Shown: positions 1-64,000 of the stretch, in pieces
How the letters are laid out: each line of letters begins with the position of its first letter
How positions within the stretch are numbered: position 1 is the stretch's first letter
Assembly: GCF_001610835.1 (NCBI RefSeq)
Contig: NZ_CP011270.1
Location: 3,552,001-3,616,000 of the forward strand
Direction: 5' to 3'
Length of the DNA: 64,000 bases
Source of the DNA: Planctomyces sp. SH-PL14
Lineage (GTDB): Bacteria > Planctomycetota > Planctomycetia > Planctomycetales > Planctomycetaceae
Made by a program: the position numbers and the translations under genes
Notes under the pieces: generated by a model
The model's database searches: none
Told to the model about the DNA's origin: nothing
The model's input: the letters and a program-made list of their open reading frames with translations, nothing else

Positions 1-1318
1 GCGGCTGGCGGGCCGCGGCGTTGGCACGAAGGCGGAAGTCGAGTCCCGCGAGGTTGACGAAGCCGGGATCGGTTGCGGCCTCCGTCCCCTTCTTGCCGAT
101 CAGCGTGTCGTTGTCGGTCACACTCCCCTGAATATCGCCGTGGCACTTCTTCCAGCCCTCCTTGAACCAGTTCCCCTGGAGGTGGGCGTCCCCGGTCTCA
201 TCGAGGATCGAGAGCATCCGTCCTTCGGCCTCGACGTAGACGATGTTGTTCTGAGCCTCGACCCGCTGGCGGTTCGTCGAGAGCCGGAACAGGCAGGTCT
301 TCTCCTTGCGGAAGGAGACGACGGTGTTGTTGCAGAACCAGAGCGGTCCTTGGCGGTTGTTGGCCGGGATCCCGCTGTCGCCGCCAAAGTGGACGATCTG
401 GTTGTTGTCCTTCCCCTCGTACTCGACGAGGACGTTCCCGTAGACAAACGCCGAGTCGTACTCCGCCTTGCCGCGGAGGTGTTCCCCTTCCTGGGCATCG
501 ACGAGGTCGAGCTGCCGGTTCCCCCCTTCGATCCAGTTGTAGCGGACGACGAGTCCGGCGGAGCGGTCCTTGAGTGCGGTCCCGCCCGCCCCTTTGACGA
601 GCGGGCCGAAGCGGCAGGTCTGGAACGTGATCCCTTCGGTTTCGGTGTAGGAGTTGTGTTCGAGGATGCTGCCGGCGACGCCGTTGTCGTGGATGTGGCA
701 GCCTTCGACGAGGATCGACTTGGTGTCGTGGCTGGAGAGGAAGCCGTTGCCGCAGTGGTGGAAGCGGCAGTTGCGGAAGACGAGGTTCTCCCCTTTCTCG
801 ACGTAGATCGCGGAGGCGTTGCCGGCGTACTCCGTGAGCCCGTCGCGGCCGAGGAAGAAGACGTCGTGGCGGGCGTTCGTGATTTCCAGGTTTTCGATGG
901 TGATCCAGGCGGGCATCGTGTCGTCGGGGTGGTTGGCGCCGCCGATCTTGATGACGCCGCGTTTTTCGCTCCAGAAGTTGAGTCCCGGGGGTGTGACGGC
1001 GTTCTCGCCGTCGAGGATCGGGCGTTCGCCGTTGGGTCCGAGGATGCCGCGGATGATGATGGGCTCCGCCTGGGTTCCACGGCGGCAGAGGACGAATTTG
1101 TTCCGGTACGGTTCGGGGCGGGCGACGATTTCGACGATGTCGCCTGGGAGGAGGCGGTCCCAGGGGACTTGGGCGAGTGAGGTCCGGGTCTCGGCGGGGC
1201 CGATGCGGTAGGTCTCGGCGCGGGCTGAGGGAAGGGGGCTGGCGAGGAGGGCGGCCAGTCCGGCGAGGAGTGTCCACAGGCGGGCTGGGGCTTGTTGGCG
1301 GGGGGGCGACCCGTTCAT
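1..1318 (-). CDS. Secreted right-handed parallel beta-helix protein (pectate-lyase-like fold), 3' end outside window
   Basis: The frame is open from an ATG at 1318 down to the window edge, giving 439 residues with no stop, so the gene is truncated by the window. An N-terminal signal peptide is visible (Arg-rich start, then LWTLLAGLAALLASPLPSARA). The body has the rhythm of a parallel beta-helix: repeated short strands with stacked Asn/Cys/His turns such as ITIENLEITNARHD, LVFRNCRFHHCGNGF, ILVEGCHIHDNG and ALKDRSAGLVVRYNWIEGG. Such proteins are usually polysaccharide lyases or hydrolases acting outside the cytoplasm, or carbohydrate-binding surface proteins. No catalytic residues can be assigned here, so the substrate is unknown. 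Longer-looking open frames on the same DNA lack this pattern and are shadows. Confidence 0.85.
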   Translation of the reverse strand, partial: MNGSPPRQQAPARLWTLLAGLAALLASPLPSARAETYRIGPAETRTSLAQVPWDRLLPGDIVEIVARPEPYRNKFVLCRRGTQAEPIIIRGILGPNGERPILDGENAVTPPGLNFWSEKRGVIKIGGANHPDDTMPAWITIENLEITNARHDVFFLGRDGLTEYAGNASAIYVEKGENLVFRNCRFHHCGNGFLSSHDTKSILVEGCHIHDNGVAGSILEHNSYTETEGITFQTCRFGPLVKGAGGTALKDRSAGLVVRYNWIEGGNRQLDLVDAQEGEHLRGKAEYDSAFVYGNVLVEYEGKDNNQIVHFGGDSGIPANNRQGPLWFCNNTVVSFRKEKTCLFRLSTNRQRVEAQNNIVYVEAEGRMLSILDETGDAHLQGNWFKEGWKKCHGDIQGSVTDNDTLIGKKGTEAATDPGFVNLAGLDFRLRANAAARQP

Positions 1319-1449
1319 GGCTGGCTCCGGCGCGAAGGAGGGGGTGTGCGGGAACTCAGATGGGCCCGAAGCGTTGGCGACGGGGTGAGGAGAAGGTTAG
1401 GGAGTCATCCACCGCAGGTCTGCGCTCAGCCTCAGCCTCCCCCTCTTCA

Positions 1450-1776
1450 CCGGGTCCAGGGGCACCCTGGTGGGGAGTGCAGAGGGGCCTGTGTTGTTTT
1501 TCTGGCCCTTTGCCCGCCGGAGGCCGTCTCGTCGAGAGATGTCAGAAGGAGTGCGTGTCCAAGCGCGAACACCGTGTCGGATGCCCCCTCACCAACCCGC
1601 GGGGAGTGCGGAGCGAGCGTGGAATCTTCAACGCCGATACCACAAAGCGGACGCCCGTTGTGTCCCACGGTTACGCTACGAAAATGCCTCCGGCGGCAAG
1701 GGGGTGAGACCCCCTTGACCCCAGGCTGCCGTCGCACGTTGGGTTTGAGCTATCAGCGCTCTGCCGGCAAGGACGG
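1450..1776 (-). repeat. Multi-hairpin intergenic element, copy 1 (near complete)
   Basis: One of seven near-complete copies in this window. It is read here opposite to the reference orientation (reference left end GTCCTTGCCGGCA, right end CCCCTGGACCCGG). It starts 9 bp after the stop codon of the ROK kinase gene. The left hairpin has a short gag loop; the right hairpin carries the 18-nt loop module CCTGTGTTGTTTTTCTGG (1488-1505) on the plus strand. Confidence 0.9.
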
Positions 1777-1785
1777 TGTTCGCGC

Positions 1786-2772
1786 CTACGAGAACGCCTT
1801 CATCGCACACGCCGCGGCCCCAATGAACCCCGCATCCCCCCCCAGAACGGCGTAATCAATGATCGTCCGCTCCGCCGGAATCGGGAACGCCCGCGCCTTC
1901 ACCTCTTCCTTCACCTTCGCCAGGAACCGCCGACCCAACTCGCTCCCATGCTGGTCAAACGTCATCGCCCCGCCAAACAACACCATCGCCGGGTTGAGAA
2001 TGTGCATGATGTTCACCGTCCCGATCGCCAGATACCGGGCCGTCTCCATAATCAGCCTGTCCGCCAGCTCATCCCCCTGCTTCGCCTCATCCGCAATGAT
2101 GATCGGCGTGATCGTCTCCCCACCCGCTTCACGATCCCGCAACGTCGACCGGGCGCCCGACGCCAGCGCCTCCCGACAACGACGGAGAAGCCCCCGCGCC
2201 CCGGCATACAGCTCCAGCGAGCCATGGATCCCGAACTCCGACCGCGGCCCCCCCTCCTGCTGGATAATCATGTGACCGCATTCCGCCGCATGCGAATGCG
2301 CCCCCTCCCACACCCGGCCGTTCAAAACGATCCCGCCACCGATCCCCGTGCCGAGGGTCCAGAACATCACGCTGTCGACCCCGCGGGCCCGCCCCAGCCA
2401 CGCCTCTCCCATCGCGGCGGCATTGGCATCATTCTGCAGCACCGCCGGAAGCCCGAACCGCTCGCTGACGAGCTGAACAATGGGGAGGTTGTCCCACCCG
2501 GGAAGATTGAACGGATGGAAAATAACCCCGGCCGGGATATCCATCGTTCCCGGAGCGGCGAGCCCGATCCCGGCGATCCGCTCCCGCGAGCGGCTCTCGG
2601 CGATGATCCGGTCAATGATCGCGTAAAGGTGGATCAGCCCTTCGTCCCGACCGCAGTCCAGGCAGACCGGATAGATCGTGTTCGTCAGAACCGTGCCGTC
2701 CGCGGAGACCACCCCGGCCTTGATCGTCGTTCCGCCAATATCGATGCCCACATAGCACGCCTGATCGCTCAC
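1786..2772 (-). CDS. ROK-family sugar kinase (glucokinase/NagK-like) lacking the zinc cysteines
   Basis: Predicted to phosphorylate a hexose or amino sugar with ATP in the cytoplasm. The N-terminal phosphate loop is YVGIDIGGTTIKAG (residues 7-20), the catalytic Asp is in NDANAAAMGE (Asp115), and LGTGIGGGIVLNG is the second phosphate motif. The ROK zinc site normally reads C-x-CG-x-x-GC; here it is S178-x-F180-G-x-x-G-S185, although His167 is kept, so zinc is probably not bound. I chose the GTG at 2772 because GGAGG lies 5 nt upstream and it places the ROK fold at residue 7; an upstream ATG at 2838 would add 22 unrelated residues. Length about 328 residues, normal for the family. The substrate is not determinable from sequence. 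Confidence 0.88.
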   Translation of the reverse strand: MSDQACYVGIDIGGTTIKAGVVSADGTVLTNTIYPVCLDCGRDEGLIHLYAIIDRIIAESRSRERIAGIGLAAPGTMDIPAGVIFHPFNLPGWDNLPIVQLVSERFGLPAVLQNDANAAAMGEAWLGRARGVDSVMFWTLGTGIGGGIVLNGRVWEGAHSHAAECGHMIIQQEGGPRSEFGIHGSLELYAGARGLLRRCREALASGARSTLRDREAGGETITPIIIADEAKQGDELADRLIMETARYLAIGTVNIMHILNPAMVLFGGAMTFDQHGSELGRRFLAKVKEEVKARAFPIPAERTIIDYAVLGGDAGFIGAAACAMKAFS

Positions 2773-3224
2773 CGGGACCTCCGCTTGACCGCAAAAGTAT
2801 AGGAGGCCCCCTGCGGGGAAAGCAGTCTCCACGGGCACCGGCCAGAGATCAGTCCCTCACGGGCACGCACCCCCTGCTTCACGTTGCAAGTTGGAGCGAA
2901 TCGCCTACTGCAGGAATGCGCGACACGCGTCCGCCCACACATCAGGTCCAATCCATACGTGGCAGGCGTTGAATCAGCGTGAACGAGAAGAGACCAAATT
3001 TTGACCGAAGAAAAAATGGGCCCCGGAATCCCAAAATCAAGGATTTGACGCAACATACGGAATTCACGACGCTTGTTGCAGATCCTGCAATTCGTGGATT
3101 GTGAGTTCCACGAAAAGATGTTGCGGCACGGGGAATGCATCGGCACAATATGCCGGTCCGACGCATGGAAGGACTGTGGGTGCTAGAGAGCCACCTGCTT
3201 CTGCTCTCGTTCAAGGAGGATGTC
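2773..3224. other. Intergenic region upstream of csrA
   Basis: About 450 bp without a convincing gene, separating two divergently transcribed genes. It is noticeably less GC-rich than its surroundings between about 2980 and 3120, as expected for promoter DNA. Apart from the weak sigma-54-like site listed separately, I see no repeat element or structured RNA in it. Confidence 0.5.
3124..3139 (+). promoter_or_regulatory. Possible sigma-54 (-24/-12) promoter upstream of csrA
   Basis: The sequence CGGCACGGGGAATGCA matches the sigma-54 consensus TGGCACG-N4-TTGCA except at two positions, with correct GG-to-GC spacing. It lies about 85 bp upstream of the csrA start codon. No upstream activator site was identified, so this is only suggestive. 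Confidence 0.28.
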
Positions 3225-3452
3225 ATGCTGGTTTTGACGCGCAAGGCTGGGGAATCGATCATTATCGATGGCGACATCGTCATCAAGGTTTCGCAGGTTC
3301 AGGGGAACCGCGTGAAGCTCTGCATCGATGCTCCCAAGAGCCATCGGATCGTGCGTTCTGAACTCGACGCGGAAGACGCGCCGAAGGCCCTGCCCCGGTT
3401 CGCGGCTCGGACTGAGTCGGACCTGCGAGCGGTGCCGGCACATGCGAAGTGA
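3225..3452 (+). CDS. csrA: Carbon storage regulator CsrA (RNA-binding translational regulator)
   Basis: CsrA dimers bind GGA motifs in mRNA leaders and repress or stabilise target messages; flagellin and flagellar genes are classic targets. The 75-residue product begins MLVLTRKAGESI and keeps Leu4 and Arg44 (IVRSEL), the residues that contact RNA, plus the family core DIVIKV and IDAPK. The usual Gly in V-x-L-G-I-x-A-P is Cys33 here. The start is fixed by a strong Shine-Dalgarno AAGGAGGA at 3213-3220 and by the conserved MLVLTRK N-terminus; a longer frame from 3135 would add 30 residues with no family similarity. The C-terminal tail from residue 52 is not conserved. A fliO gene lies 1.6 kb downstream on the other strand, consistent with a flagellated organism. 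Confidence 0.93.
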   Translation: MLVLTRKAGESIIIDGDIVIKVSQVQGNRVKLCIDAPKSHRIVRSELDAEDAPKALPRFAARTESDLRAVPAHAK

Positions 3453-3488
3453 AGCGGGAGACGCTGCGGACGGGGAGAGCACGCGTTC

Positions 3489-4493
3489 TCAAGCCCGTCC
3501 GAACGGGAAGGCCGTGACACTTGCGAGCCGTTCTGTTCCCACCAGCCACATCAGGAGTCGGTCGAATCCCAAGGCCACTCCCGAGCACGGTGGGAGTCCG
3601 CGCGCCATTGCGCTGAGAAGCCGGCTCTCTGTCGGAAGTGTCTCCCTTCCGGACTGCGTTCTCAGGGTCGACTGCCGCTGCATCCGTCGGCGCAGCTCGT
3701 CCGCATCCGTAAGTTCGTGATAGCCGTTGCACATCTCGATGCCGTCGAGATACAGCTCAAACCGCTCCGCCACGGCGGTGGCCCCCTCTCCCCGCACTTT
3801 CGCCAGGGCTGACTGCGAAGCGGGGAAGTCGTAGAGGTAGACCGTTCCGAGAGTCTGCAGATAGGGCTCGACCCGTTCCGCCAGGATGAGATTCAGCCAT
3901 CCGTCGCGGTCGTCGGGCGCCAGGCTTTGCGGGACCGAGATTTCCAGACGTCGCGCCAGCGCTATGAGCTGCGGCGTTTCCGCTTCCAGGACCCGCTCGC
4001 CGGTCGCCTGTTCGAATGCGTCGTCGTAGGCCAGCTTGGGGAAGGGATTGTCCGGGAGCCGCCGCGCCCGATCGGGCCGCAGTTCGGCCGCAGCTCGGAC
4101 GAGCTGTTCCGTGAACGCCATCTGCGCATGGTGGTCGTCGCCGATGCGGTACCACTCGACCATCGTGAACTCGGGGTTGTGGCGTTCTCCGTATTCTCCG
4201 CGGCGGAAGGAGCGGGTCACTTCGTAGATTGCGTCCGCGCCGGCGGCGAGGAGCCGCTTCATGGCGAACTCGGGGGACGTCTGGAGGTAGAAGCTTTCTC
4301 CGTTGGGGCCGATGCGGGGGAGTTCGAAGGGGTCGATCCAGGCGTCGACGCAGATATCGCGGGAGAGGAGGGGAGTCTGGACTTCCCAGTAGCCGCGGGA
4401 GTCGAACGTATCGCGGACGCGGCGGAGGACGGCGGCCCGGAAGCGGAGGGTGTCGATGTCGGCGGTCGGGAGGTCGTCGTCGGTGGGGGTCAT
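3489..4493 (-). CDS. epmA: EF-P--beta-lysine ligase EpmA (GenX/PoxA/YjeA), lysyl-tRNA-synthetase-like
   Basis: This family activates (R)-beta-lysine with ATP and attaches it to a conserved lysine of elongation factor P. The 334-residue protein is the catalytic core of class II lysyl-tRNA synthetase without the anticodon-binding domain. Motif 2 is visible in YEVTRSFRRGEYGERHNPEFTM, followed by EWYR; motif 3 is in CSGVALGFDRLLMWLVG near the C-terminus. YDFPASQSALAKV and ERFELYLDGIEMCNGYHELTD match E. coli EpmA closely. I prefer the ATG at 4493, which puts the first conserved helix where E. coli EpmA has it; a GTG at 4571 would add 26 residues. Neither start has a strong ribosome site. epmB and efp are not in this window. 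Confidence 0.9.
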   Translation of the reverse strand: MTPTDDDLPTADIDTLRFRAAVLRRVRDTFDSRGYWEVQTPLLSRDICVDAWIDPFELPRIGPNGESFYLQTSPEFAMKRLLAAGADAIYEVTRSFRRGEYGERHNPEFTMVEWYRIGDDHHAQMAFTEQLVRAAAELRPDRARRLPDNPFPKLAYDDAFEQATGERVLEAETPQLIALARRLEISVPQSLAPDDRDGWLNLILAERVEPYLQTLGTVYLYDFPASQSALAKVRGEGATAVAERFELYLDGIEMCNGYHELTDADELRRRMQRQSTLRTQSGRETLPTESRLLSAMARGLPPCSGVALGFDRLLMWLVGTERLASVTAFPFGRA

Positions 4494-4591
4494 GAAGGCG
4501 GAGGAGGCCAAGGACGGAAGCGGCTGCTCACCGTATTCCAACAGACGCCCGGCGAGAACTCTCACGCGCACCTTTGTTCCACTGCTCGAAC

Positions 4592-4919
4592 CACGTCCTT
4601 GCCGGCACAGCTATGCCACCTCAAACCCAACGTGCGACGGCAGCCTGGGGTCAAGGGGCCAAAGAAACAACACAGGCCCCCTTGCCGCCGGAGGCACTTC
4701 CATGAGGAACCGCGGCACACGACGGACGTCCGCTTTGTGGGACCGGCGATGAGGACTCACCGCTCGCTTCGCAATCCCCGCGGGTTGGTGAGGGGGCATC
4801 CGATACGCTGTCCGCGCTTGGACACACACTCCTTCAGACATCTCTCGACGGCCAGGCCTCCGGCGGGCAAGAGGCATTCTGCCCCCTGCACCCCCTGACC
4901 AGGGTGTCCCTGGACCCGA
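4592..4919 (+). repeat. Multi-hairpin intergenic element, copy 2 (near complete)
   Basis: Reference orientation, lying between the start of epmA and the end of fliO. The left hairpin carries the long loop module (CCAAAGAAACAACACAGG between GGGG and CCCC arms); the right hairpin has a degenerate short loop. Left end GTCCTTGCCGGCA and right end CCCTGGACCCG are both present. Confidence 0.9.
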
Positions 4920-4992
4920 TGAGGGCCAATGATCCTGAGTTGCGCCGCTCTACCTTCCGCCTTCAGCCTGAACCCCTTCCGCCTCCCTCGCA

Positions 4993-5033
4993 GGGCCCCT
5001 TGCATCCCCCACCAGGGTACCCCTGGACACGGT
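4993..5033 (+). repeat. Fragment of the multi-hairpin element (right end only)
   Basis: About 40 bp matching the right terminus of the element family (CCCCACCAGGGTACCCCTGG). It sits 17 bp beyond the fliO stop codon. The rest of the element is absent, so this is either a decayed copy or an aborted insertion. Confidence 0.7.
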
Positions 5034-5049
5034 ATGGGACGGCAGCTGG

Positions 5050-5931
5050 CTAACCCTGCTGATCGACGCCCGATCGCGCGACCGATGCCTCATTCCCACC
5101 AGACGTCGACCGGTTCCGGCGGAACAGATTCCGCGCCTCCCCACCCGACACCTCCGACAACGACATCAACTGACTGACCCGCTCCGGATCATCAATCTCA
5201 CTGAGCGTCTGAAGACCCTGCGGCGTATGCCCCAGGATCAACAGCCGCGTTCCGACCCGGACAATATGCAGCGTCGTCTGCGGCGCAAGCGTCCGCGATC
5301 CGACATGCTCCAGAAGACCATCAGGAAGACCCGTCCGCGCAGGAAGCGTCTGCCGACGCACACCCCACGCCGCCACATAACCCGCCACCGCCAACCCCAG
5401 AACCAGCCCGCCATAGTAAGCGACCGTCCCCCAACCACTGGACGTCGCCGGCTCCGGTGCACGCTCGGCAACCCTCCGGGGACGGGGAGACGAAGGCCGA
5501 TCCGGCGCGGTCAACGAGTCGTAGTCGACCACATCCGCCGCGGCCGCCGACTGCTTCGCAACCTCGGGCTCCGTCTGTGCGGGAAGAGCCGCCTCTCCAG
5601 CCACCGGGACCGTAGACCGTCCCGGAAAATCGATCTCGATCCCGCCGTTGGTCGTGAGACTGACCGGCCGGTTCGACGACTGGGCCGGCTGCGACGGGAC
5701 ACCTGCCCCCGCGGCGCTGTCCGGACGTCGGACCGCATCGCCGGGGGCCTGATAGAACGGACTGCTGACGCGCGGAACGGACTCGCGTGCCGCCGGCGCC
5801 GGCTCATCGAACAGGCTCATCCCCCGCATGGGCGCCACCGGATCAGCCGGCAGCGACGATCCCGAAGCGAAGGAGACGAGCACCGCCGCGGCAGACGCGA
5901 CGCGGCGAAACAATCGATGGGCGGCAGTCAT
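5050..5931 (-). CDS. fliO: Flagellar biosynthesis protein FliO-like
   Basis: FliO is a small membrane protein that helps assemble the FliP/Q/R core of the flagellar type III export gate. The 293-residue product has an N-terminal hydrophobic stretch (residues 8-27), a long Ala/Pro/Ser-rich periplasmic region, a membrane segment at about 171-191 (YYGGLVLGLAVAGYVAAWGV) and a C-terminal FliO core at about 208-255: EHVGSRTLAPQTTLHIVRVG, then LLILGHTPQGLQTLSEIDDP. The start at 5931 has GGGGAGG 6 nt upstream; an alternative 16 codons earlier has none. Other flagellar genes are not adjacent. The long N-terminal extension is unusual against the short E. coli protein, so the assignment rests on the C-terminal core. 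Confidence 0.75.
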   Translation of the reverse strand: MTAAHRLFRRVASAAAVLVSFASGSSLPADPVAPMRGMSLFDEPAPAARESVPRVSSPFYQAPGDAVRRPDSAAGAGVPSQPAQSSNRPVSLTTNGGIEIDFPGRSTVPVAGEAALPAQTEPEVAKQSAAAADVVDYDSLTAPDRPSSPRPRRVAERAPEPATSSGWGTVAYYGGLVLGLAVAGYVAAWGVRRQTLPARTGLPDGLLEHVGSRTLAPQTTLHIVRVGTRLLILGHTPQGLQTLSEIDDPERVSQLMSLSEVSGGEARNLFRRNRSTSGGNEASVARSGVDQQG

Positions 5932-6049
5932 AGAGCCTCCCCCTGAACGGTCGAGCGACCCGGCAAGCCGAAGGGACAAAAGGGGGCGAGGTATACCGGC
6001 AACCGGAAAAACAGGTCAATGGGGAAGAGAGGCGGAAGACCGAGGGCTG

Positions 6050-6166
6050 AAGGCGGAAGGTCGAGGGGACGTGGCGAAGCCGCGGGAACTGCGGAGCCGG
6101 GGCGAGGAACGGCCACCTGACGATGCGACCTCAATCACCCGAACTGTCCCCTCGACCTTCCGCCTT
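6050..6166. repeat. Short element with perfect 21-bp terminal inverted repeats
   Basis: Positions 6050-6070 and 6146-6166 are perfect reverse complements (arm core GGAAGGTCGAGGGGAC), with a 75-bp spacer. Flanking copies of GGCGGAAG and CTTCCGCC extend the symmetry imperfectly to about 6030 and 6190. A similar CTTCCGCCTTCAGCC string occurs near 4960. It lies in the divergent promoter region between fliO and the lipoprotein gene. Confidence 0.75.
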
Positions 6167-6302
6167 CCGCCTCAAGCCTTCCGCCTCGCCCTCCACCGGC
6201 AGTTCCTGCCGCTCCGCGGATCATCCTCACGACCGTCCTTGTCGAACGTCGATACCTATTCGGAGGATGTCTCGAGTCGTACGACTCATTCTGGGAGGCA
6301 GG

Positions 6303-7295
6303 ATGTCTCGTGTTGCCGCAATCTGGCTGCTGACTCTCGCGGTGACGGGGTGCGCCCACACCGCGCGGATCACGGTTTGGCAGCCAGCCTCGGCAGACTC
6401 GCGGGAACTCGGCCAGGTCGTCGTCATGCCGTTCACCGGCCAGAACGGCGATGTCGTCTCCGCCAGCCTCACCTCGCGGCTCGAGCGGGGAAGCGTCTAC
6501 CAGATCGTCGACCGCACCGACCTGCCGATGGTCGCGCAGGTCTCGCTCAGCGAGAAAGCCCCCGGCGAATACGAGCAGCAGGCACTCGCCGCCGCCCGCA
6601 AGACCCACGTCGACGGCCTGATCTTCGGGCACGTCTTCCTCTACGAATGCGAAGTCCGCTCGGTCGCCAACGGCGAAGTCCTCCCGACGCGGCGGTTCGG
6701 TCCCGAACGGATGTTCGGCAACTCGCCCTACCAGGAACGCGAGACCGATTGGATGATCGGCACAGTCGGGGTCGAATACCGGCTCCTCGATGCCAAGACC
6801 GGCGAAGAGCGGGCCTCCGGACGGGTCGTCCGCGACTTCCGCGAGCCCAAGGGACGGAAGGAACTCCCCGCGCAGGACACCGTCCTGGCGAAGCTCGTCG
6901 AAGAGTGCCTCGACGACGTCGAGCAGCACCTCACCCCGCACAAGCAGACCGCCCAGGTGAAGCTCGCCACGTGCGACTGGAAGCTCCACGGCCGCCCCGA
7001 AGTCCGACAGGGCTGCACCGCCGCCGAGAAGGGGAAGTGGCGGGAGGCCGAAGAGCACTGGAACGAGGCGCTCAAGGTCGATCCCCAGAACCACGCCGCC
7101 CTCTACAACCTCGGCATCGCCGCCGCCAACCGCCAGGACTACGACCGGGCGGAAGAGCTCATCATGGAAGCGATCCGGACGACGCACTGCGATTGCTACG
7201 AGACGGGCCTCTCGCAGATCCGCCGCTACCGCGAAGACTACGAGAAGGCCCAGGTCCAGCGCTCCCAGGACGTCGTGACCGCCAGCGCGCAGTGA
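6303..7295 (+). CDS. Lipoprotein with CsgG/TolB-like N-terminal domain and C-terminal TPR repeats
   Basis: The 330-residue product starts with a type II signal peptide, MSRVAAIWLLTLAVTGC, with the lipidated Cys at 17. Residues about 30-190 (LGQVVVMPFTGQNGDVVS, then SVYQIVDRTDLP and VDGLIFGHVFLY) resemble the nucleotide-free alpha/beta domain of CsgG/TolB-N/FlgO-like outer-membrane lipoproteins. Residues about 235-320 form two TPR-like helical pairs (AAEKGKWREAEEHWNEALKV, LYNLGIAAANRQDYDRAEEL). The start at 6303 is chosen because GGAGG precedes it and it directly begins the lipobox signal; an ATG at 6267 with the same GGATGTCTCG context would add 12 residues. Likely a periplasm- or outer-membrane-anchored scaffold; the exact role is unknown. 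Confidence 0.7.
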   Translation: MSRVAAIWLLTLAVTGCAHTARITVWQPASADSRELGQVVVMPFTGQNGDVVSASLTSRLERGSVYQIVDRTDLPMVAQVSLSEKAPGEYEQQALAAARKTHVDGLIFGHVFLYECEVRSVANGEVLPTRRFGPERMFGNSPYQERETDWMIGTVGVEYRLLDAKTGEERASGRVVRDFREPKGRKELPAQDTVLAKLVEECLDDVEQHLTPHKQTAQVKLATCDWKLHGRPEVRQGCTAAEKGKWREAEEHWNEALKVDPQNHAALYNLGIAAANRQDYDRAEELIMEAIRTTHCDCYETGLSQIRRYREDYEKAQVQRSQDVVTASAQ

Positions 7296-7378
7296 CGCGC
7301 TCGGACATGGTCCACCGGTCCGCCCTCTTCTCTTCGGACGCCGGAATCTCTGTCGGCGCAGACCGGCGAAACAGTGCT

Positions 7379-8179
7379 TCACCCTGCCACATTGGCAAAC
7401 GCGCGCCGCAGGACCTGCACCGTCGACTGAAACTCGACCTCTCCGGTCGTCGATCCCATCCGTTTCCGCAGCGCCGACTCCAGTCCCGCCGCGATCTCGT
7501 CCGGCCCCTCTGGCCCCGCCTCGATCGCCGCCGTGATGTTGCTCTGCGACATGAGGAACTCGACAAGCTGAGTCGCTGACAGCGGCACCGGGTGGCTGAA
7601 GGCATCGGAAGCCACGACCTCGAAGCCAGCCGCATCGATCCCCGCACTCACCGACGCCGCTGCCGCGCGGCGCGGAGGACTGGGATACCGCGTGAGATAG
7701 GTCCCGCGGATCCACGGCTCGACCGCCGGACAATCGTGGACCCGCCCGCCGAAGGCGGTGTTGTAGATCGCCAGCCATCCGCCGGGCTTCAGGACGCGGT
7801 GGCTTTCGGCCAGGAACCGCGGCTGATCGAACCAGTGGAACGCCAGCCCCGTCGTCACGAGCTCAAAGGCCCCGGACGCCACAGGGAGCGCCTCGGCACG
7901 ACCGCGGAGGTAGGGAATCGATCCCTCCCGCCGCGCGAGTCCGAGCATTTCCGCGGAGAGGTCGACGCCGATCACCTCGGTCGCGACCGCCGCCACGGCC
8001 CGGGAGGACTGACCGGTGCCGCAGCCGACATCCAGCACCGCCCCGAATCGCTCCCGTCCGGTGATCCGCTGGATCCGCTCGACAATGACCGGGTGAACAA
8101 AAGGACGTCCCCGGAGATACCGGGCGGCGGCGTCCCCGGACAGAAAATGACGCGTCAGCGAGGGAGGCGGGCTGTTCAT
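7379..8179 (-). CDS. Class I SAM-dependent methyltransferase (UbiE/methyltransferase-11 type)
   Basis: Transfers a methyl group from S-adenosylmethionine to an unidentified small molecule. The 266-residue product has the SAM-binding motif I AVLDVGCGTGQSS near residue 50, an acidic strand-end (VIGVDLSAEML), LPVASGAFELVTTGLAFHWF (motif with the typical WF before the post-motif helix) and HRVLKPGGWLAIYN. The C-terminal 100 residues form a variable substrate cap. The start at 8179 gives the usual family length; the open frame continues upstream to 8707 only because it overlaps the neighbouring gene out of frame. It is transcribed in the same direction as the downstream-strand alkD-like gene, 71 bp apart, and may be cotranscribed with it. 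Confidence 0.85.
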   Translation of the reverse strand: MNSPPPSLTRHFLSGDAAARYLRGRPFVHPVIVERIQRITGRERFGAVLDVGCGTGQSSRAVAAVATEVIGVDLSAEMLGLARREGSIPYLRGRAEALPVASGAFELVTTGLAFHWFDQPRFLAESHRVLKPGGWLAIYNTAFGGRVHDCPAVEPWIRGTYLTRYPSPPRRAAAASVSAGIDAAGFEVVASDAFSHPVPLSATQLVEFLMSQSNITAAIEAGPEGPDEIAAGLESALRKRMGSTTGEVEFQSTVQVLRRAFANVAG

Positions 8180-8250
8180 CGGCGTGGAAGACACGATCGG
8201 CCGTGAAGCGGTTCTGCGAAACGGTGGCGGTGGGCTCGCCGCCAGCCCGT

Positions 8251-8961
8251 TCAGCACCGCGCCTGCTTCTTCTTCCTGCCGATCGTCCCGCGCGCCTCGA
8301 CCTTCCCGATCATCTCGGCGATCGAAGGGACCTTGCACTCGGTCTCCCCCATGTCGACCTCGACCTTGCCGATCGACTTCGCGGCGGCCAGCGCGTGGTC
8401 CGTGAGTTCGGGAACGTACACCCCAACGCACGCGACGAAGCTGTTCATGCAGTACCGGACTCGATTCGCCTGCGAATGAATCGATTCGGCCACGCGGTCG
8501 ACGAGGCTCTGGAGTTCCTCCGTATCGAGCGTCTCGTTTGGAGCGATCGAGACGCACGCGGAGAGCGTCGACCAGCCGGTGGCGGCGACCGCTTCCTTGC
8601 GGGACTCGATCCACTTCCGTCCCAGCGCCCATCCGTGCGGCGTCTCGGCCGCGACCGGCGCGACGGTGCACTCGCTGACCATGTGCCACGTGGCCCCCTT
8701 GAGCCACGCCTCGAGATCCTTCTTCGTCATCGCGGCTTCATCGGCGATGAGTCCCGCGAGATACATCGCGTCCGAGTTCCCGGTGGCGAACAGTTCGTTC
8801 GCCAATCCGCGGCTCTTGCCGATCCGCTTGCGGAGCGGCTGCATGTCTCCGATGCGAACGCCGAAGAGCGGCTCCGGCGCGCCGTGCCGCATGAGAGTCT
8901 TCTTCGTCTGCGCCGTTCCGAGGCGCTCCAGCTCCGAAAGAACTTCCGCGCACGTCATCAT
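8251..8961 (-). CDS. AlkD-like DNA alkylation repair / HEAT-repeat protein
   Basis: The 236-residue protein matches the DNA alkylation repair (AlkD-like) superfamily of ALK/HEAT-repeat helical proteins, some of which are DNA glycosylases for alkylated purines. Typical features are the N-terminal VLSELERLGTAQTKKTLMRHG, GVRIGDMQPLRKRIGKS, the helix pair LAGLIADEAAMTKKDLEAWL and a basic C-terminal tail GTIGRKKKQARC. Several members of this family lack glycosylase activity, and I cannot confirm the catalytic Asp, so enzymatic function is inferred only. The start is at 8961 (two adjacent ATGs, 8961 and 8958); the longer open frame to 9147 runs into intergenic DNA of odd composition. Confidence 0.75.
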   Translation of the reverse strand: MMTCAEVLSELERLGTAQTKKTLMRHGAPEPLFGVRIGDMQPLRKRIGKSRGLANELFATGNSDAMYLAGLIADEAAMTKKDLEAWLKGATWHMVSECTVAPVAAETPHGWALGRKWIESRKEAVAATGWSTLSACVSIAPNETLDTEELQSLVDRVAESIHSQANRVRYCMNSFVACVGVYVPELTDHALAAAKSIGKVEVDMGETECKVPSIAEMIGKVEARGTIGRKKKQARC

Positions 8962-9410
8962 GGCCGGCACCCTGACGAGAGAAGCGCGATGCGGCCGTGA
9001 TGAGTGCGCCGCCGATCGCAGTCGCGATGATATCGCGCGGTGAAGTCCATCGCCCGCGCGAGACGACAGAGCATGAGTCCCCCTCATGTCGCGCGTCTCG
9101 TGATCATCGCGCGGCGCTGTCTCGCGGGGAGAAGACAACGGCAACAAGAGAGGTCATCACACCTCCGCGACTCGCTCCCGCATGCGCCTTCGCGAGGCCC
9201 GATCGCAATGCCCAATCGCAAGGTCAGAGGAAGCCCTTCGGGAGAGAGGAACTCGCGGTCTCCAGGCCGCTCCGCGCGCTGCCGAGACCCTCGCTTCGCC
9301 CCTTCCATTCGCCCCCGTCAACAGCCGTCCGGAGGCATCCGCCGCTGCATCGCCGCCCGCTCGGCGCCTTGGATTTTCCCAAGGAAAACGCACGGTTTTG
9401 AGGTCCGCGC
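8962..9410. other. Intergenic region between the AlkD-like gene and the H1-like gene
   Basis: About 450 bp without a supportable gene. Its first 180 bp (about 8990-9130) are dense in TCGCG/GCGCG blocks mixed with ATGA/TCAT, the same peculiar style as the region beyond the H1-like gene; the rest is ordinary GC-rich intergenic DNA ending in a terminator. Confidence 0.5.
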
Positions 9411-9445
9411 AAAAAAGAAGCGGCTGGGTTTGACCCCAGCCGCTT
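9411..9445 (-). terminator. Rho-independent terminator of the H1-like gene
   Basis: An 11-bp perfect stem (9418-9428 with 9435-9445, arm AAGCGGCTGGG) with a 6-nt loop is followed on the minus strand by CTTTTTTG. It lies 22 bp past the stop codon of the small H1-like gene. This is one of the clearest terminators in the window. Confidence 0.88.
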
Positions 9446-9466
9446 GGCTCATCGCTGGTAAGGCGA

Positions 9467-9565
9467 TTACTTCTTGGCAGCCTTCTTCGGAGCGGCCTTC
9501 TTAGCGGCCTTCTTCGGAGCGGTCTTCTTCGGGGCTGCCTTCTTCGCTGCTGCTTTCTTGGCCAT
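9467..9565 (-). CDS. Very small histone-H1-like Lys/Ala/Pro peptide (32 residues)
   Basis: The encoded peptide is MAKKAAAKKAAPKKTAPKK followed by two more KKAA/PKK units, made almost only of Lys, Ala and Pro. This is the composition of the C-terminal tail of bacterial H1-like proteins (Hc1/AlgP/HU-tail type), which bind and condense DNA without a folded domain. A strong Shine-Dalgarno AAGGAGGAG precedes the ATG by 6-7 nt, and a perfect hairpin with T-run follows the stop, so this is a genuine expressed unit rather than low-complexity noise. It falls below usual gene-calling length limits. Function as a nucleoid-associated peptide is inferred from composition; an RNA-binding role is possible too. 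Confidence 0.8.
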   Translation of the reverse strand: MAKKAAAKKAAPKKTAPKKAAKKAAPKKAAKK

Positions 9566-10405
9566 CGTAACTCCTCCTTCCAAGAGTTCCGTGTTCGTGG
9601 TCTTCAACCGCTGCTACCGGGCGAAATCGGTTGTCGTCCACTTTCTGTTGTTCGACTCACCTCCATTGGTGAGTCGCCTGTGCCCGCGAGTCACGTGTCG
9701 TTCTCGATCATCGATCACAACCGTTGACTTACGACCACAGAAACCTGAGCGACATGGTAAGCAAAGCTCTGAGTCATGCAACCCATTTTTCCGCACTTTG
9801 ATCATTGACGACACAACTTTGATCGCGCTCATCGCGCATCGATGCGCGCGATGCGCTCAGCGCGCGTGACTCATCGCGCTGAAGAGCGCGCGCGATCAGC
9901 GCATGAGGTCATCATGCGCGATGAGCAGAGCGCATGAGAGACGCGCAGAGAGACCGCGCGCGAGGCTTCACACCTTCGCGCCGCGCTCCGCGCGCATGCT
10001 TCCATCCTCCTTCGCGCTGCTGCCTCGCTGACATCGCAAGCGCTGTCGATGAGCATGTCGTTCTGGCAGCTTCATGCCTCTTGAAGCGAGCGCGCATGCG
10101 CCGACACGAGTGATGCCGAGAGTCTCTGAGGCGTCCTCTCATCAAACGTCGGATGCGATCCATGGCCCTCGCGCGCAGACGACGCGCATCGCATCCCATC
10201 ATCGCTCGACATCGTCCGATCGAGCCGCGCGACGGCCGCTTCCACCGCGCCGTTTCCCGTCGTCCATCGCTTCTCTCTGTGCTCTGCTGCGGTCTCTGTG
10301 GTCCAATATCTCTCATCGCCTCGCGGCCTCCGAACTTGGCGGGAAGCGGTCGGACGCGAGGCGGCGGCGAACTCATCTACTGTCCCTCGCGGGTCTCCGA
10401 CTACC
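9566..10405. other. Compositionally anomalous non-coding region with dense GCGC blocks
   Basis: About 840 bp with no supportable gene. The first 250 bp contain the leader of the H1-like gene and are relatively AT-rich. Between about 9823 and 9972 there are twelve separate GCGC-containing blocks, each joined by ATGA, TCAT, GATC or AGAG words (for example CATCGCGCATCGATGCGCGC). The style continues more weakly to about 10260. Small Arg-rich open frames on either strand here are by-products of this composition. No DnaA box cluster or parS palindrome was found. Confidence 0.6.
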
Positions 10406-11851
10406 ATGTCCAGTGCTGCTTCGAACGATCCGCCACCGCCCCTGCCCCCACACGCTCCCGACGTTTTCCGCCCGCGCCCTCAGTCCCGCCCCGACGACAC
10501 CTACAAGATCCTCCCTCCCATGGCCGGAAAGCCCCCCGTCTCCCCCTCCTCATCCGCACCTGCATCCTCGGCCCCGGGGAGCCCGCCGGCCGCCGGCGCC
10601 GCCCCGGCCGTCAAGAAGCCGACCGCTCCGCCGGCCGCCAAGTCCCCCGGCGCGGCGCCCGCCACGCCGGCCATCCCCGGCCCGCCGGTCCCGCGCCTCA
10701 AGTCGATCGACGCCTATCGCGGCTTCGTCATGTTCCTGATGCTGGCCGAAGTCCTGCACCTGGGAGTCGTGGCGGCCAAGTTCCCCGAGAACCAGGTCCT
10801 GGCAACGCTCGCCCAGCACCAGAAGCACGCGGCCTGGACCGGCTGCACGCTGCATGACCTTATCCAGCCGTCGTTCTCCTTTATTGTCGGACTGGCGCTG
10901 CCGTTCTCGCTCCTGAGCCGGGCCTCCCTGGCGCAGTCGCGGTTCCGGCTCGTCTTCCACGCCTTGTGGCGGTCGGTCGTGCTGGTCCTGCTGGGGATCT
11001 TTCTGCGGTCGATCCGCTCCCCGATGACCAACTTCACGTTCGAGGACACGCTCACGCAGATCGGATTGGGATACACGTTCCTCTTCCTCATCGCGCTGCG
11101 GCCGATGCGCGACCAGTGGATCCTGCTCGTGCTCATCCTCGTTGGCTACTTCGGGGCGTTCGCGGCGTATCCGGTCCCCGGAGAGGGCTTCGACCCCGCG
11201 GCGCTCGGCATCCCGAACGACTACCAGCAGTTCACCGGCTTCGCCGCGCACTGGAACAAGCACACGAACCTGGCGGCCCACTTCGACCGCTGGTTCCTGA
11301 ATCTCTTCCCGCGGCCGGAGCCCTTCACGGTCAACCAGGGGGGCTACTGCACGCTGAGCTTCATCCCGACGCTGGGAACGATGATCCTCGGCCTGATCGC
11401 CGGGGGGATCCTCAAGAGCGACCGGACCAATGGCCGGAAGGTCCTGTGGTTCCTGGTCGCCGGCGGGATCATGATGGGGATCGGCTACGCGCTCGGGCAC
11501 TTCCAGATCTGTCCGGTCGTGAAGAAGATCTGGACGCCGAGCTGGACCCTCTTCAGCGGCGGCTGGTGCTTCCTGCTGCTGACCTTCTTCTTCATGGTGA
11601 TCGACTGGGCGAAGTTTGCGTTCTGGTCGTTCCCGCTGCGGGTGATCGGGATGAACTCGATCGCCGCCTACTGCATGGACTGGCTGTTCCTCGGGTTCAT
11701 CGGCACGGCTCTCGTCCGGCACTTCGGCTCGGACGTGTTCCTCAAGGCGGGCGAGGAGTGGCAGCCGCTCCTCTTCGGCGGAGCGCAGCTCCTCGTGATC
11801 TGGCTCCTGCTCCTGTGGCTGTACCGCAACAAGGCGTTCCTGCGGATTTGA
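10406..11851 (+). CDS. HGSNAT/NagX-like (DUF5009) membrane acyltransferase
   Basis: A 481-residue polytopic membrane protein. The first 95 residues are a low-complexity Pro/Ala/Ser cytoplasmic extension. The family signature begins at about residue 97: PRLKSIDAYRGFVMFLMLAE, followed by HDLIQPSFSFIVGLALPFSL, FEDTLTQIGLGYTFLFLIAL, GYCTLSFIPTLGTMILGLIAGG and VIGMNSIAAYCMDWLF, spread over about ten membrane helices. Homologues include human heparan-alpha-glucosaminide N-acetyltransferase and bacterial NagX, which move acetyl groups onto amino sugars across a membrane. The conserved His lies in the TGCTLHDLIQPSF segment. The start is set by the ATG at 10406; upstream frame extension runs into intergenic DNA. 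The substrate in this organism is unknown; planctomycetes commonly carry several paralogues. Confidence 0.85.
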   Translation: MSSAASNDPPPPLPPHAPDVFRPRPQSRPDDTYKILPPMAGKPPVSPSSSAPASSAPGSPPAAGAAPAVKKPTAPPAAKSPGAAPATPAIPGPPVPRLKSIDAYRGFVMFLMLAEVLHLGVVAAKFPENQVLATLAQHQKHAAWTGCTLHDLIQPSFSFIVGLALPFSLLSRASLAQSRFRLVFHALWRSVVLVLLGIFLRSIRSPMTNFTFEDTLTQIGLGYTFLFLIALRPMRDQWILLVLILVGYFGAFAAYPVPGEGFDPAALGIPNDYQQFTGFAAHWNKHTNLAAHFDRWFLNLFPRPEPFTVNQGGYCTLSFIPTLGTMILGLIAGGILKSDRTNGRKVLWFLVAGGIMMGIGYALGHFQICPVVKKIWTPSWTLFSGGWCFLLLTFFFMVIDWAKFAFWSFPLRVIGMNSIAAYCMDWLFLGFIGTALVRHFGSDVFLKAGEEWQPLLFGGAQLLVIWLLLLWLYRNKAFLRI

Positions 11852-12030
11852 CAACGGACTCCCACAGGCGATATCCCAACACCCGTTCGCGGAATCTCAT
11901 GGCAAGGAGACCGCTGATCTCGTCGAGCGGGCCAGGCTCTCGAACCTTCGCTTGGATCGGCCGTCGGGTCGCGGTCGCTTTTTGAACGGCCGCACGGTCA
12001 TGGACCGAGGGAGCCGAGGAAGGACGTCCG

Positions 12031-12762
12031 GTGGAAATCGTTCTGGACTGCGCGTGCGGAGGGAAGCTGGCGGTTCACGAGGGACAGGCCGGGCTGCGTC
12101 TCCCCTGTCCCCAGTGCCGGGAAGAGGTGCGGGTCCCCTCCCTCGGCGACTTGCGAAAGAGGAACGGCGTCGTCCCCACGACGAACCCCGTGTTCGAAAT
12201 CGCCGCCAGGCTCCGGTCCGGAGAACTCCCGCTGCGGGAATGCGCCGGATGCGCGGCTCCAGCGCAGTGGGAAGTCCCGCTGGTCGCGGAGTGCGAGCGG
12301 GCCTCCGTGGAGTCGAACGAGGTTCATTGGATCTGGCTGCTCTTCGCCCCCAGGCTCTTCTTCTGGATGCCGGGGTGGGGAGTCCGGGCGACCACGCGCG
12401 AATATGGGCGGGACACCGTGGTGAAGACGCCGATCACCCTGTGCGACTCCTGTTGCCATCAGCGCCCCTCGGAGCCGGGTGAATGGGGCGCCACGCTCTC
12501 CCGGGCCTGTTTCACCGGCGGCTTGTTCGCCTGCCTCTTCTGGCTTCCCGCCGGAGCAGGCCTGATCGGAGTCGCGTTCCTGCTGGCAACGTGGCAGCAC
12601 CGGCGGATGCGAGCTTTCCGCCGCCGCCTGTCGAAGTGGTTCGGCACGGTCCCGGCCTACACCGAGCTGCGGAAAGAGTACCCCAGGCTGGTTCTGCACC
12701 TGGGAGCCGACCCGCGACCGCTGGCCCAATCGGTCTTGTCCCCTTCGTTGCGGCTGGGATAA
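12031..12762 (+). CDS. Zinc-ribbon membrane protein of unknown function
   Basis: A 243-residue protein starting with GTG at 12031. The N-terminus is a zinc ribbon (Cys7, Cys9, Cys26, Cys29: DCACGGKLAVHEGQ then LPCPQC), a module that planctomycetes often place at the front of membrane proteins. Further Cys pairs at 71/74 (ECAGC) and 138/141/142 (LCDSCC) suggest a second metal site built from the middle of the protein. A membrane hairpin spans about 160-188 (FTGGLFACLFWLPAGAGLIGVAF). The C-terminal 55 residues are basic and cytoplasmic-looking. No enzymatic motif is seen. Downstream lie the two paralogous genes, but the roughly 95-bp gap does not prove an operon. Confidence 0.7.
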   Translation: MEIVLDCACGGKLAVHEGQAGLRLPCPQCREEVRVPSLGDLRKRNGVVPTTNPVFEIAARLRSGELPLRECAGCAAPAQWEVPLVAECERASVESNEVHWIWLLFAPRLFFWMPGWGVRATTREYGRDTVVKTPITLCDSCCHQRPSEPGEWGATLSRACFTGGLFACLFWLPAGAGLIGVAFLLATWQHRRMRAFRRRLSKWFGTVPAYTELRKEYPRLVLHLGADPRPLAQSVLSPSLRLG

Positions 12763-12839
12763 CTTTTCCGTCGAGGCGATCGCTCGCTTCCCGCGCCTCA
12801 GAGGACGATCCGCTGTCTGCCGGATCAGGCTGAGTAAAT

Positions 12840-12856
12840 GTGAACAGGAGGTTCAC
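12840..12856 (+). promoter_or_regulatory. Hairpin presenting the Shine-Dalgarno in its loop (first paralogue)
   Basis: GTGAACAGGAGGTTCAC is a perfect 6-bp inverted repeat (GTGAAC/GTTCAC) around AGGAG. The ribosome-binding AGGAGG overlaps the loop and the first stem base pair, 2 nt before the ATG at 12859. The same 17 bases precede the second paralogue. Confidence 0.7.
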
Positions 12857-12858
12857 GC

Positions 12859-13368
12859 ATGCTCCAGGAACTGGCTCTCGCGGCGGCGGCCTGGTCCGCA
12901 GCCGCACTCGACAACGCGTGGTTCGCACTGGAGGCGTACTGTTTCGTCGAAGAGCACGTCGTCACAGACAGGCGATCTCTCGAGGATGAATCGATCCCCG
13001 TTGGCGATCTCATGCCGGGACAGCGGATCGCCGTCCGGGTGGCGGACCGCGAGGGGCGTCCGCAGTATCTGATGGGCTGCGTCGAGGAGGTCGTCGACGA
13101 ACGGATCGTCCTCAGCCGGTCGGTTTCCCATGACGTCGAGGTGCTGTTTCACTCCCCGTCCTGGTCCGAGGGGCTTCCTTATATCGGAGAGCACTGGGGC
13201 ACCTATTGGACGCGGCACACGTTGGAGTACCAGGGGGTGAGTGTCGTTCCGGTCGCTGCCGTGCGGCGGATCGACGAGGACGGCTTTCCGGACTGGATCG
13301 CGTTGGGCGAGATGCCTCAGAAGCTCGGCATCGGCGGACCTCCCAACGCCTGGTATCTGGATCGCTAG
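12859..13368 (+). CDS. Hypothetical protein, tandem paralogue A
   Basis: A 169-residue soluble-looking protein without a recognised domain. It begins MLQELALAAAAWSAAAL and ends in WYLDR. The middle holds PGQRIAVRVADREGRPQYL and VEEVVDERIVLSRS, a beta-rich segment reminiscent of a small barrel, then an HWGTYWTRHTLEYQG stretch. Its downstream neighbour shares the same architecture and an almost identical N-terminus, so the pair arose by tandem duplication. The identical ribosome-site hairpin and first 23 residues in both, against clearly diverged bodies, suggests recent gene conversion at the 5' end or selection on the leader. The function is not known. Confidence 0.72.
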   Translation: MLQELALAAAAWSAAALDNAWFALEAYCFVEEHVVTDRRSLEDESIPVGDLMPGQRIAVRVADREGRPQYLMGCVEEVVDERIVLSRSVSHDVEVLFHSPSWSEGLPYIGEHWGTYWTRHTLEYQGVSVVPVAAVRRIDEDGFPDWIALGEMPQKLGIGGPPNAWYLDR

Positions 13369-13523
13369 ATGGGACTCGGGACCTCGGCGGTTGGTTCGCT
13401 GAAGTGCCGCTCGGGACGGCGAGTCGTCCCCGTCCTCAACCGATCTTGTCCCCCTGGACCTCCCCGGGGTAACGTCCCGCCGTTTTCGGACCGGAGGTCG
13501 CTCCGCGCTCGAGTCCCGCCGAC

Positions 13524-13540
13524 GTGAACAGGAGGTTCAC
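13524..13540 (+). promoter_or_regulatory. Hairpin presenting the Shine-Dalgarno in its loop (second paralogue)
   Basis: Exactly the same 17-nt inverted repeat GTGAACAGGAGGTTCAC as upstream of paralogue A, here 3 nt before the ATG at 13544. Its conservation, while the surrounding leader differs, supports function. Confidence 0.7.
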
Positions 13541-13543
13541 CGC

Positions 13544-14080
13544 ATGCTTCAGGAACTGGCACTCGCCGCGGCCGCCTGGTCCGCAGCCGCGCTCGACAAC
13601 GCGTGGTTTGCGATTCACCTGCAGCTGGTCGTCGAAGAGCGGATCGCCGACCGTCCTCCGGCGATCGACGGCGAACCGATTGCCGTCGACGAGATCGCTC
13701 CCGGACAACGGATCTCGATCCGGATCAGCGACGACGGAGCCCCCGCGCGATTCCTGACGGGCCGCGTCGAAGAGGTTGGCGACGAGCAGATCGTCCTCAG
13801 CCAGACGATCACGCAGGAGGTCCAGCTCCAGTTTCGACCGGCGTCCTGGGCGGCGCCGTTCCCCTACCTCCGCGACCATTGGGGAGGCTTCTTTGTTCGT
13901 GAGACACTCGTCTATCAGGGGGGCAGCGTGATTCCGTTCTCCGAAGCCCGCCGCGTCGAAGCGGCGCGGTTCCCCGATTGGAACACCGCCGGTTCTCTCC
14001 CCTATCAGGTCGTCTCCAAGATCTTCAACCGCCCGACCTGGTACCTCGACACGGAATCGCTGACGGCCGGAACACGATGA
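13544..14080 (+). CDS. Hypothetical protein, tandem paralogue B
   Basis: A 178-residue paralogue of the preceding gene: the first 23 residues are identical (MLQELALAAAAWSAAAL onward), and PGQRISIRISDDG, VEEVGDEQIVLSQTIT, YLRDHWGGFFVRETLVYQGG and the C-terminal WYLD align throughout. It is extended by a few residues after WYLD. Its TGA stop overlaps the ATG of scpB in an ATGA, so translation of scpB is probably coupled to it. That coupling links this unknown family to a chromosome-condensation gene, but does not show a shared function. No signal peptide of standard form is seen; the Ala-rich N-terminus could be an amphipathic helix. Confidence 0.75.
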   Translation: MLQELALAAAAWSAAALDNAWFAIHLQLVVEERIADRPPAIDGEPIAVDEIAPGQRISIRISDDGAPARFLTGRVEEVGDEQIVLSQTITQEVQLQFRPASWAAPFPYLRDHWGGFFVRETLVYQGGSVIPFSEARRVEAARFPDWNTAGSLPYQVVSKIFNRPTWYLDTESLTAGTR

Positions 14081-14952
14081 CGATGGATCCCCAGGAGAGC
14101 GCCGACCTTCCCTTCCGTGCGGTGATCCGCAGCGGGGACGGAGAGCCATCGGACACCGAGGCGATGGCGGAGGATCTCTCGACCGAAGAGAACTTCGACG
14201 TCTCGCAGGATGAGCTCGAAGCGGCCTACCTCCGCGCGATGGAGATCACCGAAGCGGCCGAGGCGGTCGTCGGAGAGTCGCTCGTTCCCAGCGAGATCAC
14301 AGACGAGGACGATCCTCTGCCGACTGGAAACGCCGAGGCGTTCATTCCGAGTGACCTCCCGCGAACGACACTCGATGACGAAACGGTCGACGAAGTCGAG
14401 AACGCGGCGGTCTCCGAAGCGGCGCGGCCGGCGCTGACGTCCCGGCAGGTCCTCGAAGCGCTGCTCTTCGTCGGAGGTTCCGCCCTGACGACCAAGCGGC
14501 TCGTCGAGATCCTCGGAGACGGCTTCACGACCGAGCAGGTCGAAGGGCTCGTCGAGGAGCTCAACTCGCAGTACGCCGCCGAGAACCGCCCCTATTCGAT
14601 CCAGTGGGGGGACTCGGGCTATCAGTTCCAGCTCCGTCCGGAGTTCGAAAAGGTCCGCCACCGCGTCTACGGCCTCGGCCCCAAAGAGGTCAAACTCTCC
14701 CAGGAAGCGCTCGAGGTCCTGGCGTTCGTCGCCTACCAGCAGCCGGTCCGCAAGGCGGACCTGGAGGCGACCGAGCGGAAGAACATCCTCGGCATCGTCC
14801 GCCAGCTCATCCGCCGCGAGCTCGTCGAGCTCCGACGCTCCGACGCCGCGCCGGACGACCCGACGTACCACACGACCTCCCGCTTCCTGGAGCTCTTCAG
14901 CCTCCAGTCGCTCGACGACCTGCCGTTCCCGGCGGACTTCGCGTTCAAGTAG
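14077..14952 (+). CDS. scpB: Segregation and condensation protein B (ScpB)
   Basis: ScpB is the winged-helix kite subunit that joins ScpA and SMC in the bacterial condensin. The conserved core is at residues about 120-291: TSRQVLEALLFVGGSALTTKRL, EELNSQYAAENRPYSIQWGDSGYQ, LSQEALEVLAFVAYQQPVRKADLE, IRRELVELRR and YHTTSRFLELFSLQSLDDLP, all characteristic. The first 115 residues are a poorly conserved acidic extension rich in Glu/Asp/Thr. The start ATG at 14077 overlaps the stop of the previous gene by 4 bases. scpA is not adjacent, which is common outside Firmicutes. Confidence 0.9.
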   Translation: MTMDPQESADLPFRAVIRSGDGEPSDTEAMAEDLSTEENFDVSQDELEAAYLRAMEITEAAEAVVGESLVPSEITDEDDPLPTGNAEAFIPSDLPRTTLDDETVDEVENAAVSEAARPALTSRQVLEALLFVGGSALTTKRLVEILGDGFTTEQVEGLVEELNSQYAAENRPYSIQWGDSGYQFQLRPEFEKVRHRVYGLGPKEVKLSQEALEVLAFVAYQQPVRKADLEATERKNILGIVRQLIRRELVELRRSDAAPDDPTYHTTSRFLELFSLQSLDDLPFPADFAFK

Positions 14953-15027
14953 GGAGCGCGACTCAGCGGAGTGCCCCTTCCCACCGGTCCGCGCTCGCGC
15001 GTCGGATGCCCACGATGGCTCCTGGCG

Positions 15028-15110
15028 ACACGGGCCTCCGGCGGGCGAAGGGGTCAAAAAAGACAATACAGGCCCCTTTGCTTGCCCCACCAGGGTGCCC
15101 CTCGCCCCGG
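15028..15110 (+). repeat. Fragment of the multi-hairpin element (right hairpin and right end)
   Basis: Contains GGCCTCCGGCGGGCGAAGGGG, a diverged long loop (AAAAAAGACAATACAGG) and CACCAGGGTGCCCCT, i.e. the right-hand third of the family in reference orientation. The remainder upstream is unrecognisable. Confidence 0.8.
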
Positions 15111-15115
15111 TGAGG

Positions 15116-15171
15116 CCGCCATGTCGGACCGCTCGCCTGCGAACGCACGCTCGCAGGCCGCGAGATGGCGG
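15116..15171. repeat. Long nested inverted repeat upstream of yebC/yeeN
   Basis: Outer arms CCGCCAT (15116-15122) and ATGGCGG (15165-15171) enclose a perfect inner 8-bp pair GCCTGCGA (15135-15142) and TCGCAGGC (15151-15158). As RNA it would form an extended hairpin about 290 nt before the yebC/yeeN start. It abuts the repeat fragment and may be part of its insertion scar. The remaining bases to 15464 show nothing recognisable. Confidence 0.55.
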
Positions 15172-15464
15172 CATGGACTCGCTCCAGAGGGGTGACGGGC
15201 GTTAGACTTACGCTTGCGAATCCGCTCCTGGCCGACTGCCCGGAAGCGTTCGTCCCAATTCACCCCGCAAGGCCTCTGACGTTCCACTCATGGAAGGACG
15301 TTCGTCGCCTGAGCCCCACGCGACCAGAATCGACACCCCTCAGACCCTGAGCCCTCGCGCCGACTTCGCCGGGGCGGGCCTGACCGGATGTGAGGCACGG
15401 CCCCATCGGACTCGCACTCCGAAGGCCGCGTCGATTCCGCCACACGACGAAAACGAGAACTGTC

Positions 15465-16196
15465 ATGGGAAGAAACTTCGAGAATCGCAAGCACGCGATC
15501 TTCAAGACGGCGGCTCAGAAGTCCAAGCTCTACTCCCGGTACGGGAAGCAGCTGTACGTCATCGCCAAGAACGGCGTCCCGGATCCCGAAGGGAACCCGG
15601 CCCTGCGGAGCATGATCGAGAAGGCGAAGCGGGATCAGGTTCCGGCCCACGTCATCGACAAAGCGATCCAGAAGGCCCGCGGCGCCGGGGGTGAAGACTT
15701 CGTCGCCGCCCGCTACGAAGGCTATGGACCGGGGGGCTCGATGGTGATCATCGACTGCCTGACCGACAACAGCCAGCGGACGATCGCCGAGATCCGCAAC
15801 TGCTTCACCAAGACCGACTCCAAGATCGGAGCGGCGGGGTCCGCGGCCCTGTGGTTCGACCACGTGGCGATCCTCTCCTACAAGGGGGACAACGAGGACC
15901 AGGCCCTCGAGGCGATGTTGAACGCCGACGTCAACGTGGAAGACGTGGAGGCCAAGGACGGGCACGTGACGATCTTTACCCCGCCGAGCGAGTTCTATAA
16001 GGCCAAGACCGCGCTGCAGGCGGCGGTTCCCGGCGTGGAGCTGGAGGTGCAGGAGATCACGTTCCTGGCGCAGTCGCAGAAGACGCTGAGTGCGGACGAC
16101 CAGGTGGTCTTCGACAAGCTCCTGGGGATGCTGAACGATTGTGACGACGTGCAGGACGTGTATCACAACGTGGACATGCCGGCCGAAGCCTCCTGA
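15465..16196 (+). CDS. YebC/PmpR (TACO1) family protein, YeeN subtype
   Basis: Members bind DNA or the translating ribosome; recent work on the family points to relief of stalling at proline stretches, while older work describes transcriptional regulation. The 243-residue protein starts MGRNFENRKHAIFKTAAQKS and carries the family blocks YGKQLYVIAKNGVPDPEGNP, VPAHVIDKAIQKARG, RYEGYGPGGSMVIID, IGAAGSAALWFD and DDVQDVYHNVD. The Arg/Asn N-terminus and absence of the AGHSKW start place it with the E. coli YeeN subtype rather than YebC proper. No ruv genes are next to it. The start is set by the conserved MGR N-terminus. Confidence 0.9.
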   Translation: MGRNFENRKHAIFKTAAQKSKLYSRYGKQLYVIAKNGVPDPEGNPALRSMIEKAKRDQVPAHVIDKAIQKARGAGGEDFVAARYEGYGPGGSMVIIDCLTDNSQRTIAEIRNCFTKTDSKIGAAGSAALWFDHVAILSYKGDNEDQALEAMLNADVNVEDVEAKDGHVTIFTPPSEFYKAKTALQAAVPGVELEVQEITFLAQSQKTLSADDQVVFDKLLGMLNDCDDVQDVYHNVDMPAEAS

Positions 16197-16338
16197 GGCC
16201 GATATCCCGGAAGGGAGCGTGCGACGAACGGGCAGGGCCGTTTGCGGTTTTGCCGGCGCGGCCGCCCTGGTGTTCATGCCAAGATCGGGCCACACCGAAG
16301 ACGAACGGCATCGGCTGGCGATCACCCGCCAGGACCAT

Positions 16339-16437
16339 CTACCCCGAAGGGGTTTCGTCCGATAGCCCCGGGTTGCCCGCCATGCGGGCTACCCTGGGTT
16401 CGGACATCGACGCCGTACCAACCCCACCGGGGTTGCG
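16339..16437. repeat. REP-like palindrome cluster
   Basis: Three hairpins lie within 100 bp: CCCC-gaa-GGGG (16342-16352), a two-part stem centred on GCCCGCcatGCGGGC (16375-16389) extended by CCCCGGGT/ACCCTGGG, and AACCCC-acc-GGGGTT (16420-16434). This style is typical of repetitive extragenic palindromes. It follows yebC/yeeN by 140 bp. Confidence 0.65.
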
Positions 16438-16490
16438 GCAAAACAACGACCGTCCGGCAGAACGCTGTCGGAGTACGTGGCGGGGTTTCC

Positions 16491-16664
16491 GGGAGGGCGA
16501 AGCTCCTGCTGAGCCGCGCAGGTTCGCAAACGCGTTTCCTCCGTCGCCTCGACCTTCCGTCGCCTCCCACCGGAGGGAACGGCCTCCGCCACGACGGCTC
16601 CCCCTCAGGCGGCGATCGAGGACCTCCTCCACCGACGCGGCTCGGCTGGAGCCTCGCCCTCCCG
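16491..16664. repeat. Inverted-repeat element with GGGAGGGCGA(A/G)GCTC arms
   Basis: Arm 16491-16520 (GGGAGGGCGAAGCTCCTG) and arm 16636-16664 are imperfect reverse complements over about 28 bp, with 115 bp between them. A third arm of the same sequence occurs alone at 63853-63881. The layout suggests a small non-autonomous mobile element. Confidence 0.7.
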
Positions 16665-16679
16665 TGGGACAGAAACGAA

Positions 16680-16709
16680 AAAGCCCTCGCCGAGATCGGC
16701 GAGGGCTTT
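16680..16709 (-). terminator. Terminator downstream of dnaK
   Basis: A 14-bp perfect stem (arm AAAGCCCTCGCCGA, 16680-16693 with 16696-16709) is followed on the minus strand by TTCGTTTC. It lies about 40 bp beyond the dnaK stop codon. Confidence 0.82.
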
Positions 16710-16750
16710 CTCTTTGTCATCCCGGGAAAGGGACGTCTTCGCTGTGAGGA

Positions 16751-18661
<1,911 letters not shown>

Positions 18662-18963
18662 GGTGTTGGTTCCTTGGGATGAGCTGTGAATGGGAAGTTG
18701 GCCGCCCCCGACAGCGGGAACGGACAACGGTTGTGGTTGTGGAGTTTACGGTCCGGTGACCGGCAGGTTTCGAGACCGTATCCGGGCCAATTGCAAAGGC
18801 CGCGCCGAACTGGGACAGGCCGCGTGAAACCTTAGCAACTCAAGGGTTTTGTGCTGCGGCTGCGTCCGACGCCAGTTCTGGAGTGCCAACGTGGCAGCGT
18901 GGCATTCCGCCTGAGACTTCGAGGCCGATGCCGAAGTGGCAGCTCCCCGCCGATGGCGGTCGG
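18662..18963. other. Leader and promoter region of dnaK
   Basis: About 300 bp between the dnaK start and the DUF2314 gene stop. It includes TTGAGTTGCTAAGG on the minus strand and a small inverted repeat near 18840. Only half of a CIRCE-like site could be argued, so no heat-shock operator is called. Nothing else stands out. Confidence 0.4.
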
Positions 18964-20511
18964 TCAGGGCTTCTGCTGCTGCCGGGCGATGACCTCACCG
19001 GTCTCGTTCCCCTCGACCGTCCCGTTCGGCAGGCGGCGGATGTAGTCGAAGATCTTCGCTTCCGAGACCTGGACCTTCTGGCCGGCGTGCAGGTCGGGGA
19101 TCGAGTGGGGCTCGTTCATGAGGAGCCCCGAGATCGCATCCCCCTTCCAGCGGGTCACTTCGACCCACATCCACTCCTGACTGTCGTCCGGCGTCGCGAA
19201 CGGCGCCTTCAGCAGAAGCGTTTCGCCCGGCTCGAGCCCCTTGTTGAACGCCGTCCGGAGCGCGGGGAGCTTCTTCCGGGCGCGGGCGCTGGCCGCCTCC
19301 AGTTCGGCGTCGTCGTGCGCGACCTTCGTGACGCTGTCGGAGGAACCGAAGGTCTTCGACACAACCGCTTCGTGCCGGGCGTGCGGGTCCGGTCCCGTCC
19401 CGCGGTCAAAGGTGAGCTCGATCAGCCGGTTCTTCGGGTCCCCTTCTTCCCAGGTCCCTTTCTTGAGCGTCAGGAGAGCGACGCCGGTGGCGTTCTCGAG
19501 CAGGTGAGGCAGGTGCTCCTCCCGGACCTGGGGGTTCCGGATCGACTTCAGGTCGAGGTCGAACTCGCCCGGCTTGGCGATCACGGCCCCTTCGGCGAGC
19601 GCCTGGGCGAAGAGGTTGAGGAGATGTCCCGTGTTGCGGGAGAGCGACCACGAGAAGTTGTCGACGACGAGATCGGGGAGGCCGAACTTGGTCATCCCGA
19701 GCGTGATGGCCCGGATGAACTCGTCCTTCTTGTAAGCGTGGATGACGGTGTGCTTCGACAGGTCCGGAACGTCGCCGGTCCAGGCCGCCAGCCGTTCGCT
19801 CCAGGCGGCGGGGGCAAAGACCTCCCGGGTCTCTTCGTCCCAGATCAGCCCGCCGGTGGCGTTCGCCAGGTCGGCCACCAGGCCCTGCGCCTCCTTGAGG
19901 CCGTTCCAGACATGCCGTCCGGAGTAGGAGAACTCGAGGATCAGCGCCTGCTCGGACTCCATGAGCTGATCCGCCTGCTCGGAACTCAGCCCATGGCCGA
20001 AGCGGGCGAGCAGGTCGGGATCGGGCGGGGCATATTCGGCCTGGACGTCCGGCTCGATCCGGGCCGCAACGGAGGGGACCGACACCGCGGTCGATGCGGC
20101 GGGAGCGTCGGCATCCGCCGGCTTCTCATCCGCGGTCCGTTCACGCAGGGTGAAGAACCGGTAGCGTCCCGCCAGCAGCGACTTCAGCTCCGCGAGCGGA
20201 TCCTTCGTCGGCTTCGGCAGGTAGTAGATGGCGAACTCGTATTCGATCCGCTCCGCCCTCTGGTCTCCGACGGGCCGGTCAGCGGCCGGGATCGTGGAGG
20301 AAGGGACCGCCCGGTTGTCGGTGGCGGCCGCTTCGCCGCTCGACGCCGCCGCCGACGGAGCAGCAAGTGGCGGGGGAGGGGGCGGCGGCGCCGGAACGGA
20401 CGAACCGGAGCAGGATGACAAGGCCGAGGAGAGCAGCATCAGGCCGAGGAGCCCCTTCGGGCCGAGCGAGCGGTTTCGGGATGCGGACGGCCGTCCTGTC
20501 CAACGCCTCAT
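18964..20511 (-). CDS. Lipoprotein with C-terminal DUF2314 domain
   Basis: A 515-residue protein with a type II signal peptide ending LMLLSSALSSC (lipidated Cys about 34), followed by a Pro/Ala-rich linker. The central 300 residues have no recognised family. The C-terminus, residues about 430-500, reads EWMWVEVTRWKGDAISGLLM then GQKVQVSEAKIFDYIRRLPNG, the hallmark of DUF2314 (E. coli YegJ type). DUF2314 often appears in proteins thought to move or sense outside the cytoplasm, and no biochemical role is established. The 300-bp gap to dnaK with its own leader argues against an operon with it. Confidence 0.75.
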   Translation of the reverse strand: MRRWTGRPSASRNRSLGPKGLLGLMLLSSALSSCSGSSVPAPPPPPPPLAAPSAAASSGEAAATDNRAVPSSTIPAADRPVGDQRAERIEYEFAIYYLPKPTKDPLAELKSLLAGRYRFFTLRERTADEKPADADAPAASTAVSVPSVAARIEPDVQAEYAPPDPDLLARFGHGLSSEQADQLMESEQALILEFSYSGRHVWNGLKEAQGLVADLANATGGLIWDEETREVFAPAAWSERLAAWTGDVPDLSKHTVIHAYKKDEFIRAITLGMTKFGLPDLVVDNFSWSLSRNTGHLLNLFAQALAEGAVIAKPGEFDLDLKSIRNPQVREEHLPHLLENATGVALLTLKKGTWEEGDPKNRLIELTFDRGTGPDPHARHEAVVSKTFGSSDSVTKVAHDDAELEAASARARKKLPALRTAFNKGLEPGETLLLKAPFATPDDSQEWMWVEVTRWKGDAISGLLMNEPHSIPDLHAGQKVQVSEAKIFDYIRRLPNGTVEGNETGEVIARQQQKP

Positions 20512-20671
20512 GACTCAGCCCCCTACGTCTCAAGGGCGCGTCGAGCGCGGGCGCGACCGGCCCGGGCCCCTCCCTTGTGCGTGAGAGTGTACCACGGCGT
20601 CCGGAACCCGGCACTCGGACGCTCTGGGCCCGTCTCCTCCGAAGCCCGGCGCCGACAAACCGCGGCGAGGT

Positions 20672-21649
20672 TCAAGCCAGCGCCGGCTCCCGGATGGAGC
20701 ACTCGAACGGATAGCGGGCGACGAACGCCTCCAGCTCCTCACTGTTGAAGACGCCGGTCGTGGCTCCCATCGAGCGGACGCAGCTTGCTCCCATCGCCGC
20801 GCCGTACTGGACGCAGCGGCGGACGTCGGTCTCTCCCTTCAGCAGGCCGTAGATGTAGCCGGCCGCGAAGGCGTCGCCCCCGCCGGTGCCGTCGACCTGC
20901 TCGACCTGGTAGGCCCCTGCTTCGTAGAGCGATTCGCCGCACGAGACGAGGGACCCCTTGCGGCCGCGGGTGATGACGATCACCCGGGCTCCCGAGTCGT
21001 GCAGCGAGCGGACCTGGCGGAGCGGGTCGGTCTCGCCGGTGATCATCCGCGCTTCGTCGGTGTTGGGGAGGAAGATGTCGGTGTAGGGGAGGACCGGGCG
21101 GAGCATTTCGCCGACGTCGGCTCCTTCGCGGATCACGACGTCGAGCAGCGTCTTGACCCCCAGTTCCTGGGCCCGGGCGAAGAGGCGGCCGACGTTCTCT
21201 CCCGAGAGGGCGGGGTTGAGGACGAAGCCGCCGATGACGAGGACTTTGCAGCGGCGGAGGAGGTCGTCGCTGACTTCGAGGCCGGTCAGTTCGGCGTTGG
21301 CTCCGACGGTGTGGATGAACCGGCGGTCGTCGCCGGCGACGTTGACGATGAGGGTGCCGGCGGTCTGGGCGGTGCTGGAGACGACCATCTCGGAGCAGTC
21401 GACGTGGCGCTCTTCGAGGAAGTCGCGGCAGAAGCGGCCGAGGACGTCGTCGCCGACGCGGCCGACGAGGGAGGTCTTGAGGCCGAGTTTGGCGAGGTCG
21501 ACCGCGGTGTTGGCTGCGCAGCCGCCGATGGTGAGTTCGAGGCGCTCGGTTGTGACGAGTGCTCCGGCGGGGGGGAACTGAGGGATTGGTGCGCAGACGT
21601 GGTCCGCGACCACGAGACCAACGCAGACCACATCGACGTTCGACATCAT
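20672..21649 (-). CDS. PfkB-family carbohydrate kinase (ribokinase-like)
   Basis: Predicted ATP-dependent kinase for a sugar, sugar phosphate or nucleoside. The 325-residue protein has the N-terminal glycine motif IGGCAANTAVDLAKLG (residues 41-56), GRVGDDVLGRFCRDFLEE, and the C-terminal signature around 255, DGTGGGDAFAAGYIYGLL, with the catalytic Asp in GGGDAFAAG. NTDEARMITGE and VIVITRGRKGSLV are the typical ATP-side strands. Two adjacent ATGs at 21649 and 21646 are possible starts. A longer open frame to 21913 runs into the upstream repeat element and is not coding. The substrate cannot be named from sequence. Confidence 0.88.
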   Translation of the reverse strand: MMSNVDVVCVGLVVADHVCAPIPQFPPAGALVTTERLELTIGGCAANTAVDLAKLGLKTSLVGRVGDDVLGRFCRDFLEERHVDCSEMVVSSTAQTAGTLIVNVAGDDRRFIHTVGANAELTGLEVSDDLLRRCKVLVIGGFVLNPALSGENVGRLFARAQELGVKTLLDVVIREGADVGEMLRPVLPYTDIFLPNTDEARMITGETDPLRQVRSLHDSGARVIVITRGRKGSLVSCGESLYEAGAYQVEQVDGTGGGDAFAAGYIYGLLKGETDVRRCVQYGAAMGASCVRSMGATTGVFNSEELEAFVARYPFECSIREPALA

Positions 21650-21750
21650 GCCGGACCTTTTGATTTCGGCCTTGGGTGATACAGCGCAGCATCTCCGAAA
21701 GCAGTCCGCCCAACCTATCCGGGGGCCGGAGGAACGGGAAGCGACTTTTA

Positions 21751-22091
21751 CCGGGTCCAAGGTCTCCTGGTCAGGGGGTGCAGGGGGCCCAGAAAAACAA
21801 CACAGGCCCCTTGCCCGCCGGAGGCCTGTCTCGTCGAGAGATATCTGAAGGAGTCCGTATCCAAGCGCGGACACCTTGTCGCATGCCCTCTCACCAATCC
21901 GCGGGGAGTGCAAAGCGAGCTGTGCGGTGTGAGGGAGTCCTCAGCGCCGGTTACACAACGGGGACGTCCGTTGCGTACCCCGATTCCTCATGGAAGCGCC
22001 TCCGGCGGCAAGGGGGCCTGTGTTGTTTCTTTGGCCCCTTGCCCCCATTGGCCGTGGCACGTTGGGTTTGAGCTATCAAGCCGTGCCGGCG
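21751..22091 (-). repeat. Multi-hairpin intergenic element, copy 3, with inverted right loop
   Basis: Near-complete copy between divergent genes. Both GC hairpins carry the long loop module. The right loop at 21789-21806 reads CCAGAAAAACAACACAGG on the plus strand, the exact reverse complement of the equivalent loop in copy 1 (1488-1505), although both elements have the same orientation and the same flanking arms. Confidence 0.9.
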
Positions 22092-22180
22092 GGCGCGCGG
22101 AATTGATCGCGGCGAGCGGGCGTGGCAGACTACCTGCCATCGTGGGACGTTCCCCCTTCTACCACGCCAAGGGTCATGCG

Positions 22181-22591
22181 ATGCGGCTGCTCTTCCTCTG
22201 CGCTCTGGCCTGCTTTCTGTCCGTCGCCCCCCTCCCGACCCCCTGCTTCGCCGACGGAGGAAAGTTCGAAGGAGCCCTGTGGCGCTACACGATCTCGTCG
22301 GCCGGAATGAAGGATGACGTTCGGGAAGGAGCGTTCCGGATCGACGGAAAGAAGATCTTTCAGCCGCACGGCGGGAAACCGACCGAGGTCGGAAGCATCG
22401 ACGCGCCGAAGTTCCTTCCGAAGAAAGGGGACAAGATCCCCGTGACCTTCGAGAAGCTGCGGAGCAAGGACGGCAATATGCTGGCCCTGAAGGGGAACAT
22501 CGAGTTCATCGAACTCGGCGAAGTGAAGGGCCGCCTGATCGATGGCGAAGGACGCCACTGGAACTTCCGGGCCACGCGGTTCCAAGAATAG
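22181..22591 (+). CDS. Small secreted hypothetical protein
   Basis: A 136-residue protein with a signal peptide (MRLLFLCALACFLSVAPLPT, cleavage likely after CFA). The mature part is a compact beta-rich domain: GALWRYTISSAGMKDDVREG, FRIDGKKIFQPHG, DKIPVTFEKLRSKDGN, KGNIEFIELGEVKGRLID. The pattern of short strands, with a Lys-rich middle, is seen in small uncharacterised planctomycete exported proteins. The start at 22181 is chosen because it begins the signal peptide directly; the open frame upstream crosses the repeat element. Function unknown. Confidence 0.7.
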   Translation: MRLLFLCALACFLSVAPLPTPCFADGGKFEGALWRYTISSAGMKDDVREGAFRIDGKKIFQPHGGKPTEVGSIDAPKFLPKKGDKIPVTFEKLRSKDGNMLALKGNIEFIELGEVKGRLIDGEGRHWNFRATRFQE

Positions 22592-22651
22592 CCGCGGCTC
22601 CGCACGATCGCGCCGATCTCCGGCAGCCCTCCCTCACCTCGCACGGCGTCC

Positions 22652-23725
22652 TCAGGCGTCAATCGCCTTGACGTCCTTGCGGATCAGGTCCGGATGCTTC
22701 TCCCGGATCTTGCAGACCTTCGGCGTCGAGACCCCGGCAATGTAAGGCTGCCCCGGGTTCTGCCGGGCGTAGTCCTGGTGATACTCCTCGGCCGGATAGA
22801 ACGCCGTCAGCGGCTCGAGCGTAGTGACGATCCGCTTCGGAAAGCGGCGCGAGGCGTTCAGCTCCGCAATCTTCTTTTCGGCAGTCTCGCGCTGGTGCTC
22901 GTCGCGAAGGAAGATCGCGGAGCGGTACTGCGTGCCGATATCGGCCCCTTGCCGGTTCAGCTCCGTCGGGTCGTGGGCATCAAAGAAGACGTCCAGGAGC
23001 TTCTCGTAGGAGATGACCGTGGGGTCGTACGAAACGCGGATCGCTTCGGCGTGACCGGTCGTGCCGGTGCAGACCGCCTTGTAGTTCGCGGTGTCGGCAC
23101 CGCCGCCGATGTAGCCGCTTTCGACATCGGTCACCCCCGCGAGCTGTTCGAACGCCGCCTCCGTGCACCAGAAGCATCCTCCCGCCAGGATCGCCTGGGC
23201 AACGATCATCGTTTCGGCCGACGAGAGCTGTTCGAAGTCCGAGCCCTCCGCCGCGGGATCGGCCAGCGAGGCGAGCTGATCGGCGGGGGTAAAGGTGAGC
23301 GACTCGGAGTTGAGGCAGTGCCGCCGGCCGGTCGGGAGGGGGCCGTCCTCAAAGACGTGGCCAAGGTGGCCGTCGCAGCGGGCACAGTTGATCTCGACCC
23401 GCCGCATGCCGTGGGTGTTGTCGACCCGTTCGGTGACGTTGTGGGGGGCGATCGGCTGGAAGAAGCTGGGCCAGCCGGTCCGCGAATTGAACTTGTGATC
23501 GGAGGCGAACAGCGGAAGGTCGCAGCCGGCGCAGCTGTAGACGCCGTCCTGTTTGTTGTCGAGGAGCGTGCCGCAGAAGGCGCGCTCCGTCCCCTGCTGG
23601 CGCAGGATCCGGAACTGCTCGGGCGTCAGCCGCGACTTCCACTCCGCGTCGCTCAGTTCGACGCGCGGGGAGTTGACCGGACCGACCAGTTCGCCGGCCG
23701 CGTTGAAGACATGGACCTGCGGCAT
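22652..23725 (-). CDS. msrBA: Bifunctional methionine sulfoxide reductase, MsrB-MsrA order
   Basis: Repairs both stereoisomers of methionine sulfoxide using thioredoxin-type reductants. MsrB comes first (residues about 25-150): zinc Cys65/Cys68 (CAGC) and Cys114/Cys117 (CARC), catalytic Cys137 in RRHCLNSESL, and NSRTGWPSFF. MsrA follows (about 175-340) with the catalytic GGCFWCTEAAFE (Cys184) and YHQDYARQNPGQPYI. The more familiar fusions are MsrA-MsrB; the reverse order occurs in several phyla. The start at 23725 has GAGAGGAAG a few nt upstream; an ATG 14 codons earlier lacks one. No signal peptide is apparent, so it is probably cytoplasmic. Confidence 0.93.
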   Translation of the reverse strand: MPQVHVFNAAGELVGPVNSPRVELSDAEWKSRLTPEQFRILRQQGTERAFCGTLLDNKQDGVYSCAGCDLPLFASDHKFNSRTGWPSFFQPIAPHNVTERVDNTHGMRRVEINCARCDGHLGHVFEDGPLPTGRRHCLNSESLTFTPADQLASLADPAAEGSDFEQLSSAETMIVAQAILAGGCFWCTEAAFEQLAGVTDVESGYIGGGADTANYKAVCTGTTGHAEAIRVSYDPTVISYEKLLDVFFDAHDPTELNRQGADIGTQYRSAIFLRDEHQRETAEKKIAELNASRRFPKRIVTTLEPLTAFYPAEEYHQDYARQNPGQPYIAGVSTPKVCKIREKHPDLIRKDVKAIDA

Positions 23726-23940
23726 CGGAATCTTCCTCTCAAAAACCGTCTCATCGGACGCGTGCATTGTAGGAAGTTGTGTTCGAATTTCGTGTGAAAT
23801 TCGCTGTCACCTTCCTGTCGTGGGAAGGGTGTTGAGAGCGGCGGCGTGAACCGCCTGCGGTTTGCCGAACGGGGGAGTTGCCGGAAGAGAGTGGGCGCGG
23901 GAAGAAGATTGGACACCTCGCCGAGTTGGGTTTTCGTAAC

Positions 23941-24265
23941 CACGTCCTTGCCGGCACGGCGTTGCAGCTCAAACCCAACGTGCCACGGCAGCCGGGGTCA
24001 AGGGGCCAAAGAAGCAACACAGGCCCCCTTGCCGCCGGAGGCATTTTCGTCGCGGAACCGTGGGACACGACGGAAGTCCCCTTTGTGCTACCGGCGCTGA
24101 GGATCACCGCTCGCCCTGAAGACGCCGTGGGTTGGTGAGGGGGCATACGGCACCATGTCCGCGCTTGGGCACTCGCTCCTTCAGACATCTCTCGACGAGA
24201 CGGCCTCCGGCGGGCAAAGGGGCGTTGCCCCTCTGCACTCCCCACCAGGGTGCCCCTGGACCCGG
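23941..24265 (+). repeat. Multi-hairpin intergenic element, copy 4 (near complete)
   Basis: Reference orientation, in the divergent region between msrBA and the DUF2784 gene. Left hairpin has the long loop (CCAAAGAAGCAACACAGG); right hairpin has the short loop (GGGGCgttGCCCC). Its last base is 67 bp before the downstream start codon. Confidence 0.9.
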
Positions 24266-24332
24266 TGAACTGCGATCGCTGTTTTGGCGATGTGGCGGGA
24301 ATATTCGGCAGCTTCCCCCGGTCAAACACCAC

Positions 24333-24785
24333 ATGACCGAAACCCTCTTTCGCCTCGCAGCCGACGCCATCGTCACCATCCACGTGGCCTACGTCGCCTT
24401 CGTCGTCCTCGGACTCGCGGCGATCTGGTGGGGGATCGCCCGACAACGCCCCTGGGCCCGAAACCCCCTCCTCCGATACCTCCACCTGACGATGATCCTG
24501 ATCGTCGTCGCCGAGGCATGGGCCGGCATCACCTGCCCCCTCACCACCTGGGAACAGTGGCTCCGCGACCACTCGGGCGGCTCGAGCTACCGTGGCGACT
24601 TCATCGCCACCTGCCTCCACGACCTCCTGTTCATCGACGCTCCCCTATGGGCGTTCACCGCGGCCTACTCGCTCTTCGGACTGCTGGTCCTGGGAACATT
24701 CGTCGTCGCCCCGCCACGAAGGTTGAGGGCAACGAACACACCGTCGACGGACGCACCCTCGCTCCCAAAGAACTCGGCGGACTAG
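24333..24785 (+). CDS. DUF2784 family membrane protein
   Basis: A 150-residue inner-membrane protein with four predicted helices: AIVTIHVAYVAFVVLGLAAI, LHLTMILIVVAEAWAGITCP, CLHDLLFIDAPLWAFTAAYS and LFGLLVLGTFVV. The family mark is the ITCPLTTWEQWLR segment after helix two, which matches DUF2784 (usually CPLTxxE). The role of the family is not known. The start at 24333 follows the repeat element; longer frames pass through it. Its stop codon shares the CTAG at 24782-24785 with the stop of the convergent yihY gene. Confidence 0.85.
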   Translation: MTETLFRLAADAIVTIHVAYVAFVVLGLAAIWWGIARQRPWARNPLLRYLHLTMILIVVAEAWAGITCPLTTWEQWLRDHSGGSSYRGDFIATCLHDLLFIDAPLWAFTAAYSLFGLLVLGTFVVAPPRRLRATNTPSTDAPSLPKNSAD

Positions 24786-25723
24786 CGCGCCGACGGCGCC
24801 GGGTTGTGCCTTGGGATTCCGGCCTGCTCCCGGGCCTCTTCGGTCACCGGGACCGCGTTCTCCGAAGGAACGATGTGGCATCCGTAATGGTTGGCATAGA
24901 CCTGCGTCAGCTCCGCCCCGAAGAACAGGATCTGGGCCGAGTAATAGACCCAGACCAGCAGCACGACGAACGATCCCGCCACGCCGTACGACGACGACAG
25001 GGCACTGTGCCCCAGGTACATCCCGATGGCTCCCTTCCCGAGCCCGAACAGGACTGCCGTCACGATCGCTCCCAGCCAGACGTCCTTCCAGGCCATCCGG
25101 ACGTCCGGCAACAGCTTGAACATCAGGGCGAACAGGACCGCAATGACCGCCGTCGAGACGATGGCATTGATGATCCCGCCAATGACTTCCGCCTGCCCAA
25201 AGAACGGATTCAGGTAACCGCTCGCAAAGGAGAGCCCCGCACTGATCGCCAGCGAAACGAGAAGCAGGAACGCGACTCCCATCACCATCGCAAAGGAGAG
25301 AAAGCGATCGTGAACAAAGCCCCAGACTCCGCGTCCCGGCTTGGGCTCGACCTCCCAGATCGTGTTGAGGCTCACCTGAAGCTGCCCGAAGACGCCCGAG
25401 GCTCCAAAGAGAAGCGTGGCCAGGCTCAGGACTGTTGCCACCATTCCGGACTTGGAGTCGTCGGCGCTGTCGATCATCGCCTGAACCGCCTCGGTCCCCT
25501 GCGCTCCGATCAGCGACTGCGCCTGATGCTCGATCTCCAGCCGCGCCGAGGCGTCATCGCCAAAGATCGCCGCCGCAATCCGTAGAAGCAGCACCAGCAG
25601 CGGAGCGATCGAGAGAGCGGTGTAGAACGCCAGGGCCGCGCCGAGCTGCGGAGCCCGGTCTTCGTTCCATTCGGCGACCGTCTGCTTCAGCAGGGACCAC
25701 GTTGATGAGAGTGGACTCGACAT
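24782..25723 (-). CDS. YihY/virulence factor BrkB family membrane protein
   Basis: A 313-residue integral membrane protein with six predicted helices. Family motifs are QLGAALAFYTALSIAPLLVLLL, SLATLLFGASGVFGQLQVSLNTIWEVE, LPDVRMAWKDVWLGAIVTAVLF and SYGVAGSFVVLLVWVYYSAQILFFGAELTQVYA. The family is sometimes annotated as ribonuclease BN from an old misassignment; it is better treated as a membrane protein of unknown transport or structural function. Its stop overlaps that of the convergent DUF2784 gene in a shared CTAG. Confidence 0.9.
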   Translation of the reverse strand: MSSPLSSTWSLLKQTVAEWNEDRAPQLGAALAFYTALSIAPLLVLLLRIAAAIFGDDASARLEIEHQAQSLIGAQGTEAVQAMIDSADDSKSGMVATVLSLATLLFGASGVFGQLQVSLNTIWEVEPKPGRGVWGFVHDRFLSFAMVMGVAFLLLVSLAISAGLSFASGYLNPFFGQAEVIGGIINAIVSTAVIAVLFALMFKLLPDVRMAWKDVWLGAIVTAVLFGLGKGAIGMYLGHSALSSSYGVAGSFVVLLVWVYYSAQILFFGAELTQVYANHYGCHIVPSENAVPVTEEAREQAGIPRHNPAPSAR

Positions 25724-25911
25724 GGGCTGGCCGACAACAGGCTGGTGATCGGATCGGCAGGTCCTCTCTCCGGCCGCGGGCGGGGGTCAGGTCCCGCGGC
25801 GGATCGACACGCCCCGCTCCTGAAAGCAACTTGTGTTCCCGCGTCGCGCGGGACGACCGCCAGGGGCGACGCGGGGTGCATTCCCCGATTGGTGTTCGCC
25901 AATCCTGGCCA

Positions 25912-26096
25912 CCGGGTCCAGGGGCACCCTGGTGGGGAGTGCAGAGGGGCAACGCCCCTTTGCCCGCCGGAGGCCCTCTCGTCGAGAGATGTCTGAAGGA
26001 GTGAGTGTCCAAGTGCGGACGACGTGCCGTATGCCCCCACACCAACCCGCCGGGATTCCAAAGCGAGCGGTGAGTCCTCAACGCCGGCACCCCAAA
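25912..26096 (-). repeat. Multi-hairpin intergenic element, half copy
   Basis: The right half of the family, reverse orientation, from CCGGGTCCAGGGGCACC to about GCCGGCACCCCAAAG, then sequence similarity stops. The right hairpin has the short aac loop. It ends about 24 bp from the stop of the VOC gene. Confidence 0.88.
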
Positions 26097-26119
26097 GAGA
26101 ATCGTGAGCGCGGATCGTT

Positions 26120-26545
26120 TCAGCGAGTCGACCAGGGGTTATAGGTCCCGACGTTCCAGAGATGTCCTTCGGGATCGAAGAAGCTGCAGCCCCGGCCGTA
26201 CTCCTCGGTCTTGAGCGGGAGGGCGACCCTGGCTCCGGCCGCCACCGCGCGCTGATGGACGGCGTCCGCGTCGGGGACGATGACGAAGACCGACTGAGTC
26301 TCAACCCCGCCGATCTCGTCCGGCTGACGGATCAGGCGGCCGTATTCGGAGTCCTTCACGGTGCCGATCATGATCATCCCGCCCCCCAGCTTGAGCTCGG
26401 CGTGGGCGATCGTTTTGTCGGGACCTTCGTAGACCTGGTGCAGCTCAAAGCCGATGACGCGGCACAGCCAGTCGATCGCGCCGCGGGCGTCCCGGTACAT
26501 GAGGCAGGAAATGACAGTCGAGGGCCCGGGAGCTGCGGAGGACAT
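26120..26545 (-). CDS. VOC-superfamily (glyoxalase/bleomycin-resistance-like) protein
   Basis: A 141-residue protein with the paired beta-alpha-beta-beta-beta layout of the vicinal oxygen chelate fold: VISCLMYRDARGAIDWLCRV, VYEGPDKTIAHAELKLGGGM, then SVFVIVPDADAVHQRAVAAG and GRGCSFFDPEGHLWNVGTYN. The FDPEGHLW block is the usual end of the second module. Members use a metal for isomerisation or bind drugs; the acidic and His residues present fit a metal site but the substrate is not predictable. The start at 26545 directly precedes the first beta strand. Confidence 0.85.
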   Translation of the reverse strand: MSSAAPGPSTVISCLMYRDARGAIDWLCRVIGFELHQVYEGPDKTIAHAELKLGGGMIMIGTVKDSEYGRLIRQPDEIGGVETQSVFVIVPDADAVHQRAVAAGARVALPLKTEEYGRGCSFFDPEGHLWNVGTYNPWSTR

Positions 26546-26751
26546 GAGTCGGGTTCCTGCTGTGAGTGGGTGAGTGAATGGCGAACGGACGGCCGTGCGG
26601 CAGGGTATCACGCCGCGGTTCCAGGCGAGGAGCGAACGGCGGACCGGCGCCCGTCCGAGAGACCACGGGGCCCGCCAGTCTGGCGGCACAGCATCGGCGG
26701 CCTAGAATGTGCGTCACCGGCGGCTCTTGAGCGGTCGGCCTTTCGCCATTC

Positions 26752-28254
26752 ATGTGGAGAACGTCCGTGATCGCCCGCTCTCTCGTCCTGCTGGGTTTTC
26801 TGTCTGCCGCATCCTCACTCCCGGCCCAGCCGACGAGTCCTCCCACGCCCGGCCTCGGTCCTGCGGCTCCCGCGGCCCCCGCGGCCGATGGTGCGCCGGC
26901 CGCTCCCGGGGCAGTGCCGGTGACGGAAGAGAAGGACAAGCTCAAGACGCAGGCGGACGAGGCGTACCGCAAGCAGGACTACACGAAGGCGATCGAGATC
27001 CTCGACCAGATCCTCAAGGAGACTCCGAACGACCACGTCGCCCTCTATCTGCGGGCGAGCGCCAAGGTCGAGCTGGGGGCGGACGAGGGGAAGGCGGAGC
27101 TGATCCGGAACGGGATCACGGACTCGATTAACGCCGTCAAGGCGGAAGGGAAGTCGCGGCCGGACTACTACCTCCCGTACTTCTACGGGATGTCGCAGCT
27201 CTCTGCCCTCGAGAACACGCTGGAGCATGCGCGTTCGGCCCGCGGGGTGGCGGACGGAATGCTGAAGCAGCCTCTCCAGGGGCCCGAGCGGTCGCAGATC
27301 CTGTATCAGCGGGCGCTCCTGAGCCTGCAGATGAAGGAGCCGGTTCCCGCGAAGGCGGACCTGGAGGAGTCGGTGAAGCTCGTGGCAGACAACATGGCCG
27401 CCTGGATGGCGCTGGCCGACGTCACGGCGCGGCAGGACGGGGTGGACAAGGGGCTCGAGGTCTTCCGGCAGGCGATCGAAAAGCATCCGAGCGACGCGAT
27501 GCTCCTCAACAACCGGGGGATGTTCCTGCAGTCGCAGGGTCGGGACAGCGAAGCGGTCGCCGACTTCACGCGGGCGTATGAGATCGATCCCAAGTTCACC
27601 GTCGCCCTCGCCAACCGGGGGTTGTCGCTCCTGAACCAGTCGCAGTTCGAGGCGGCGGAGGCGGACCTGACGAAGGCGATGGAAGGGGGGCAGCTCGACC
27701 GGGGGATCCTGAGCCTGCGGTCGGCGGTGCGGATGAACCTCAACCGGCTGGACGACGCGATCCGCGACAGCGAAGCAGGGGTGAAGCTGGAGCCGGAGAA
27801 CCCGCTGGCCCATGCGGACCTGGGGTTCGCGCAGTTCGCCGCCAAGGACTATGCCGGGGCGCTCAAGTCGCTCGATGAAGCGCAGCGGCTGGGGAAGGAA
27901 CTACCGTTCCTCCTGCCGTGGCGGTACGCGGCGGCCAAGGCGGCGGGGGCGCCGATCCCGGCCGACGCGGACGCGGCGATCAAGAAGGGGAAGGAGCAGC
28001 GGAACTGGTTCGAGTCGCTGACCGCCTACCAGGCGGGGCAGATCACGGAGGCGGATCTCAAGCAGTTGATCGACGCCGCGCCGGAGCCGTATCGCGATCC
28101 TCAGAAGTGTGAGGCGAACTGTTTCATCGGGCTCAAGGCCGTGGCCGCCGGGAACAGGGAGGCGGCAAAGCGGGCGTTCCAGCAGTCGCTGACGAGCAAG
28201 GCAACGTCGCTGTCGGCGTACCGCGTCGCGCGGGCGATGGTGAGCGGGCTGTAG
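26752..28254 (+). CDS. Exported TPR-repeat protein
   Basis: A 500-residue protein with a signal peptide (SVIARSLVLLGFLSAASSL, cleavage near LPAQ) and a short Pro/Ala-rich linker. From about residue 65 onward it is a chain of TPR helical pairs, for example DEAYRKQDYTKAIEILDQIL, LLNNRGMFLQSQGRDSEAV, ALANRGLSLLNQSQFEAAE and AHADLGFAQFAAKDYAGALK. Such proteins act as periplasmic scaffolds. There is no enzymatic domain. A strong bidirectional terminator follows the stop codon, so it is probably a single-gene unit. Confidence 0.82.
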   Translation: MWRTSVIARSLVLLGFLSAASSLPAQPTSPPTPGLGPAAPAAPAADGAPAAPGAVPVTEEKDKLKTQADEAYRKQDYTKAIEILDQILKETPNDHVALYLRASAKVELGADEGKAELIRNGITDSINAVKAEGKSRPDYYLPYFYGMSQLSALENTLEHARSARGVADGMLKQPLQGPERSQILYQRALLSLQMKEPVPAKADLEESVKLVADNMAAWMALADVTARQDGVDKGLEVFRQAIEKHPSDAMLLNNRGMFLQSQGRDSEAVADFTRAYEIDPKFTVALANRGLSLLNQSQFEAAEADLTKAMEGGQLDRGILSLRSAVRMNLNRLDDAIRDSEAGVKLEPENPLAHADLGFAQFAAKDYAGALKSLDEAQRLGKELPFLLPWRYAAAKAAGAPIPADADAAIKKGKEQRNWFESLTAYQAGQITEADLKQLIDAAPEPYRDPQKCEANCFIGLKAVAAGNREAAKRAFQQSLTSKATSLSAYRVARAMVSGL

Positions 28255-28300
28255 AGGTCACTCGTCCGGCTCTCGGAAACAGAGACGTGCAGAAACGATC

Positions 28301-28327
28301 AGGGGCAGGTCATCGCGACCTGCCCCT
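28301..28327. terminator. Bidirectional terminator between convergent genes
   Basis: An 11-bp perfect stem (AGGGGCAGGTC 28301-28311 with 28317-28327) and a 5-nt loop. It sits in the 100-bp gap between the ends of the TPR gene and the sugar isomerase gene; GTCTGTTTG follows on the plus side. Confidence 0.75.
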
Positions 28328-28355
28328 GTCTGTTTGATCAGCCTGGACCGGAGCC

Positions 28356-29258
28356 TCAGAAAGAAGCCCGGACGGTCTTGAGGCAGAGCTCGACGTCGGC
28401 GATCGGGTTCTCGGCGTTCTCCTCGTACTCGATCGCGACGCAGTACTTGTAGTCCTGGGCGCGGAGCACCTTGAGGCAGCCCTTCACGTCGAGCTCCCCT
28501 TCACCAAGGACCGTGAACAGCTTCCCTTCGCGCTTCAGCTGATCGACGCGTCCCTTCGGCAGCCCTTTGGACGCCTTCTCCTGCTCGGCGGCGTCGCGGA
28601 TCGTCCGGACGTCCTTGAGGTGGACGCCGAAGACCCGCTTGTTGAAGCGTTCCAGGATCTCGACCGGGTTCTCGTCGCTGCGGAGGTAGTGGCCGGTGTC
28701 GACGCAGGCCCCGATCTTGGGGTGGCGATCCTTGATGACCTTCTCGACGTCGGACGCCTTGTCGTAGCGGTGGCCGGGGCCATGGTTGTGGATCCCGATG
28801 GCGACGTCGTACTCGGCAACGAGCTTGTCGAGGAGGTCGAACGTCTTGTTGTCCGGCTTGGGGTCGGCGCTGATCGACATGAGGCCCATTGCCTTGGCGA
28901 ACTCGAACGCTTCGCGGGCCTTGGTTTCGTTCTCGTCGAAGCCGAGGACGCCGTAGGCGAGCAGCGTGATGCCGGCGTCGTTGAGCTGCTTGCGGGAGGC
29001 GGCGAGGGCGGCGGGAACCGTCGTCATCGGGACGTGCTTGGGGTACGACTCCCAGAAGTGGATGCCGAGCTTCTTGCTGTGTTCGATGGCCTGCTCGACG
29101 TCGAAGTTGCGGAGGGTGTAGCTCTGCAGTCCGACCTTAAGGCCGTGGTATGGGTCGGCTTCAGCCCCCCAGGTGAGGCTGGGGCAGGCGGCCAGGGCGC
29201 TGGCGGCGGAGAGCTGACGGAGGAAGTGTCGGCGGGACACGGGAGCGGTGAACGGCAT
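28356..29258 (-). CDS. Tat-exported sugar phosphate isomerase/epimerase (xylose-isomerase-like TIM barrel)
   Basis: A 300-residue AP-endonuclease-2/xylose-isomerase-like TIM barrel. The N-terminus has a twin-arginine signal, VSRRHFLRQLSAASALAACP, so the folded enzyme is exported. Metal ligands are distributed as expected: the His/Asn of GIHNHGPGHRYD, the Asp/His of CVDTGHYLRS, FGVHLKDVR, and the terminal Glu of YCVAIEYEEN. The start at 29258 has GAGGAG at the right spacing and begins the Tat signal; a 56-codon longer frame is not supported. Planctomycetes carry many such exported paralogues, thought to act on uncommon sugars; the substrate is unknown. Confidence 0.88.
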   Translation of the reverse strand: MPFTAPVSRRHFLRQLSAASALAACPSLTWGAEADPYHGLKVGLQSYTLRNFDVEQAIEHSKKLGIHFWESYPKHVPMTTVPAALAASRKQLNDAGITLLAYGVLGFDENETKAREAFEFAKAMGLMSISADPKPDNKTFDLLDKLVAEYDVAIGIHNHGPGHRYDKASDVEKVIKDRHPKIGACVDTGHYLRSDENPVEILERFNKRVFGVHLKDVRTIRDAAEQEKASKGLPKGRVDQLKREGKLFTVLGEGELDVKGCLKVLRAQDYKYCVAIEYEENAENPIADVELCLKTVRASF

Positions 29259-29413
29259 CGGTTTCTCCTCGGCGCGGGAATGAGATGCCTGACGATATCG
29301 GGGTTCGGGTCTGGTCGCCATTGTGCGTTCGGCGGGGTCGGTCCTCGCGCACCTGAAGCCGCGCCCATTCCCCTCCTTCCTCGGACCGCGCGCCCGCCGG
29401 AGCGACTCACGCC

Positions 29414-29461
29414 AGCTCAATCCCATCGTTCCACGGCCACCAGGTCCAGGGGCCCCGCCCC
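29414..29461 (+). repeat. Diverged fragment of the multi-hairpin element (left part)
   Basis: AGCTCAATCCCATCGTTCC, then CACCAGGTCCAGGGGccccGCCCCTGG, resembles the AGCTCAAACCCAACGTGCC and left-hairpin portion of the family. It lies 19 bp past the stop of the next gene. Similarity is weaker than for other copies. Confidence 0.45.
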
Positions 29462-29479
29462 TGGTCGCGCCTGGCCTGG

Positions 29480-30430
29480 CTATTTGCGGCGGGTGGAGCG
29501 GACCTTGGCGGCGATCCGGGAGAGGATCTGCTGGGCGCGGTTCTCGCCGTCACGCGATGCCGAGGCGGACGCGTTCTGCATGGCGAGGAGGAGTGTCTGG
29601 CAGGTCTTGCGGTAGGTCTCGATCTCGCTGCGGATGACCGCCAGTTGAGGCGAGGCTTTGCGGGGGAGGACGATCTCCTCGTAGGACTGGACGATCTGGG
29701 TGCGGCGGCCGGCGGCGCTGGTGACGCCGATGTCGTGTTCGCGGATGTAGCGGGCGACCTGGCCGGCGCCGTCGCGGAGCCAGCGGCGGGCGTCCTGCCA
29801 CTCCTTCTTGTCGTTGTTGTCGGCGGCGAGGCGTTCTTCGGCGCTGAGGTCGCGGTTGAGGGACTGCAGGCGTCCCTGCTGGGAGCCGAGTTGTTTGCGG
29901 ATGCCGGCGAGTTGCGACTCGAGGAGTTCGATGGCCTGCCAGTCGGATTCGATCGCCTGGAAGGTGCGTTCGAGGTCGGAGCCGGCGGGAACAGTCTGCT
30001 GGTTCGAGGTGGTGGGGAAAACCGGCGCCGCCATGGGGGCGGGGATCGGCATGGGAGCGAAGGCTGGCGACGGGACGGGTGCGTAGTTGGGGGCGAAAGC
30101 TCGCAGGCGGAGGATGACGGTGGGGTCCGGGTGTTGAGGCGAGAGGGGGAGCGGCTGATCGAGGGCCGGGACCTCGGCGCCGCCGGAGGCGAGGAGCATG
30201 CCGCCGATGTTCCAGGATTCGATGTCGGCCGGTTGGCCGCCGAGGGCGGTGAGGATGCGTCGGAGGGTGAGGTAGGGGCCGAGTGAGGCGACGACGGGCG
30301 GGGGGATGCGGACGATGACGTCGAGGGGTGCGGAGGCGGGGCGGACCCAGGCCCAGAGGGTGGCTTGTGGGAGGTCGGGGGGAGCAGCGGGTTCCCAGGT
30401 GGGAGACGGGGGGCGGAAGAGGAGAGCCAT
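29480..30430 (-). CDS. Hypothetical coiled-coil protein
   Basis: A 316-residue protein without a recognised family. Residues about 10-100 form a mixed domain (TLWAWVRPASAPLDVIVRIP, ILTALGGQPADIESWNIGGM), followed by a Pro/Ala-rich linker, then a long helical part from about 150: QAIESDWQAIELLESQLAGI, LQSLNRDLSAEERLAADNND and KASPQLAVIRSEIETYRKTC, consistent with a coiled coil. The C-terminus is basic (IAAKVRSTRRK). No signal peptide. I chose the ATG at 30430 because it begins the conserved-looking part; the frame stays open much further upstream, through the repeat element and antisense to the hydrolase gene, and that extension is not coding. The start has no good ribosome site, so it is uncertain. 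Confidence 0.6.
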   Translation of the reverse strand: MALLFRPPSPTWEPAAPPDLPQATLWAWVRPASAPLDVIVRIPPPVVASLGPYLTLRRILTALGGQPADIESWNIGGMLLASGGAEVPALDQPLPLSPQHPDPTVILRLRAFAPNYAPVPSPAFAPMPIPAPMAAPVFPTTSNQQTVPAGSDLERTFQAIESDWQAIELLESQLAGIRKQLGSQQGRLQSLNRDLSAEERLAADNNDKKEWQDARRWLRDGAGQVARYIREHDIGVTSAAGRRTQIVQSYEEIVLPRKASPQLAVIRSEIETYRKTCQTLLLAMQNASASASRDGENRAQQILSRIAAKVRSTRRK

Positions 30431-30519
30431 GGGGAGGGGGAACGGGGCGGGCGGAGAGGCAAAGCGTTGATTGTGACGGCTGGGGTTGGGAAGTCCCACT
30501 GTGAAGCAGAAACCCAAGG

Positions 30520-30835
30520 GACGTCCTTGCCGGCACGGCTCCCATAGCTCAAACCCAACGTGCTCCGGCGGCCTGGGGTCAAGGGGGCCTCGCCCCCTTG
30601 CCGCCGGAGGCACTTTCATGAGGAACCGTGGCAAGCAACGGACGTCCGCTTTGTGACACCAGCGTTGAGAACTCAACGCTCGCCTTGGAATCCCCGCAGG
30701 TTGGTGACGGGGCATACGACACGGTGTCCGCGCTTGGACACGATCTCCTTCAGAGATCTCTCGACGGCCAGGCCTCCGGCGGGCAAAGGGGATTCTCCCC
30801 TCTGCACTCCCTGACCAGGGTGCCCCTGGACCCGG
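30520..30835 (+). repeat. Multi-hairpin intergenic element, copy 5 (best palindromes)
   Basis: Reference orientation, divergent promoter region. Shows all hairpins clearly: left GC hairpin 30581-30599 (ctc loop); CGGACGTCCG at 30639-30648; AGCGTTGAGAACTCAACGCT at 30661-30680; GTGTCCGCGCTTGGACAC at 30724-30741; right hairpin AGGGGA-ttc-TCCCCT around 30787-30801. Both GC hairpins have short loops in this copy. Confidence 0.92.
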
Positions 30836-30928
30836 ATAGATGACGACGTTGAACTGGATTCGGCGATACCATCCCGTTCCAGCGGTGTTGAGTCTCCTAT
30901 CGCCTCTTCTGTCCCGCGAACTGCCGCC

Positions 30929-31897
30929 ATGATCCTCCGCCTCCTGACCCTCCTGACCCTCCTCTCCACCTCCGCACCCCTGCGGGCCGAGTACGACCCC
31001 CTCAAAGTCGACTCCACCACCCGCGAAACCAAAGACTTCACGATCGCCGACTCCACCCGCTCGCGCGAAATCCCCATCCGCGTCTACCTCCCCAAAGAAC
31101 CCAAACCCGCCCCCGTCATCCTCTTCAGCCACGGCCTCGGCGGCGCACGCACCAACAACGCCTACCTCGGCCAACACTGGGCCCAGCGGGGCTACATCGC
31201 CGTCTTCCTCCAACACGCCGGCAGCGACGAAAACGTCTGGCGCGAAGCCCGCCTCGGCGAACGACTCTCCACACTCCGCGAAGCCGCCAGCCCCAAGAAC
31301 TTCCTCCTCCGCAACGAGGACGTCCGCGTCACTCTCGACCAGCTCGACCAGTGGAACACCGACAAGACACACCCGCTGTCCGGCCGGCTCGACCTCAAGC
31401 ACGTCGGGATGTCCGGCCACTCCTTCGGGGCCGTCACGACCCAGGCGGTCAGCGGCCAGACACCCGTCATCGGCAAAGGCTTCACCGACGACCGGATCCG
31501 GGCTGCCGTCATGATGAGCCCCAGCGGACCGCGGCGCGGAGACCCGCAGAAGGCGTTCGGCAGAGTGAAGATCCCCTGGATGCTCCTGACCGGAACGGAA
31601 GACGATTCCCCGATCGGCGACACGACTCCGGAATCGCGCCTCGAAGTCTTCCCCGGACTCCCTCCCGGCGGAAAGTACGAACTGGTCCTCAACGGCGCAC
31701 AGCACTCGGCGTTCTCCGAGCGAGCCCTGCCGGGAGACATGAAGAAGCGAAACCCCAACCACCACCGCGCGATCCTGGCAATGACGACCGCCTTCTGGGA
31801 CGCCTACCTCAAGGACGACGCCGCGGCCAAGGCATGGCTCGACGGCCCGGACGCCAAAAGCGTCCTGGAGAAGGAAGACCGCTGGCAGCGGAAGTGA
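30929..31897 (+). CDS. Secreted alpha/beta hydrolase (dienelactone-hydrolase/PAF-acetylhydrolase-like)
   Basis: A 322-residue protein with a signal peptide (MILRLLTLLTLLSTSAPLRA). The alpha/beta hydrolase fold shows an oxyanion HG motif (ILFSHGLGGARTN), the nucleophile Ser in HVGMSGHSFGAVTT, an acid-containing strand (PWMLLTGTEDDSPIGD) and the catalytic His in LNGAQHSAFSE. Substrates are likely esters or acetyl groups outside the cytoplasm; the true substrate is unknown. The gene is preceded by a repeat element 94 bp upstream. Confidence 0.87.
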   Translation: MILRLLTLLTLLSTSAPLRAEYDPLKVDSTTRETKDFTIADSTRSREIPIRVYLPKEPKPAPVILFSHGLGGARTNNAYLGQHWAQRGYIAVFLQHAGSDENVWREARLGERLSTLREAASPKNFLLRNEDVRVTLDQLDQWNTDKTHPLSGRLDLKHVGMSGHSFGAVTTQAVSGQTPVIGKGFTDDRIRAAVMMSPSGPRRGDPQKAFGRVKIPWMLLTGTEDDSPIGDTTPESRLEVFPGLPPGGKYELVLNGAQHSAFSERALPGDMKKRNPNHHRAILAMTTAFWDAYLKDDAAAKAWLDGPDAKSVLEKEDRWQRK

Positions 31898-31995
31898 TTC
31901 GCCGGCGCCATCGAAGGACGGCCATTCTGCGATGAGGTACGCTCCGAGCGTCGTGCGATCTTTCGACGAAGTCGCGACACTCCGGAGCCCTTTCG

Positions 31996-32550
31996 ATGGC
32001 GGAAATCTACGTCAGCACGGACGTCGAGGCGGACGGCCCGATCCCCGGTCCGCATTCGATGCTCAGCTTTGCCTCCGCGGCGTACCTGGCGGACAAGACC
32101 CTCGTCGGCACGTTCGAAGCGAATCTCACGCTCCTCCCGGAGGCGGTCGGCGATCCGCGGACGATGGCGTGGTGGGAAACGCAGCCGGAGGCGTGGGCCG
32201 CCTGCCGGAAGGATCCCGGCGATCCGCAGGAGGTGATGCCGCGGTATGTCCGGTGGCTCAAGGGGCTCCCGGGCCGTCCGGTCTTCGTTGGCTACCCGGC
32301 GGCTTATGACTTCCTGTTCGTCTACTGGTATCTGATCCGCTTCGCTGGCGAGAGCCCGTTCTCGCACTCCGCGCTCGATATCAAGACGTATGCGATGGCG
32401 GTTCTTGGCAAGGAGTACCGTGAGTCCGTGAAGCGGAACATGCCGCGGAGCTGGTTCGACGACCTGCCGCATACGCATGTCGCTCTCGACGACGCCCTCG
32501 GCCAGGGGGCCCTGTTCTGCAACATGCTGGCCCACGCGCGGCAGTCATAG
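31996..32550 (+). CDS. DEDDh-type 3'-5' exonuclease (RNase H-like fold)
   Basis: A 184-residue protein with the four acidic residues of the DnaQ-like superfamily: Asp9 and Glu11 in STDVEADGP, Asp105 in [14 protein letters not shown], and Asp166 with His161 in [14 protein letters not shown], which gives the H-x4-D pattern of the DEDDh branch. It would degrade nucleic acid from the 3' end with two metals. The short length and lack of extra domains suggest a stand-alone nuclease. It is 98 bp downstream of the hydrolase gene, with no clear functional link. Confidence 0.82.
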
Positions 32551-32627
32551 GATGGGCCAAGCTCTGCCGACCGGCGGGGTGTGAGACCCAACCGGTCCGA
32601 AGTCTCGGGGATTCGAAGCCTTCGGAT

Positions 32628-32809
32628 TTTGAAACACAGAGGCACGGAGAACACAGAGGAAGGGAGCCACGGATGAACACAGATGGACACAGATAAAGGC
32701 AGGAGCGCGGGGCTCACAGCCCTGTCGGTGCTGCCTCTAAATTCGTACCGATGATCGCCGATCCCGAGGCTTGTCCTTCTCTGCGCCCTCTGTGCCTCTG
32801 TGTTTCAAA
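32628..32809. repeat. Inverted-repeat element with TTTGAAACACAGAGGCAC arms, copy 1
   Basis: Arms 32628-32662 and 32775-32809 are imperfect reverse complements. The centre begins GGGAGCCACGGATGAACAC, then ACAGATGGACACAGATA. A second copy with the same arms and the same GGGAGCCACGGAT core lies at 40285-40452. The AACACAGAG style is widespread in GC-rich environmental bacteria. Confidence 0.85.
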
Positions 32810-32900
32810 TGTCTTGAGCCCGTCGCTCCCGCCGGCCATCCTCGATTTCTCTGAAAGATTCTCCCCTCTCGTTCGTGTATACAGGGCAAGGGAGAGGTTC

Positions 32901-33491
32901 ATGCCGCGTGTTCCGGAAACCCGAGCCAGCCTGATTCTGCGACTGCCGTCGCGGGCCGATGCCGACGCCTGGCGAGAGTTCGTCTCGCTGTATGAGCCGT
33001 TCGTCCTTCGGTTTGCGCGGCGGAGCGGACTGCAGGACGCCGACGCCCGCGAACTCGTCCAGGATGTCCTGGTCTCCGTCGTCCAGGCGGTCGGCCGATG
33101 GCAGGTCGATCCCGAACGAGCCCGGTTCCGAACCTGGCTCTTCCGGATCGCCCGCAACCGCCTGCTCGACGTCCTGGCCCAACGAGAGCGGCAGAAGATC
33201 CGCGCAGGCTCGAGCGGACTGGTCGACCGGAGCCACGCGGACAGGCTCGTCGAGCAGGCCGCGCGGGCCCACCGGGAGGAACTGTTCCGCTGGGCCGCCG
33301 GCCGCGTGAAGACGCAGTTCCGCGAGGAGACCTGGCAGGCGTTCTGGCGGACGAGTGTTGAAGGCGAGTCGGTCGCGGAAGTCGCGCGGTCACTGGGACT
33401 CACGGAAGGAGCCGTCTATATCGCCCGGAGTCGGGTCATCGCCCGCTTCCGGGAGGAACTCAAGCCCCTGGAGGAGGACCATGCTCTGTAA
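32901..33491 (+). CDS. ECF-type RNA polymerase sigma-70 factor (kinase-associated group)
   Basis: A 196-residue extracytoplasmic-function sigma factor. Region 2 spans about 20-90 (EFVSLYEPFVLRFARRSGLQ, then RELVQDVLVSVVQAVGRWQ and RFRTWLFRIARNRLLDVL), and region 4 is at about 140-190 (VEGESVAEVARSLGLTEGAV, then YIARSRVIARFREEL). ATG at 32901 has GGAGAGG just upstream. It overlaps the following kinase gene by 11 bp, so the two are translated together. In planctomycetes, ECF factors beside a Ser/Thr kinase are regulated by phosphorylation of the sigma factor or release from a zinc-finger anti-sigma domain. Confidence 0.92.
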   Translation: MPRVPETRASLILRLPSRADADAWREFVSLYEPFVLRFARRSGLQDADARELVQDVLVSVVQAVGRWQVDPERARFRTWLFRIARNRLLDVLAQRERQKIRAGSSGLVDRSHADRLVEQAARAHREELFRWAAGRVKTQFREETWQAFWRTSVEGESVAEVARSLGLTEGAVYIARSRVIARFREELKPLEEDHAL

Positions 33492-35115
33492 CGACGCGCG
33501 GCTCCGCGCCCTCCTGACCGTCGACGAAAGCAGCGGCCTGTTCCGCGACGTTTCGAAACACGTGGAAACCTGCCCGCGGTGCCGGGAGCGACTCCTCGAA
33601 CTGTCCGGCGATGAATCCCTCGTGCTGGAGGCGTGCGAGACGCTCCGCGGCGAAGGGGAAGTCACCGACGCCGATCTTGGCCTTTCCTCCTCGGTGCTGG
33701 TGGCGATCGACTCCCTTCAGGGAGGGGACGTCCCGATCGACTTCGAGACGGTCTCGCTCGACTTCCTCGCCCCGGCGTCGCACCCCGAGATGCTCGGACG
33801 GCTCGGCCGGTACGAGATCGAGAAGGTCATCGGGACCGGCGGCATGGGTGTCGTCCTCAAGGCGTACGACACCGAGCTCCACCGCGTCGTGGCGGTGAAG
33901 GTCCTGCTGCCGCACCTGGCGAACAGCGGCGCGGCCCGGCGGCGGTTCTCGCGGGAGGCGCAGGCCGCGGCGGCGGTCGTCCACGAGCACGTCATCCCGA
34001 TCTACAACGTCGAGGCCGAAGGAGACATCCCGTACCTCGTCATGCAGTACGTCCCCGGACAGTCGCTGCAGGCCCGCGTCGATGAACACGGTCCGCTCGG
34101 AGTCGCCGAGGTCCTGAGAATCGCGCGGCAGGCGGCCGCGGGACTCGCGGCGGCCCACGACCAGGGGGTCGTCCACCGCGACGTGAAGCCGGCCAACCTG
34201 CTCCTCGAAGAATCAGTCGACCGGGTTCTGATCTCGGACTTCGGGCTCGCCCGGACCGTGGACGATGCCACGCTGACCCGGACCGGGATCGTGGCCGGCA
34301 CGCCGCACTACATGTCTCCCGAGCAGGCGGGAGGGGAGGTGGTGGACCACCGCACCGACCTCTTCAGCCTGGGGAGCGTCCTGTACTTCATGTGCACCGG
34401 GCGGCCGCCCTTCCGGGCCGACTCCCCGATGGCGGTCCTGAACCGGATCTGCCACGAGCCGCATCGGCCGGTCGACGAAGTCAACCCGCTCATCCCGCTT
34501 GAGCTGGCGGAGCTGATCGAGCGGCTCCTCGCCAAGCCGGCCGCGGCCCGGTTCGCGTCGGCGCGGGACGTCGAGCAGCAGGCGGCCCGGCTGCTGACTG
34601 CGCTCCAGCAAGGGGGCCGGCTGCGCCGCCGAGGTCTGTGGCGGAGATGGTCGCGCGTTGCCCGCCGGGGACGCGAGGCGGCGCGGCTGTTCCTCCTGGG
34701 TGGCCTGTGTCTTCTGCTGGGGATCGGCGTCAGCCGGTGGATGGGAACGCCGGTGCGGGAAGCGGCCCCGCAGCCGCCTCCCGCCGGTTCCGCGCCCATT
34801 GCCGCCCGATCACCCGAGCCCACTCCCGAAGCAGCCGTGCCGGACTCCACGAACTGGGCCGCCGTCCGCGCGCTCCTCGAACAGGACACGTTCGACGCAG
34901 ACCTTCGGACCGCACAGCAGCAACTGGATCAGGCCGAGCGAACAGACGACGCAGCCACCGATCAGCGGGCCGATCACGATCCCTGGGAGCTTGAACTTCA
35001 GGCGGTCGAATCGCTCCTGGAGAACCTGTCTCCCCTCCGGAAGCCACCCGATCCTCAACGAGCGAACAGCAATCCCGCCGTCCCGGACGCCGGAGCACAG
35101 CCCCAGGCGAACTGA
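33481..35115 (+). CDS. Membrane Ser/Thr protein kinase with N-terminal anti-sigma-like zinc finger
   Basis: A 544-residue single-pass kinase. Residues 28-34 (HVETCPR, H-x2-C-x2-C) form a zinc-binding anti-sigma-like finger (ZAS type). The kinase domain is at about 110-370: glycine loop GTGGMGVVLKAYD, Lys140 in VAVKVL, catalytic HRDVKPANLL (Asp234), DFGLA (253-257) and PHYMSPEQAGG. A membrane helix follows at about 400-420 (LFLLGGLCLLLGIGVSR), then a Pro/Ala-rich C-terminal region outside. The ATG lies within the end of the sigma gene (AGGAGGACC before it). A one-protein anti-sigma plus kinase could sense through its external tail and control the sigma factor by phosphorylation; this is inference. 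Confidence 0.9.
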   Translation: MLCNDARLRALLTVDESSGLFRDVSKHVETCPRCRERLLELSGDESLVLEACETLRGEGEVTDADLGLSSSVLVAIDSLQGGDVPIDFETVSLDFLAPASHPEMLGRLGRYEIEKVIGTGGMGVVLKAYDTELHRVVAVKVLLPHLANSGAARRRFSREAQAAAAVVHEHVIPIYNVEAEGDIPYLVMQYVPGQSLQARVDEHGPLGVAEVLRIARQAAAGLAAAHDQGVVHRDVKPANLLLEESVDRVLISDFGLARTVDDATLTRTGIVAGTPHYMSPEQAGGEVVDHRTDLFSLGSVLYFMCTGRPPFRADSPMAVLNRICHEPHRPVDEVNPLIPLELAELIERLLAKPAAARFASARDVEQQAARLLTALQQGGRLRRRGLWRRWSRVARRGREAARLFLLGGLCLLLGIGVSRWMGTPVREAAPQPPPAGSAPIAARSPEPTPEAAVPDSTNWAAVRALLEQDTFDADLRTAQQQLDQAERTDDAATDQRADHDPWELELQAVESLLENLSPLRKPPDPQRANSNPAVPDAGAQPQAN

Positions 35116-35212
35116 GCCGGCGGGCGGCCATCGAACACGTCATCCCCTCACCGCGCCGGCCCACGCCGGCGGCTCTTCTGACCACTCTCCCCTTCTTGGA
35201 AACGGATCCGCC

Positions 35213-35992
35213 ATGTCGACTTCCCTTCGAAAGCTTCAGATCGCGACGGTCGTGCTCGCCGGTTCGGCCGGCTGGGTCTGGTCGCAGGACCTGTCGTTGC
35301 CGACCGCGGCGCCCGCCACGGCGACGCCGGCTCCGGTCACTGCGGGCCGCCCCCCCGTCGCCGTGCCGCAGTCGGTGGACCTGATCAGAGCGAATCCGCT
35401 TCCCGTGTCCGAACCGTTCGCTCAGGTGAATCCGGCTGGCGAGGCGGGTGTTCGGAACGAGTTCCGGGTCGCTCCGCTGCAGGACCATCTCATCTTCAAC
35501 GCCAAGGTCTCGCAGCCGGTCTATCGCGTCATCCCCAAGACCCGGACGGTGGTGGAGTACATCACCGTGCAGGTCTCGGACGACGAGCGAGCGGAAGGGG
35601 TCGAGCTCAACACGGTGATCGAGACACTGAAGTCCAGCGGTTCCCAGGAGGAGAAGGACGCCGCGGCCAAGACGCTCTCAGACCTTCTCGCGAAGCAGTT
35701 CAACCGGGACCTGGAGCGCCGCGAGAAGGAGGTCGCGGAGTTGGAGGAGCGGGTCAAGAAGCTGCGGGAGCAGGTGACGAAGCGGAAGGAGGCGAAGGAC
35801 GACATCATTAAGCTGCGGCTGACGACGATCACGAATGAAGCGGCCGGTCTGGGTTTCCCGGCGACCGGGGAGCGTGGTCCGCGGGAGTTCGGAGGAGACG
35901 TTCAATACTTCAATACGACGCCGGCGTATGGGGTTCCCAGTGCCGCGCCGGTTCCCGGTCCCGGTCCGACTTATACGCCGCTGTCCCGATGA
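35213..35992 (+). CDS. Exported coiled-coil protein of unknown function
   Basis: A 259-residue protein with a signal peptide (KLQIATVVLAGSAGWVWS, cleavage before QDLSL). After a Pro/Ala-rich linker, residues about 120-150 are beta-rich (YRVIPKTRTVVEYITVQVSD). From about 165 to 205 a charged heptad pattern (FNRDLERREKEVAELEERVK, then KLREQVTKRKEAKD) predicts a coiled coil. The C-terminus is Gly/Pro-rich. It follows the kinase gene by 97 bp and may be its operon partner or target, but this is not shown. Confidence 0.7.
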   Translation: MSTSLRKLQIATVVLAGSAGWVWSQDLSLPTAAPATATPAPVTAGRPPVAVPQSVDLIRANPLPVSEPFAQVNPAGEAGVRNEFRVAPLQDHLIFNAKVSQPVYRVIPKTRTVVEYITVQVSDDERAEGVELNTVIETLKSSGSQEEKDAAAKTLSDLLAKQFNRDLERREKEVAELEERVKKLREQVTKRKEAKDDIIKLRLTTITNEAAGLGFPATGERGPREFGGDVQYFNTTPAYGVPSAAPVPGPGPTYTPLSR

Positions 35993-36021
35993 GGCCGCGT
36001 CTCGTCCCGGCGCCGCCCAGA

Positions 36022-36336
36022 CTGGGGTCCAGGGGGTACCCCTGGTGGGGGATGCAAGGGGGCAACGCCCCTTTGCCCGCCGGAGGCCTGGCCGTCGAGA
36101 GATGTCTGAAGGAGCCCGTGTCCAAGCGCGGACACCGTGCCGTATGCCCCCCCACCAACACGCTGGGATTCCAGGGCGAGCGGTGAGTTCTCGACGCCGG
36201 TTCCACAAAGCGGACGTCCGTTGCTCACCACGGTTCCTCAACGAAAATGCCTCCGGCGGCAAGGGGGCGTGGCCCCCTTGACCCCAGGCTGCCGTGGCAC
36301 GTTGGGTTTGACGCAGCACAGCTGTGCCGGCAACGG
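36022..36336 (-). repeat. Multi-hairpin intergenic element, copy 6 (near complete)
   Basis: Reverse orientation, starting about 30 bp after the stop of the coiled-coil gene. Both GC hairpins have short loops. Ends (right end CTGGGGTCCAGGGGG, left end TGCCGGCAACGG) are present with small changes. Confidence 0.9.
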
Positions 36337-36496
36337 CGCAACGCCCACCCGCGTCCACCATTCGATTGCTTTTCCTAGAACGGCGTGCGAGCCTGTCCGC
36401 CATCGGTCACTCGACCGATTTCCGGCAGTCGCTGGCCAGAGAGTCAAGGGTTAAGGCCAGCGGCCGGTGCGTTCGCTCCCGCACTGAGATCACGGC

Positions 36497-39400
36497 ATGG
36501 CCAAGTCGCGCAAGAAGTCGGCGAAGTCCGAAGGGAATCCGCAGGTCGCCATCGGCATCATCGGCGGCATCGCAGCCCTCGCCGCAGCAGCCTACTTTCT
36601 CGGGGGACAGGGCCAACCCGCCGCCCCCCCGCCCGCTCCCGTCCCCGTCGTGCAGACGGCCCCCCCGGACACCCTCTCCGAATTCCCCTCAACAATCCCG
36701 GGACGCGCGGCCGTCCCCCCCAGTCCGCTCACCGGGGCAAACGTCCCGGCCATGCGGCCCGCTCCGGCCGCGACGCCTCCGGGCGTCGCTCCGCCGTCCG
36801 GCGTGGCTTCGCCGGCGCGCGCGATGCCGGCCGCTCGCCCCGAGGCCCAGGTCGCCGCCAATGACGCCCCCGCGGAAGGGGCGGGCCGGATCCGGCCCAG
36901 GCAGCGGCCCACTCAGGCAGTTGAGGTCCAGGCCCAGGCCGGCATGGAGCAGGACCTCGACCGGGACCCCCGGTCGACCGCGCTGGCCGGCTACGCCGCC
37001 ACACTGAAGCTGACCGGCGTGGGCTACAACGCCGAGCGGAAGGGAGACTGGAACGTCGAGCCCGATCCGCTCCCCGCCGGCCTCCCGGAGAACAAGCAGG
37101 CCCAGAAGCTCAAAGCGAAGATCAATACGTTCCCCGCGAGCTGGGATGAGATGGGGGTCCTGTTCCCCGTCGTCCCCAGTCCGTTCGTCATCGTCGGCGG
37201 CAACTCGGGCCGGGACGCCTTCCGCGAGGTCTTCAACCTCGGAACCGCCAAGTCCTCGGGGCAGATCAAAGGACTGGATTTCCGCCCCGAGGTCCACGCC
37301 CTCAGCCCGGACGGCAAGTACTACGCGGCGGTCATCCAGGGGGAGCCGCTGTGGATCGACATCTGGGACATCCCCAAGAAGACGGCGCTCGAGCACCTGC
37401 CGGCAGTCCCGGAGGACTCGCTGCCAAAGCCCGCCGCCCCCCGCCGCCCCCCCCGCTCCTCCCGGGAACGACGCCATCAAGATCGGCCCTCAGCGGCCGG
37501 TCGCGCCCCCCCGCGTCCCCCAGGTCCAGGTGCCGGACGAACTCGAAGCCCGGATGCTCGCGTTCCCGCGGGCGGACCGGCTGCTCGTCGGCTCCAAGGT
37601 GCGGCTGCAGATGTGGTCGCTCCCCGACCGCCAGCCGGTCTCCGACATCGACCTCTTCGATCCGTTCGCCGTGGCCGCAAGGCACCGCGCCCGGTTCTCG
37701 TTCACCCGCGGCGAGTCCGTGACCCACATGGCGTTCAGCCCCGGCGGGCGGTACGGCGCGCTCCTCTACGAGGGAGACGAGATGCGGTATGAGCTGCAGA
37801 TCCTCGAGCTCGAGACGGGCAAGACCGCGGGAGCCTTCGAGCTCCAGAAGCGAAAGGACGATTTCTGGAGCAAGTCCACGTTCCATGGACTCTCGTTCTC
37901 CCCCGCCGGGACCGAGCTGGCGGCGCTGTTCGAGACCGACAAGGGGTGCCGGATCCTGATCTGGGACCTGAAGTCGGGGGAGATCGTCGACTGGATCCCG
38001 TTCGGGCTCGACCAGAAGCCCCGTTGGGGGACCCCCTACACGCCGATCCAGTGGTTCCCGGACGGACAGCGGCTCCTTGTCGACGGCACGCAGGTGATCG
38101 ACCGGAAGATCGACTCGTGGGTCTTCTCCGTCCCGGAGAGCCGCAGCCGCAGCCCCCATTCCCGCCGGATCGTCAACGGCGACACGCTCACCGTCGTCGA
38201 CGACAGCGCGGCGTTCAACGCCGGCCTCATCGGCTATCGGCTCGATCTCGACCTGTTCGACAAGGCGGCCGGCCTCGTGGCCGTGGGAGGGAGCGCTATC
38301 GACACCGTCCTTCCTCCGGTGACGAAGGTCGGAGACCAGAAGATCGTCGATCGCACGGAGCAGGTCGCCGTCCCCTGGAGCGTGGAGGCGGACCCCGGAC
38401 CGAAGCTGGCGGAGACCCTCAACGACGCGAGCGCCAAGGTCCCCGAAGTCAACGTCTTCACGGAGGTCCGCAACTCGCGGGTCGACGCCTCGCGGGTCTT
38501 CTTCGGCCTGTCGAGCGCGATGTCCGACGCCCGCAATCCGCCCCGCGTCGAGATCGTCGATCTCCTCAAGCGGAAGACCATGAAGCCGCTCACGCCGGGC
38601 TACCCGTTCAAGCTCCTCGCCTGCAGCCCCGCCGGCCGGCGGGTCGCCATCCGGCCGGCAGCCAGGAAGCCGACGGGCCGGGTCGAGATCTACGACGCCG
38701 AGACCGGGGCCCCGGTCTGCAGCTGGCGGCCGTATGACGAGGCGCGGGCCGAGGCGACGCGGAAGGATCTCCACAGCGCGATGTTCCTGGACGAGGACCA
38801 CGTCGGCACGCTCTCCGAGGAGGGACGGTTCGTCGTCTGGGAGATCCCGGCCTGCAAGCCGCTCTACTCGCGGGACCTCTCGATGATCCTCATGCCGACC
38901 GCCAGTCCCGGAGGCCGGTACCTGGCCTTCGTCTATGAGGACGCCGTCGAGCTCTGCGAGTCCCTGACGGGGACTCTCAAAGGGGAGTTCCTGACCGGCA
39001 ACCCGGCCGTCGGGATCAGCTTCCATCCGGACGGCAACAAGATGGCGGCGGTGCTGGAAGCGGTCGGCAACCGCTACATGGTCAGCGTCGACCTCGCCAC
39101 CGGGGCGCTCTCGCCGACGTACGTCATCCCGGGGCTCGTCAGCGATCAGACGACGAGCCGCGAGCGGGCCGCCGCCGCCCCGGGACCAAAGACGCCCGCG
39201 CAAGGCCCCGGGGCCGCGGTGAACCAGTACCCGGAGCAGGTGGCGCTCCAGTGGTGCGGGCCGAAGCGGGTCCTGATCGACCACGCGCAGCTCTTCGACT
39301 TCGAGTCGCGGCGCGTCGTCTGGACCTACACGAAGCGGCAGATGCTGGTCTGGCTCGACGCGGGGGACGGCCGGCTGTGGTACGCGACCTACCCCAGCTT

Positions 39401-40007
39401 CGAGTGGGCCAACCGCAAGCCGACTCTCGCCTCCCGGCTCTTTGCCCTCTCCCTCCCGCATGACGAGGCGGAAGAGGAGATCGCCCGCGGAGTCCAGACC
39501 CCCGTGCGGCTCGTGCTGAAGCCGGGCGGGAAGATCCGGCTGGGCTCCGGCGTGACCGGAAACGCCGCGGTCCGCGACCATGTCGTCAAGGAGTTTGCCC
39601 GGCTGCAGATCGTCGCCGCGGACGATGCCGACGTGACGCTCGACTTCGCCACCGCGAGCACCACGGGCCCGGCGGTCCGGTACATCGGAGGCGGGGGAGA
39701 GCAGACGCTGCAGATCCGGACCGTGACGCTGAAGGCGACGATCACGAGCGGCGGGGCGACCCACTGGGAGACGAGCTACAGCAGTTCAAACAACGCCGGG
39801 TTCATGGCCTTCTTCGATCCCAAGGTCGGCCTCCAGGCGACGCAGGACCGGCAGCTCGATCGGGGGGTCGCCAACATGCCGTACCGGTTCCGGGCGCCGG
39901 CCTATGTCATCCACCGCGACGATCAGAACGGATTCGGGACGACGGAGCTGACGGACCAGGGGGCAGTCTCCCGCGCGGGAGGGACCGGCATGACGGCGGT
40001 ACCGTGA
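36497..40007 (+). CDS. Membrane-anchored beta-propeller (WD40-like) protein, apparent +1 frameshift at a C8 run
   Basis: Two open frames join into one protein of about 1169 residues if one C is dropped from the C8 run at 37447-37454. Before it: a basic N-terminus (MAKSRKKSAKSEG), a single membrane helix (AIGIIGGIAALAAAAYFLGG) and a Pro-rich linker, then the first blades (LSPDGKYYAAVIQGEPLWID). After it, in the next frame: MAFSPGGRYGALLYEGDE, GLSFSPAGTELAALFET, LACSPAGRRVAIRPA, GISFHPDGNKMAAVLEA and further WD40-like blades, then a C-terminal domain with DVTLDFATASTTGP. The break lies in a Pro/Ala linker (PAAPPAPPGND restored). It may be a sequencing error, a real inactivating slip, or a switchable run; the downstream part is not a separate gene because it starts in the middle of a propeller. 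Confidence 0.75.
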
Positions 40008-40115
40008 GAGCCGCCGCCGAGTCGAAGGCTCAGCCTTGTTGGGTCGTCGTCTGAACAACAGAGATCAGGAGAGCAGTGAGAAGGCCGGCCTCCGGGGTGA
40101 TCGAACGGGCGTTCT

Positions 40116-40220
40116 GAACGCTGAAAGCGTTCAACACCCCAGCCTGGGGCAACGCCCCAGGAATGACGCCCCCAGCGGCCCCAAGCCCTGAAGGGGCGTC
40201 ACAACAACCGGCGCTGTTGC
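40116..40220. repeat. REP-like palindrome cluster
   Basis: Contains GAACGCtgaaaGCGTTC (40116-40132), CCTGGGGCaacGCCCCAGG (40143-40161) and a GACGCCCC/GGGGCGTC pair (40165-40172 with 40193-40200). It lies between the ends of two convergent genes. The style matches extragenic palindromes common in planctomycetes and related phyla. Confidence 0.7.
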
Positions 40221-40284
40221 GCCTCGTCCGGGCTGGCCGGTCAAACCCGCGGTCCACTTTCTCCGCGCTCGAGAAGCAGAAGGA

Positions 40285-40452
40285 TTTGAAACACAGAGGC
40301 GCAGAGGACACAGAGGTGTTTCGCGGGTGAGTGTTCAGACTTGCGGGAGAAGAAGGGAGCCACGGATCAACACAGATCAGATCCGCGAGGCGGACCTGAC
40401 TGACCATCCGCACCTTCTCTTCTCCGTGTCCTCTGCGCCTCTGTGTTTCAAA
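40285..40452. repeat. Inverted-repeat element with TTTGAAACACAGAGGCGC arms, copy 2
   Basis: Arms at 40285-40317 and 40419-40452, with the centre GGGAGCCACGGATCAACAC, as in the copy at 32628-32809. It ends 11 bp from the stop of the next minus-strand gene. Confidence 0.85.
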
Positions 40453-40462
40453 ATCCTGCCCC

Positions 40463-43123
40463 CTACGGCGACTTGCCGGTCGCCCCGCCCTTGGCCTGCC
40501 ACTCGCGGAGCGTCTGGAGGTTCTGCCGCGCCCCGTCGAGGCTCGGCTTGATCGCCAGGGCCCGCTCATAGTGCCCGATCGCCTCGTCCAGTTTCCCCCG
40601 CTGGGCCAGGAGATTGCCGAGACTGTTGTGCGCCTCCGCGTTCCGGGGATCGAGCTCGAGCGCCCGCCGGATGTGCTTCTCCGCCCGCCGCCGGTCGGAG
40701 GCTGTCAGGAGCATGCCGAGGTTGTTGTGCGCCTCGGAATGGACGTCGTCGATCTCGATCGCCTGGAGATACGCCCGCATCGCGTCGGCCGTGTTTCGAC
40801 CCCGCCGCAGCACGTTCCCCAGGTGGATCCAGGTCGGGGCGCTCCGGGGCTCCGCTTCGAGCGCCCGCCGGAAGGCCGCCTCGGCCGCCGGCAGGTCCCC
40901 GCGGCCGAGCGCCGCCAGTCCCTCGTCGACGTCCCGCTGCGCGCCGGAGTCTCCCCACAGCAGCCGGAAGTCCTGGGCCTTGAGGACCGACGCCAGGCTG
41001 CCGAAGTCGTCGGTCCAGCGGACGACCGGCGTGCGGGCGAGCGACGGAGCGTCCCGGAAGGCGGCATCCGCGAACGCCCCCTTCGCTGGCGACAGCAGCG
41101 CCCACAACGAATCGGTCTCCTGTACGAGGTCGGCCCGCGTCGCCACGAGCCGGGACTCGAGCCCCCACTCCTGCACCGCCGCGGCGACGACCGGCACCAG
41201 ATCGAGGTGCCGGTTCGAGACGTGGACCGCCAGGATGCCGTCCGGCGCGAGATGGTCGAGATAGAGGCCGAACGCCTCGCGGGTCAGCAGGTGGATCGGG
41301 ACGGCGTCGCCGGAGAAGGCGTCGACCGCCAGGATGTCGAACCGCCGGCTCGTCCCGCGGTCGCGTTCCCGTTCGAGCGCCAGCCGCGCGTCCCCCAGGA
41401 TGACCTCGGGCTCCGCGGGAGCGTCGGCGAGGAACGAGAACTCCTCGCGGGCGATCCGCACCACGTCCGGATCGAGTTCGTAGCAGGCGAACTCGTCCCC
41501 CGCCTTCGCGTAGGCGGCCAGCGTCCCGATCCCCAGGCCGACGACGCCGACCCGCCGCGGCCGGTCCGCGCGGTGCATCCGCATGGCGAGCCCCACGCCC
41601 GATCGCTCCCCGTAGTAGGCGGTCGGAACCCGCCGCTGGCCGGCGTCGAGCAGTTGCCGCCCGTGGACGATCCGGCCGTGCCGGAACTGGCGGGCTCCCT
41701 GGTCTTCGGCGACCCGCAGCACGCCGAAGAAATTCCGCACGGCGAGGACGGAGCCCTGCCGCTCGCGGGCCGCCGCCGTCCCCAGCCCGACCGCCAGGAG
41801 GACGAGAGCGGCCCAAGCCCCGCGCCGCTCCCAGGCCCCGGCGGCCGCGCTCGGGCCCCTTTCCGCGGGGAGGACCAGCACGAGTCCGAGCGCCGCCAGG
41901 AGGGCAACGTGGAGCTCATAGTAGGAGTCGAAGATCCGCGGCGCAACGAGGCTCACGAACGTCCCCCCCGCCGCTCCCGCGAGCGCGAGGACGAGGTAGA
42001 AGAGCGTGAGATGTCCGGCCGCCGGAACACGGCGGCTCAGCTCTCCGTGGCAGAGCATCGCGCCGCAGAAGAGCCCTCCGAAGAAGACGCACGCCTGCGG
42101 AAGGATGGGAACGTTCTCTCCCAGGAGGAGCGTCCCGGTCATGAGGAACGCCATGACCGCGAAGGCGGAGAGGTAGAGCCGCCGTGAGTACCACCGCCGG
42201 CTCTCGAAGCAGAGGATGAAGGAGAGGAGATAGAGCGAGAGCGGCACGAGCCACAGGAAGGGGACCGGCGCGATGTCGGCGCAGACCTGGTTCGTCGTCG
42301 CCAGCATCAGGACCGACGGGACCATCCCGAGCGCGAACCAGAGGGCCATCTCCCGCAGCCCCGGTGCGGGAGCGGCCGTTGCGGCAGGGGTAAGGGTCGA
42401 TTCCGCGGCGGGGAGCGCCGCCGGTGCCCGTCGCCAGGCCGCGACCGCGAGGCCCCCGCACAGGAGGGAGAACGCCGCGTAGCCTGCCGACCACAGGGCC
42501 GACTGCCGCGCGATCGGGAGGAACGGTTCGACGAGGAACGGGTAGCTCAGGAGCGCGAGGAGCGACCCGGCGTTCGAGACGGCGTAGAGGCGATAGGCCG
42601 AGGCTCCCTGTCCGAGCCGCGCGAACCACGCCTGGACGAGGGGTCCCGTCGTCGAGAGGACGAAGAACGGTCCGCCGACGCTCGCGAGGAGGATCCGCAC
42701 GACCTGCGTCCACGGCTCCTCGCTGCCGGTCGGCTTCCAGGCGGCGCCGGGGAGGATCGGCAGGAGCGCGAACCCGCCGGCCAGGAGCGCCAGATGCAGG
42801 AGGGCCTGTCCCGCGGGAGGGAGCCACCGCGTCACGAGGTGGGCGTAGGCGTATCCGGCGAGGAGCAGCCACTGGAAGACGAGCATCGCGGCGGTCCAGA
42901 CACCGGGGCTGCCGCCGAACCAGGGGAGCAGCACTTTGCCGATGAGGGGCTGGACCTGGAAGAGGAGGAGCGCGCTGAGAAACGCGGTCGCCGTGAAGGA
43001 GACCGCGAGCCACCCTGGCAGCGGCGCGGGGGCGGGGGCGATCGGAACCGGGGCCGATGAGGGGGCGCTCGGGAGGGGGGTGTCGACGGAAGCGGAGTCC
43101 GTCCGTTCGGGGGCCAAGACCAT
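40463..43123 (-). CDS. Polytopic membrane protein fused to spermidine-synthase-like domain and TPR repeats
   Basis: An 886-residue three-part protein. The N-terminal half (about 30-470) holds roughly a dozen membrane helices, e.g. AVSFTATAFLSALLLFQVQP, LLSYPFLVEPFLPIARQSAL and FALGMVPSVLMLATTNQVCA. The middle (about 480-740) is spermidine-synthase/SAM-methyltransferase-like: VGVVGLGIGTLAAYAKAGDE, CYELDPDVVRIAREEF, EVILGDARLALERE, and FDILAVDAFSGDAVPIHLLT. The C-terminus (about 750-886) is TPR repeats (WIHLGNVLRRGRNTADAM, AHNNLGMLLTASDRRRAEKH, AHNSLGNLLAQRGKLDEAI). This domain order is annotated in databases as fused MFS/spermidine synthase; polyamine synthesis has not been shown for this membrane type. 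I prefer ATG 43123 over a TTG 9 bp upstream. Confidence 0.85.
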   Translation of the reverse strand: MVLAPERTDSASVDTPLPSAPSSAPVPIAPAPAPLPGWLAVSFTATAFLSALLLFQVQPLIGKVLLPWFGGSPGVWTAAMLVFQWLLLAGYAYAHLVTRWLPPAGQALLHLALLAGGFALLPILPGAAWKPTGSEEPWTQVVRILLASVGGPFFVLSTTGPLVQAWFARLGQGASAYRLYAVSNAGSLLALLSYPFLVEPFLPIARQSALWSAGYAAFSLLCGGLAVAAWRRAPAALPAAESTLTPAATAAPAPGLREMALWFALGMVPSVLMLATTNQVCADIAPVPFLWLVPLSLYLLSFILCFESRRWYSRRLYLSAFAVMAFLMTGTLLLGENVPILPQACVFFGGLFCGAMLCHGELSRRVPAAGHLTLFYLVLALAGAAGGTFVSLVAPRIFDSYYELHVALLAALGLVLVLPAERGPSAAAGAWERRGAWAALVLLAVGLGTAAARERQGSVLAVRNFFGVLRVAEDQGARQFRHGRIVHGRQLLDAGQRRVPTAYYGERSGVGLAMRMHRADRPRRVGVVGLGIGTLAAYAKAGDEFACYELDPDVVRIAREEFSFLADAPAEPEVILGDARLALERERDRGTSRRFDILAVDAFSGDAVPIHLLTREAFGLYLDHLAPDGILAVHVSNRHLDLVPVVAAAVQEWGLESRLVATRADLVQETDSLWALLSPAKGAFADAAFRDAPSLARTPVVRWTDDFGSLASVLKAQDFRLLWGDSGAQRDVDEGLAALGRGDLPAAEAAFRRALEAEPRSAPTWIHLGNVLRRGRNTADAMRAYLQAIEIDDVHSEAHNNLGMLLTASDRRRAEKHIRRALELDPRNAEAHNSLGNLLAQRGKLDEAIGHYERALAIKPSLDGARQNLQTLREWQAKGGATGKSP

Positions 43124-43289
43124 CGCGGACAACCGCCTGTGCTACGCGCCTGGGGAGCGAAACGGGGCGAGATTGTCGAAGCGGGTCCGGGGAGAATCAA
43201 CGGCCGCTCGGCGGGGCGAAGCGTGCCGCGGCGTCATTTCATCGAAACTTCCCGGACCGTTCACAGAAGCGGGCGACACGCCTCAAACC

Positions 43290-43603
43290 ACGTCCTTGCC
43301 GGCACGACGTGATAGCTCAAACCCAACGTGCGACGGCGGTCTGGGGTCAAGGGGGCCACGCCCCCTTGCCGCCGGAGGCACTTCCATGAGGAACCGTGGG
43401 ACACAACGGACGTTCGCTTTGTGGGGCCGGCGCTGAGGACTCGCCGCTCGCCCTGCAACCGCAGCGGGTTGGTGAGGGGGCATACGGCACGGTGTCCGCG
43501 TTTGAACACGGTCTCCTTCAGACAGTTCCCGGCGAGACGGCCTCCGGCGGGCAAGAGGGGCGTTGCCCCTCTGCACTCCCCACCAGGGTGCCCCTGGACC
43601 CGG
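43290..43603 (+). repeat. Multi-hairpin intergenic element, copy 7 (near complete)
   Basis: Reference orientation; its right end is only 4 bp from the stop codon of the giant surface-protein gene. Both GC hairpins have short loops (cac and gtt types). Confidence 0.92.
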
Positions 43604-43607
43604 TGCC

Positions 43608-46600
43608 TTACATCAAACCCAGATTCCGCAGACGACGACCGACCCACGCCAGAAGCGTCTCCTTCTCCCCAGCCGGACGCAACGGAATCGAAGCCCCCGC
43701 CCCATCCTCAAACAGCTCCGCCTTCGGAGGCGGCGGAGGCACCGCCGGCGCCCCATCGAGATCCCCCATCCCCTGCGGACCACCCATCCCGGACTGGCTC
43801 GTCGGCGGACGGTCCTGCGTCGTCTCGCGTCCCGTGTCGGGGACGCCACCCTTGAGCGTGACGACCGTGATCGGAAGCGGACGCCCATCCCCCTCCTGAA
43901 CAAAGATCCGGAACGTCCCCGAGTCCAGCTCGCGATAGAGAGCCGGGAAGTCCGCCAGGAACTCCGCCGCCTGCTCGTCGCTGAACACGATCTGCCGGAT
44001 GTTCCCGTCCTGGTCCCGCAGCGGCTTCCCGTCGCGGCCCAGAAGCTGAGCCACGATCCGCCGACCGCCCAGGTTCACCAGCTCCTCCTGCGGCGGCGCC
44101 TGGTCCACCGAGGTCGTTCCGCCGTTCGTCACGTTCGTCGTCGTCAACTCCGCGTCGGCCACGATCTGCCGCGGCGTCTCCAGCTCCGGCACCTCGATCG
44201 AAAGGTCGTAGACGATCGTCGTCTGCAGACCGTCCCCGGGGACCGCGTTGACCGCCTCCTGCGTGTTCACGTCCACCTCCACGCCGGCCACCGTGAACGT
44301 GATGTTGGCGTCGTTCAGGACCGTCACCGTCACGGGGATCGGAGCGGCCGGGTTCCCCGCGTCGGGGTTGCCCGTATAGGTGTGGAAGAAGGACTCGTTC
44401 CCCGGGTTCACGCGGTTGTAGACGTCGACCGTCCCGTCCCCCCACACGATGATGATCGTGAAGGTCTGCTCGTCCGCCAGCGGATCGGCCTGATCGCGGC
44501 CGAAGTCGAAGTTGATCTCCGCCTCCCCCTGGGCCGTCACCTGGTAGGCGACAAAGTTGTCGAACCGCGGGATGACGTCGACCACCTGCCCCGTGCTGCT
44601 CGTCACGAGCGTGCCGGTGTCCATCGTGATCCCGTACGTCGTGCTCCCCGCCACGTCCCCCGTCCCCGCCGCGACCTGGATCATCCGGCCCAGCACCTCG
44701 GGGCCGGCGGCGGGAACCGAGTCCCGCACGAAGACGTCCCCCGTCGCCACGATGTCGACCATGGCATTCGGAGCGATGAGGCTCGCCGCCAGCTCGACAT
44801 CCCCCAGGATCCCGCCCGGCGTCGGATCGGGAGTCGCCGTGACCGTTGAGAGCCGGACGACGCCAAAGTTCCCTCCGGCGTAGGTCGCGTTCGAAACGAT
44901 CCCCGCGTTGACGAAGATCTTGCCGTTGTGGACGACCTCGATGTTGTTCGCCCCCGTGCTGCCGTTCGTCAGCCCCGCCACGGTCTGCGTCCCGAAGACG
45001 TTCGTGTACGAGACCGACGTGATGTTGAGCTGGCCGCCGCCCTGACTCGAGAGCAACAGGTCGCCGCTGTTCGTCCGCGCCGCGAGGTTCGTGACCACGA
45101 TCTCAAGCGGGTTCCCGTTCCCGATCCCCGTGTTGGCAGTCAGGGCCGTCGAGGCGGAGCGGATGTCGAGACCGCCGTTGACGTCGCTGTCGAAGATCTG
45201 CCCCAGCACGGCGTCGACCTTGACCAGGGTATCGGAGTCCATGAAGGCGATCCCGACATCCCCCAGGGCCGAGACCACGACGCGTCCGGCGGCGGCGTCG
45301 ATCACCGAGCCGTCGGTCATCAGGACCGACCCGCCGCGGGCCGTCACGCCGATGTCCTGCGAGCCGAAGTTCACGAGGTAGGAGCCGGCTGCCATCGTGA
45401 CGTTGGCGGCGGCGTCGACGAGCACCTGGCCGGTCGAGGAAGCAACCCCCGCCGATCCGGCGAGGTTCACCGATCCGGTCCGGGCGATGAGCGAGGCGTC
45501 CTGCGCCCCGGTCGTCGAAACGAGCGACCCAACCCCCAAGTCGACGTTCGTGAACCCGTCGAGGCTGATCCGGCCCCCCGTCGAGCCGATGAAGGTCGAC
45601 GCCCCGACCAGCACTCCGCCAGTCCGGGCCGTGACGGCGATCTCCTGCGTCCCGGTATTGGTGACCTGGACCCCGGTTCCGGTCACGACGTTCCCCGCGG
45701 CATCCAGGGCGACACGTCCCGTCCCGGCGCTCACGACCGTCGCGTTGCCCAGGCCGATCGACCCGCCGCGGGCGGTCACGAGAAGATCCTGCGAACCGGC
45801 CGTGGCAACCCGCGAAGAGTTCCCGATGTCCACACCGGCCGCGGAGTCAATCACAATCCGGCCGCCAGTCGAACTGATGAGCGACGACGATCCGACCGAG
45901 ATTCCGCCGGTCCGTGCGATCACGGCAATTTCCTGCGTCCCGGTGTTCGTGACCTGGACTCCGGTTCCGGCGACGACGTTCCCCGCCGCATCCAGGGCGA
46001 CGCGTCCCGTCCCCGCGCTCACGACCGTCGAGTTCCCGAGCCCGATCGATCCGCCGCGGGCTGTCACGAGAATGTCCTGCGAACCGGCCGTGGCAACCCG
46101 CGAAGAGCTCCCGATATCCACGCCGGCCGCCGCGTCGACCACAATCCGGCCGCCGGTCGAGCTGATCAGCGACGACGATCCGAACGACACTCCGCCGGTC
46201 TGGGCGGTCACGGCGATCTCCTGCGTCCCGGTATTGGTGACCTGGACGCTCGTCCCGGCCACGACGCTCCCCGCCGCCGTCAGAGCGACGCGTCCCGTCC
46301 CGGCGCTCACGACGGTCGAGTTCCCCAGCCCGATCGACCCGCCGCGGGCCGTCACGAGAATGTCCTGGGAGCCGGTGTTGGCGACCTGCACACCGGCGGC
46401 CAGGCCGACGCTCGTTGCCGCATCGACCACGATCCGTCCCGCGCCCGCCAGGATCGAGGCCCCCGTGCCGACCGCGATGTTGGCCGACTTCGAGGTGACG
46501 CTGATGGCCCCCCCCGCCGAAAGGATCTGGGCCAGCGAACCGATCGCGACCGTCGAGGCCGCCTCCACGTTGATGTTGCCGCCCGTCGACTGGAGCGTGC

Positions 46601-49600
46601 TGCTGATGTCCATCGTGATCGTGCCGAGCGAGACGAGGCCGATCAGCGCGTTCTTCGTCGAGATCGTCCCTTCGACCGTGATATCGGTCGCGGCGTTGAG
46701 CTCGACCGGACCGCTCGAGACCCCTGGAGAGACCGTGGCGATCGTCGTGCCGGCGTTGTCCACGAGGATCCGGTTCGTCGTGACGTTCATCCCCCCCGCG
46801 CCGGAGAGGGTCACGTCGTCCCGGAACGTCGTCGTCCCGGTCCCGCTCACCTGGGTCCAGGTCTGGGCCGCGACCGTCCCCTGCACGGTGACGTCGTTGG
46901 CCGAACTGATCCGGACATCCTGAAGCTCGGCCGAGCCGATGTTGCCGCTGAACAGGATGTCGCCAACGCTGCCGGAGGCGAGCGTCAGGTCCTGCCCGCC
47001 GGCGGTCGCCCCCTGGAGCAGTCCGGTGAAGGTGATGTTGTTCCCGGCCGGAGCGAGGCCGCCGCCGGTCGTGTCGATCGAAACGCTCTGGAGGAGCGTC
47101 GTCGTGCCGTCATAGGTCGCGGTCCCGCCGCGGGAGCTGAGGCTCCCTCCCCCCGGAGACGACGGGTTGCCGAGGAAAATGTTCTCCGCCTGGTAGATCA
47201 GGTTTCCCTGCGAGGCGATCGGGACATCCGGATTGACGAAGCCGAGCGTGAGGTTCGCCTCCTGGCGGATCTCGTCGGCGCCGCTTCCCCCCGTGATCGA
47301 GACCGACGGCGTAAAGCCGGCGTCGACCGACTCGATCGTCACGAAGTCATCGCCCCCCCCGGCATCGATCGTGAGCTGCCGGGCCGCATTGGCGAGCGCG
47401 TTCCCGTTCACCGCCGCGTCGTCGAGGATCGTCATCGAGTCCGAGCCGCTGCCGAGCTTCAGGCTGATGTCCGCGAAGCTGCTGTAGTCCATCCGGCCAC
47501 CGAGGCCGAACAGCGACTCGGTCTGGACGAATTCGAGCGACTTCGTGCCGAAGGTCGTCCCGGCAATCGCCGTCGTTCCGTCGACGGGAGTCGTCTCGTA
47601 ACCGAAGGTCGACTGCGCGGAGTCGAACCCGAACGTCCCCGTATCGGCGTCGATCACCCGGAGGCGGTATTCGAGCTTGTCTCCCGCCGCCGGATCGAAG
47701 CCCGGCAGAGCGGAGAGCGGAATCGCGATCTCGTAGGCGGCCGCCCCCGAGGTCCCCGGAACGGTCGTGACGTACGGGCTGTTCTGGTCGACGGTCAGGA
47801 GGAGGTTGCCGTCGGTGTCGTAGAGGTCGATCACCACGCCGCCGAAGTCGCCGTTCGCCTGGTCGGGACCGGCGGGATAGGACTGGATCAGGGCGTAGAG
47901 GTTGGAATCGTCCCAGGCAAACTGGGCCTTCGTCCCCGTGACGTCGGCCTCGCCGGGCGCCCCGTAGAGATAGAGGTTCTGGACCTGATCCGCCGTGAGG
48001 GCGGTGCTGAGGATCGTGAAGTCCGCCAGCTTCCCTTCGTAAGACTGGTCCTGCGGCGTCGTCGAGGCGTCGCCGCCGATCACCAGGTCGCCGGTCGAAT
48101 TGGCGACCGAGGTCCACTCGGTGGCGAGGTTGTTGATCAGGTAGCCGTCGTCCTGGCCGTTGAGGTAGATGTGGGCCTCGGGACCGCCGGCGGCATTGAA
48201 GTCGTACGTGATCGTGACGTGCGTCCACGCGCCGGGCGTGATCTGGCTGCTGCTGACGATGACGTTCGTCGTGTCGTCCGAGCCGTTCTCGTTCGGCGAG
48301 AAGTAGAGGTGGCCGTAGAGGTCCGCGTTCGAGAACGCGTCCCCGCCGTCGTTCTTCCAGTAGATCCCGATCTCGAACTGCTCGCCCGAGTCTTCGAGGA
48401 GGATCGAGGTTCCGGCGGTGTTTGTGTTGCTGACGATCTCCCCTTCCGGATTGATCCAGAACGAGATCGTCCCCTGCGACTTGTCGATCGTGACGTCGTC
48501 GCTCGTATCGGCCGGGCTGCCGGTGCGGATCGTGTCCTGGTCGCCGTCGAACTCGGCGTAGTTCAGCGTCTCGCCGGTTCCAGGCCGGACCGGACCCGGC
48601 TCCAGCGGGTTCGCGTCGCCGTCGACGATCTCGGCCCCCTCGGTCACCTGGCCGACATACAGGGTGATGTCGGTCCCGCCGTCGCCGGCCACGACCGTCG
48701 TCCCGACGACGTTGTCCATCGACCAGTAGGCGACGAGCGATCCCCCCTGGCTCACGTCCCGAAGGTTGGCGTAGGTCCCCTGCGCGTCTCCGACGCTCGA
48801 CTCCCGGATCGCCAGCAGCTCGGTGTCGCTGAGGACGGTGTTGAAGAACGCGACGTCGTCCATCTTCCCGTCGAACGGCCGGTCCTCAGCCCGGTTCTGA
48901 CCGAGCTCGAAGAGGGCGTTCACGGTGTCGAGCGGCGTGTCCCACTCGGCCAGCTCGTTGCTGCCGAACCCGGCCCGGTACTCGACCTCCCCGCCGCTCA
49001 GGGTCTGGGTGTTCTCGTCGTACTCATACAGGTAGATGTGGGCTTCCTGGTTGGTGCCGCCGCTGTAGTCCCAGGTGTACTGGATCACGTACCAGCTGCC
49101 CGACGTCACGGTCAGGCTGCTGTTGGCTCCGCTCTGGAGGATCAGCGAGTCGTCCGAGGAATCGGTCTTGTTGAGGTAGGCGTAGACTTCGCCCCCGCCG
49201 TTGGGGCGGTACTCGAACTCCATCCCGCTGCCGGGGAAGGTGCTGTCCGACTGGACGAACGTGTTGCGGCGGGTCGTGTCGTCCATGTAGACCCAGAAGC
49301 TCAGCGTCCCGGTCTCGCCGATGTCGAAGTCGGCGTCGCCGGTGAAGGTCGCCACGTCGTCGATGCCGTCGAACTCCAGGGCCCCGCCGAAGTGTCCCCC
49401 CTCGGGCTGGGCGCTGTTCTGCTGCGTCGTGAACTGCGGCCCCTGCGTGGTGTCGAGCAGGCTCCCGTCGTAGTCGTTCTCGGAGGCATCGTCGGTGACG
49501 ATCGAGCCCGGGGCCTCGTTGAACTGCCACCGCAGGACGACGATCGAGGTGTCGTCCGGCCGCGCTCCGGTGTCGAGCGCCGCCGGGATGCTGTCCCACT

Positions 49601-52600
49601 CGCCGGGGAGGATCGAGCCGTCCGCCTGCGGCGAGTCCTCGCCCGCGACGTTCGCCGCCGAGCCGCCCGTCGGGGCCGCTTCGCCGCCGATCGTCGTCTC
49701 GGTCATGGTGAAGGTGTCGCCGGTCGTGTCCGCCTCGTCGTTGATGAACAGCCGGTCATTGAACCGCGTCTCGTCCGCGTCGTTCCGGCCGCCGTTGACG
49801 GTCAACTGAAACGTGACGAAGTCGACCGACCCCGCCGTCGCGCTCCCGTCGTTGCCGATGTAGAACGTGTCGGCTCCGTCGCCCCCGTTGAACGTCGTCA
49901 CCGCGTCGTAGGCGGCGTCGGGAGCGAAGAACGCCAGCGTGTCGTCCCCCCCGCCGAGGTTGACGGTCAGGGTCTCGCGGGCGTTGCGGAACTCGACAGA
50001 GACGAAGGTCGTCGCCCCGACATCGAGCAGCGCGCTGTAGCCCGCCTTCGGGTCGTCCGTGAGCTGGACCTGATCGGCGGCGCCGGTCAGGTTGAACGTC
50101 CGGTGGGCCGCGTCGAGGTCGTCGACGATCGGGGCTTCGAGCCCCGTGTACTGGACTGTCGAGCGGCGGAGCGAGCCGTCGGTCGCGTTGACCTTGTCGA
50201 TCTCGATCCGGCCCGCCGAGCCGCTGAGAGCGGTATGGATCACGGACTCGACGACCGCGTCCAGGATCGAAAGCTGGTCCTGACCGGCGCCGCCGTTGAA
50301 GACGATCCCCTGTCCGTCGACCAGCCCTTCCGACGGGATCGCGTCTCCCCCCCCCTGGTCGATCGTGAGCGTGTCGTCCCCGTCCGAGCCGTTGACTTCG
50401 ATCGAGTGCAGGAGGCCCACGTCGCCGCGGAAGACCACGCCGGCGTCCGCCCCGGACGCATTGACCGAGACCTCGACGAGGCTTCCGACCCGCTGGACGA
50501 CGAAGTCGTCGCCAACGAGGTCCTGTCCCGGATCGCCGGTCGCCGAGTCGGCGCTGATCTTCACGTTGAGAAGCCCCGTGGCCACAGGCTCCGGGGTCCC
50601 GTCATCGGCGATCTGCGGACTGAGCCCGAACGACTCGACACCCGTGATCGTGACGTTCCGGAACGCCCCCGTCAGGGTCCCGGTCCCCGGGTCGGTCAGA
50701 GTGAGCGTCGACTCGGAGGGGAGATTCAGTTCCAGCCGGTCGCCGGGGTTCGCGGGATCATCGGGGTCGCCCGGCAGGTTCGGGTTGCCGGCGTTGATGA
50801 CGATCTCGGTCTCGGTGCTCGGCGTCAGGTCGATCCGGTCGGAGTTCCCGCCGGTGTTGACCGTCACGCGGTTGAGGTCCTCATAGTGGATCGGAATGAA
50901 GCCCCGGACGTCGACCTGGCTGCCGTCGACGACCACGGTGTCGGAGCGGCCGGCGGTCGGCGGTTGCTCGAGCGCGTGGAGGACGCCGACGTAGATCGGA
51001 TCGGGGTCGTAGGTCGAGGCGCCATACTGGCTGAAGCTGGCGAGAGCGCCCGGATCGGGACGGTAGGAGCTCGTCGCCCCGCCGTCCTCGGGGATCACGA
51101 CCCCGACGCCGGACGAGTCCTCCATCCGGTCGGCGTCGATCAGGTTCGCGATCCGGATGGCGTCGATCGTTTCCCCGTCCGCCAGGCCGAAGTCGCTCAG
51201 GTCGTAGGCGGTCAGGAACGCCTGGCCGGAGGCGGAGAAGTCGCTGGCCGGGATATAGATCCACTCGGACCAGCCGTTGTTCTCGGTCGAGGTCGTGCTG
51301 TGGACCTGGACCATCATCCCTTCCGGAACTCCCGTCGATCCGGACTCGTAGACCACAAAGTCGACGCCGGTCTCGTTGGCCAGCGTCTGGCCGCCGGACC
51401 ACGTGAGCTGGATCACGCTGCGGTCGCTGTTCCCCTGATTCCCCCCCGGCATGTTGAGCAGCCGCGAGGTGGTGGTCGGCGTGGTCGATTGCGTCGAGAG
51501 GTTGCCGACCGAGAGGGTCCCGTCGAACACCGCTCCGGTCGTGACCGCCGTAAAGGTGAGCGCGCTGCTTCCGGTGGCGAAGGCCCCGTTGTCGACGAGG
51601 GCCCCGTCGCCGTCGGGAACCGGCGCCCCGGGAGCCGCCCCGCCGGTCAGGTTCGTCAGGACGTCGGGCGTCGAGGCCTGGTTGATCGTGTAGTTCGTCA
51701 GGGTGAACCCGTTCGCCTTGAACTCCACGGGGTCGGGAGCGGGGGCGTCGGACTCGGTGTTGACGATGAGCTGGTCCAGGCCGCCGCCGTCGCCGATGAC
51801 CTCGATCTGCGGATCGGACCCGGCCAGGACGAAGTTCCGCTCGATCGTGACGGTGTCGTCCTGCGTGGAACGGAGATCGACGACCAGCGACTCGATCTGG
51901 GTCACGCGGACCGTGGTCGTGGTCGAGCCGTAGACGGCGCTGACCTCGTTGTTCTCGAGCGTGATCGACGTCGCCTCACCCGGAGCGCTGACGATCGTCA
52001 GTTCGTCGTCCGCCGCGGGGTCTCCCCCCTCGATCGTGATCGTTTCGGGAAGGCCGGTGGTCCCCAGTTCGACGGTGATCTGGTCCACGCCGCCGCGGGT
52101 GTCGACCGTCAGCTCGTCAAAGCCGGTGTGGGTGATCGTCGGCCGCTGGGTCCCTTCGGTCTTCACCTCGATCGTGTTCCCAGTGACCGTCACCTCGTCG
52201 CTGCGGGTGTTCGAGGGGGCGTCGAGTGGATGGAGCGAGCCGACGTAGAGCGGGTCGGCGTCGAAGGTCGCATTGCCGTAGAAGGTGAAGCTCGCCAGCG
52301 GGCCCGGATCGGCGAAGACGTTGCTCGTATCGCCGTTGTCATTGACGATCACGAACCCCTGGCCGACGTAGGTCCCGCTGCCGACCGTCGTCTCGACCCC
52401 TTCGCCCTCGATGCGGTCGGACGCGTTGAGCGTCGCGATCCGGATCGCGCTGATCGTGGCGCCGTCCCCCAGCCCGAAGTCGGTCAGGTCGAAGCCGGTC
52501 GCAAAGGCGCCGGCGTTGCCGGTCCCGCCGTAGGCCGCGCGGCTGTCGGCTGCCTCGTACCGCCACTTCGTCCAGTAGCCTCCGCCGCCGTTGCCGTCGT

Positions 52601-55600
52601 CCTCGACATAGACCTGGACCATGTAGGCATCGGGCCCGGTCGGGTTCGACGACGCCTCGTAGACCACGAAGTCGTCGCCGCTCTCGTTGGAGAGGGTCCG
52701 GTTCCCCGACCAGCTGAGCTCGATCGCGGAGCGGACCTCGGTCCCGACATTGCCGGCCGGGAGGTTGATCGCCTTGGCCTCATTGTTGTTGAGCCCATCG
52801 AGCTGGTTGCCGAGCGTCAGGCTCCCGTCGAAGTCCGCGGGGTTGTCCGGGAACGAGGCGGCGCCGGTCGGGCTGCCGGCGTTGGCGGTGATGACCACGC
52901 CGTAGCCGCCGTCGAGCGTCCCCGTCGGGACGATCGAGACGACATCGGGCGTATCGGTCTCGGCGAAGGTGAACCCGGCGAAGCTGAAGACCGGATCGGC
53001 CGTCGGAGCGTCGACCAGATTGACCGTGAGAGTGTTGTCCGCGCCGCTGCCGCCGTTGATCGTGAGTGAGCCGGTCGGATTGACGAACGAGACCACCTCG
53101 GCGTTCTGCGAGTCGATCGTGCTCAGGCCGACCGAGGCGTAATCGAGGACCACGTCGTCCTGGGCCGTGCCGTAGTTGAAGGTCCGGTTGACGGCGGAGA
53201 GGGTGTCGGTGATCGGCTCCAGCCCGCTGTAGCCGATCGTGACCGTCGCAGCGCCGGTCGTGGCGGTCACCGAGCCCGACGAGGCGCTCCCGAAGGTGTG
53301 GACGACCGAGCTGTACGTCAGGGTCGTGTCCTGCAGGACGAGGCTGTCGCCGCTCCCGGAGGTCGGCGCGCCGCCGTTGTAGCTGATCGCCCGCGGCGAG
53401 CCGCCCGCCAGCGTCACGGCGTCGGTGATGTCGACCGTCAGTGTGTCGGTCCCCGCGCCGGTGTTGACGATGATCTGGCCGGAGAACGAGGTGAACGGGA
53501 CGTAGATCGTGCTCGACTCATTCCCCACCGCGCCGGCGACCGAGGTCGAGAGGACGCGGGAGGTGTCGGTGATCTCGATCCCCGGGCCGCCCGGCCCGTT
53601 TACGAAGCGGATGACGAGGTCGTCGTTCGTCGCCGAGCCGATGTCGGTGATGACGAGGTCGTTGCCGACGAGCGCCACGGAGGTGTCGGCGGTCACCGGC
53701 AGCAGGGCAACGTCGTTGCCGTTGTACGTGTAGGTGATCGTGTACCGCCGTCCGCCGACGAGGACCTCGTCCCCCTCCGCCAGCCCGGCGAACGTTCCGG
53801 TCACGGTGCCGGATCCCGCCTTGTCGATCAGGACAAACGGCCCGGCGTCGATCGGGGCCGACCCGTTCACGACGAGCGTCGCCCCGTTCAGGTTGACGGT
53901 CGCAGTCGTGCTGGTGACCGCAAGCTGGTCGTAATCGGTCCCGGGAGTCGTCCCGCCGGTGACGTTCACGACGAACTGCGACCCGGACGAGAGCGTGGTG
54001 TTGCCCGCGGTCTTCGTGATCTTGCCGGTCCCGCCGGCGGCTGGAGAGACGACGCCCCCCGTGTTGACCGTCAGGGCCCCGGTGATCGTTCCCGCGGCGG
54101 CCAGCGTGCCGTTGCCGTTCACCGTCACGGCGGCGAGGGTTCCGGTCGAGGTGACGAGCCCGCCGCTGTTGATCGTGACCGCTCCCGCGACCGCCCCGCC
54201 CCCTCCCAGCGTCGCCCCGTTGTTGACCGCGACCGCCGTGTTGGCCAGGGCCCCCGCGACGAGGAGCGTTCCGGCATTGATCGTCGTCGCGCCGGTGTAG
54301 GTGTTGGTCCCCGAGAGAACGAGCGTCCCCAGCCCCTCCTTGGTGAGCCCCCCGGAGGAGGAGACGATGGCCGAGATCTCGAGGTCCGTGCTCGCCGCGC
54401 CGTCGACGACGGTCACGGTCCGGATGACACCGGTCCCGAGCGCGAGCCGTCCGGCGATCGTCGCCCCCACGGCCCCCGTGCCGGCGACCGTGTGGGTGAT
54501 CCCGCCCGTTCCCGGAGCGAGGAGCGTCAGCGTTCCGCTCCCCGACGACGTGACGAGCGAACCCGAGCTGCTGCCGCTCTGGACGCCGAGGGCGAAGATC
54601 GTCTCGTTGAAGGTCGAGAGGTTGAAGACCCCCGCCGCACCGACGTTGATGGTGGTCGAATTGTTGATCCGGTCCGAGCTTCCCAGGACGAAGGTCCCGG
54701 AGACGAACGTGATCGTCCCGCTCCCCGCGCTGAGGCCGCCGGTGGCGATCGTCACGCTGTCCGCTTCCACCAGGAACTGGTTCGCGTTCCCGCTTGTCGA
54801 AGTCGTGAGCGACGTGGCCGCCAGCCGCAGCGGATCGGCCGCGGATCCGATCCCCCCCGAGCCGGCGGTCAGCGACACCGCGCCGGCGGCGAGGTCGGTT
54901 CCGGAGGCGTCGGCCGTGATCGCTCCCGCGGCGCCGGTCGTCAGCGTCGCGCTCCCGGTCGTCGTCAGGCTTCCGGTCGTGAAGGCGATGTTCCCGCCCG
55001 TCGTGAGCGTCAGGTTCTGGGCGCCGAGATCGACCGCCGAGACGACGGAGATGTTCCCGGTCGCCGCGCTTCCGATCGCCAGCCCCCCCGCCGAGCTGAT
55101 GAGGTTCAGTTCCGTCTGCGTGAGACCGAGGACGGTCGGCGAGTCGGCCCCGCCGATTTCGATCGCCCGGTTGGCGGTCGTCGTCAGCAGCGTCGTGGCG
55201 AGTGCGCTCGAAATCGATCCCGAGATCGCCATCTGGTCGGCGGTCAGCGTCACCGAGCCGAGCGCCCCGGTCGCCCGGATGTCGGCAGCAGCAAGCGTGT
55301 TGTTGACCGTCAGGAGCCCCGCATCGACGTTGACCGCCACCGCCCCGCTCGGTCCCCCGCTGATCCCCGAAACGCCGTCCACGTCCGCCACGGTCAGGCC
55401 GTTCGACTCGCGGAACGTCACCCCGGCCGAGGTGGTCGCGATCGCCACGTTCGTGACCGAGTTCGCATTGGTCCCGAGCGCCACCGCTCCGTTGGCCGAG
55501 ATCGCGAGATTGCCGACCGTGATGGCGCCGCTTCCGGTCGTACTGATTCCCGCGCGGGACGTGAGGCTCAGCGTGGCGATATTGTCCGGCGTGATCGCGT

Positions 55601-57698
55601 CCGTGATCGTGAACGCGCCGCCGGTGGTCCCGCCGATCCGGAGCGTCCCCGCCAGAACCCGGTCGAGCTCCGCGTTCGAGACGTTGAGCGATGTCCCGGG
55701 ATCGGTCTCGCCGAGAAACACCGCCCGGCTCGCGGTGATCGGGGCGATCGTCACCGTCCCGCCGACGCCGGACTGGAGCGTCTCCTGCAGGTCGAGCGTG
55801 TTGACCGACAGCGTGATGTCCCCGCTCGTGGCGGTCTTTCCCGAGAGGACCATCGTCGTGGCGGAGAGCGAGACCCCCGTCGTCGAGGCGATGTCCTGGA
55901 CCTGCGCGGTGTTGTCGAGCGTGAGCGTCCCGGCCGTGACCGAGATGTCGATGTTGCCGTTTCCGGTCCGCAGGCCGGCGACGCCGTCGACGGTCGAAAT
56001 CGTAAGCGTGTTCGAATCGCGGAAGCTGACATTGCCCGTCGTCGTCGCGATCGCGAGGGAGCCGACGTTGTTGGCGGCGGTCGCCAGCGCGACGTCGCCG
56101 CCGGCCGTGACCGCCAGCGAGTTCTCCGTGAGCGTCCCCGCGGCGGTCTGCGTGACCGTGCCGCCCGAGGTGAGGTGCAGCTGCGTCGTCCCCGACGGCG
56201 CGATGGCGGCCGAGACCACGATCGAGCCGGTCGCGTTGTTTCCGATCTGGATCTGGGCGGCGGTGACGCGGTTGATCTCCGCGCTGGTCAGGCCCAGGAC
56301 TCCCGCGGAGTCGGCGGCGCCGAGATTGATCTGCTGGTTGGCCGAGAACTGCTGGAGGGTCGCGTTCCCGGTCGTCGAGAGCGCCCCGGCCGAGAGGTTG
56401 ATGTTGTTGGAAGCCAGAACCAGCCCACCGGAACCGGCGCTGACGACGACCCCGGCGTTCGTGACCGCCAGGCTACTCGCCGCGGTCAGGCTGATCGCCC
56501 CGGTCCCTGAGGTCGTGAGATCGGAGTTTGCGGTCCCCAGCGTGATCGAGTCCGCCACGACCGCGAGCGAGTGGTTGACGGCCAGCGTGATGGCGGCATT
56601 GTCCGTGAACGCCCCGCCGGTCTGGAGGAGGAGGTTGTTGGAATGGCTGATCGTAGTGGCGATCGTCATCGCCCCCGAGCTCGCGTCGCCGATCAGGACC
56701 TGCGCCGCCGTGACGCGGTCGAGCTCCAAGTCTGTCAGCCCCAGCGGTCCGCCGACCACCGTGTCGTCCGTCCCGATCGTGATCGCCCGGCCGGCGGTGA
56801 GCTGATGCAGCTCGACCTGCCCCGTCGCCGTCAGCGTGCTTCCGAGGTTGAGGTCGATGTCGTTCGCCTCGAACTCCGCATCCACGGTCGTGATGGCGGC
56901 GTTCGACGTGATCGCTCCCGCCGAGACCGTCAGGTCCCCGTCGATGTCGATCGTCCCCGAGAGACTCGCGGTCCCCCAGCCGGTGATGTCGAGGTCCTCG
57001 GCGCCGGCATCATCGACCGCCGTCCCGTTGAACGAGAACGCCCCGCTCCCCGGCCCGATGATCGACAGCGAGCTGTCCCCGGCGAGATCGGCGTCGATGT
57101 CGAGGTTGCCATTGAGCGTGAACTGAGAGGCCTGCCACGTCACGTCCCCGGTGGTGAAGACGTTCCCGTTGAGGTTGACCTGCAGCGACGCATACGAGTC
57201 CTCGGCGAGATTGATCGTCTCCGCCGTGATGGTGACATTGCCCGACGGCCCGGCCACGTTGTCCAGGAGATCGACGGTGTCGCTTCCGGCCCCCCCGTTG
57301 ACCGTCAGCGCGATCCCGGGGAGCAGCGGCGTGATGAGGTGGTCGTTCCCGAGGCTGAACTGGGCGCTGATCCCGGTGACGGACCCCAGGCTCACGGAAT
57401 CGGCCCCGCCGCCAGCCCCGCCGATGGCGACCTTCACTCCCAGGTCGTGGTCGAAAACCGAAAGCTGGTTGAGAGTCGTGTCAAACTGAACCTCGACGTT
57501 GTCGTTGAGATTGGCCCCGCTGTCGTCGGTGATCGTCAGAACCCCGCCCGTCAGCACGGCGGACAAACCGGCGGAAAGGAGACGGCGGTCCTCGAGCGTC
57601 TCGATCGCGAGTTGCGGAAAGGCATCACTCCAACCCGGGCGGCGTGGTCCGAACGCCACACGGTCCAGGGCCGATACAAATCGCTGAATCAGTCTCAT
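43608..57698 (-). CDS. Giant planctomycete surface protein (LEPRxLL-like N-terminus, adhesin-type repeats, LamG domains)
   Basis: A single 4696-residue open frame. Residues 33-43, ETLEDRRLLSA, match the planctomycete LEPRxLL-type N-terminal motif for cell-surface or secreted giants. Most of the protein is filamentous-haemagglutinin-like beta-helix repeats rich in Gly/Ser/Thr/Val. Around residue 1130 is an autotransporter-associated strand repeat (GTNTYTGATTINAGTLLVAG). Two paralogous domains at about 1610-1830 and 2065-2250 share FVVYE, LSDFGL, IRIA and ADPG-type ASF blocks. Two concanavalin-like (LamG) domains lie near 2735-2960 and 3040-3250 (TLSFWVYMDDTTRRN, GTISFWINPEG). A 96-residue tandem repeat spans about 3770-4050. 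The C-terminus is Pro-rich then ends in AWVGRRLRNLGLM. AGGGGAAG precedes the ATG. It probably mediates adhesion or builds an extracellular sheath. Confidence 0.93.
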   Translation of the reverse strand: MRLIQRFVSALDRVAFGPRRPGWSDAFPQLAIETLEDRRLLSAGLSAVLTGGVLTITDDSGANLNDNVEVQFDTTLNQLSVFDHDLGVKVAIGGAGGGADSVSLGSVTGISAQFSLGNDHLITPLLPGIALTVNGGAGSDTVDLLDNVAGPSGNVTITAETINLAEDSYASLQVNLNGNVFTTGDVTWQASQFTLNGNLDIDADLAGDSSLSIIGPGSGAFSFNGTAVDDAGAEDLDITGWGTASLSGTIDIDGDLTVSAGAITSNAAITTVDAEFEANDIDLNLGSTLTATGQVELHQLTAGRAITIGTDDTVVGGPLGLTDLELDRVTAAQVLIGDASSGAMTIATTISHSNNLLLQTGGAFTDNAAITLAVNHSLAVVADSITLGTANSDLTTSGTGAISLTAASSLAVTNAGVVVSAGSGGLVLASNNINLSAGALSTTGNATLQQFSANQQINLGAADSAGVLGLTSAEINRVTAAQIQIGNNATGSIVVSAAIAPSGTTQLHLTSGGTVTQTAAGTLTENSLAVTAGGDVALATAANNVGSLAIATTTGNVSFRDSNTLTISTVDGVAGLRTGNGNIDISVTAGTLTLDNTAQVQDIASTTGVSLSATTMVLSGKTATSGDITLSVNTLDLQETLQSGVGGTVTIAPITASRAVFLGETDPGTSLNVSNAELDRVLAGTLRIGGTTGGAFTITDAITPDNIATLSLTSRAGISTTGSGAITVGNLAISANGAVALGTNANSVTNVAIATTSAGVTFRESNGLTVADVDGVSGISGGPSGAVAVNVDAGLLTVNNTLAAADIRATGALGSVTLTADQMAISGSISSALATTLLTTTANRAIEIGGADSPTVLGLTQTELNLISSAGGLAIGSAATGNISVVSAVDLGAQNLTLTTGGNIAFTTGSLTTTGSATLTTGAAGAITADASGTDLAAGAVSLTAGSGGIGSAADPLRLAATSLTTSTSGNANQFLVEADSVTIATGGLSAGSGTITFVSGTFVLGSSDRINNSTTINVGAAGVFNLSTFNETIFALGVQSGSSSGSLVTSSGSGTLTLLAPGTGGITHTVAGTGAVGATIAGRLALGTGVIRTVTVVDGAASTDLEISAIVSSSGGLTKEGLGTLVLSGTNTYTGATTINAGTLLVAGALANTAVAVNNGATLGGGGAVAGAVTINSGGLVTSTGTLAAVTVNGNGTLAAAGTITGALTVNTGGVVSPAAGGTGKITKTAGNTTLSSGSQFVVNVTGGTTPGTDYDQLAVTSTTATVNLNGATLVVNGSAPIDAGPFVLIDKAGSGTVTGTFAGLAEGDEVLVGGRRYTITYTYNGNDVALLPVTADTSVALVGNDLVITDIGSATNDDLVIRFVNGPGGPGIEITDTSRVLSTSVAGAVGNESSTIYVPFTSFSGQIIVNTGAGTDTLTVDITDAVTLAGGSPRAISYNGGAPTSGSGDSLVLQDTTLTYSSVVHTFGSASSGSVTATTGAATVTIGYSGLEPITDTLSAVNRTFNYGTAQDDVVLDYASVGLSTIDSQNAEVVSFVNPTGSLTINGGSGADNTLTVNLVDAPTADPVFSFAGFTFAETDTPDVVSIVPTGTLDGGYGVVITANAGSPTGAASFPDNPADFDGSLTLGNQLDGLNNNEAKAINLPAGNVGTEVRSAIELSWSGNRTLSNESGDDFVVYEASSNPTGPDAYMVQVYVEDDGNGGGGYWTKWRYEAADSRAAYGGTGNAGAFATGFDLTDFGLGDGATISAIRIATLNASDRIEGEGVETTVGSGTYVGQGFVIVNDNGDTSNVFADPGPLASFTFYGNATFDADPLYVGSLHPLDAPSNTRSDEVTVTGNTIEVKTEGTQRPTITHTGFDELTVDTRGGVDQITVELGTTGLPETITIEGGDPAADDELTIVSAPGEATSITLENNEVSAVYGSTTTTVRVTQIESLVVDLRSTQDDTVTIERNFVLAGSDPQIEVIGDGGGLDQLIVNTESDAPAPDPVEFKANGFTLTNYTINQASTPDVLTNLTGGAAPGAPVPDGDGALVDNGAFATGSSALTFTAVTTGAVFDGTLSVGNLSTQSTTPTTTSRLLNMPGGNQGNSDRSVIQLTWSGGQTLANETGVDFVVYESGSTGVPEGMMVQVHSTTSTENNGWSEWIYIPASDFSASGQAFLTAYDLSDFGLADGETIDAIRIANLIDADRMEDSSGVGVVIPEDGGATSSYRPDPGALASFSQYGASTYDPDPIYVGVLHALEQPPTAGRSDTVVVDGSQVDVRGFIPIHYEDLNRVTVNTGGNSDRIDLTPSTETEIVINAGNPNLPGDPDDPANPGDRLELNLPSESTLTLTDPGTGTLTGAFRNVTITGVESFGLSPQIADDGTPEPVATGLLNVKISADSATGDPGQDLVGDDFVVQRVGSLVEVSVNASGADAGVVFRGDVGLLHSIEVNGSDGDDTLTIDQGGGDAIPSEGLVDGQGIVFNGGAGQDQLSILDAVVESVIHTALSGSAGRIEIDKVNATDGSLRRSTVQYTGLEAPIVDDLDAAHRTFNLTGAADQVQLTDDPKAGYSALLDVGATTFVSVEFRNARETLTVNLGGGDDTLAFFAPDAAYDAVTTFNGGDGADTFYIGNDGSATAGSVDFVTFQLTVNGGRNDADETRFNDRLFINDEADTTGDTFTMTETTIGGEAAPTGGSAANVAGEDSPQADGSILPGEWDSIPAALDTGARPDDTSIVVLRWQFNEAPGSIVTDDASENDYDGSLLDTTQGPQFTTQQNSAQPEGGHFGGALEFDGIDDVATFTGDADFDIGETGTLSFWVYMDDTTRRNTFVQSDSTFPGSGMEFEYRPNGGGEVYAYLNKTDSSDDSLILQSGANSSLTVTSGSWYVIQYTWDYSGGTNQEAHIYLYEYDENTQTLSGGEVEYRAGFGSNELAEWDTPLDTVNALFELGQNRAEDRPFDGKMDDVAFFNTVLSDTELLAIRESSVGDAQGTYANLRDVSQGGSLVAYWSMDNVVGTTVVAGDGGTDITLYVGQVTEGAEIVDGDANPLEPGPVRPGTGETLNYAEFDGDQDTIRTGSPADTSDDVTIDKSQGTISFWINPEGEIVSNTNTAGTSILLEDSGEQFEIGIYWKNDGGDAFSNADLYGHLYFSPNENGSDDTTNVIVSSSQITPGAWTHVTITYDFNAAGGPEAHIYLNGQDDGYLINNLATEWTSVANSTGDLVIGGDASTTPQDQSYEGKLADFTILSTALTADQVQNLYLYGAPGEADVTGTKAQFAWDDSNLYALIQSYPAGPDQANGDFGGVVIDLYDTDGNLLLTVDQNSPYVTTVPGTSGAAAYEIAIPLSALPGFDPAAGDKLEYRLRVIDADTGTFGFDSAQSTFGYETTPVDGTTAIAGTTFGTKSLEFVQTESLFGLGGRMDYSSFADISLKLGSGSDSMTILDDAAVNGNALANAARQLTIDAGGGDDFVTIESVDAGFTPSVSITGGSGADEIRQEANLTLGFVNPDVPIASQGNLIYQAENIFLGNPSSPGGGSLSSRGGTATYDGTTTLLQSVSIDTTGGGLAPAGNNITFTGLLQGATAGGQDLTLASGSVGDILFSGNIGSAELQDVRISSANDVTVQGTVAAQTWTQVSGTGTTTFRDDVTLSGAGGMNVTTNRILVDNAGTTIATVSPGVSSGPVELNAATDITVEGTISTKNALIGLVSLGTITMDISSTLQSTGGNINVEAASTVAIGSLAQILSAGGAISVTSKSANIAVGTGASILAGAGRIVVDAATSVGLAAGVQVANTGSQDILVTARGGSIGLGNSTVVSAGTGRVALTAAGSVVAGTSVQVTNTGTQEIAVTAQTGGVSFGSSSLISSTGGRIVVDAAAGVDIGSSSRVATAGSQDILVTARGGSIGLGNSTVVSAGTGRVALDAAGNVVAGTGVQVTNTGTQEIAVIARTGGISVGSSSLISSTGGRIVIDSAAGVDIGNSSRVATAGSQDLLVTARGGSIGLGNATVVSAGTGRVALDAAGNVVTGTGVQVTNTGTQEIAVTARTGGVLVGASTFIGSTGGRISLDGFTNVDLGVGSLVSTTGAQDASLIARTGSVNLAGSAGVASSTGQVLVDAAANVTMAAGSYLVNFGSQDIGVTARGGSVLMTDGSVIDAAAGRVVVSALGDVGIAFMDSDTLVKVDAVLGQIFDSDVNGGLDIRSASTALTANTGIGNGNPLEIVVTNLAARTNSGDLLLSSQGGGQLNITSVSYTNVFGTQTVAGLTNGSTGANNIEVVHNGKIFVNAGIVSNATYAGGNFGVVRLSTVTATPDPTPGGILGDVELAASLIAPNAMVDIVATGDVFVRDSVPAAGPEVLGRMIQVAAGTGDVAGSTTYGITMDTGTLVTSSTGQVVDVIPRFDNFVAYQVTAQGEAEINFDFGRDQADPLADEQTFTIIIVWGDGTVDVYNRVNPGNESFFHTYTGNPDAGNPAAPIPVTVTVLNDANITFTVAGVEVDVNTQEAVNAVPGDGLQTTIVYDLSIEVPELETPRQIVADAELTTTNVTNGGTTSVDQAPPQEELVNLGGRRIVAQLLGRDGKPLRDQDGNIRQIVFSDEQAAEFLADFPALYRELDSGTFRIFVQEGDGRPLPITVVTLKGGVPDTGRETTQDRPPTSQSGMGGPQGMGDLDGAPAVPPPPPKAELFEDGAGASIPLRPAGEKETLLAWVGRRLRNLGLM
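45560..46400 (-). repeat. 288-bp (96-residue) tandem repeats inside the giant surface gene
   Basis: Near-identical DNA recurs at exactly 288 bp (for example GAACCGGCCGTGGCAACCCG at 45793 and 46081). Each 96-residue unit is two related 48-residue halves (GSQDILVTARGGSIGLGN and GTQEIAVTARTGGVSVGS). About three units are present, flanked by degenerate ones. Confidence 0.88.
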
Positions 57699-58137
57699 GG
57701 CTTCCCCTGAAGCTGCTGTCTCGCCCGAGCACCCTCTGCCCGGCCCCGCACTCTCAGACGATGGTCCTCTGAACTCGCACCACCGCCGCGGCTTATGGCG
57801 ATCCGTCGCCCGCTATCCCTCGACAAACGCCCCCTCGGGAGAGTCCGTTCCCCACCGTGACCGCCGCCGCCCGCACAGCCGCCTCCGAGAAGAAGCACGC
57901 GCAATGCCGTGCCGCCCATTCCACCGTCGCCCCCCGGTCGGAGCAATCGAAACAACCGGAATCGACGAAAAAGTCAGCGAATTCGTCGATCGGAGCGAAT
58001 TTCTCCCGCGTCCGCGGACATTGTCGCTGGCCTGGGCGCAATCGTCGACGCGTAGCGATGCAGCGGAGAGTGCTTCGTGCCGCCTCAGGCCCCTGAAAGT
58101 CCGACCGTTCGGCCGCTCGCCGAGAGTCGCACGCCAT
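57699..58137. other. Intergenic region upstream of the giant gene
   Basis: About 440 bp between the giant-gene start and the coaC stop. Its last bases provide the Shine-Dalgarno of the giant gene (AGGGGAAG). A minus-strand open frame of 114 residues here has no family features and I do not accept it. No repeat element or terminator was recognised. Confidence 0.45.
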
Positions 58138-58683
58138 TCAGAGGACGTGCAGCAGCCGCCGGGCTTCGGCGAGAAGATCCGCGGGCTCAGCCATCCGGCC
58201 GGGACCAATCGCTCCGCAGCTCAGCCAGCCGTCCGCCGGGCCCACGACGGTCGCCCCGTCCGCCCGGAGCTGGGCCACGTTCCGCTGCACCGGGGGTTTG
58301 ACCCACATCTCGTTGTTCATCGCCGGCGCGAGCAGGACCGGGCAGGTGACCGTCAGCGCCGTCAGCGACACGAGGTCATCCGCGTGGCCCTGGGCGAGCT
58401 TCGCCAGCATGTCGGCCGTCGCCGGGGCGATGATGTAGAGATCCGCCTTCCGGCCGAGACCGATGTGCTCGCCGATGAAGTGCTCCGTCGGCTGAAACGT
58501 GTCCGTCCGCACGGGCCGGCCGGTGAGCGCCTCGAAGGTGGTCCGGCCGACGAACTTCTCGGCGGCGGCGGTCATGACGACCGTCACCCCGGCCTTCTGC
58601 TGGACGAGCTTGCTCGCCAGGTCCGCGACCTTATAGGCCGCCACCCCGCCGCAGACGCCGATGAGGATCTCTTTGCCTTGCAT
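58138..58683 (-). CDS. coaC: Phosphopantothenoylcysteine decarboxylase CoaC (stand-alone flavoprotein)
   Basis: Decarboxylates phosphopantothenoylcysteine to phosphopantetheine in coenzyme A synthesis, using FMN. The 181-residue protein is the CoaC half only; most bacteria fuse it to CoaB. Visible motifs are the FMN loop ILIGVCGGVAAYKVADLASK, the active-site region HIGLGRKADLYIIAPATADM, the PAMNNEMW signature that closes over substrate, and SCGAIGPGRMAEP with the catalytic Cys. ATG 58683 overlaps the purF stop (TGATG), so translation is coupled. A separate coaB must exist elsewhere, if the pathway is complete. Confidence 0.92.
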   Translation of the reverse strand: MQGKEILIGVCGGVAAYKVADLASKLVQQKAGVTVVMTAAAEKFVGRTTFEALTGRPVRTDTFQPTEHFIGEHIGLGRKADLYIIAPATADMLAKLAQGHADDLVSLTALTVTCPVLLAPAMNNEMWVKPPVQRNVAQLRADGATVVGPADGWLSCGAIGPGRMAEPADLLAEARRLLHVL

Positions 58684-60287
58684 CACGTCCGGGCCGGCGT
58701 CAGCAGTTCCGTATCCGCCGATTCGACGAGCCGGCCGCCGGTGCAGCCGATCCCCGATGGGAGGCAGTTCTCGAGATTGAGCTGGTACAGCTTGCGGCCG
58801 GCGTCCGTCGGGTACTGCCCCGTGATGCAGGCTTCGCAGAGCGACGAGCCGGGGAGCTGGACCGATTCCGAGATCGCCGACATCGGGAGGTAGCGGAGCG
58901 TATCGGCCCCGAGTTCGGCCGCCATTTCGGCCTCGGCCTCCGGCGTCAGCGTGCCGTTCTTGACGTACTTGGGGGCGAAGAGCTGCGAGACGTCCGACAT
59001 GTCGATCCCGTAGAAGCACGGGGCGATGATCGGCGGGCAGGCGACGCGGACGTGGACTTCCCGGGCTCCGCCGCGTTCGCGGATCTGCGAGATCAGGGTC
59101 CGCATCGTCGTCGAGCGGACGATCGTGTCCTCGACGAGGAACACCCGCCGTCCCTGGAGGACTTCGCGGAGCGGCGTGTACTTGGCCTTCGCCTTGTCGG
59201 CCCGGTTGTTCCCTTCGATGAAGGTCCGGCCGACGTAGCGGTTGCGGATCAGCCCTTCGACGCTGGGGATCCGGAGCTCATAGGCCATCGAGTCGGCGGC
59301 CGCCTTGGCGGTGTCCGGCACGGGGACGACGATCGTCGTCTCGTCGAGCGGGACCTTCTCCTGGTGGGCGAGCTTTTCGCCCAGGACCTTGCGGGTGAGG
59401 TAGACGCTGCGGTCGTCGAGCGTGCTGGCGACGTTGGCGAAGTAGATCCACTCGAAGAAGCAGTGGGCCCGGCGGGGGCTGGGGGCGAACTCCTCGACCC
59501 GCATCTGGCCGTCCTGGATGATGACGGCGTGGCCGGGAAGGAGGCTGTGGATCGACTCCTCCTTGAAGCCCATGTTGGCGAGGGCGACGCTCTCGCTGGC
59601 GGCGACGAACAGGCCGTCTTCTTCGGCGTAGCAGAGGGGTCGGAAGCCGAGGGGGTCGCGGGCGACGAACATCCCGCCGAGGGCGTCGAGGTAGACGATG
59701 TTATAGGAGCCGTCGAGCTTTACGCTCAGGTTCCGCAGCAGGGAGACGTAGTCGGGCTTCGACTGCCGGGAGATTTCCTGCCCGATGAGGTGCATCAGGG
59801 TTTCGGTGTCGGTCTCGCGGGCCAGATGAAAATCCCCCTGCGAGAGGATTTCCTTGCGGAGGTCGAGGTAGTTGGCGAGCTGGCCGTTGAAGCCGAAGGA
59901 GAACCACTTCCGTTTTTCGATGTGGTGTCGTTCGAAGGGTTGGGCGTAGCTCTTGTCGTCCTTGCCGCAGGTGGCGTAGCGGACGTGGCCGATGGCGGCG
60001 ATCCCCTCGTTTTCCTTCATGATCGCCTCCGCCTTGGCCGTGTGGTTGAGGCGGAAGACTTCGGTCACCGTCCCCACGTTGCGGTGGGTGTCGATGATCT
60101 GAGCGCGGGCGGGGTTGAAGGAGGTCATCCCGGCGGCGAGCTGGCCGCGGTTCTGGATGTCCAGAAGGATGCGTGGGATGAGACGTGAGACAACGTTCCG
60201 TCCCCCCTTGGGAGCGAGCGTGCTCGTCTCGCGCGTGGGAAGGTGGTAGACAGCGGCAACGCCGCACTCGTGAAAGAGGTCTGCCAT
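58683..60287 (-). CDS. purF: Amidophosphoribosyltransferase PurF-like, with propeptide and 4Fe-4S-type cysteines
   Basis: First committed step of purine synthesis: glutamine ammonia is moved to PRPP to give phosphoribosylamine. The 534-residue protein starts MADLFHE followed by Cys8 in ECGVAAVY, the N-terminal nucleophile exposed after removal of a short propeptide. GHVRYATCG is the glutamine-domain motif, [13 protein letters not shown] the PRPP loop near 380. Four Cys at the positions used for the 4Fe-4S cluster in the Bacillus-type enzyme appear conserved ([35 protein letters not shown]). The glutamine domain looks longer than usual, with extra sequence after the first strand. The start at 60287 is set by the propeptide; longer frames enter the repeat element. 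Confidence 0.9.
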
Positions 60288-60550
60288 CAGGTTCGGGTCT
60301 CGCGGGAACCGAGACGAGCGGAGGACGGGGCGGGCGGGGGGGCGACCACCATGATACCCCTGTGGACCCTGAATACCAGCAGAGAGTCCCGGGTTCCGGG
60401 ATGGTGCGGAGGGTGGTTTCCGCACCTGCTGCGGGTGTCGCGGGTTGCGCCGATTGGGTGGTGCGGGGCCGTTGCCAACTGTGGGACGCGGGGTGTTTGG
60501 AAAGTTGGCGGAGTTGACCGGTCGAAGGCGGGTTTGCCGCCGCCCGGACC

Positions 60551-60879
60551 CCGTCCTTGCCGGCACGGCTGGGCTCGCTCAAACCCATCGGGCGACGGCA
60601 GCCTGGGGTCAAGGGGGCCACGCCCCCTTGCCGCCGGAGGCATTTTCGTTGAGGAACCGTGGCACACAACGGACGACCGCTTTGGGGATTCGGCGTTGAG
60701 AACTCCCCGCTCGCCCTGACATCCGCGCGGAATAGATCAGGGGCATCCGACGCCGCGTCCGCGTTTGGGCACGCCCTCCTTCAGAAATCGCCCGATGGCC
60801 AGGCCTCCGGCGGGCAAGAGGGGCCAAGAAAACAACACAGGCCCCTCTGCACTCCCCACCAGGGTGCCCCCGGCCCCGG
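60551..60879 (+). repeat. Multi-hairpin intergenic element, copy 8 in the list (near complete)
   Basis: Reference orientation, between the purF start and the stop of the next gene (13 bp away). Left hairpin short loop; right hairpin has the long loop CCAAGAAAACAACACAGG (about 60824-60842) in the same direction as copy 1. The middle palindromes are more degenerate here. Confidence 0.9.
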
Positions 60880-60892
60880 TTCTTGCCCCGGA

Positions 60893-62440
60893 CTACTGGC
60901 CGCCCTTCCCACGCAAACTGATGATCTTCGAAACACGCGGCGGCGACGTCTCCAAACGCTTCCCCTCGAACTCCACCGAAATCCCCTCCACCTTATACGT
61001 CCACCACTCCTTCACCCCCGCACCCGAAATCATCCGCACCAGCTCGTCCGGCTCACTGCCCAACGCCGACTTCACATGCCGCGGCAACATCCCCACCATC
61101 ACCCGCCCCCCCTGCACCGCCTCATAAAACGGGTCCGCACTCGGCGGCGGAACATCCTCCTTGGGAATCCACCGCCCCTCGTGCTGCACATAACCCAGCT
61201 TCCGGAACCGATCCGCCACAATCCCCAGGTTCGGGGCCGCCCGCTCCGCATCCTGGTAGTACTTCACCGCCGACACCCGGTCGTCCAGAAGCGCCAGCGA
61301 TTCATCCCCCAACTCGATCAGGCCGTTCACCCCGTCCTTCATCAGACGCCGCTCACGCGAGGCAAGCCACAGCCGCCGGAGCTCCTTCCCCCGGGCATCC
61401 ATCACCTCGTCCAGCCCCTTGGCAAACGCCAGCATCTCCTGCCGCGGCATCGTCCCCGCCGTCTTCAGGCGGAACGCAATCTCCTTGTCCCGGTACTGCC
61501 GCGCCTCCATCGCCAGTTCCGGCACCTGCGCCAGCTTCCCCGCGATCTCGACTCCGTTCCGCCCCTGCGGATCGGCATCCCGCTCGATCCAGTCACGATA
61601 AACGTCGACGTACAGCGCCCGGTGCAGCTTGGGACGCAGGTTCGGATTGACCGTCCGGTAGGTCTCGACCGCGTTCGCCCGGTACTGCTCGCGAAGCGCC
61701 GCGTCCTCGGCCGCCAGCGGAACCTCGGAACCCGCCAGATCCCGCCCGATGCGGCTCAGCACGTCGGCCAGGTTCCCCTTCGGGACCTTGAGCGTCTGCT
61801 CGTACTCGGTCCGGAACGCCTCGTGGGTCATCCGCATCCGCAGGTCCGCGCTCAGCTTCCAGCGGTCGACCTTGGCCAGCAGAGCCCGGATCCCCTTGGT
61901 GTCGCGGGGCATGAGCTGCCCGTACTCCGTCTCCAGTCCGTTCTGATAGAGGTCGCGCGCCTGCTCGCGAAGCTCCGCGTCGTCATACTTCGCCGCCCGG
62001 GCCATCCCCCACTCAGCCACTTCATACCACTGCTCGGGCTTCGTCGTGTTCAGCTTCGACCGCCGCTCCCGGAGCAGTTCCTGGTCGCTCGGCAGGGGCT
62101 TGAGCTCCCGGACGATGAAGTAGTAGCGGTCGTTCCCCGCTTCCTTCAGGATCGTCCCGACCACCTCGTACCGGTTCGTCTTGGGATCGCGGGTCAGGAC
62201 CGTCTCGGAACGGAACTGCAGGTCGCTCCCCAGCACCGTCAGCAGCCGGGGGCCGAACAGCTTGACCCGGACCTCGACCCGGAAATCGGTCCCGAGGAGC
62301 TTGGGCCAGTTGTCCTTGATGGCCATCAGGTCCTCGGTCCCCATCAGCTCGACGGCCCGCGCTGCCGAGGGGACCGCCAGGGAGACCACGACGGCGAGAA
62401 GCAGCGGACGCCACGCCGCGGGGACCAGTCTGCGGTTCAT
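60893..62440 (-). CDS. Secreted hypothetical protein
   Basis: A 515-residue protein with a signal peptide (LLLAVVVSLAVPSAARA). The mature part is largely alpha-helical with charged residues (REQARDLYQNGLETEYGQL, ETYRTVNPNLRPKLHRALYV), and near the C-terminus has GYVQHEGRWIPKEDVPPP, a short motif often found in exported planctomycete TPR-like proteins where the residue count of the processed string is stated. No enzyme motif is present. Its ATG overlaps the stop of the upstream gene in ATGA, so it is translationally coupled to the zinc-ribbon membrane protein and probably works with it. Confidence 0.72.
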   Translation of the reverse strand: MNRRLVPAAWRPLLLAVVVSLAVPSAARAVELMGTEDLMAIKDNWPKLLGTDFRVEVRVKLFGPRLLTVLGSDLQFRSETVLTRDPKTNRYEVVGTILKEAGNDRYYFIVRELKPLPSDQELLRERRSKLNTTKPEQWYEVAEWGMARAAKYDDAELREQARDLYQNGLETEYGQLMPRDTKGIRALLAKVDRWKLSADLRMRMTHEAFRTEYEQTLKVPKGNLADVLSRIGRDLAGSEVPLAAEDAALREQYRANAVETYRTVNPNLRPKLHRALYVDVYRDWIERDADPQGRNGVEIAGKLAQVPELAMEARQYRDKEIAFRLKTAGTMPRQEMLAFAKGLDEVMDARGKELRRLWLASRERRLMKDGVNGLIELGDESLALLDDRVSAVKYYQDAERAAPNLGIVADRFRKLGYVQHEGRWIPKEDVPPPSADPFYEAVQGGRVMVGMLPRHVKSALGSEPDELVRMISGAGVKEWWTYKVEGISVEFEGKRLETSPPRVSKIISLRGKGGQ

Positions 62441-63729
62441 GTCGTCTGCTCCGGAGCAGGGGCGTCCGCGGGGGACGCGGGGGCGTCGGGATCACCCGCG
62501 GGCGGGGCCGGGGTCTCCAGGCCGAGCGATTCCCGCTGCCGCTGGAGGGCCGCTTCAGTGCTCCGGCTGGGGCGGTAGTCGTCCGAGAACGTCATCCCCG
62601 CCGCCTCGTAGGCGTCGAGGTCGGTCCAGAGGATCGAAGTCTCCTGATTGAAGCGGACGATCCAACGGCCGACCGTGTCCTTCCGGCTCTCCCGCTCCCA
62701 CGTGACCGACTCCAGCTGCACGCCGATGATGACGGTCCGCGGCTGTTCGGTGAGAGGAAACTTCTCAAGGGCGGGGAACGTCGCCAGGACGACGGGCCGG
62801 CCGGTCTCCGTCGGCACCGACCATTCGAGGTAGGTCGTCAGCGTATCCCGCTTGGGATCGAGCTTGAGCCGTCGGGCGGGGAGCTCAAGGATCAGCCACC
62901 GGTCGTAGTACTTGGAGTGAAAGTCCGCCGGCCAGAGGTGGACGTTGTCCGGCAGAGTCCGGTCCGCCTCGGCCACGATCTCAATCAGGGAGGCGGGGGC
63001 CAGAAGTCCCATCGCGACCGTCTCGCTGCGGTACTGGCGGATGCGGGTCGCCTCGGCGTCGTGCCGGTCCAGGATGTCGGCGGCGTCGGCGGCCTGTTCG
63101 AGGTGGGGCTTGGCGTCGAGCCACTTCTGCTGGCTCACCGCGGCCATCCCCAGCTCCGCCTGCTCCTTATAAGTCACGAGGGCGTGCTCGTAGTTCTGCG
63201 AGCGGATCGCGAAGTACCCCGTGAAGACCAGCACGAGTCCGACCGCCGCGAAGATGAAGTGATACGGGCGGAGGAGGCGCTGCGGCGGGCGGGGGGGCTC
63301 GGGACGCGGCGGCGGCTCCAGTTCCTTCTTCTTCTTCGGTTTGCGGGCCTTCCGTTCCGCTTCGTCGTCGAGAACGACCACGTCATCAAGAACGGACTGG
63401 ACCGGCGCCAACCCCGGCCGGGCGTCGCTCTCCTGCGATTCGGAGCGGGGCCCCTTGGTCGGTGGTGGCTCCTCCTCGGCAGCGGCCCCGGACGCCGGTG
63501 CGGCGGCGGCCGCCGCGGAAGAGGCAGCCGCCATCTTGGGCGGCGGATAAACGTCGCGGGGGAGGACGAAGAGGGAGGTCCCGCAGTCCCGGCAGACGAT
63601 CCGCTGGGGCGAGCGCTTGCGAAGGCCGGCGTGTCGGACGCCGCACTCGCACTCCATTTCGAAGGGGCGCGGAGTCTCGTCGCCCGGTCCTTTGAAGACG
63701 TTCGTCGCTTTGGAGAACCAGTTGCTCAT
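62437..63729 (-). CDS. Zinc-ribbon single-pass membrane protein
   Basis: A 430-residue protein. Residues 27-49 form a zinc ribbon (CECGVRHAGL then VCRDCG). A Pro/Ala/Glu-rich linker and a Lys cluster (KPKKKKELEPPP) lead to one membrane helix at about 156-175 (YHFIFAAVGLVLVFTGYFAI). The periplasmic part begins with a short helical region (LGMAAVSQQKWLDAKPHLEQ) and continues as a beta-rich domain (DRWLILELPARRLKLDPKRD, RTVIIGVQLESVTWERESR, GRWIVRFNQETSILW). The start at 63729 precedes the zinc ribbon; a frame to 63966 is not supported. It is coupled to the following gene and may present that secreted protein at the membrane. Confidence 0.75.
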   Translation of the reverse strand: MSNWFSKATNVFKGPGDETPRPFEMECECGVRHAGLRKRSPQRIVCRDCGTSLFVLPRDVYPPPKMAAASSAAAAAAPASGAAAEEEPPPTKGPRSESQESDARPGLAPVQSVLDDVVVLDDEAERKARKPKKKKELEPPPRPEPPRPPQRLLRPYHFIFAAVGLVLVFTGYFAIRSQNYEHALVTYKEQAELGMAAVSQQKWLDAKPHLEQAADAADILDRHDAEATRIRQYRSETVAMGLLAPASLIEIVAEADRTLPDNVHLWPADFHSKYYDRWLILELPARRLKLDPKRDTLTTYLEWSVPTETGRPVVLATFPALEKFPLTEQPRTVIIGVQLESVTWERESRKDTVGRWIVRFNQETSILWTDLDAYEAAGMTFSDDYRPSRSTEAALQRQRESLGLETPAPPAGDPDAPASPADAPAPEQTT

Positions 63730-64000
63730 CGGGCGACGGGTGGAGGACGCGGGGAGACGCTCAGAGACGGCCACCAAGTTTATCCGTCGCTCGCGCCACG
63801 GGCGAGGGCGCCCGCCCGGCGTCCCGCGCACTCGACGGCCACCACCGCGCCGCGGGAGGGCGAGGCTCCCGCCGAGCCGCGAACGGTTCACCCCGCTCCG
63901 CCGCTCCATCACGCGATCGCCATCGCGCCAGACAACACCGCGGCCGCCGAAAAGAGACGACGACACTCCGCCAGGACGTCCGCACCCGCAAACGCCCTGT
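63730..64000. other. Intergenic DNA at the right window edge
   Basis: About 270 bp with no supportable gene. It holds the single GGGAGGGCGAGGCTC arm listed separately and presumably the promoter of the two-gene unit to its left. Confidence 0.45.
63853..63881. repeat. Single arm of the GGGAGGGCGAGGCTC element
   Basis: CGGGAGGGCGAGGCTCCCG, followed by CCGAGCCGCG, matches both arms of the element at 16491-16664 with only a few changes. No opposite arm is visible before the window edge, so it is either a solo arm or cut by the edge. Confidence 0.7.

Follow-up and report, generated by a model that had tools for sequence, protein, structure and literature searches.

Identical hairpins over the Shine-Dalgarno sequences of two tandem planctomycete genes: candidate CsrA-type sites in a genome enriched for ANGGAN hairpins at start codons

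Two tandem paralogous genes of Planctomyces sp. SH-PL14 carry an identical 17-base hairpin over their Shine-Dalgarno (SD) sequences, which we read, with a probability of just under one half, as a site of the weaker kind for a CsrA/RsmE-type protein. The genes lie in a 64,000-nt stretch of contig NZ_CP011270.1, referred to below as the window. Taken by itself, the paired hairpin offers a modest example of ribosome-binding-site control that is open to testing. The wider result is weightier: among 235 hexaloop patterns, ANGGAN is the only one with a clear hairpin signature at start sites, in a CsrA-rich genome and order.

CsrA has been worked out chiefly in gamma-proteobacteria, which have one to a few copies each.

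In the structural work on the homolog RsmE, the high-affinity site defined by NMR is an ANGGAX hexaloop placed directly on a stem (PMC4005645). The CsrA site has also been defined by SELEX, and the ligands described there mostly have at most four contiguous pairs and 6-nt loops (PMC7652899). Planctomycetes are named among the phyla in which CsrA may be controlled by FliW (PMC4682653). Among the papers listed by our searches of an open-access collection, none is a study of CsrA targets in Planctomycetes.

Results

An identical hairpin precedes both genes

The sequence GTGAACAGGAGGTTCAC stands exactly and on the same strand ahead of each paralogue (Table 1), as the original prediction had it. 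The two copies are the sole matches in the window at up to three mismatches (0.08 expected). They are also the only exact matches in the whole genome of 8,442,773 bp, so that looking for the 17-mer before other genes, as had been proposed, led back to these two alone. Folded in isolation, the 17-mer is predicted to form the proposed 6-bp stem closing on an AGGAG loop, with a free energy of -5.5 kcal/mol, and the gaps of 2 nt and 3 nt to the ATG agree with the close spacing claimed for it. Within longer sequence contexts, comprising at least 10 nt upstream and at least 20 nt downstream, the predictions put the gene 1 hairpin at 99% or more, firm in every context tried, but the gene 2 hairpin at only 3-38%. 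Rfam gave no match in the window at the gathering score.

Table 1 Features of the paired hairpin, its genes and related loci
Feature	Position	Strand	Remarks
RNA hairpin 1, GTGAAC-AGGAG-GTTCAC	12840..12856	+	SD AGGAGG mostly in loop; ATG 2 nt on (12859)
Gene 1, 169 aa	12859..13368	+	No family in Pfam/NCBIfam
RNA hairpin 2, 17 bases identical to hairpin 1	13524..13540	+	ATG 3 nt on (13544)
Gene 2, 178 aa	13544..14080	+	Paralogue of gene 1, 48% identity; no family in Pfam/NCBIfam
scpB-like gene	14077..14952	+	TIGR00281 match, under that model's cut-off
csrA homologue, 75 aa	3225..3452	+	Above Pfam cut-off; under NCBIfam csrA cut-off (63 vs 70.1 bits)
Third, unlinked paralogue	G000:C1:6511577-6512071	-	41% and 44% identity

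The loop of the isolated fold leaves A-GGA-G unpaired, that is, the A(N)GGAX core with the N missing, and is closed by a C-G pair. With its 5 nt it differs from the high-affinity arrangement of an ANGGAX hexaloop directly on the stem. All three paralogue coding regions carry CAGGAAC close to their start, a candidate second GGA for the other face of a CsrA dimer.

Conservation and chance

The surroundings of the 17-mer have diverged far. Upstream of it, an ungapped comparison of the two leaders finds the same base at 12 of 40 positions. The first 23 residues of the proteins are identical, as predicted, while beyond them only 58 of 145 aligned residues are, which likewise bears out the statement that the rest of the leaders and most of the protein differ. 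At the nucleotide level, 62 of 69 positions are identical in the first 23 codons and 255 of 435 afterwards. Seven of the 23 codons differ silently while encoding the same residues, and the N-terminus is thus held at the protein level. Among codons for unchanged residues, fourfold-degenerate sites agree at 9 of 15 positions inside the N-terminal block and 13 of 29 outside it. Given this divergence, unchanged stem bases are informative: by our own arithmetic from the fourfold sites, the chance that all 11 non-SD positions of the 17-mer agree is about 1e-4 to 4e-3, and conservation of the stem to this degree appears unlikely under neutral drift.

Such stems are also rare at the AGGAG sites sampled. 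We surveyed AGGAG SD sites before open frames of at least 150 codons in 1.66 Mb (n=220) and found a perfect stem of at least 4 bp on an AGGAG loop at two, both of them the hairpins of genes 1 and 2. Exchange of flanks between the 220 sites yields about 0.07 with at least 6 bp. As the two genes are paralogues, this counts as one event plus conservation rather than as two independent finds.

An orphan family and its third member

The third paralogue retains 13 of the 14 first residues (MLQELALAAxAWSA), and conservation within the family is highest at the N-terminus. Its leader has an SD sequence, without the 17-mer and without a predicted equivalent stem. By eye, five of six pairs would be possible there, but the stem is missing from the predicted fold, which does not outperform shuffled sequences, so we rejected this as evidence of covariation.

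Relatives of the gene 1 and gene 2 proteins were not detected in 101 genomes of the family outside the window's own genome, in a profile search of 170 genomes of the order (in which the displayed rows belonged to the same family), in a genome contig collection searched twice or in a viral contig collection; the genus was represented in the searched set by one genome. We discounted a match in one other genome (G064; E 1e-3, 28% identity over 83 residues, in a long frame containing a stop), a further, weak match within the window's genome (E 0.0035 over 54 residues) and one more MLQELA start, the fourth, whose protein is unrelated, and disregarded Pfam matches at E 0.06 and, for the third paralogue, 0.18. 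Structure prediction for the gene 2 protein, from an alignment of two rows, was poor (pLDDT 43.5).

A possible ATG of the scpB-like gene overlaps the stop of gene 2 as ATGA (14077-14080), which makes translational coupling possible; an alternative ATG lies at 14083. Through this overlap, control exerted at gene 2 could extend to the SMC-ScpB complex.

ANGGAN hexaloops are enriched at start sites

Every AGGAG SD sequence contains GGA, so the motif alone is uninformative, and the question becomes one of stem placement and register. Our sample joined the window to 140 stretches of 20 kb each, 2.864 Mb in all or 34% of the genome, and in it a simple codon-score finder predicted 1877 genes with their starts; 1804 starts remained with identical leaders counted once. 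For each loop class, perfect Watson-Crick stems were counted at positions -22 to -1, and the null was obtained by exchanging 3' flanks within the class. An initial broad null, with GGA in any loop of 4-8 nt and a stem of at least 5 bp, gave 24/734 against about 17 expected and was uninformative until split by register.

Over this third of the genome, ANGGAN hexaloops sit on stems of at least 3 bp at 25 of 288 sites, against 5.8-6.5 expected. The counts are 12 against 1.7 for stems of at least 4 bp, and 6 against 0.5 for at least 5 bp. Altering any fixed base abolishes the excess ([CGT]NGGAN, 10 observed and 15.6 expected; ANGG[CGT]N, 4 and 5.9; ANG[ACT]AN, 3 and 4.4; AN[ACT]GAN, 7 and 7.2). 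Loops of other lengths are near expectation (ANGGA, 6 and 5.0; ANNGGAN, 5 and 5.3), ANGGANN showing a modest 10 against 5.7 that lies inside the shuffle range. On the antisense strand there is 1 ANGGAN hairpin against 3.4 expected. When all XNYZWN patterns represented by 20 or more sites are compared, 235 in total, ANGGAN is the lone clear outlier (25 against 6.5, Poisson p 2.9e-8; next p 0.013).

The first 80 stretches had suggested the hexaloop idea, and the later 60 served as a held-out test. There, 11 of 117 sites carry the hairpin against 2.2 expected, a count reached by none of 2000 shuffles, and stems of at least 4 bp number 5 against 0.65 (p 0.001). Pentaloops of the AGGAN type, to which the hairpins of genes 1 and 2 belong, are not enriched (6-7 observed, 6.7-7.3 expected). 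With those two hairpins included, the first set contains 6 against 4.1 for at least 3 bp and 4 against 1.2 for at least 4 bp, and the held-out set 1 against 3.0. The genome-wide statistics therefore vouch for hexaloops and not for the AGGAG loop.

Elsewhere around genes the excess is weaker or lacking: observed and expected ANGGAN counts are 15 and 12.7 at -200 to -100, 10 and 5.9 at -100 to -60, 8 and 4.7 at -60 to -20, 12 and 6.1 at +3 to +60, and 27 and 19.2 at +60 to +190; the zone -10 to +15, which partly overlaps the main one, gives 10 and 3.6. A mild general excess of ANGGAN hairpins beyond the start site is possible.

As a negative control we used 1 Mb of pSymB from S. meliloti, an organism not known to have CsrA; a crude CsrA pattern found no match on this stretch. 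ANGGAN hairpins occur there at 2 of 205 sites against 3.0 expected in a first run with slightly laxer training cut-offs for the gene finder than in our genome, and, when the settings were matched exactly, at 2 of 197 sites with 2.9 expected. The G+C contents of the two samples are close, though unequal (62.2% for pSymB, 65.6% here). Taken together, the sequence statistics indicate that a CsrA network very probably acts at ribosome-binding sites in this organism.

Leaders with ANGGAN hairpins and their genes

Among the 25 hairpins, which match the published high-affinity CsrA signature, there are 22 distinct stems and 11 distinct loops, so they are not copies of one element. Examples are the leaders in stretches L067 before 6810 (+), L027 before 11207 (-) and L066 before 16019 (+). 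Two transposase leaders are identical, so that 26 rows correspond to 25 hairpins. A Pfam scan covered 20 of the 26 rows; the other six are three rows that were divided between stretches, the duplicate transposase and two others. Envelope, polysaccharide and other genes are represented, with matches to an O-antigen ligase domain, to an inverse autotransporter beta-domain accompanied by a beta helix, and to FtsW/RodA, two outer-membrane efflux proteins, FtsX/MacB, OmpH, OprB and NhaA, and to a cyclophilin, a MarR regulator, a glycosyltransferase, a methyltransferase, LVIVD repeats, DUF6263 and a transposase; 4 of the 20 scanned genes have no Pfam family. Hydrophobic N-termini are somewhat commoner among the ANGGAN genes, at 14 of 25 against 620 of 1817 (Fisher p 0.03, one test).

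The leader CCCGA-AAGGAT-TCGGG is common to L129:6572-7957 (-) and L150:5044-6429 (-), whose products are identical over the first 120 residues; the first is a DDE_Tnp_1 protein. This leader group resembles the RsmZ-2 hairpin CCCCGAAGGAUCGGGG, described as an RsmA-binding positive control in PMC4066749, and the mobile element that carries it is possibly under CsrA control.

CsrA proteins and patterns across the order

The presence of a csrA gene within the window had been correctly noted; the homologue lies 9.4 kb from the hairpins. It is weak evidence, because the genome carries about ten such genes, nine with matches above the Pfam cut-off and one below. CsrA is present in each of the 170 genomes of the order that we searched, with at least one match above the Pfam cut-off and 3-17 matches per genome. 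Seven of the ten matches in our genome were inspected by eye: L4 is present in all seven, and R occurs at position 44, or at 43 in one with a one-residue deletion. Both L4 and R44 are marked as RNA-contact residues in PMC7652899, and Arg44 also in PMC4005645. None of the seven csrA leaders inspected has an ANGGAN hairpin of at least 3 bp.

The pattern TGAACAGGANGTTCA occurs before ATG at 11 places in 7 of the 170 genomes, namely the window's two and nine in six other genomes, and its reversed control has no match in the 170. Three of the nine places outside the window's genome are one repeated sequence, TGAACAGGACGTTCAAAAATG, found three times before ATG in a single genome (G038); this similar AGGAN pentaloop hairpin is perhaps a repeated element. 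As sequence patterns, the occurrences elsewhere in the order are suggestive. A different pattern, GACANGGANGTC, was rejected: it precedes ATG in 163/170 genomes against 148/170 for an arm-swapped control, and at 11 against 5 places in the window's genome, and in-frame coding sequence (for example Asp-Lys-Asp-Val) fills it too.

Discussion

We propose that the loop of the 17-mer hairpin displays the SD sequence of both genes in the form of an A-GGA-X site. A bound CsrA-type protein would then cover the ribosome-binding site and block translation, while in its absence the ribosome would open the short stem; scpB behind gene 2 might be affected through the ATGA overlap. Since the 5-nt loop lacks the N that would separate A from GGA, we expect weaker binding than at the genome's ANGGAN hexaloops.

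Sites of this kind have precedent. Structures have been solved for a weaker class of RsmE site in which a C-G pair closes a 5-nt AGGAX loop (PMC4005645): stem-loops SL3 and SL4 of RsmZ share this loop type and closing pair with our hairpin, and their affinities are given as 1.5-3.5 uM, while that of the hexaloop SL2 is 16 nM. They differ in being sites of a sponge RNA rather than ribosome-binding sites, and in the second closing pair, which is U-A or G-C in SL3/SL4 and A-U here. In placement our hairpin is closer to hcnA of Pseudomonas fluorescens, bound by RsmE, where a stem-loop encompasses the ribosome-binding site with GGA in the loop (PMC4005645), although that loop is the hexaloop ACGGAU and not an AGGAG lacking the N. 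In the CsrA-repressed glgC of E. coli, an SD-overlapping GGA is a contact (PMC7652899), but there a strong hairpin lies just upstream and the dimer bridges from it to the SD, whereas in genes 1 and 2 the SD is inside the hairpin. With six pairs and a 5-nt loop, the hairpin also departs from the SELEX ligands as described in the same source.

The suggestion of a CsrA site in the original prediction is therefore sustained in part. The unchanged hairpin, the nine CsrA matches and the ANGGAN enrichment speak for it; the pentaloop and the lack of enrichment of the AGGAN class speak against. Its premise that a looped AGGAG or GGA makes the classical CsrA target was too loose, the high-affinity site being a hexaloop with N between A and GGA. 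Also counting against a CsrA site are the third paralogue, which has no hairpin, the weakness of hairpin 2 in longer contexts and the score of the window's CsrA, which falls below the NCBIfam csrA cut-off.

In a rival explanation, the stem is a plain translation element that exposes the SD, keeps it clear of longer GC-rich structures and alone sets initiation. The firm prediction of hairpin 1 in all contexts tried would suit it, as would a pentaloop that is not this genome's preferred CsrA loop. Yet the prediction for hairpin 2 is weak once the context is lengthened, and no other of the 220 AGGAG sites has such a stem, which argues against a general device here; we regard this explanation as rather unlikely. 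Shared ancestry with partial gene conversion would instead have copied the 17-mer and 23 codons between the tandem genes, making the hairpin a chance feature of the ancestral leader. The conserved block does end sharply on both sides (12/40 identical positions upstream, 62/69 inside the codons, 255/435 after), and with about 0.07 chance hairpins per 220 sites, one somewhere in the genome would not be astonishing. However, the block already contains the seven silent differences in 23 unchanged codons, its fourfold-site identity (9/15) is not clearly above that of the rest (13/29), and the unlinked third paralogue keeps 13 of 14 first residues, which places the N-terminus under protein-level selection. 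We consider conversion unlikely.

Very improbable, in our view, is that GTGAAC-N5-GTTCAC acts as a DNA operator for a transcription regulator. Its arms do mirror each other perfectly as an inverted repeat across a 5-bp spacer, but this repeat occurs at only these two places in 8.44 Mb and is placed on the SD rather than on a promoter, and a search for sigma-70-like promoters in 12600-14200, which covered that type, found none.

That the hairpins of genes 1 and 2 belong to the CsrA network of the genome is plausible. A bolder extension would make loop length a code, in which AGGAG-type loops are read by particular CsrA paralogues within an order-wide, multi-paralogue network that would act largely through SD-containing ANGGAN hairpins, often at envelope and polysaccharide genes; we consider this improbable. 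Why the genome keeps ten CsrA proteins, and whether targets are split among them, can be tested with the 25 leaders.

The window also contains, at 43608-57698 on the minus strand, a single open frame of 4696 codons for a very large repetitive protein.
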